Shown here: in pieces, positions 1-20,022 of the stretch
How the letters are laid out: every line of letters starts with the position of its first letter
How positions within the stretch are numbered: the stretch's first letter is position 1
Virus record (IMG/VR): IMGVR_UViG_3300009151_000527
Location: 1-20,022 of that record
DNA length: 20,022 nucleotides
From: a virus
Strand: one strand, 5' to 3'
Translations under genes and position numbers: made by a program
The notes under the pieces: generated by a model
Database searches by the model: none
Told to the model about the DNA's origin: nothing
Seen by the model: the letters and a program-made list of their open reading frames with translations, nothing else

Positions 1-1
1 C

Positions 2-424
2 ATGTTCGGTATAGATGATGCAATAACTTCGGTGGCTAACTTAGCCTCTACAGTGGTGGAAAGAATATATCCTGATGCTACTATAGTAGAAAAAGCTAAG
101 TTAGATCGTATAGCTGCTGAGATAAGTAATGAGTTCAACTTAGTACTTGGACAACTTGAGATAAATAAGGTTGAAGCTGCTAGTTCTAGTTTCTTTGTGG
201 CTGGAGCTAGACCTGCTGCAATGTGGGTAGGTGTTTTATCATTATTTTATATGGGTATAGGAGGTTCATTATTAAGTTGGTTAGCTATTTGTTTTAATTT
301 ACCACCATTACCTATAATTAATGAGAGTACTTCTACTGATATACTAATGGGTCTGTTAGGACTAGGTGGATTAAGAACATTTGATAAACTTAAAGGTGTT
401 GATACAAAGATTGTAGGAAAGTAG
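2..424 (+). CDS. Holin, GTA 3-TM holin-like family
   Basis: This is probably the phage holin, an inner-membrane protein that permeabilises the membrane at lysis or lets endolysin out. The 140-aa product begins with a charged amphipathic stretch (residues 1-60). The family-like motif GARPAAMW (68-75) then leads into a long hydrophobic segment (about 74-98). A second hydrophobic stretch (113-123) ends in LLGLGGLRTFDK, the typical C-terminal signature of the GTA_holin_3TM family. The ATG lies one base inside the window edge, so the ribosome binding site and any longer N-terminus cannot be seen. A 63-bp gap separates it from the first connector gene. No endolysin or spanin lies next to it here. 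The assignment rests on recognised motifs and hydropathy read by eye. Confidence 0.75.
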   Translation: MFGIDDAITSVANLASTVVERIYPDATIVEKAKLDRIAAEISNEFNLVLGQLEINKVEAASSSFFVAGARPAAMWVGVLSLFYMGIGGSLLSWLAICFNLPPLPIINESTSTDILMGLLGLGGLRTFDKLKGVDTKIVGK

Positions 425-487
425 TTGCAGATTAACTAAATCTATGCTATTTTAATAGTAATATATATTCTTTTATTGGGTAGATAA

Positions 488-994
488 ATGTCATTAATTG
501 TTGAAGATGGGACTGGTACTTTAGCATCTGAATCCTATTGTTCAGTAGCTTTTGCAGATACTTACCACACTAATCGTGGTAATACTGCTTGGGACAATTT
601 AGGTACTTCAGATAAAGAAGCCGTTTTGCGTAAAGCAACTGATTATATGGTACAAGTTTATAGGGCTTCATGGAAAGGCTATAAAGTTTTATCTACTCAA
701 GCATTAGACTTTCCAAGAAAGGAACTTTATTTAGTTGGGGAAATTATTAATAATACTACTCCTATAAGTAGTACCTCAGTACCTTCTGAAGTTCAAAATG
801 CTTGTGCTTTACTATCTTTAAAAGCTATAACTGATGATTTATTAATTGATACTGAGCAACAAATAGTTAAAGAAACTATTGGACCTATTTCTACAGAGTA
901 CCAACCTTTTGCCAATAAGTACAAACACTATACTGCTGTTGAAGCAATGCTTAAACCTTATTTAAAAAGTAGTGCTACTAAGGCAATAAGATAA
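488..994 (+). CDS. Head-tail connector/adaptor, DnaT-like family
   Basis: The 168-aa product resembles the phage proteins often labelled 'DnaT-like ssDNA-binding' that sit directly after the capsid genes and act as the head-tail adaptor ring under the portal. Recognisable features are an N-terminal VEDGTGTLASESYCSV segment, in which the Y marks the start of a helical domain. A 'GNTAW...KEAVLRKATDYM' stretch and the family-like 'QALDFPRKEL' motif near residue 75 follow. The C-terminal half is helical ('VPSEVQNACALLSLKAI'). The DnaT name is historical, and position in the neck module argues for a structural role. The Shine-Dalgarno is weak (GGGTAG before the ATG). The next gene starts one base after the stop codon. 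Confidence 0.75.
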   Translation: MSLIVEDGTGTLASESYCSVAFADTYHTNRGNTAWDNLGTSDKEAVLRKATDYMVQVYRASWKGYKVLSTQALDFPRKELYLVGEIINNTTPISSTSVPSEVQNACALLSLKAITDDLLIDTEQQIVKETIGPISTEYQPFANKYKHYTAVEAMLKPYLKSSATKAIR

Positions 995-995
995 A

Positions 996-1379
996 ATGAG
1001 TTATTTAAAGAATCAAGCTACTGCGAATAAGCTACTTAAAAAGTTTGGGCAAAGCATGACTTTGACCAGTAAAACTTCAGGAACTTATAATACTGCAACT
1101 GGTTCTTTAACTGTTAGTGAGACTACACAAACTATTATTGGTGCTGTGTTTGAATGGGGAAGTACTGACCGACCTACTTACGGTATTGAATATACTAAGG
1201 ATAGTTTAATTCAAATACAGGATCAACAATTATTTATATCGGCAGTTGGTATTGTACCCCCAAATTTAGGCGATACGGTACTTATACAGGATAAGCAATA
1301 CACTATTGTACCCCCATTAAAACAAATAGCCCCTGCTGGCATTACTGTGGTTATTATGTGTAATATTAGGGGTGTGTAA
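996..1379 (+). CDS. Head-closure / head-tail stopper-like protein
   Basis: This 127-aa protein is placed where siphoviruses encode the head-closure (stopper) protein that seals the portal after packaging. The N-terminal helix (KNQATANKLLKKFG) is followed by a beta-rich domain. Stretches such as 'TSGTYNTATGSLT' and 'NLGDTVLIQDKQYTIV' resemble the small beta-barrel of head-tail joining proteins, and the ending 'PPLKQIAPAGITVVIM' is common in this group. There are no catalytic motifs. The stop codon overlaps the next start by one base (TAATG). The function is inferred mostly from fold-like pattern and synteny. An alternative label is simply 'minor neck protein'. Confidence 0.6.
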   Translation: MSYLKNQATANKLLKKFGQSMTLTSKTSGTYNTATGSLTVSETTQTIIGAVFEWGSTDRPTYGIEYTKDSLIQIQDQQLFISAVGIVPPNLGDTVLIQDKQYTIVPPLKQIAPAGITVVIMCNIRGV

Positions 1380-1810
1380 TGGGTATCTTTTTAAAAGATA
1401 TACAACAATTTATTGATTCTACCACTATTAAAGAACATAAAATAGTTAAAGAAATAGTTACTGATATTATAGATTTTCCTATTCAACATTCACCTGTATT
1501 ATCAGGTAACTTTGTTTCCAACTGGTTATTAGGTTTGGATAAAGCAATTCCATGGGGTGTTACTGGTGAAAAGAATGGTGATAAAAATGCTATTGCTGAT
1601 AGGCTAATTGCAAAGATACCTGAAGATGCTGCTAATCATACTTATAACTTAGTTAATAATACTAGCTATGCTCAAGCATTGGAAGATGGTACTGGTACTG
1701 CAAATCCAGGAACACCTTATAGTCGTGGTAAAGCTCCTCATGGTATGATAGGATTAACTAAGGTTCACATGCCAGAAATTATTAGACGTGTACTTGCAAG
1801 GAATAAATAA
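1379..1810 (+). CDS. Tail completion / neck protein, HK97 gp10-like
   Basis: The 143-aa product matches the general plan of HK97 gp10-like (lambda gpZ-like) neck proteins, which act at the head-tail junction. An N-terminal helical stretch leads to 'FPIQHSPVLSGNFVSNW', the typical 'tPvdtGnlr.sW' signature. A middle part ends with 'NNTSYAQALEDGTG', equivalent to the 'N...YA..lE.G' signature of the family. A C-terminal helix contains 'PHGMIGLTKVHMPEIIRR'. The start codon is embedded in the preceding stop (TAATG) with an AGGGG Shine-Dalgarno a few bases upstream. The stop overlaps the next start in the same way, so translational coupling is likely. The signature pattern gives good support for the family. 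Confidence 0.75.
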   Translation: MGIFLKDIQQFIDSTTIKEHKIVKEIVTDIIDFPIQHSPVLSGNFVSNWLLGLDKAIPWGVTGEKNGDKNAIADRLIAKIPEDAANHTYNLVNNTSYAQALEDGTGTANPGTPYSRGKAPHGMIGLTKVHMPEIIRRVLARNK

Positions 1811-2220
1811 TGTCAGTACTAAATATTAAAGCTGCAATAGAAACAGCATTAAATACAATAACCCCTGCATTGCCCACTGTGTGGGAAAATACAACTTATG
1901 TTCCTGTAACAGGACAAGCTTACCAACAACTTTGGTTTTTAGATTTTATAACAAAACATATTGAAATTAATGCTAAATCTTACCAGATTGATAGTTATTT
2001 TCAAATAGATTTAATGTTTCCTTTACTATCAGGTACGGGTACAATTTTAGCAAGGGCTGAAGTAATTAAGTCATTGTTTAAACAAGGTTCTTCCTTTATA
2101 AATGGTGGGCAAACTGTAAATATTATAGAAACACCTAGTATTTCTTCTGGTAGAGTGGATGGTAATTGTTGGAAAATTATAGTAAAAGTTTATTATTCAT
2201 CTTGGATAATAGTTAATTAA
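1810..2220 (+). CDS. Tail terminator protein (DUF4128-like)
   Basis: This 136-aa protein resembles the DUF4128 / phage tail terminator-like family (functional analogue of lambda gpU), which caps the finished tail tube and joins it to the neck. Visible family-like elements are 'IKAAIETALNTI' at the N-terminus, 'PTVWENTTYVPVTGQAYQQLWFL', and the central 'SYQIDSYFQIDLMFPL' strand pair. These are followed by 'GTILARAEVIKSLFKQGSSF' and 'TPSISSGRVDGNCWKIIVKV'. It begins in a TAATG overlap with the previous gene and ends 14 bases before the major tail protein gene. That is exactly the expected place for a terminator. Confidence 0.75.
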   Translation: MSVLNIKAAIETALNTITPALPTVWENTTYVPVTGQAYQQLWFLDFITKHIEINAKSYQIDSYFQIDLMFPLLSGTGTILARAEVIKSLFKQGSSFINGGQTVNIIETPSISSGRVDGNCWKIIVKVYYSSWIIVN

Positions 2221-2234
2221 ATTAGGAGATTAAA

Positions 2235-3455
2235 ATGAGTATTGCTCAAGGTATTAATAAAGTTCTTGTATTTTTCAAGCAAACAGGACTAGGTGTTCCA
2301 GGAACCGTTGGAGCTCATACGGGTTCACAAGCTATGAGACGTGAAACTGGTATTGGTAAATTAGCAGTAGCTAACTTTGCAAATACAGAACTAACCACTT
2401 TTCAACAATCAACTGGTAAGCAACACGGCTTAAGAAGTGCTTCTTATGCTTTAACAGGTTTATTATCGCCTAATACTTATTCAACTTTGTTTTCTTCATT
2501 GTTGCGTAAAGTATTTACTGCTACAACTGCATTAACTGCTTTAGCTTTAACTACTGCTGGTACTCCAGGAGCTTATACTATTACAGGTACAGGGTTTCTT
2601 ACTGGTGGTTTAAAGATTGGTGATGTTATACGTTTATCAGTTGGTACTGGTTTAAATGCTGATAACATTAATAAGAATTTTCTTATTATTAACCTAACTG
2701 CAACCGTTATTACTTTTTCTGTAATTAATGGAACTACTATTACTGTTGGTACAGGTACAGGTTATACTTTATCTGTTCCTGGAAAGAAAGTAATAGCACC
2801 TTTAAGTGGTCAGACTCAAGAATATTGGACTATTGAAGAATGGCAAGCTGATATTGCTCAATCAGAATTATTTACGGATATGGTAATGGCTTCCGCTGAC
2901 ATTACTTTACCTAGTTCTGGTAATACTACTTGTGCATTTAACTTGGCTGGTTTGAATAGAACTACTGGTGCAACTCAAGTTTTAACTACACCTACTGCTG
3001 TTACTACAACTCCTGTTTTGACTGCTGTTCAAGGTGAAGTTATAGTTAATGGTCTTGTTGTAGCTAACATTACTGGTGCTACTATTAAAATTGATTGTGC
3101 TGCTGCTAATATGGGCGGTGTTATAGGAACTAACTTTTCACCAGATGTACAACGTCAAGTTATTTCAGTATCAGGTCAAATTACTGCATTTTATCAAGAT
3201 GGTATTCTTCCTGGATATTTTGATGCTGCAACTCCAATTAACATAATTATTGTGGTTGCTAATGATAGTACCGCTGCAACGGATTTTGTATCATTTTCAA
3301 TGTCATCCGTTATTTTTGATGGTGATGATAAAGATGATGGTCAAAAAGGTGTTGTTAGAACATATCCTTTTACTGCTAGAATGAACCCTAATGGTGGTGC
3401 TGCTTTAGCAAATGACCAAACTATTATTAGTATTCAAGATAGTCAAGCTGCATAA
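2235..3455 (+). CDS. Major tail tube protein
   Basis: This is the 406-aa tail tube subunit, which polymerises into hexameric rings around the tape measure. The N-terminus ('VLVFFKQTGLGVPGT...QAMRRETG') and C-terminus ('KGVVRTYPFTARMNPNGGAA' ending in 'QTIISIQDSQA') match the Phage_tube_2-type proteins of lambda-like siphoviruses. Residues about 106-184 form a Thr/Gly-rich insert with a 'GFLTGGLKIGDVIRLS' motif, a beta module commonly inserted in this family. The following 'YWTIEEWQADI' returns to the core tube fold. A strong Shine-Dalgarno (AGGAG) precedes the ATG. A stable hairpin lies directly after the gene and may favour high expression of this abundant protein. Confidence 0.85.
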   Translation: MSIAQGINKVLVFFKQTGLGVPGTVGAHTGSQAMRRETGIGKLAVANFANTELTTFQQSTGKQHGLRSASYALTGLLSPNTYSTLFSSLLRKVFTATTALTALALTTAGTPGAYTITGTGFLTGGLKIGDVIRLSVGTGLNADNINKNFLIINLTATVITFSVINGTTITVGTGTGYTLSVPGKKVIAPLSGQTQEYWTIEEWQADIAQSELFTDMVMASADITLPSSGNTTCAFNLAGLNRTTGATQVLTTPTAVTTTPVLTAVQGEVIVNGLVVANITGATIKIDCAAANMGGVIGTNFSPDVQRQVISVSGQITAFYQDGILPGYFDAATPINIIIVVANDSTAATDFVSFSMSSVIFDGDDKDDGQKGVVRTYPFTARMNPNGGAALANDQTIISIQDSQAA

Positions 3456-3471
3456 GTTGTAAATGTTTTAA

Positions 3472-3496
3472 AACGCCTGTACACTGTATGGGCGTT
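3472..3496 (+). terminator. Hairpin after the major tail protein gene (leaky terminator or mRNA-stabilising stem)
   Basis: AACGCC/GGCGTT followed by TGTAC/GTATG forms an 11-bp stem (two G-T wobbles) with a 3-nt loop in the 70-bp gap before the chaperone gene. The tail after it (CTTACTT) is only moderately T-rich, so complete termination is doubtful. Lowering readthrough or protecting the upstream mRNA 3' end is more plausible, because downstream tail genes need transcript and no strong promoter is visible in the gap. Confidence 0.5.
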
Positions 3497-3525
3497 CTTA
3501 CTTAAATAAATAGGATATAATTATA

Positions 3526-3951
3526 ATGACTTCAACCACACAACCAGAAAAAGCTTTACCCTCAATCCATGATTTTAATGCTACTAAGCAATCCGAGATT
3601 GGTTTTGAATTTGAATATGAAAATGAACTTGGTAAAGGTACAGGTTTTTTTATTACTGTTATTGGCGACCAAGCTGAATCTGTTAAAAAGGCAGTTTTTG
3701 CTAAGATTAATAAAGAACGTAATCAAGCTGCTATACTTAAAAAACGGGGAAAGGATGAACCTGTTAAAACTATCGAAGAACTAATTGAAGATAATATTGA
3801 GGGTATTGCTGCTTGTATTATTGATTGGCGTGGTGTTGCTGAACCTTATACTCAAGAATCAGCATTTTTAATTTGCCAAAATAATAAATTAATTTATGAC
3901 CAAGTAAAGGCTGCTTCGGAAAACCTTGCAAATTTTACCAAGAGCAAATAG
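3526..3951 (+). CDS. G: Tail assembly chaperone, short form (gpG-like)
   Basis: The 141-aa product is the short tail assembly chaperone, almost the length of lambda gpG (140 aa). It is thought to coat the tape measure and help recruit tail tube subunits, without entering the mature virion. No sequence motif is strongly diagnostic. The support is position between tube and tape measure genes, size, the mixed helical/strand make-up ('FEFEYENELGKGTGFFITV', 'IEGIAACIIDWRGV'), and a textbook -1 frameshift site near its 3' end. AGGA lies 10 bases before the ATG. The normal stop is TAG at 3949-3951. Ribosomes that slip at 3930-3936 make the longer fusion described separately. Confidence 0.85.
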   Translation: MTSTTQPEKALPSIHDFNATKQSEIGFEFEYENELGKGTGFFITVIGDQAESVKKAVFAKINKERNQAAILKKRGKDEPVKTIEELIEDNIEGIAACIIDWRGVAEPYTQESAFLICQNNKLIYDQVKAASENLANFTKSK

Positions 3952-4298
3952 AAGATTTACTTTTATTTGCCGAATCAGAATTTTTATTAAGTGAAACAGA
4001 AGGTGATGGGGAAAGTTTACGAAATCACCTTGAATCAATTTATAGGCAAACTGGTAAAAAACCTGCGCAATTAGAACAAATAGAATTCCCACATACAATG
4101 ATTCTTGTGTGGGAATCCTTTAAAAGTTTAAACCAAACTCGAACTTATTCTGAAGTTAGAGCTAATCCTATAAGTTATTCTGAAATAATGGCTTGGAGTA
4201 TTTTAACAGATACAATTCTTACACCAAAAGAGATTTATATTTTAAAATTACTAGATAATTCATTTTTAGTTCATTTAGCAAAACAAAGTAAGGAATAG
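3526..4298 (+). CDS. GT: Tail assembly chaperone, frameshifted fusion (gpGT-like)
   Basis: A -1 shift at 3930-3936 joins the first 137 codons of the G-like frame to a downstream frame that is open from 3900 to the TGA/TAG-free end at 4298. The product is about 257 aa. The junction reads ...ENLANF then YQEQIEDLLLFAESE. The T-like part continues through 'GKKPAQLEQIEFPHTM' to 'MAWSILTDTILTPKEIYILK', a segment typical of T-type domains, and ends 'KLLDNSFLVHLAKQSKE'. In lambda the T part contacts tail tube subunits while G binds the tape measure. A naive gene call would start at the internal ATG 4098 (66 aa) and miss about 54 codons of T. The tape measure gene starts four bases after its stop. Confidence 0.85.
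3930..3970 (+). promoter_or_regulatory. Programmed -1 ribosomal frameshift signal
   Basis: The heptamer AAATTTT (3930-3936) sits in the zero frame as A_AAT_TTT, which fits the X_XXY_YYZ rule for tandem slippage exactly. After a 7-nt spacer (3937-3943) there is an 11-bp stem: GCAAATA (3944-3950) plus GAAG (3951-3954) pair with CTTT (3960-3963) plus TATTTGC (3964-3970), with one G-T pair and a 5-nt loop (ATTTA). The zero-frame TAG (3949-3951) lies inside the 5' arm. All three elements are read directly from the sequence. The role follows from the conserved G/GT arrangement of long-tailed phages. Confidence 0.88.
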
Positions 4299-4302
4299 GT
4301 TT

Positions 4303-7300
4303 ATGCAGACTTTAGCTAGTTTAAATATTGAAGTTACAAATACTGGAATTAATGAAACAAATTCCGCATTAACTAGCCTTCTCAATAAAGCTAATAATGT
4401 CCAACTTGCAACGGAAAATTTAACTAAAGCTAATGTTGTATTTGAAACAGGTAATAAAAAGGCAGCCAGTTCCTATACGGATATGGTTGCTAAATTAACA
4501 CAATCAAAATCAGCCTATGATTCTTTACAAATGGCTTTACAAGGTTTCACTGATAAACAAATTAAACATATTCAATTTTTAACTGCTGAAAATGAAGCAC
4601 TTAAAATAAACGAACAAATGACTAAGGAAGGTTATACAAAAAAATATGACTATGATAAAGATTATTATAATGCCTTACAGGAAAATGCTAAAAGAAATAA
4701 TTTAATTCATTCTGAAGCACTTAAAATAAATGAAGCATTAGATAAACAATCATACGCTACTAAGTTGCAGTATGATAAAGAATACTTTTTTGCGCTTCAA
4801 GAAAATGCTAAAAGAAATGCAATAATTATTGCAGAAAATGCTGCAACTGCTGCTAAGGTTGCTGCTGAAGCTGCTAAAATTAGACAAACTTCTAGAAATA
4901 CTTCCGCTGGTATTTTTGTAGATGAATCAAACCCATTAGTACAACAACTCAATCAAAACTTAGCATTGGAATCTTCCATTAGACAACATGGTATAGATAA
5001 TATACGAACACAAGAACTACAGTCGTCTCAAATTCAAATTGAAATACGAAGTCGTTTAAATGAAAGATTATTAGAATTAGAAGCCAAGTTAAAGGATGGT
5101 ACTATTGGTAATCGTGGTCAAGCTAATGTTATGAGACAACAATCTTTAAGAATAGCTGAACAAGAATTAACTTCAAATAATCTACTTATAGAATCTCAAC
5201 GTGCTGTAAATGAGGAATTAAAGAAATCCGTTACTACTCACGACCATTCTAACCAATTAATGACAAGAACAATTTCTATTATGGCTGCAATGGCATCATA
5301 TCGAATTGTTAGTGCTTTTATTGAAGTACCTATGGAAGTACTTAAGACTAATATTGAAATGGAAAAACTTAATATTTTATTAGAAGGTGTTACAGGTTCT
5401 GTACAAAACGCAAGATTAGAATTTAATCGTTTATTAGCATTAGATATTAAAACCCCTTTTGATATTAAAGGTTTAACTGAGACCTTTGTTATGTTAAAGA
5501 ATTATGGGCTTGAACCAACTGAAATGGTAATGAAGTCCTTAACTGATAGTGTGGCTAAATTAGGCGGTGGTACTGAACAGTTAATAGGTATAGGTAGGCA
5601 GTTGGGTCAAGCTTGGGCAAAAGACAAGCTACAGCAAATAGACATGCGACCTATGGTTGAAAATGGTTTACCTGTAATTAGTTTATTGGCTAGTGCTTTA
5701 AAAACAAGTACTTCTGAAATTCTTGCAATGTCAGCAGCAGGTACTATAGGTAGGCAAGAAATGTTATTACTTTTTGCTGAAATGCAAAAAGACGCACCTA
5801 ATGCTGCTGCAAGAAACATGGATACTTTGCGTGGTTCTTTATCAAACATAACTACAGCATGGACACAATTTCAGAATGCTATATTAGAAGATAAATCTGA
5901 GGGTGTACTAAAACGTATTTTTGAAAGTTGGAGTTCAACGCTATTCAAATGGCGTGATGATATTTCTGGTATTGTTAATCAAACAAATGCAATGGCAGAA
6001 AATTTGATGAAGTTGGAAAGTGTTAGGGCAAGGATTGCTAAAGTTGAAAAAAGTCCCCTTATAGGTGAAATTGCTTCTACTATGGGTATAGGTAGTAGTG
6101 TAGCTGATTTAAAAGAGCAGGAACGAGATCTTTTATCAACTCAAGATAAAATTCTTACTGCTATGGAAAACGAAAGTCTTGCTGCTTATAAACTTAAGAA
6201 CACTTCTGAATCAAAATTAGAACTTGATAAAAAAGCACTTGAACTTTCTGAAAAACAAGAAAAAGCTTTAATTAGACAATTAGAATTTGAGGGCAAAATA
6301 AACCAATCTAAAATGGAACTTGCTAATGCAGTTATTGATGCTCAAATAAAAGATCAACAAAGATTAAATACTACTAAAGTTGCTGGTTATGAATTAGAAC
6401 GTAAACAAAATGATGAAGCTTTGAGTAGAAATGAAATTTCAGCCAAACATAGATATGATGTTGAAATTGATTTAATTCAAAAACTTAAATCTGCGGAAAT
6501 TCAAAAACTTAATGACATTGAAAGTTTAGAAAAACAAAAAGTAGCTACTAAAGTTTTAGATGTTGATAAAGCTTGGCTTGCAGTATTAAAAGTTGAGGAT
6601 GATTCTGGTAAAAAAGGAACCGTTAATAAATCATCTATGGCAATGGGTCCTGGACAAGCAATGCCTAGAACTTTGGCTGGTATCAACGAAAAAGGAGTAG
6701 ATGTTGGTGTAGGTTTTGGTGTAGCTAGATTTAAACCTGCTGTTGATGAAAACCTAATGGGTATGTTAGGTGATTATAAAAAAGTTCAAGATTTTGCCAC
6801 ACGGCATGATGCTGAACTAAAAGAATGGTCTGAAAAATATTGGAAAGCTTTAGTTTTAAATTATGGAAGTGTTGAAGAAGCTTTAAAGCATTATGGTGAT
6901 GGTACAGTTGACTATAGTAATAAGGTTATGGCAGCTTACGCTATGATAACAGGTGCTACAAAAGACCAAATTAAATTAGATTCCGATGCAAAAGATACTC
7001 TTGATGATAAAGCAAAAGCAACAGCTAAATATGCTGCTATGGAACAAGATGCACGAAATAAACTAATTAAATCTTCTTATGAATATCAAAAGATGTTGGA
7101 AGAAGAGCAATTAAAAACTATTAAAATTACAGGTACTTCAAAACAGTATAGGGATGCTAACTTAGCTTATCAAGAAAAGTATAATGTTGAATTACAAACA
7201 GCTATAGCTATTCACGATAAAGTAGGTGAGGGTATAATTAGAACTCGTATGGCTGCTGAGAATAAACAACCGTTTTATGATCTTCAAAAGGATAATGATT

Positions 7301-8097
7301 CAATTATTCAAATGGGGGAAACACAATCCAAATTTAATGACCAATTACTTAAAACTCGTGCTTTGTTAGAAGACGGTACTATTAAGGAAAGTGAGTTTAA
7401 AGCCGAAGTGGGTAAGTTAGCTAAAGCTTATAATGAACAATTTATAGAACCTGCTGAAACTTGGACTAAAAGAATGAGTCAATTTGCAATTCAAGCTGCA
7501 AGAAATATGCAAACAGGCTTTGCTCAATGGCTTTATGATCCATTTAAGGATGGACTTAAAGGTATGCTTAGTGGTTTTATAGATATGTTGCGTAAAATGG
7601 TCGCTGAAGCTGCTGCTGCTAAAATTTTTGATTCACTTTTAGGTACTAAAAATTCTAAAGGTCAAAATACAGGTGGACTTTTAGATAAACTATTTTCAGG
7701 TTTTGGTAGTGCTGCTACTACTGCTATTGTTGCTGCTGATGGTGGTGTATTTTCAGGAAAAGGTATTTCAGGCTACTCAGGAAGTGTGGTTAGTTCACCT
7801 ACAGTATTTCCATTTGCAAATGGTACTGGTTTAATGGGTGAAGCTGGTCCTGAAGCTGTTTTACCATTAAAAAGAACCCCTTCTGGAGCTTTAGGTGTTC
7901 AAACGTCTGGTAATAAAAGTAGCGGTGATACTATAAACAATGTTACTATTAATGTACAAGCTGCTAAAGGGGATAGTCCTACTGATACTGGTAATAAAGC
8001 TGCTGAAGCATTTATGAGAAGTATAGCAAAGCAGGAAATTACAAGTGCTAATCGTCCTGGAAATCAGTTAAATAGAACTACTACTTTTGGAGCTTAG
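4303..8097 (+). CDS. H: Tail tape measure protein
   Basis: This is the largest tail-internal protein, 1264 aa. It sets tail length and is injected ahead of the DNA. The N-terminal 320 residues are coiled-coil-like and contain a 40-residue tandem duplication (4594-4833). A hydrophobic stretch at about 320-350 precedes the conserved tape-measure domain (about 346-526; 'LLALDIKTPFDIKGLTETF', 'RQLGQAWAKDKLQQIDMRPM', 'LRGSLSNITTAWTQFQ'). A long helical, Lys/Glu-rich region follows. The C-terminus has the lambda-type segment 'MQTGFAQWLYDPFKDGLKGM' and the signature 'GLMGEAGPEAVLPLKR' (from residue 1177), which lies in the part usually processed or near the tip. The Shine-Dalgarno AGGA is a few bases before the ATG, directly after the T frame. 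Confidence 0.93.
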   Translation: MQTLASLNIEVTNTGINETNSALTSLLNKANNVQLATENLTKANVVFETGNKKAASSYTDMVAKLTQSKSAYDSLQMALQGFTDKQIKHIQFLTAENEALKINEQMTKEGYTKKYDYDKDYYNALQENAKRNNLIHSEALKINEALDKQSYATKLQYDKEYFFALQENAKRNAIIIAENAATAAKVAAEAAKIRQTSRNTSAGIFVDESNPLVQQLNQNLALESSIRQHGIDNIRTQELQSSQIQIEIRSRLNERLLELEAKLKDGTIGNRGQANVMRQQSLRIAEQELTSNNLLIESQRAVNEELKKSVTTHDHSNQLMTRTISIMAAMASYRIVSAFIEVPMEVLKTNIEMEKLNILLEGVTGSVQNARLEFNRLLALDIKTPFDIKGLTETFVMLKNYGLEPTEMVMKSLTDSVAKLGGGTEQLIGIGRQLGQAWAKDKLQQIDMRPMVENGLPVISLLASALKTSTSEILAMSAAGTIGRQEMLLLFAEMQKDAPNAAARNMDTLRGSLSNITTAWTQFQNAILEDKSEGVLKRIFESWSSTLFKWRDDISGIVNQTNAMAENLMKLESVRARIAKVEKSPLIGEIASTMGIGSSVADLKEQERDLLSTQDKILTAMENESLAAYKLKNTSESKLELDKKALELSEKQEKALIRQLEFEGKINQSKMELANAVIDAQIKDQQRLNTTKVAGYELERKQNDEALSRNEISAKHRYDVEIDLIQKLKSAEIQKLNDIESLEKQKVATKVLDVDKAWLAVLKVEDDSGKKGTVNKSSMAMGPGQAMPRTLAGINEKGVDVGVGFGVARFKPAVDENLMGMLGDYKKVQDFATRHDAELKEWSEKYWKALVLNYGSVEEALKHYGDGTVDYSNKVMAAYAMITGATKDQIKLDSDAKDTLDDKAKATAKYAAMEQDARNKLIKSSYEYQKMLEEEQLKTIKITGTSKQYRDANLAYQEKYNVELQTAIAIHDKVGEGIIRTRMAAENKQPFYDLQKDNDSIIQMGETQSKFNDQLLKTRALLEDGTIKESEFKAEVGKLAKAYNEQFIEPAETWTKRMSQFAIQAARNMQTGFAQWLYDPFKDGLKGMLSGFIDMLRKMVAEAAAAKIFDSLLGTKNSKGQNTGGLLDKLFSGFGSAATTAIVAADGGVFSGKGISGYSGSVVSSPTVFPFANGTGLMGEAGPEAVLPLKRTPSGALGVQTSGNKSSGDTINNVTINVQAAKGDSPTDTGNKAAEAFMRSIAKQEITSANRPGNQLNRTTTFGA
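4594..4833 (+). repeat. 120-nt tandem duplication inside the tape measure gene
   Basis: Copy 1 (4594-4713) and copy 2 (4714-4833) both encode 40 residues starting EALKINE and ending near ALQENAKRN. The DNA at the copy starts (GAAGCACTTAAAATAAA) and near the ends (GAAAATGCTAAAAGAAAT) is nearly identical, while the middles have diverged. The period is exactly 40 codons, with no frame change. Confidence 0.85.
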
Positions 8098-8099
8098 TA

Positions 8100-8447
8100 A
8101 TGCCACAAGCAATGCCTTTAACCACAAAAATATCTGAAACTAGCTCTAAGGGTTCAGTGTATAAAACTCTAACAGGTAGATTTGGTGATGGTTATGCTCA
8201 AAGAGCTCCTGATGGTACTAATAATAAAATTGATGCTTGGGATTTAAAATGGTCGCCTTTAAACTTAACTGATAGAAATACTGTAGTTGCCATATTGGAT
8301 GCAGTAGGTGGTTGGGATTATATAACATGGACACCTCCTGGAGAATCAGTTTCAAAAAAATTTGTAATAATTTCGGGATATAGTGAAAGTTATGTATCAA
8401 CTTATTATAATATTAGTGTTAAACTAGAACAAGTTTTTAACGTATAA
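8100..8447 (+). CDS. M: Minor tail protein M-like
   Basis: This 115-aa protein of the phage minor tail protein family (lambda gpM, 109 aa) is a tail-tip component needed to complete the tip with L and to connect to the tape measure end. Family-like features are 'GSVYKTLTGRFGDGYAQRAP', 'NKIDAWDLKWSPLNLTDRNT', and the aromatic 'GWDYITWTPPGE' loop, followed by the C-terminal 'YSESYVSTYYNISVKLEQVF' strand pattern. It starts two bases after the tape measure stop codon (TAGTAATG), with GGAG inside the end of the tape measure gene, so the two are almost certainly cotranscribed and coupled. Confidence 0.85.
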   Translation: MPQAMPLTTKISETSSKGSVYKTLTGRFGDGYAQRAPDGTNNKIDAWDLKWSPLNLTDRNTVVAILDAVGGWDYITWTPPGESVSKKFVIISGYSESYVSTYYNISVKLEQVFNV

Positions 8448-8461
8448 TTTAGGACATAATT

Positions 8462-8908
8462 ATGGCAGATAATACAACTTTAAATGTAGGTTCAGGTGGC
8501 GATATAATTGCATCTGATGATATAGGTGGAATTAAACATCAACGTGTTAAAGTAGTTCTTGGTATTGATGGAGTTAGTAATGGTGATATTAGTTCAACTA
8601 ATCCAATGCCTACTAGAGTTCCACAAGTTACTGGTACAAGTAGATCAGGTATTACTTCAGCTACAGTAAGTACAAGTACTGTTTTAATGGCTGCTAACAC
8701 AGCTAGAAACGGCTGGCTTGTTCGTAATACCCATGCAACTGCATCCATTTGGATTAATGAATTAGGCGTTGCTGCTGTTGCTACTCAACCATCACTAGAA
8801 ATAAAAGCAGGTGAACTATTTATAAGCCCTGAAGCTTATGTGGTTACTACGGGTATTAATATACTTAGTACTACTGCTTCAGTACCTTATACTGCTAGAG
8901 AGTGGTAA
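8462..8908 (+). CDS. Putative virion structural protein between M and L
   Basis: The function of this 148-aa protein is not established. The N-terminus 'NVGSGGDIIASDDIGGIKHQ' plus 'RVKVVLGIDG' and '...NPMPTRV' is a motif that recurs in small structural proteins of many tailed phages. The rest looks beta-rich: 'SATVSTSTVLMAANTARNGW' and 'NTHATASIWINELGVAA', with 'SLEIKAGELFISPEAYV' resembling the beta-sandwich domains that report on decoration or tip proteins. There is no signal peptide or catalytic motif. It has its own AGGA Shine-Dalgarno and ends three bases before the gpL-like gene. Lambda has no gene between M and L, so this is an extra tip-region component. A tail-tip role is inferred from position only. 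Confidence 0.6.
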   Translation: MADNTTLNVGSGGDIIASDDIGGIKHQRVKVVLGIDGVSNGDISSTNPMPTRVPQVTGTSRSGITSATVSTSTVLMAANTARNGWLVRNTHATASIWINELGVAAVATQPSLEIKAGELFISPEAYVVTTGINILSTTASVPYTAREW

Positions 8909-8911
8909 GCT

Positions 8912-9481
8912 ATGCTACTTCTAACAAACAATTTAGTTACAGCAAGTAGTGCAGTTTCTAGTATTGATTTAGAAGTCCTAAAAGCAAATGTATCAGCCTA
9001 TATTGAATTATTTGAAATGGATTGTACTGCAATTAGCGGTATAGGAATTGTATATTATTTAACCACAAATAAAACTGCGGTTAGTTTTGGCGGTATTACT
9101 TATAATCCATTTCCAATGAGTATAGAAGGTATTAAAAGCAGTTCTGATGGTGCTCCAGCAAGACCAACAATTCAAATGTCTAATATTGCTAATAATCTAG
9201 GTTCTTTAATGAAATTTATAGGTTCATTAGCTTTTTTACATGAAGATTTAATTGGGGTTAAAGTTACTTACATTAGAACTTTTGCAAGTTATTTAAATAG
9301 TGCATCAAGAATATCAGCACCTCCTTTAAAATATACTATATCCAAAAAGATAGAACATAATAAAACTTCTTTAAAATTTGAACTTAGAAATCCATTAGAT
9401 AAAGAACGAGCCTATTTACCTAAACGTCAAATGCTTAAAAGGGATTTTCCTGGACTTGGTATTAATAAACGAGTAGGTTAA
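8912..9481 (+). CDS. L: Minor tail protein L-like, without Fe-S cysteines
   Basis: This 189-aa relative of lambda gpL (232 aa) is a tail-tip hub component. Family-like parts are 'YIELFEMDCTAISG', 'VSFGGITYNPFPMSIEGI', 'GAPARPTIQMSNIANNLGSL', 'LHEDLIGVKVTYIRTF', and 'LKFELRNPLDKERAYLPKRQ'. In lambda the region after the 'P.RQ' motif carries the four cysteines that bind a [4Fe-4S] cluster. Here only about 19 residues follow that motif (ending DFPGLGINKRVG), and the whole protein has a single Cys near residue 38, so no cluster can form. The stop is immediately followed by the ATG of the K-like gene. Confidence 0.85.
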   Translation: MLLLTNNLVTASSAVSSIDLEVLKANVSAYIELFEMDCTAISGIGIVYYLTTNKTAVSFGGITYNPFPMSIEGIKSSSDGAPARPTIQMSNIANNLGSLMKFIGSLAFLHEDLIGVKVTYIRTFASYLNSASRISAPPLKYTISKKIEHNKTSLKFELRNPLDKERAYLPKRQMLKRDFPGLGINKRVG

Positions 9482-10201
9482 ATGCAACTATCACAAGAAC
9501 AATTTAATGAAGTTTCTAATTATACGTTAAATTGTCACCCTAATGAAATGTGTGGTATATTAGTTGAAGATACTTTTATACCTATTCCTAATATTCATAA
9601 AAAACCTGAAAATAATTTTACTTTATGCCCAGTTACTTTAGTTAAATATCTTGGTAAAATACAAGCTATAGTTCATAGTCATTGTAGAGATTTAAAAGCT
9701 ATCGAAGTATTCGATCTTCGTACACCTTCTTATAATGATTTAATTGGGCAAAAGAAAAGTAAACTTCCTTGGTTAATTGTTAGTTGTGAAGGAATTAATG
9801 TAACTTATCCATTAGAAATACCTAGAATAAAAAATAATGACTATTTAGAAAGACCTTTTATTTGGTTTATTAATGATTGTTATAGTTTAGTTCAAGACTA
9901 TTATTTATTTGAATTAGGTATTGATTTACCAGATCATAAAGCTGATGAAGATTTTTGTAATATGAGAAAACTACATAACCTATTTGATGATTATATTAAA
10001 GAATATGGTTTTATAGAATTACCTGCTACTGTAGAATTACAAAAAGGTGATTTACTTTTATTGGATAATGCAGGTCATACAAGAAATCATTTAGGTATTT
10101 ATGAGAATGGTTATATACTGCATCAAGGTATGTTATCAATAAAAGAACGAGTTGAACATTTTATAGGTCGTATTCATAAGGTACTAAGATATGATAGTTA
10201 A
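9482..10201 (+). CDS. K: Tail tip protein K-like: JAMM metalloprotease fold plus NlpC/P60
   Basis: This 239-aa protein has two hydrolase domains. Residues 1-115 match the Mov34/JAMM fold: Glu22 in 'NEMCGI', the HxH pair His65-Ser-His67, and S83-x-x-Asp86 in 'TPSYNDL'. Asp86 lies 19 residues after His67, where 11 is usual, so about eight extra residues lie in the metal-site loop. Residues about 125-239 match NlpC/P60 peptidoglycan endopeptidases: catalytic Cys133 in 'INDCYSLV', His203 in 'RNHLGIY', and the polar third residue near His214/Gln215. Lambda gpK is associated with the tail tip and probably aids processing or entry through the cell wall. It overlaps the next gene by 11 nt. Confidence 0.88.
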   Translation: MQLSQEQFNEVSNYTLNCHPNEMCGILVEDTFIPIPNIHKKPENNFTLCPVTLVKYLGKIQAIVHSHCRDLKAIEVFDLRTPSYNDLIGQKKSKLPWLIVSCEGINVTYPLEIPRIKNNDYLERPFIWFINDCYSLVQDYYLFELGIDLPDHKADEDFCNMRKLHNLFDDYIKEYGFIELPATVELQKGDLLLLDNAGHTRNHLGIYENGYILHQGMLSIKERVEHFIGRIHKVLRYDS

Positions 10202-10796
10202 AGTATATGAAGATTTAGAAAACTTTGATGAATTTAATTTTAATGTTGATAATATAAAGGATATATTATCAGGTATAAAAATGTTAAAAGGTGAAGAATA
10301 TTCTAATACTATTTTAAATTTTAATTATAAATACATTTTAACTTCAAATGATATAAATATTAATCCTATTTCTTTAAATAACGATACTATTTTATCTAAT
10401 CTTAACGGTTATGATAATTTATTTTTATTTCCTGAGGTATCAGGTCAAATAGAGGAAGCAGTTATAATTGCACTAGCAGTTGACGCTTCAGTTGCAACAA
10501 CAGCAGGTACTTCAGCTATAGCTTGCTTTGTTATAGAAAATGCAGCAGCTATAGCTATAGCTGCAAATATAGCTATATCCGTTGGAGTATCAATGGCTTT
10601 AAACGGTATTATGCAACTTCTTTCACCAACTACTTCTTTTTCATCTGATCCTGCTCAAGCTCAACAAAAACAAAGTTCATTATTTAATGGAGCACCTTTA
10701 ATTAGGGAACAAGGTGGTAGTGTACCTTTATGGTATGGCTCAAGTTATATTGGTGGTGTATTAGTTAGTTCAAGTATTTCTACAGCGGAAGGTTAA
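10191..10796 (+). CDS. I: Tail assembly protein I-like
   Basis: This 201-aa protein of the lambda gpI family is needed for tail-tip assembly but is not firmly found in the virion. The N-terminal 80 residues form a mixed alpha/beta domain. A long Ala/Ile-rich hydrophobic stretch follows (about residues 86-142), and the C-terminus is family-typical: 'SSLFNGAPLIREQGGSVPLW', then 'YGSSYIGGVLVSSSIS'. AAGG about 10 bases before the ATG supports this start, giving an 11-nt overlap with the K-like gene. The hydrophobic stretch is encoded by very regular GCN/ATA codons that create clustered DNA palindromes. Confidence 0.82.
   Translation: MIVKVYEDLENFDEFNFNVDNIKDILSGIKMLKGEEYSNTILNFNYKYILTSNDININPISLNNDTILSNLNGYDNLFLFPEVSGQIEEAVIIALAVDASVATTAGTSAIACFVIENAAAIAIAANIAISVGVSMALNGIMQLLSPTTSFSSDPAQAQQKQSSLFNGAPLIREQGGSVPLWYGSSYIGGVLVSSSISTAEG
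10514..10578 (+). repeat. Cluster of three perfect palindromes inside the I-like gene
   Basis: AGCTATAGCT (10514-10523), a 20-bp palindrome with arms GCAGCTATAG/CTATAGCTGC (10545-10564) and ATATAGCTATAT (10567-10578) are each perfectly self-complementary. All share the core TATAGCTATA-like sequence. They lie in codons for the Ala/Ile-rich hydrophobic segment. This is a direct reading of the sequence, and no function is known. Confidence 0.7.
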
Positions 10797-10798
10797 TA

Positions 10799-13700
10799 AT
10801 GGAACAAAATGAATTAATATCAGGTTCCGGTGGTAAAGGTAAGCATCCCCATACCCCTGTAGAAGCCAATGATACTTTAAAAAGTAAGCAAGTTATTAAA
10901 TTACTTTTTGCAGTAGCAGAAGGTGAAATAACCTCTATTGATGATATACTTTTGGATAAGGTATCTATTGCAAGTTATAACGCCAGTTATACTTGGAAAA
11001 GTGGTTTATCAAATCAAACTGTTATTCCAGGTTTTATTGATACAGAATCACCTTTACCTAGTTTTACAGCGGTTGCTCTTATTCATGCTACTTTTTTTAC
11101 TTATAATATTGATTCATTAATTGATGCAGTTAGAATAACTTTTAATCTTGATAATTTAAGACAAATACAAGCTAATGGGGATATGACTGGATATAGTGTA
11201 TCCATTGATATTTTCACTAAAGCTACTACAAGTTCAAGTCAAATTCTTTATAAAACTACTACTAAAACTGGTAAAGCTTCTAATCCCTATAGTTGGGATA
11301 TAATAGTTAATAGACCCACTAATTACATTCCTGGGACTAATTGGTCAGTTGTAATTAATAGATCCAGTGCAGATGATTCAACTGTAAAAAATAATTCTGT
11401 TACACGCCTTGCAGCAATAACTCAAATTTATCACAAGCAATTAACTTATCCTAATACAGCTTTAGTAGCAGTAACCTTAAATGATGCTGGTGAATTTGGA
11501 GGTCAAGTACCTCAAATTCTTATAAAAGGTAAAGGACGAAAAGTATCAATACCTTCTAATTATAATCCTACTACTAGAGTTTATACAGGGACTTGGGATT
11601 TATCCATGAGTGCTGTAAAGCAATTTAGTGATAATATTGCTTGGGTTTTATACGATGTATTACATGACTCTACTTGTTTAGGTATTGATACTGCTGACTT
11701 AGATAAAACTTCATTTTATTTATTGAGTCAATATGCCGATACCTTAATACCTGATGGTTATGGTAATAATATACCTCGTTACTCTATAGGTAATCAATTC
11801 TATGCTAGGGATAATGTACCTACGTTTCTTCAAAATTTGTTAGCTATCTGTAATGGAATGCTTACAGAAAATGAATTTGGACAGATTAAAATTATTTTTG
11901 ACCAACCTAATTTATCAGCAAGTAGGCTAGTAACTAATTCTAATGTAATAGGTGGATTATTTAATTATAGTTCCAACGATTTAGAAAATAGGTATTCCCT
12001 TGTAAATATTACTTATAACAATTACCTTAGTTATAACGAAACAGATACTGCTACTTGGTCGGATGATGCTTTAATAACTCGATATGGTTTACAGACTTGT
12101 GATATTGTACTTCCGGGCTGTGTATATGAAGCGCAAGCTATAAGGAAAGCTCGTTGGGCTATTTATACTAATGCAAAGACTACAAAACTTCTTACCTTTA
12201 ATGTTCTATTTGAAGCTTTATCATTCAGAAATGGTTCTATAATTAAAGTAATGGATAGCGATAATGCTGATGTTAATCAACATGGTGTTATTACTGCTAC
12301 GAGTAGTTCAGCAGGTACTACTACTATTGTTATGGATAGAAGTATTACTTTAGCTGCTCAAACCTATACAGTTACTTTTTATGGAATTGATGGGGTTACT
12401 TTATATAATAAAACTTTACTACAAACCAATTCTACAGTATCTAGCATTAGTTTTGTGGGTACTGAAGTTCCTTTATTAGCAAGTACTTTTATACTTTCAG
12501 GTACAGTAGTTCCCCAATTATTTAGAGTTGTTGGTAATGCTAAAAATACCGATGATAGTTACACTATATCGTGTTTAGTTTATGATAATGCAAAATTTAC
12601 TTATATAGATCAAGCTATTACTTTAATAACGGGTACTGGAGATTTTATAAATGTAGGTTCTTTTTATGCACTTGCGGTTGTTAATTTAGCAGTTAGTCCT
12701 ATATCATCATCAAATGGAGTTAATACTAATATTCAACTTCATGTACATTGGGATTGGGATCCATCTCTTACTGAAAAATATAAAGCTACTTTTAAAGCTA
12801 CATGGGTAAGGGATAATACTGATACAAAAGAAGTAAAGGATATTACTGGTAATAGTTTTGATATAAATGGTGCAGTTCCAGGAACCTATGATATTACAGT
12901 GTGGGCAATTAATCCTTTTTCAGGTATTAAATCAACTCCTGCTACTTTAACTTATGCTTATAGAACTACTGCTGGTAATTCTACTTTATTACCTCCTATC
13001 AATGCTAGGGTAACTGGTACAGTTGGTTTAATTTATAACACTCCTGCATTATCATTAACTTTTGATTATAATACATTAAATTCACTTGTATTGGATAGTT
13101 TATTGGATTATGTAGTTGAATTATGGACTTTAACAGGAAGTACTAAAGTTGGTACTTATGTGGTTAAACCAGATTCAGCATTTGGTAGTACTTTTAATTT
13201 TCCATTTTTAGAAAATTTAGCTATATTTGGTGCATCAACTAGAAGTTATATTGTTAAACTTTATAGTAGGGATTTAACTGGTTTTGTTTCAACTGCCTAT
13301 GCCGTTACAGTTAATAATACTGTTCCTGCTATTCAATCATTTACAATATTTTCAGGTGTTTCATCTGTTTATATTAAAGTTACTACAACTCCTTATGAGA
13401 TAGATACTGCTGGCTATGAAGTACATAGAAGTTTAACTACAGGTTTTACTCCTGGAGTAGGTACATTAGTTTATGATGGTGTTGATACTTATATAACCCT
13501 TAATGTTCCTGATAATCAAAATTATTATTATAGGATTGCTGCTTATGATAACTTTGATAAAGTAGGTTTAATATATTCAAGTGAACAAAGTAATACTACA
13601 TTAACTACGGATGCTATTACTTGGTCTAAGACAGGTTTAGTTTTTGCAGTAGGTACTACAAATCAATTAACTTGGACGGCAGGTACTATAATTAAGTCTG

Positions 13701-16684
13701 GAACTACTACTTATAGTGGTGTTGTGGCTAGTAATGCTACTTGGACAACTGGAACCCTTTATGCTTATTTTAATCCAGCACTTTCAGCTACAGGAATTCA
13801 AACCACAACTTCATTAAGTGTAGCAGTAGGAATAGGTTGCTATCCTATAGCCACATATACTGGCGGTGCAGCTACTAATATTAAAGGTGGTACTGGTGAT
13901 GCCTTTATCTCAGGCAGTCAAATTATTGCTGGTACAGTAGGCGCAAGTCAAATTATCGCTGGTTCTATTGTGGCTAGTTTAATTGATACAACTAATGCAG
14001 TTATAACTGGTGAAGGACAGATAGGATCCGCAGTAATTACAAATGCTGCAATTAAGGATTATATTCAAAGTACTAATTATAATACAGGCACTAATAGAGG
14101 TTGGAAGTTAGATAAAGCTGGAAATATAACTACTTATGGTACTTTAAATATTATAAATCCTGTGGATGGTAGTATCATATTATCATCTGGTACTGCTGCT
14201 TCCCCTGATTGGAATGGTAAACTTGGTGGTAGAACTTCTACCGCTATACTTCAAGGTATTGATGATAGTACTAATATTTTAAATGCTATTACTAGCGATA
14301 ATATTTTAAGTCCTTCTGATAAATTAGCAGTATTAAAAGATTATGGCGATATTATTAATGAACTTGGTCTTTATTATGACCAAACATTAGTATATCCTAC
14401 TGTTAATATGACTAACATGTTGACGCAAGCATCCTCATTTGCTGATACCTTAAATACCACTGGTAACATTTGGACTTTTGGTTTATTAGCAAATCGTCCT
14501 ACTACTGGTTTAATAATTGGCAATGTTTTTGTTGATGTTACTCCAGCCGCATTAACTTATTATGTTGCTACAAGTACTACTGTTTGGGGTGCAGGAACAA
14601 CTACAATTAAATATCCTATATATATTTCAACGGATGCTACCTATGGTTTAGCAGTTAGTACAAATATAACAGGAGCTACTATAAGGGCTTATTACAATGC
14701 GTATAATAGTGCTAAAGTTCAATTTATTAATTCTATTACTACATTATCAAAATCATTAGCCGATGCTGCTCAAACTGATGCTACGGCTGCTTTAGCTGAT
14801 TTAATTAATATCGCTAGTGATAATGTTCTAAGCCCTGTTGAAAAAACTACGGTAATAGCAGATGTTAATCTTATAAATTTAGAAGATGCAGATATAATTG
14901 CTAAAGCTGCTACTTTAGTGGTTTCCAGTGTTGCTTATAGTACAGCTATAACTACTTTAAATACTTATCTTGCTACTTTAATTACTCCTGTATTGTGGTC
15001 AAATGTTGCTGGTAATACTACTATTATTGGTACTATATTTAGAACTAACTTTAATAATCTCTATAATGTTAAACAAGCATTACTTAATAGCATGGCTGCT
15101 AAAGCTGCCACATTAGCTAATTGGGGTGGAGTTACAGATGATAATGGTAATAAACCTGCTGATAATGCTACAGTAGGTGCTAATTTAAATAATACTTATA
15201 CTGTATCAGGAGCTACATTATGTACTGGAATGACTGTAACCACAGGAGTTTATGGCTGTACTTATACTCCTGCAACTGGTAATTTAGTATCTGCTGCACC
15301 AATGGCGATAACAGCATCTGCAACAAATATACTTACTACGGCTATTCATGGTTTAACTACAGGTATGGCTATTTCCTACACTTGTGTGGGTACGACTATT
15401 TCAGGTCTTACTACAAATACAACTTATTATGTAGTTGTAATGTCCACAACTACTTTTAAATTGGCTACAACCGCTGCTAATGCTGTAGCTGCTACTCCTG
15501 TAGTGATTACGCTAGGAACTTTAACTGCGGGTTCTACTTATGCCGTTGGTTCTGTTACTTGGAATGCTAGTAGTTATTCAACAACTTCCTTTCCTGCTGC
15601 TGGTGGCGCTAAAGTTACTTTTACCATGACAACTGTTGCTGGTAGTTTTATGATAGGGTTAAGCACTGACCCTACTGTTAATAATAGTTATAACACTATT
15701 GATTATGCTATTTATTTATCAGGCTATCAATATTTAATTTATGAAAATGGTGTTTCTAAAGGAAGTTTTGGGGTTTGTATTACAGGAGATAAATTTGCAA
15801 TAATTTATAATGGGTCTACTCAAGTTAATTATTATTGCAATGGTGTTAATTTTTATAGCACAATTTTATCCACCGCAATAACATTACCACTTTATATAGA
15901 TACTTCTATAGTTACTTCTAATGTCACTATTTATGGGATTGGTTTTGGTGCGTATGTTGCACCTACTGCTCCTATTTATGGTAATTTAACAGGAAAAATA
16001 CATCCTGGAAATGCTTCTACCTATATAGCTAACGCTGCAATACAAACTGCTTTAATTGGTGATGCTCAAATTACGACTGCTAAGATAGGCGCACTCGCTG
16101 TTGATACCTTGCAACTGGCTGGTGATGCGGTTTCGTTGGTGCAGTTTATCTCCTTTTCGACAAATATGCTTACATTAGGTCTTACCGCACTAGGTGCTGG
16201 TTCTCAGTATTTTACCGCAGGTATGCCACTTACAACTTTTTCTGTTGATATGTCTGGCGGTACTGGAAACAGTAAAATACTTTTGTCGTTTGATTTATCA
16301 AGGATTAATTATGTGTTATTTACAGCGACTAGCCGCTATCTTCTTTATGACTTAGCAATTAAAAATTTAGCTGGTACTATAGTAGCTACATTAGAAACTG
16401 CAATGTTCACATATGACGCAATGACTATGAGAACTTTCACAAAATATCCTAGAAGCTATTTATGCTCCCTAACTGGAAATACTGCGGAGACTTATAGTCT
16501 TGTCGCAAGGTATACTAATAATCCCGCTGGTGGTGCTTGGCAAGCTACAAGTGGACCTACTAATGGCTGGACAACTATTGATGGCGAGGTGTATACTTCG
16601 CCCACTACTACATATAGCTATGTTGCTACCACTGGTATTTCTACTGGAACAATTACATTAACAGGAGTTAAAACAAGTGTATAA
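10799..16684 (+). CDS. J: Tail tip / host-specificity protein J-like, fused to fibre domains
   Basis: This 1961-aa homologue of lambda gpJ (1132 aa) forms the central tail tip and contacts the receptor. The N-terminus ('GSGGKGKHPHTPVEANDTLK', '...LLFAVAEGEI') and the phage-tail_3 core around residues 325-500 ('RYSIGNQFYARDNVPTFLQN', 'LVNITYNNYLSY') are lambda-like. FN3-like domains follow at about 630-720 and 844-924. Next come a 'SQIIAGTV' repeat (about 1039-1092) and two 'SDNxLSPxxK' helical modules (about 1164 and 1339). A 'HGLTTGM..Y' module lies near 1515, a lectin-like beta-sandwich at about 1588-1720, and a C-terminal tip. The last 200 residues differ in base use and are probably the receptor-binding part. 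GGAAGG precedes the ATG. Confidence 0.93.
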   Translation: MEQNELISGSGGKGKHPHTPVEANDTLKSKQVIKLLFAVAEGEITSIDDILLDKVSIASYNASYTWKSGLSNQTVIPGFIDTESPLPSFTAVALIHATFFTYNIDSLIDAVRITFNLDNLRQIQANGDMTGYSVSIDIFTKATTSSSQILYKTTTKTGKASNPYSWDIIVNRPTNYIPGTNWSVVINRSSADDSTVKNNSVTRLAAITQIYHKQLTYPNTALVAVTLNDAGEFGGQVPQILIKGKGRKVSIPSNYNPTTRVYTGTWDLSMSAVKQFSDNIAWVLYDVLHDSTCLGIDTADLDKTSFYLLSQYADTLIPDGYGNNIPRYSIGNQFYARDNVPTFLQNLLAICNGMLTENEFGQIKIIFDQPNLSASRLVTNSNVIGGLFNYSSNDLENRYSLVNITYNNYLSYNETDTATWSDDALITRYGLQTCDIVLPGCVYEAQAIRKARWAIYTNAKTTKLLTFNVLFEALSFRNGSIIKVMDSDNADVNQHGVITATSSSAGTTTIVMDRSITLAAQTYTVTFYGIDGVTLYNKTLLQTNSTVSSISFVGTEVPLLASTFILSGTVVPQLFRVVGNAKNTDDSYTISCLVYDNAKFTYIDQAITLITGTGDFINVGSFYALAVVNLAVSPISSSNGVNTNIQLHVHWDWDPSLTEKYKATFKATWVRDNTDTKEVKDITGNSFDINGAVPGTYDITVWAINPFSGIKSTPATLTYAYRTTAGNSTLLPPINARVTGTVGLIYNTPALSLTFDYNTLNSLVLDSLLDYVVELWTLTGSTKVGTYVVKPDSAFGSTFNFPFLENLAIFGASTRSYIVKLYSRDLTGFVSTAYAVTVNNTVPAIQSFTIFSGVSSVYIKVTTTPYEIDTAGYEVHRSLTTGFTPGVGTLVYDGVDTYITLNVPDNQNYYYRIAAYDNFDKVGLIYSSEQSNTTLTTDAITWSKTGLVFAVGTTNQLTWTAGTIIKSGTTTYSGVVASNATWTTGTLYAYFNPALSATGIQTTTSLSVAVGIGCYPIATYTGGAATNIKGGTGDAFISGSQIIAGTVGASQIIAGSIVASLIDTTNAVITGEGQIGSAVITNAAIKDYIQSTNYNTGTNRGWKLDKAGNITTYGTLNIINPVDGSIILSSGTAASPDWNGKLGGRTSTAILQGIDDSTNILNAITSDNILSPSDKLAVLKDYGDIINELGLYYDQTLVYPTVNMTNMLTQASSFADTLNTTGNIWTFGLLANRPTTGLIIGNVFVDVTPAALTYYVATSTTVWGAGTTTIKYPIYISTDATYGLAVSTNITGATIRAYYNAYNSAKVQFINSITTLSKSLADAAQTDATAALADLINIASDNVLSPVEKTTVIADVNLINLEDADIIAKAATLVVSSVAYSTAITTLNTYLATLITPVLWSNVAGNTTIIGTIFRTNFNNLYNVKQALLNSMAAKAATLANWGGVTDDNGNKPADNATVGANLNNTYTVSGATLCTGMTVTTGVYGCTYTPATGNLVSAAPMAITASATNILTTAIHGLTTGMAISYTCVGTTISGLTTNTTYYVVVMSTTTFKLATTAANAVAATPVVITLGTLTAGSTYAVGSVTWNASSYSTTSFPAAGGAKVTFTMTTVAGSFMIGLSTDPTVNNSYNTIDYAIYLSGYQYLIYENGVSKGSFGVCITGDKFAIIYNGSTQVNYYCNGVNFYSTILSTAITLPLYIDTSIVTSNVTIYGIGFGAYVAPTAPIYGNLTGKIHPGNASTYIANAAIQTALIGDAQITTAKIGALAVDTLQLAGDAVSLVQFISFSTNMLTLGLTALGAGSQYFTAGMPLTTFSVDMSGGTGNSKILLSFDLSRINYVLFTATSRYLLYDLAIKNLAGTIVATLETAMFTYDAMTMRTFTKYPRSYLCSLTGNTAETYSLVARYTNNPAGGAWQATSGPTNGWTTIDGEVYTSPTTTYSYVATTGISTGTITLTGVKTSV

Positions 16685-17078
16685 CGTAACAATTTACAAT
16701 TCAGAAGGAAGAATACTTAGAGTCGCATCAGTTTCCCCAGCTATGGTTCAAATGCAAAAGCAAGAAGGTGAATTTCTTTTTGAAGGTACTTCTGATATAT
16801 CAGCGGACTATGTAAATAATGGTGAGGTTATAAAAAGAGAGATTCAGCCAACAACAATCAATAAGACAACCTTATCAGCGGATGGTATTGATTCTATAAT
16901 ATTTAGTAATGTACCAAATGGCACTTTTTTAGCTTTTAATATCAACGATATGAATACACAAGTGTTTGGAAATATAGTTACTGAGGATATCTTCTCAACA
17001 ACTGTTGCGGGTACTTATCATATTAAAATAATTTCCTTCCCTTATCTTGATTTTGAAACCACCGTTGAGGCGATCTGA
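16677..17078 (+). CDS. Small tail-fibre-associated protein, Ig-like C-terminus (unknown role)
   Basis: The GTG start is supported by AGGAG (16663-16667) nine bases upstream, and it overlaps the J-like stop by 8 nt. The 133-aa product begins 'MYNVTIYNSEGRILRVASVS', a start seen in small proteins encoded just after phage tail fibres. It continues with 'DYVNNGEVIKREIQPTTINK'. The second half, 'TTLSADGIDSIIFSNVP' to 'AGTYHIKIISFPYLDFE', looks like a beta-sandwich or Ig-like domain common in phage tail proteins. It could be a fibre accessory or a fibre assembly factor. The sequence does not decide between them. Its stop overlaps the next start (TGATG). Confidence 0.65.
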   Translation: MYNVTIYNSEGRILRVASVSPAMVQMQKQEGEFLFEGTSDISADYVNNGEVIKREIQPTTINKTTLSADGIDSIIFSNVPNGTFLAFNINDMNTQVFGNIVTEDIFSTTVAGTYHIKIISFPYLDFETTVEAI

Positions 17079-17359
17079 TGGCATTTGTAATAACTAAACC
17101 TTTAGCGGATCAGAAGCAAGAGTTTACACTTAAAGTTAATTCTGATGCTTATGATAAAATAACTTTACTTTATCCTATTTATCTTCAACTTAATATTGAA
17201 CGTGAATCCGATGAAACTGCTAAAACTACTATGCACACCTATATAGACGCAATTAGAGGGTATGCTAATGTGGCTAAAGCAAGTATAACCGCTGCTACTT
17301 CAATTTCGGATATTCGTTCCGCTTATTCAACTTTCACTACAGATTTAGCCACAATTTAA
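17078..17359 (+). CDS. Small helical protein after tail fibre genes, unknown function
   Basis: This 93-aa protein starts in a TGATG overlap with the previous gene, with GAGG seven bases upstream. The N-terminus 'MAFVITKPLADQKQEFTLKV' precedes a predicted all-helical body ('YDKITLLYPIYLQLNIERES', 'MHTYIDAIRGYANVAKASIT'). Small helical proteins of this type often sit next to tail fibre genes and may be fibre chaperones or coiled-coil virion parts. That is inference. It is the last gene before the 132-bp spacer. Confidence 0.6.
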   Translation: MAFVITKPLADQKQEFTLKVNSDAYDKITLLYPIYLQLNIERESDETAKTTMHTYIDAIRGYANVAKASITAATSISDIRSAYSTFTTDLATI

Positions 17360-17491
17360 TTTCAAATTCTTTTTACCATCACCTTGTAATCCCCAAACTA
17401 TCAACTACACTTCTAATGATACCCTTAAAAAAGGTATCGAGGAGTGTCCTCAAATGTACTAGCATAATCTAGTATTATACGGAGAATTATT
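17360..17491 (+). other. 132-bp intergenic spacer with three small inverted repeats
   Basis: This is the longest non-coding stretch in the window. It contains GATACC/GGTATC (17418-17423 with 17433-17438), GAGGA/TCCTC with a 3-nt loop (17439-17451) and ACTAG/CTAGT (17458-17462 with 17469-17473). No run of T follows the stems, so they are not classical terminators. A TATTAT at 17473-17478 could be a -10 element, but no convincing -35 lies 16-18 bases upstream. GGAG (17481-17484) serves the next ATG. Confidence 0.5.
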
Positions 17492-18445
17492 ATGGCAGTT
17501 GATTCAACTGATATAGCAAATCTTTTAAAAAATGTTGATCTTAAATCTTTAATGGGTGGTGGTGCTATGGGTGGTTCAGATACAGGTCTAGGTGGTGGTG
17601 TTTTAGGTGCAGTTCTTATTGGTGCTTTATTGCCGAGGTTACTAGGAGACCAAAATGGGACGGCTGCAACTGTTGCGGCTGCTAATGCGGCTCATGTTTT
17701 AACTGCTTCTGATGTTAATACTGCAATCACTACAGCTCTTAATGGTCAAACATTAGGTAATGTTCAAGGTGAAATTTGGAAAGCGGAAGGTAATGTTCAA
17801 GCTGCTATTTCAGCCGCATCTAACACCGCTGCTATTAACACCTTAAATGCTGAGATTGCTAACATACAAGGTCAAGGTAATATCTTAGCTGATATTAACC
17901 GTACCTCTACTGACTCTGCAACTCAAAATGCTTTAATTACTTCTGCTGTTAATCAAACTGGTTGGGAAGGTGTAAATGCTACCACAACTGCTGCTGCTAA
18001 TGTAATTGCTTCTGCAACTGCTAATACAGCTTCATTGTTAGCAACTACTAATGCTTTGGCTACACAAGCTGCTACTAATGCTGCTGATGCTACTTTAGGC
18101 GTGCTTCAAGCTAAGTATGACACTTTAATTGCTGTTGGTAACGATGGTGACAAGACTCGTGCTTTAATTGAAGGAATTAGTACTGCTAGTTTGAATCGTC
18201 AAATTATAGTTGCTGATAACCGTATTGCAGAACTTTTAGGGGATAGAAATACTGCTAAAGGTGGAATTGAAATTAATACTTCAGTCAACCAAGCAGTGGC
18301 TCAATCTCAAGCACAGCAACAAGCTATAGCGACTAATGGTCTTTTGACTCAACTGTTGGCATCTGTTCAACACAACACTCAAAGCACTGTGAATTTAGGC
18401 ACTATGATTGGTTCTGGTCAAACTGCAACTAACGTAAAGTCATAA
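17492..18445 (+). CDS. Ala-rich phage protein with Gly-rich hydrophobic N-terminus, unknown function
   Basis: This 317-aa protein is strikingly rich in Ala, Asn, Thr and Gln. Residues 21-37 are Gly-rich, followed by a hydrophobic stretch 'GVLGAVLIGALLPRLLG' (about 36-52) that could be membrane-associated. Residues 60-210 form loose Ala/Asn/Thr-rich repeats with coiled-coil character. 'NDGDKTRALIEGISTASLNR' and 'QIIVADNRIAELLGDR' (217-252) resemble a C-terminal helix found in a widespread group of Gly-rich phage proteins of unknown function, often encoded near tail genes. The Shine-Dalgarno GGAG is seven bases from the ATG. There are no enzyme motifs. A structural or membrane-linked role is possible but unproven. 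Confidence 0.65.
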   Translation: MAVDSTDIANLLKNVDLKSLMGGGAMGGSDTGLGGGVLGAVLIGALLPRLLGDQNGTAATVAAANAAHVLTASDVNTAITTALNGQTLGNVQGEIWKAEGNVQAAISAASNTAAINTLNAEIANIQGQGNILADINRTSTDSATQNALITSAVNQTGWEGVNATTTAAANVIASATANTASLLATTNALATQAATNAADATLGVLQAKYDTLIAVGNDGDKTRALIEGISTASLNRQIIVADNRIAELLGDRNTAKGGIEINTSVNQAVAQSQAQQQAIATNGLLTQLLASVQHNTQSTVNLGTMIGSGQTATNVKS

Positions 18446-18479
18446 GATACGGTTTAATTTCACTTAAATGAGGCAAGAA

Positions 18480-18857
18480 ATGGCAGTATTGACACTTGAA
18501 CAACAATTAGCAGCAACGCAAGCTAAAATACTTGAATTAACAACTTCTAATGTATCGGAGAAACCTCATATTACTTTGGAGTCAATTCAAGAAATGATAG
18601 ATAGAGAAGTTTCTAAAAAGTTGGGAGAACTATCTACCACTATTGTCCCTGATGAAATTAAGCCTAAACGTCTTTCACCGTTGGAATGTATTAATATGTT
18701 ATTTACCCCCGAAGAATGTGAATGGTTGTGTAACCCTTCTGTTCTAAGGGGAGTAGATAATTTCATTATAGATGATTACATTCATACCGATGAAGGAAAA
18801 TTGACTTTACAACAGTTTTTTAAGAGTTACAGGAATTATTATGAAAGTAAAAGTTAA
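18480..18857 (+). CDS. Small protein with N-terminal coiled coil, unknown function
   Basis: I place the start at ATG 18480 (125 aa) because GAGG (18470-18473) is correctly spaced for it. The in-frame ATG at 18468 has no such site. Residues 3-25 ('LTLEQQLAATQAKILELTTS') look like a short coiled coil, followed by a helix 'LESIQEMIDREVSKKLGELS'. The C-terminal half contains 'SPLECINMLFTPEECEWLCN', with three Cys but no recognisable metal-binding spacing. No family is recognised. It overlaps the next gene by 17 nt. Confidence 0.65.
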   Translation: MAVLTLEQQLAATQAKILELTTSNVSEKPHITLESIQEMIDREVSKKLGELSTTIVPDEIKPKRLSPLECINMLFTPEECEWLCNPSVLRGVDNFIIDDYIHTDEGKLTLQQFFKSYRNYYESKS

Positions 18858-19065
18858 GCATATTGTTGATGTAGATTCAGAATGGTTAAATGATTTAGCT
18901 GGTGCTATTGTAGTAGCTAGTAAAGCCGTTTATCCTTCTGAAATTGAAGAAATGATGGCGATTAACGCTATCATTGAACCAGAAATACACATGGCAATTA
19001 ATGACGCATTTAAAGCTGGATTAAGTGTAGCTACTGAGTACACACCGATCAAACCAATAATGTAA
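18841..19065 (+). CDS. Small hypothetical phage protein
   Basis: The 74-aa product (MKVKVKHIVDVDSEWLNDLA...) is of unknown function. It has a short basic beta-like N-terminus followed by acidic helices ('SEIEEMMAINAIIEPEIHMA'). AGGA precedes the ATG, and the first 17 bases overlap the preceding gene in another frame. It is the last plus-strand gene before the strong terminator, so the whole preceding block is probably one transcription unit. Confidence 0.6.
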   Translation: MKVKVKHIVDVDSEWLNDLAGAIVVASKAVYPSEIEEMMAINAIIEPEIHMAINDAFKAGLSVATEYTPIKPIM

Positions 19066-19074
19066 TTTGGTTAT

Positions 19075-19104
19075 AAGGGCAGTAATTTGACTGCCCTTTT
19101 TTTA
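19075..19104 (+). terminator. Strong intrinsic terminator ending the plus-strand operon
   Basis: AAGGGCAGT (19075-19083) pairs perfectly with ACTGCCCTT (19090-19098) around a 6-nt loop, and the 3' arm runs into a tract of seven or more T. It lies ten bases after the last plus-strand stop codon. On the minus strand the stem is followed by a poor T-tract (TATAACC), so it is mainly a plus-strand terminator, although it lies between convergent genes. Confidence 0.93.
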
Positions 19105-19287
19105 TTATATAACTTCTTCTTCAAAAACAACTGGCTGTAATCCTCTTAAGAATTTACCAGAATTACCTTTGCCATCCATAAAGCCAAAATGATCTGGTAT
19201 TGCTTGTTTAGCAATATACTCTGCTGATTCTTTGCTATCAGCTTCTATATCTATTTTAAAATTTATTATTCCTGTATATTTTTTCAT
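19105..19287 (-). CDS. Small hypothetical protein (minus strand, distal gene)
   Basis: The 60-aa product starts MKKYTGIINFKIDIEADSKE and continues 'SAEYIAKQAIPDHFG'. This resembles tiny phage proteins that combine a beta strand with an 'A.s.eeAe..A' helix, and no function is known. The ATG overlaps the upstream gene's stop by 4 nt (ATGA at 19284-19287) and is preceded by an unusually strong Shine-Dalgarno (GGAGGTGAGG, minus strand). It is the last gene of the minus-strand set. Its stop meets the T-tract of the plus-strand terminator. Confidence 0.7.
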   Translation of the reverse strand: MKKYTGIINFKIDIEADSKESAEYIAKQAIPDHFGFMDGKGNSGKFLRGLQPVVFEEEVI

Positions 19288-19667
19288 TCCTCACCTCCAA
19301 TGCCGTGTGCTTTTTCTGCATCTCGAAATCCCCACATGTATTCTTGCTTATCCATAGCCCAAGCATGCTGGCTATACCAAACTTCTAGTTTCCCATCTTC
19401 TATAGGTTCAGGTCTTTGTAGCTTAATATTTATGGCTTCATCTAACGCATCTGCGAATCCCTTTTCATACTCTGTCATCTCTGCACGTGGTAGGCGTTGT
19501 TCATCTAGGTCACGTTTTGGTTTGGAAAGTACAACTTCAATCTTATTAATATCTGCTATTAACTCTAATAAAGCCCTATCACCCCAGTCTCGCTCTTCTA
19601 CCCACACGTATTTTAAATCTTGCATCCATTCGACTGCCTTTATAAGTAACTCTCTTTCTTTACTCAT
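19284..19667 (-). CDS. Hypothetical acidic phage protein with two YxxGFxDA motifs
   Basis: I choose the ATG at 19667 (127 aa) because it overlaps the upstream TGA (TGATG) with GGAGG four bases before it. The in-frame GTG at 19670 would be too close to that site. The protein is helical and rich in Trp, Glu and Asp: 'SKERELLIKAVEWMQDLKYV', then 'YEKGFADALDEAINIKLQ' and later 'YMWGFRDAEKAHGI'. The two Y-x-x-G-F-x-D-A segments suggest a small internal duplication of a helix. There is no catalytic motif, and the family is not recognised. Its stop overlaps the next start by 4 nt. Confidence 0.7.
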   Translation of the reverse strand: MSKERELLIKAVEWMQDLKYVWVEERDWGDRALLELIADINKIEVVLSKPKRDLDEQRLPRAEMTEYEKGFADALDEAINIKLQRPEPIEDGKLEVWYSQHAWAMDKQEYMWGFRDAEKAHGIGGEE

Positions 19668-19870
19668 CACCCCTCCCCATGCTGTGCGTCTCTCCAGAAG
19701 AAACTGTCTTTTGGGTTTTTGAAAGTAGGTATTAGATCGCCAAATTTATTTTTTACAAAATATAACACTGGCTCTTTTTTCTTTCTATTATGCTCTTGCT
19801 TTCTCATTCCCATCTCCAATCTCATATAATCAAACCACGTTTCGATTCGTGTCTCAGGCTTCATCTTCAT
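19667..19870 (-). CDS. Small basic hypothetical protein
   Basis: A 67-aa product from ATG 19870, whose A is the last base of the upstream TGA (TGATG). An alternative GTG at 19882 would give 71 aa but has no better ribosome site. The protein begins 'MKMKPETRIETWFDYMRLEM' and has a strongly basic centre ('KQEHNRKKKEP'). It ends 'FKNPKDSFFWRDAQHGEG'. Basic charge could mean nucleic-acid or membrane contact, but nothing in the sequence shows this. Confidence 0.6.
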   Translation of the reverse strand: MKMKPETRIETWFDYMRLEMGMRKQEHNRKKKEPVLYFVKNKFGDLIPTFKNPKDSFFWRDAQHGEG

Positions 19871-20013
19871 CACACACCCCACTCTATAAAGAAATCACAG
19901 TTAGTATCATCGCCATTCAGTTCAATACTTGCGTCCATAAACCATTTGTACGGGTCAGTACCATCTATCTCAATAGTTAAGTAGCGTTGGCATACGTTCT
20001 TCTTATCGCACAT
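19870..20013 (-). CDS. Very small hypothetical protein, possibly truncated by the window edge
   Basis: On the minus strand an ATG at 20013 opens 47 codons (MCDKKNVCQRYLTIEIDGTD ... FFIEWGV) that end in a TGA overlapping the next start by one base (TGATG). AGGA lies only three bases before this ATG, which is short, and the frame stays open to the window edge (three more codons), so the true start may be upstream and outside. The TGATG junction, identical to the next one downstream, is the main argument that this is a real gene. No family is recognised. Confidence 0.6.
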   Translation of the reverse strand: MCDKKNVCQRYLTIEIDGTDPYKWFMDASIELNGDDTNCDFFIEWGV

Positions 20014-20022
20014 TGATCCTAC

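Follow-up and report, generated by a model that had tools for sequence, protein, structure and literature searches.

A candidate -1 frameshift site with a stop codon in its hairpin at a phage tail assembly chaperone locus, and relatives whose downstream frame lies in either direction

Between the tail tube and tape measure genes of the IMG/VR virus record IMGVR_UViG_3300009151_000527 lie two overlapping open reading frames (ORFs), of which the second is in the -1 frame and has no conserved start of its own. How is this second frame translated? The window analysed is the whole stretch of DNA, a self-standing viral record of 20,022 bp holding a siphovirus tail module, in which genes for the tail terminator (PF13554), the tube and the tape measure protein flank the chaperone ORFs. 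The features at issue are the following.

2235..3455, + strand: tail tube protein gene, upstream context (PF18906 Phage_tube_2, E 7.3e-10)
3526..3951, + strand: ORF for a G-like tail assembly chaperone, zero frame, 141 aa (phrog_313 'Tail assembly chaperone', E 5e-15)
3930..3936, + strand: slippery heptamer AAATTTT, phase A_AAT_TTT (Asn-Phe codons), in phase with ORF 3526-3951
3933..4298, + strand: T-like C-terminal domain, -1 frame (PF23812 Phage_TAC_18, E 5.9e-14)
3937..3943, + strand: spacer ACCAAGA, 7 nt
3944..3970, + strand: putative stimulatory hairpin, an 11-bp stem (3944-3954 with 3960-3970) and a 5-nt loop (3955-3959)
3949..3951, + strand: zero-frame TAG stop, within the 5' arm of the stem
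4303..8097, + strand: tape measure protein gene, 1264 aa, directly downstream (PF20155 TMP_3, E 3.1e-27)

Both parts of the locus fall in tail assembly chaperone families (phrog_313 and PF23812), and no stop codon interrupts the -1 frame between 3900 and 4298. Relatives of the G-like ORF were found at identities from 98 down to 22-24% in alignments. The T part also matched phrog_4966 (positions 197-305 of 311, E 4.4e-14), a family whose length would accommodate G and T as a single chain. A sequence-only reading of this DNA had described the heptamer, its phase, the 7-nt spacer, the 11-bp stem, the 5-nt loop and the buried TAG, and each was recovered exact to the base. Its assignment of the site to a chaperone -1 frameshift is backed by domain identity, gene order, the startless -1 frame, purifying selection and a heptamer and stem that are conserved among close relatives; the locus very probably carries a programmed -1 ribosomal frameshift of the lambda G/GT type, making a siphovirus tail assembly chaperone pair. 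The heptamer does differ from that of lambda, GGGAAAG, as the same reading had pointed out, but this is no oddity of one phage, since AAATTTT or AAATTTC is what the family has most often at this place (24 of 41 -1 rows).

Starting from the observed anatomy, domain identity, conservation and selection on the -1 frame, we infer that slippage occurs, and with it an efficiency and roles for the hairpin and the buried stop, as follows. Most ribosomes would translate 3526-3951 and terminate at the TAG, yielding the 141-aa G-like chaperone. A minority would slip back by one base, with tRNA-Asn and tRNA-Phe on A_AAU_UUU re-pairing with AAA and UUU, aided by the hairpin 7 nt downstream, and would continue to 4298, producing a GT-like fusion protein of about 257 aa. 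If the roles are those known from lambda, G would bind the tape measure protein, whereas T would recruit the subunit of the tail tube. With the TAG in the 5' arm, unshifted ribosomes would leave while on the hairpin, which most likely lets it refold for the next ribosome.

Two other in-phase heptamers in the G ORF were considered as slip sites and rejected. GGGAAAG at 3747-3753 is soon followed by -1 stops, at 3756 and 3765, and is absent from the relative L004; it is probably inert, the -1 frame closing at 3756. A TTTTTTT at 3645 likewise has -1 stops soon after it, at 3675 and 3684. Upstream of the slip site no Shine-Dalgarno-like stimulator was apparent by eye. Searches found no intrinsic terminator within 3300-4400, and no Rfam match or tRNA gene in the window. 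An inverted repeat, AACGCC...GGCGTT, was noticed by eye at 3472-3496 between the tail tube and chaperone genes; the terminator search did not report it. At 17492-18445, close to where the structural genes end, an Ala-rich protein of 317 aa is encoded for which Pfam gave no match at E values up to 1.

The hairpin and the stop codon within it

Heptamers of the X_XXY_YYZ form are common in the A+T-rich window, with 50 in phase at 6086 in-phase positions in 19 ORFs. Of the 50, that at 3930 alone is followed, 4-10 nt later, by a stem of 11 or more contiguous pairs; such stems follow 23 of the 6086 positions, so that about 0.19 would be expected among 50 heptamers. The stem contains one G-U and only three G-C pairs. 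Folding of 3937-3975 gave -11 kcal/mol, a stability reached by none of 200 dinucleotide shuffles (z -7.07), a score that exaggerates the hairpin because its arms are constrained by both reading frames. Over a 121-nt context the fold was unremarkable overall (z -0.83), yet the same stem appeared.

Constraint from two frames raises an alternative that accepts the heptamer as a functional -1 site and takes the hairpin and buried stop for roleless by-products of dual coding (Gln-Ile-Glu in the -1 frame, Lys-stop in the zero frame and Leu-Phe-Ala further on). A synonymous recoding test was used in which the -1 protein was preserved, the sequence as far as the stop was left unchanged and each locus was given its own codon usage; an earlier version with the codon usage of the window for all loci was set aside because it was inflated for G+C-rich relatives. 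From the window itself the alternative draws support, as 184 of 1000 recodings folded equally well over 48 nt (238 of 500 over 72 nt), no better than coding alone allows; the window by itself is thus no proof of a selected hairpin. Relatives were not uniform. Few recodings folded as well in L044 (3/1000), L043 (4/1000), L030 (11/1000) and L039 (48/1000), results that the by-product account does not anticipate in the first three; the weaker cases were L029 (55/1000), L041 (108/1000), L026 (110/1000) and L004 (247/1000).

To collect these relatives, the G and T proteins were used as queries against viral contigs and phage records. Searching viral contigs with a DNA pattern of the signal returned 16 stretches, in none of which the stop falls at the signal, and genome contigs scanned with the G alignment yielded no relative. 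The clade of the window comprises nine aligned rows (the window, L004, L026, L029, L030, L039, L041, L043 and L044, with L041 placed by its T part). AAATTTT or AAATTTC is present in all nine, AAATTT being invariant, and in all nine a stem begins 5-7 nt past the heptamer. Heptamer and stem have been retained although dS in T exceeds 1.2 between the window and L026, L039 and L043. Among the eight distinct rows, 91.7% of stem cells pair, vs 34-59% with a slid partner; in L043 and L044 the stem persists with a single bulged base, which the pair count scores partly as broken. Six of the 12 pairs never vary, and three have changed on both sides, which speaks against a by-product, the covariation being modest in that its score was reached by 10 of 500 shuffles and the percentage paired by 20 of 500, with rows that are related.

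Outside this clade the picture changes. The sequence-only reading had proposed comparing related phages for heptamer and stem, and of the two the heptamer was kept, while the stem was kept only in the window's own clade, several distant -1 relatives being without it. In L045-L051, L054, L058, L032 and L034 the heptamer is present and the stem was not beyond chance in the recoding test; that many family members share the heptamer without the stem favours the by-product account. Against it, a different and strong structure follows the -1 site of L084 (0/500). A strong structure of different sequence is also present in L059 (4/1000).

The first zero-frame stop lies inside the 5' arm in eight of the nine clade rows. 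In the exception (L030:1896-1935), the first TAG comes 9 nt earlier than usual, immediately ahead of a stem that is retained together with its own in-frame TAG; stop burial is thus not strictly conserved, a point in favour of a roleless stop. Conversely, the TAG arises from an Ile codon that is ATA in all nine rows, vs 162 of 432 Ile codons in 14 ORFs of the window, a conservation that can reflect selection for the stop, for pairing, or for both. A further argument against the by-product account comes from L041 (1064-1854), a chimera whose G is 22% identical to that of the window and 45% to that of L050, whereas its T is 50% identical to that of the window and 54% to that of L043. Its G comes from another clade, yet its T and hairpin belong to that of the window, and the two parts meet close to the slip site; this suggests recombination near that point, in which the hairpin moved together with T. 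Support for a selected hairpin comes from the clade taken together, not from the window alone. We judge that the hairpin probably matters, and that an origin of hairpin and stop as mere by-products is rather unlikely.

The -1 frame as protein

If T were instead a separately initiated gene packed tightly against G, no frameshift would be needed. A 66-aa ORF with an ATG at 4098 does exist, and the annotators of related phages list such short ORFs. The sequence-only reading had predicted that gene callers would report only this ORF, and the ORF list of the window agrees. Among nine annotated phage regions bearing this T domain (a tenth carries no annotation at all), none has a joined CDS; T is annotated as a separate short ORF in eight and is unannotated in Limnohabitans phage DC31.

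The -1 frame itself argues otherwise. In the window it has no ATG, GTG or TTG before 4098, i.e. for 168 nt after the slip site. Across 29 loci, the first start codon of the T frame lies anywhere from 15 to 240 nt downstream (there is none for 240 nt in L044), so that start positions are not conserved, whereas heptamer and frame are. T matches begin at query residue 1 (window 3933) in 32 of 32 loci; the conserved protein sequence thus starts at the slip site, 55 codons ahead of the ATG at 4098. After the stop the T frame is under purifying selection, with dN/dS of about 0.07-0.31 in six pairs (among them window and L004, dN 0.051/dS 0.189; window and L026, dN 0.393/dS 1.355; L043 and L044, dN 0.026/dS 0.379). 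A separately initiated T gene is accordingly very improbable.

Transcriptional slippage at the T run would likewise yield a mixture with a -1 product, but the run is of four T only and the AAA part would need no conserving, yet AAATTT is found in all nine clade rows; we give this explanation almost no weight. Nor is there any real likelihood that a continuous gene was broken in two by faulty sequencing or assembly, as the same split recurs in independent contigs and named phage isolates, and the same heptamer in close relatives.

Direction of the shift across the family

The family was tallied in 55 rows, five of which duplicate an earlier row around the stop. Left out were further copies of included contigs (L001-L003, L005-L011, L022-L025, L027, L028 and L035-L038), near-copies (L013, L040, L053, L055-L057, L066 and L083), L049 (its G cut by the contig end), L018, L020, L033 (the same as L032) and the 16 pattern matches. 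T lies in the -1 frame in 41 of the 55 rows and in the +1 frame in the other 14. An X_XXY_YYZ heptamer within the overlap was found in 38 of the 41 -1 rows, 24 of which include AAATTTT or AAATTTC and the rest GGGAAAC, GGGAAAG, TTTTTTG or TTTTTTC; in the three remaining -1 rows (L017, L061 and L062) the overlap holds no such heptamer. The heptamer of L019 is 109 nt before the stop.

The +1 rows share a different site. TTT_CGA is common to 13 of the 14, as AAC_TTT_CGA in 12 and AAT_TTT_CGA in one, and the rows with it include the named phages Limnohabitans DC31 and Curvibacter P26059A. In the region of the G stop, T is in +1 with TTT_CGA at Asn-Phe codons in L014, L015, L083 and L085-L095. In -1 and +1 members alike, the slip site encodes Asn-Phe without exception (5 of 5 divergent G proteins). 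The sequence-only reading had named relatives with a +1 arrangement lacking heptamer and stem as a case against its -1 shift. Relatives in +1 without the heptamer do exist (14 of 55), and they leave the -1 reading of the window standing because they belong to another clade with a different conserved site, TTT_CGA. For these phages we infer that tRNA-Phe likely moves from UUU onto UUC during a pause at CGA. In P26059A this codon is not conspicuously rare (62 of 9339 codons), which keeps the pause a conjectural step; formally, the +1 reading could equally be one of -2. Structures 3' of the +1 sites were mixed, with 0 to 369 of 500 recodings folding as well at 10 loci.

A tree was built from 54 rows (the 55 minus L019) by a short search with SH-aLRT support. 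Three changes of direction are needed on it, two of them forced by starred branches; one of the three depends on L102, which has a very long branch. Inside the +1 clade, L084, a -1 phage with A_AAT_TTT, is sister to P26059A (+1) with support of 100. What separates the two is small changes immediately 3' of TTT; from Phe on, the -1 reading is FSAEELEQA and the +1 reading FDPNDLEEA. In Pseudomonas phage PaMx28 (L020:1044-1830), the T frame is offset by +1 (or -2) from that of the G ORF and stays open over a long stretch upstream; direction may have changed there as well.

On balance we favour, by a modest degree, a view in which ribosomes can slip both ways at the Asn-Phe pair joining G to T, shifting -1 at A_AAU_UUY in most members and +1 at AAY_UUU_CGA in the sister clade, the direction having flipped at least twice through small indels just downstream, including that between P26059A (+1) and L084 (-1). 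In the window's clade, with its stop in the hairpin, termination would let the stem refold, a prokaryotic parallel to coronaviruses.

The analysis adds a complete frameshift annotation where gene callers and database annotators miss one in this phage family. Moreover, the related phages form a natural series in which slip site, hairpin, stop position and shift direction vary while the product is kept. This series makes testable both the effect in bacteria of a stop codon within a stimulatory stem and the way in which phages switch frameshift direction without losing the fusion protein.

Comparison with known systems

The lambda G/GT -1 frameshift and its counterparts in long-tailed phages were reportedly described by Xu, Hendrix and Duda in 2004. 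The window resembles the lambda arrangement (PMC5009743) in lying between the tail tube and tape measure genes, in its short zero-frame chaperone, in a C-terminal domain in the -1 frame and in an X_XXY_YYZ heptamer shortly before the first ORF ends; the likeness is one of arrangement and of chaperone families. Unlike lambda, the window has AAATTTT and an A+U-rich hairpin that holds the stop codon.

Chaperone frameshifts in long-tailed phages were familiar to the sequence-only reading, and one paper indeed describes -1 G/GT frameshifting as widely conserved there (PMC5009743). The same paper reports a very likely +1 tail-chaperone frameshift in the haloarchaeal tailed virus HSTV-2, and, for the coat genes of Listeria phages, +1 in PSA and -1 in A118 and A500 (PMC5009743). 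The site in the window thus adds to an already known kind. The SEA-PHAGES frameshifts on which PRFect was trained, mostly from tail chaperones, comprise 2368 backward and 350 forward motif cases (PMC10885494); the string AAATTT is absent from the main text of that paper. Open-licence literature gave no match for AAATTTT with frameshift and tail assembly, nor for the heptanucleotide motif; no phage paper on slippery frameshifting at AAAUUUU appeared there by title, and no title found described the slip site of the family.

A stop inside the stem already has a published parallel in SARS-CoV-2, where the zero-frame stop of ORF1a/1b lies a few codons past the slip site and is part of Stem 1 (PMC8168617). 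Moving this stop 15 nt away lowered frameshifting to 80% of wild type and removing it to 50%, an effect explained there by refolding after termination (PMC8168617). The window is similar in having its zero-frame stop soon after the slip site and within a stem, and its buried stop would most likely act by termination-linked refolding of the same sort, an interpretation by analogy. SARS-CoV-2 differs in its pseudoknot, its eukaryotic ribosome and an efficiency far above that of lambda, and the two are not related.

The unexpected part lies in the relatives, 14 of 55 of which have T in +1, with one -1 phage placed by the sequence tree within the +1 clade. As in HSTV-2 and the Listeria phages, direction differs for the same kind of product; unlike those cases, the family described here shows both directions at one codon pair in sister phages.
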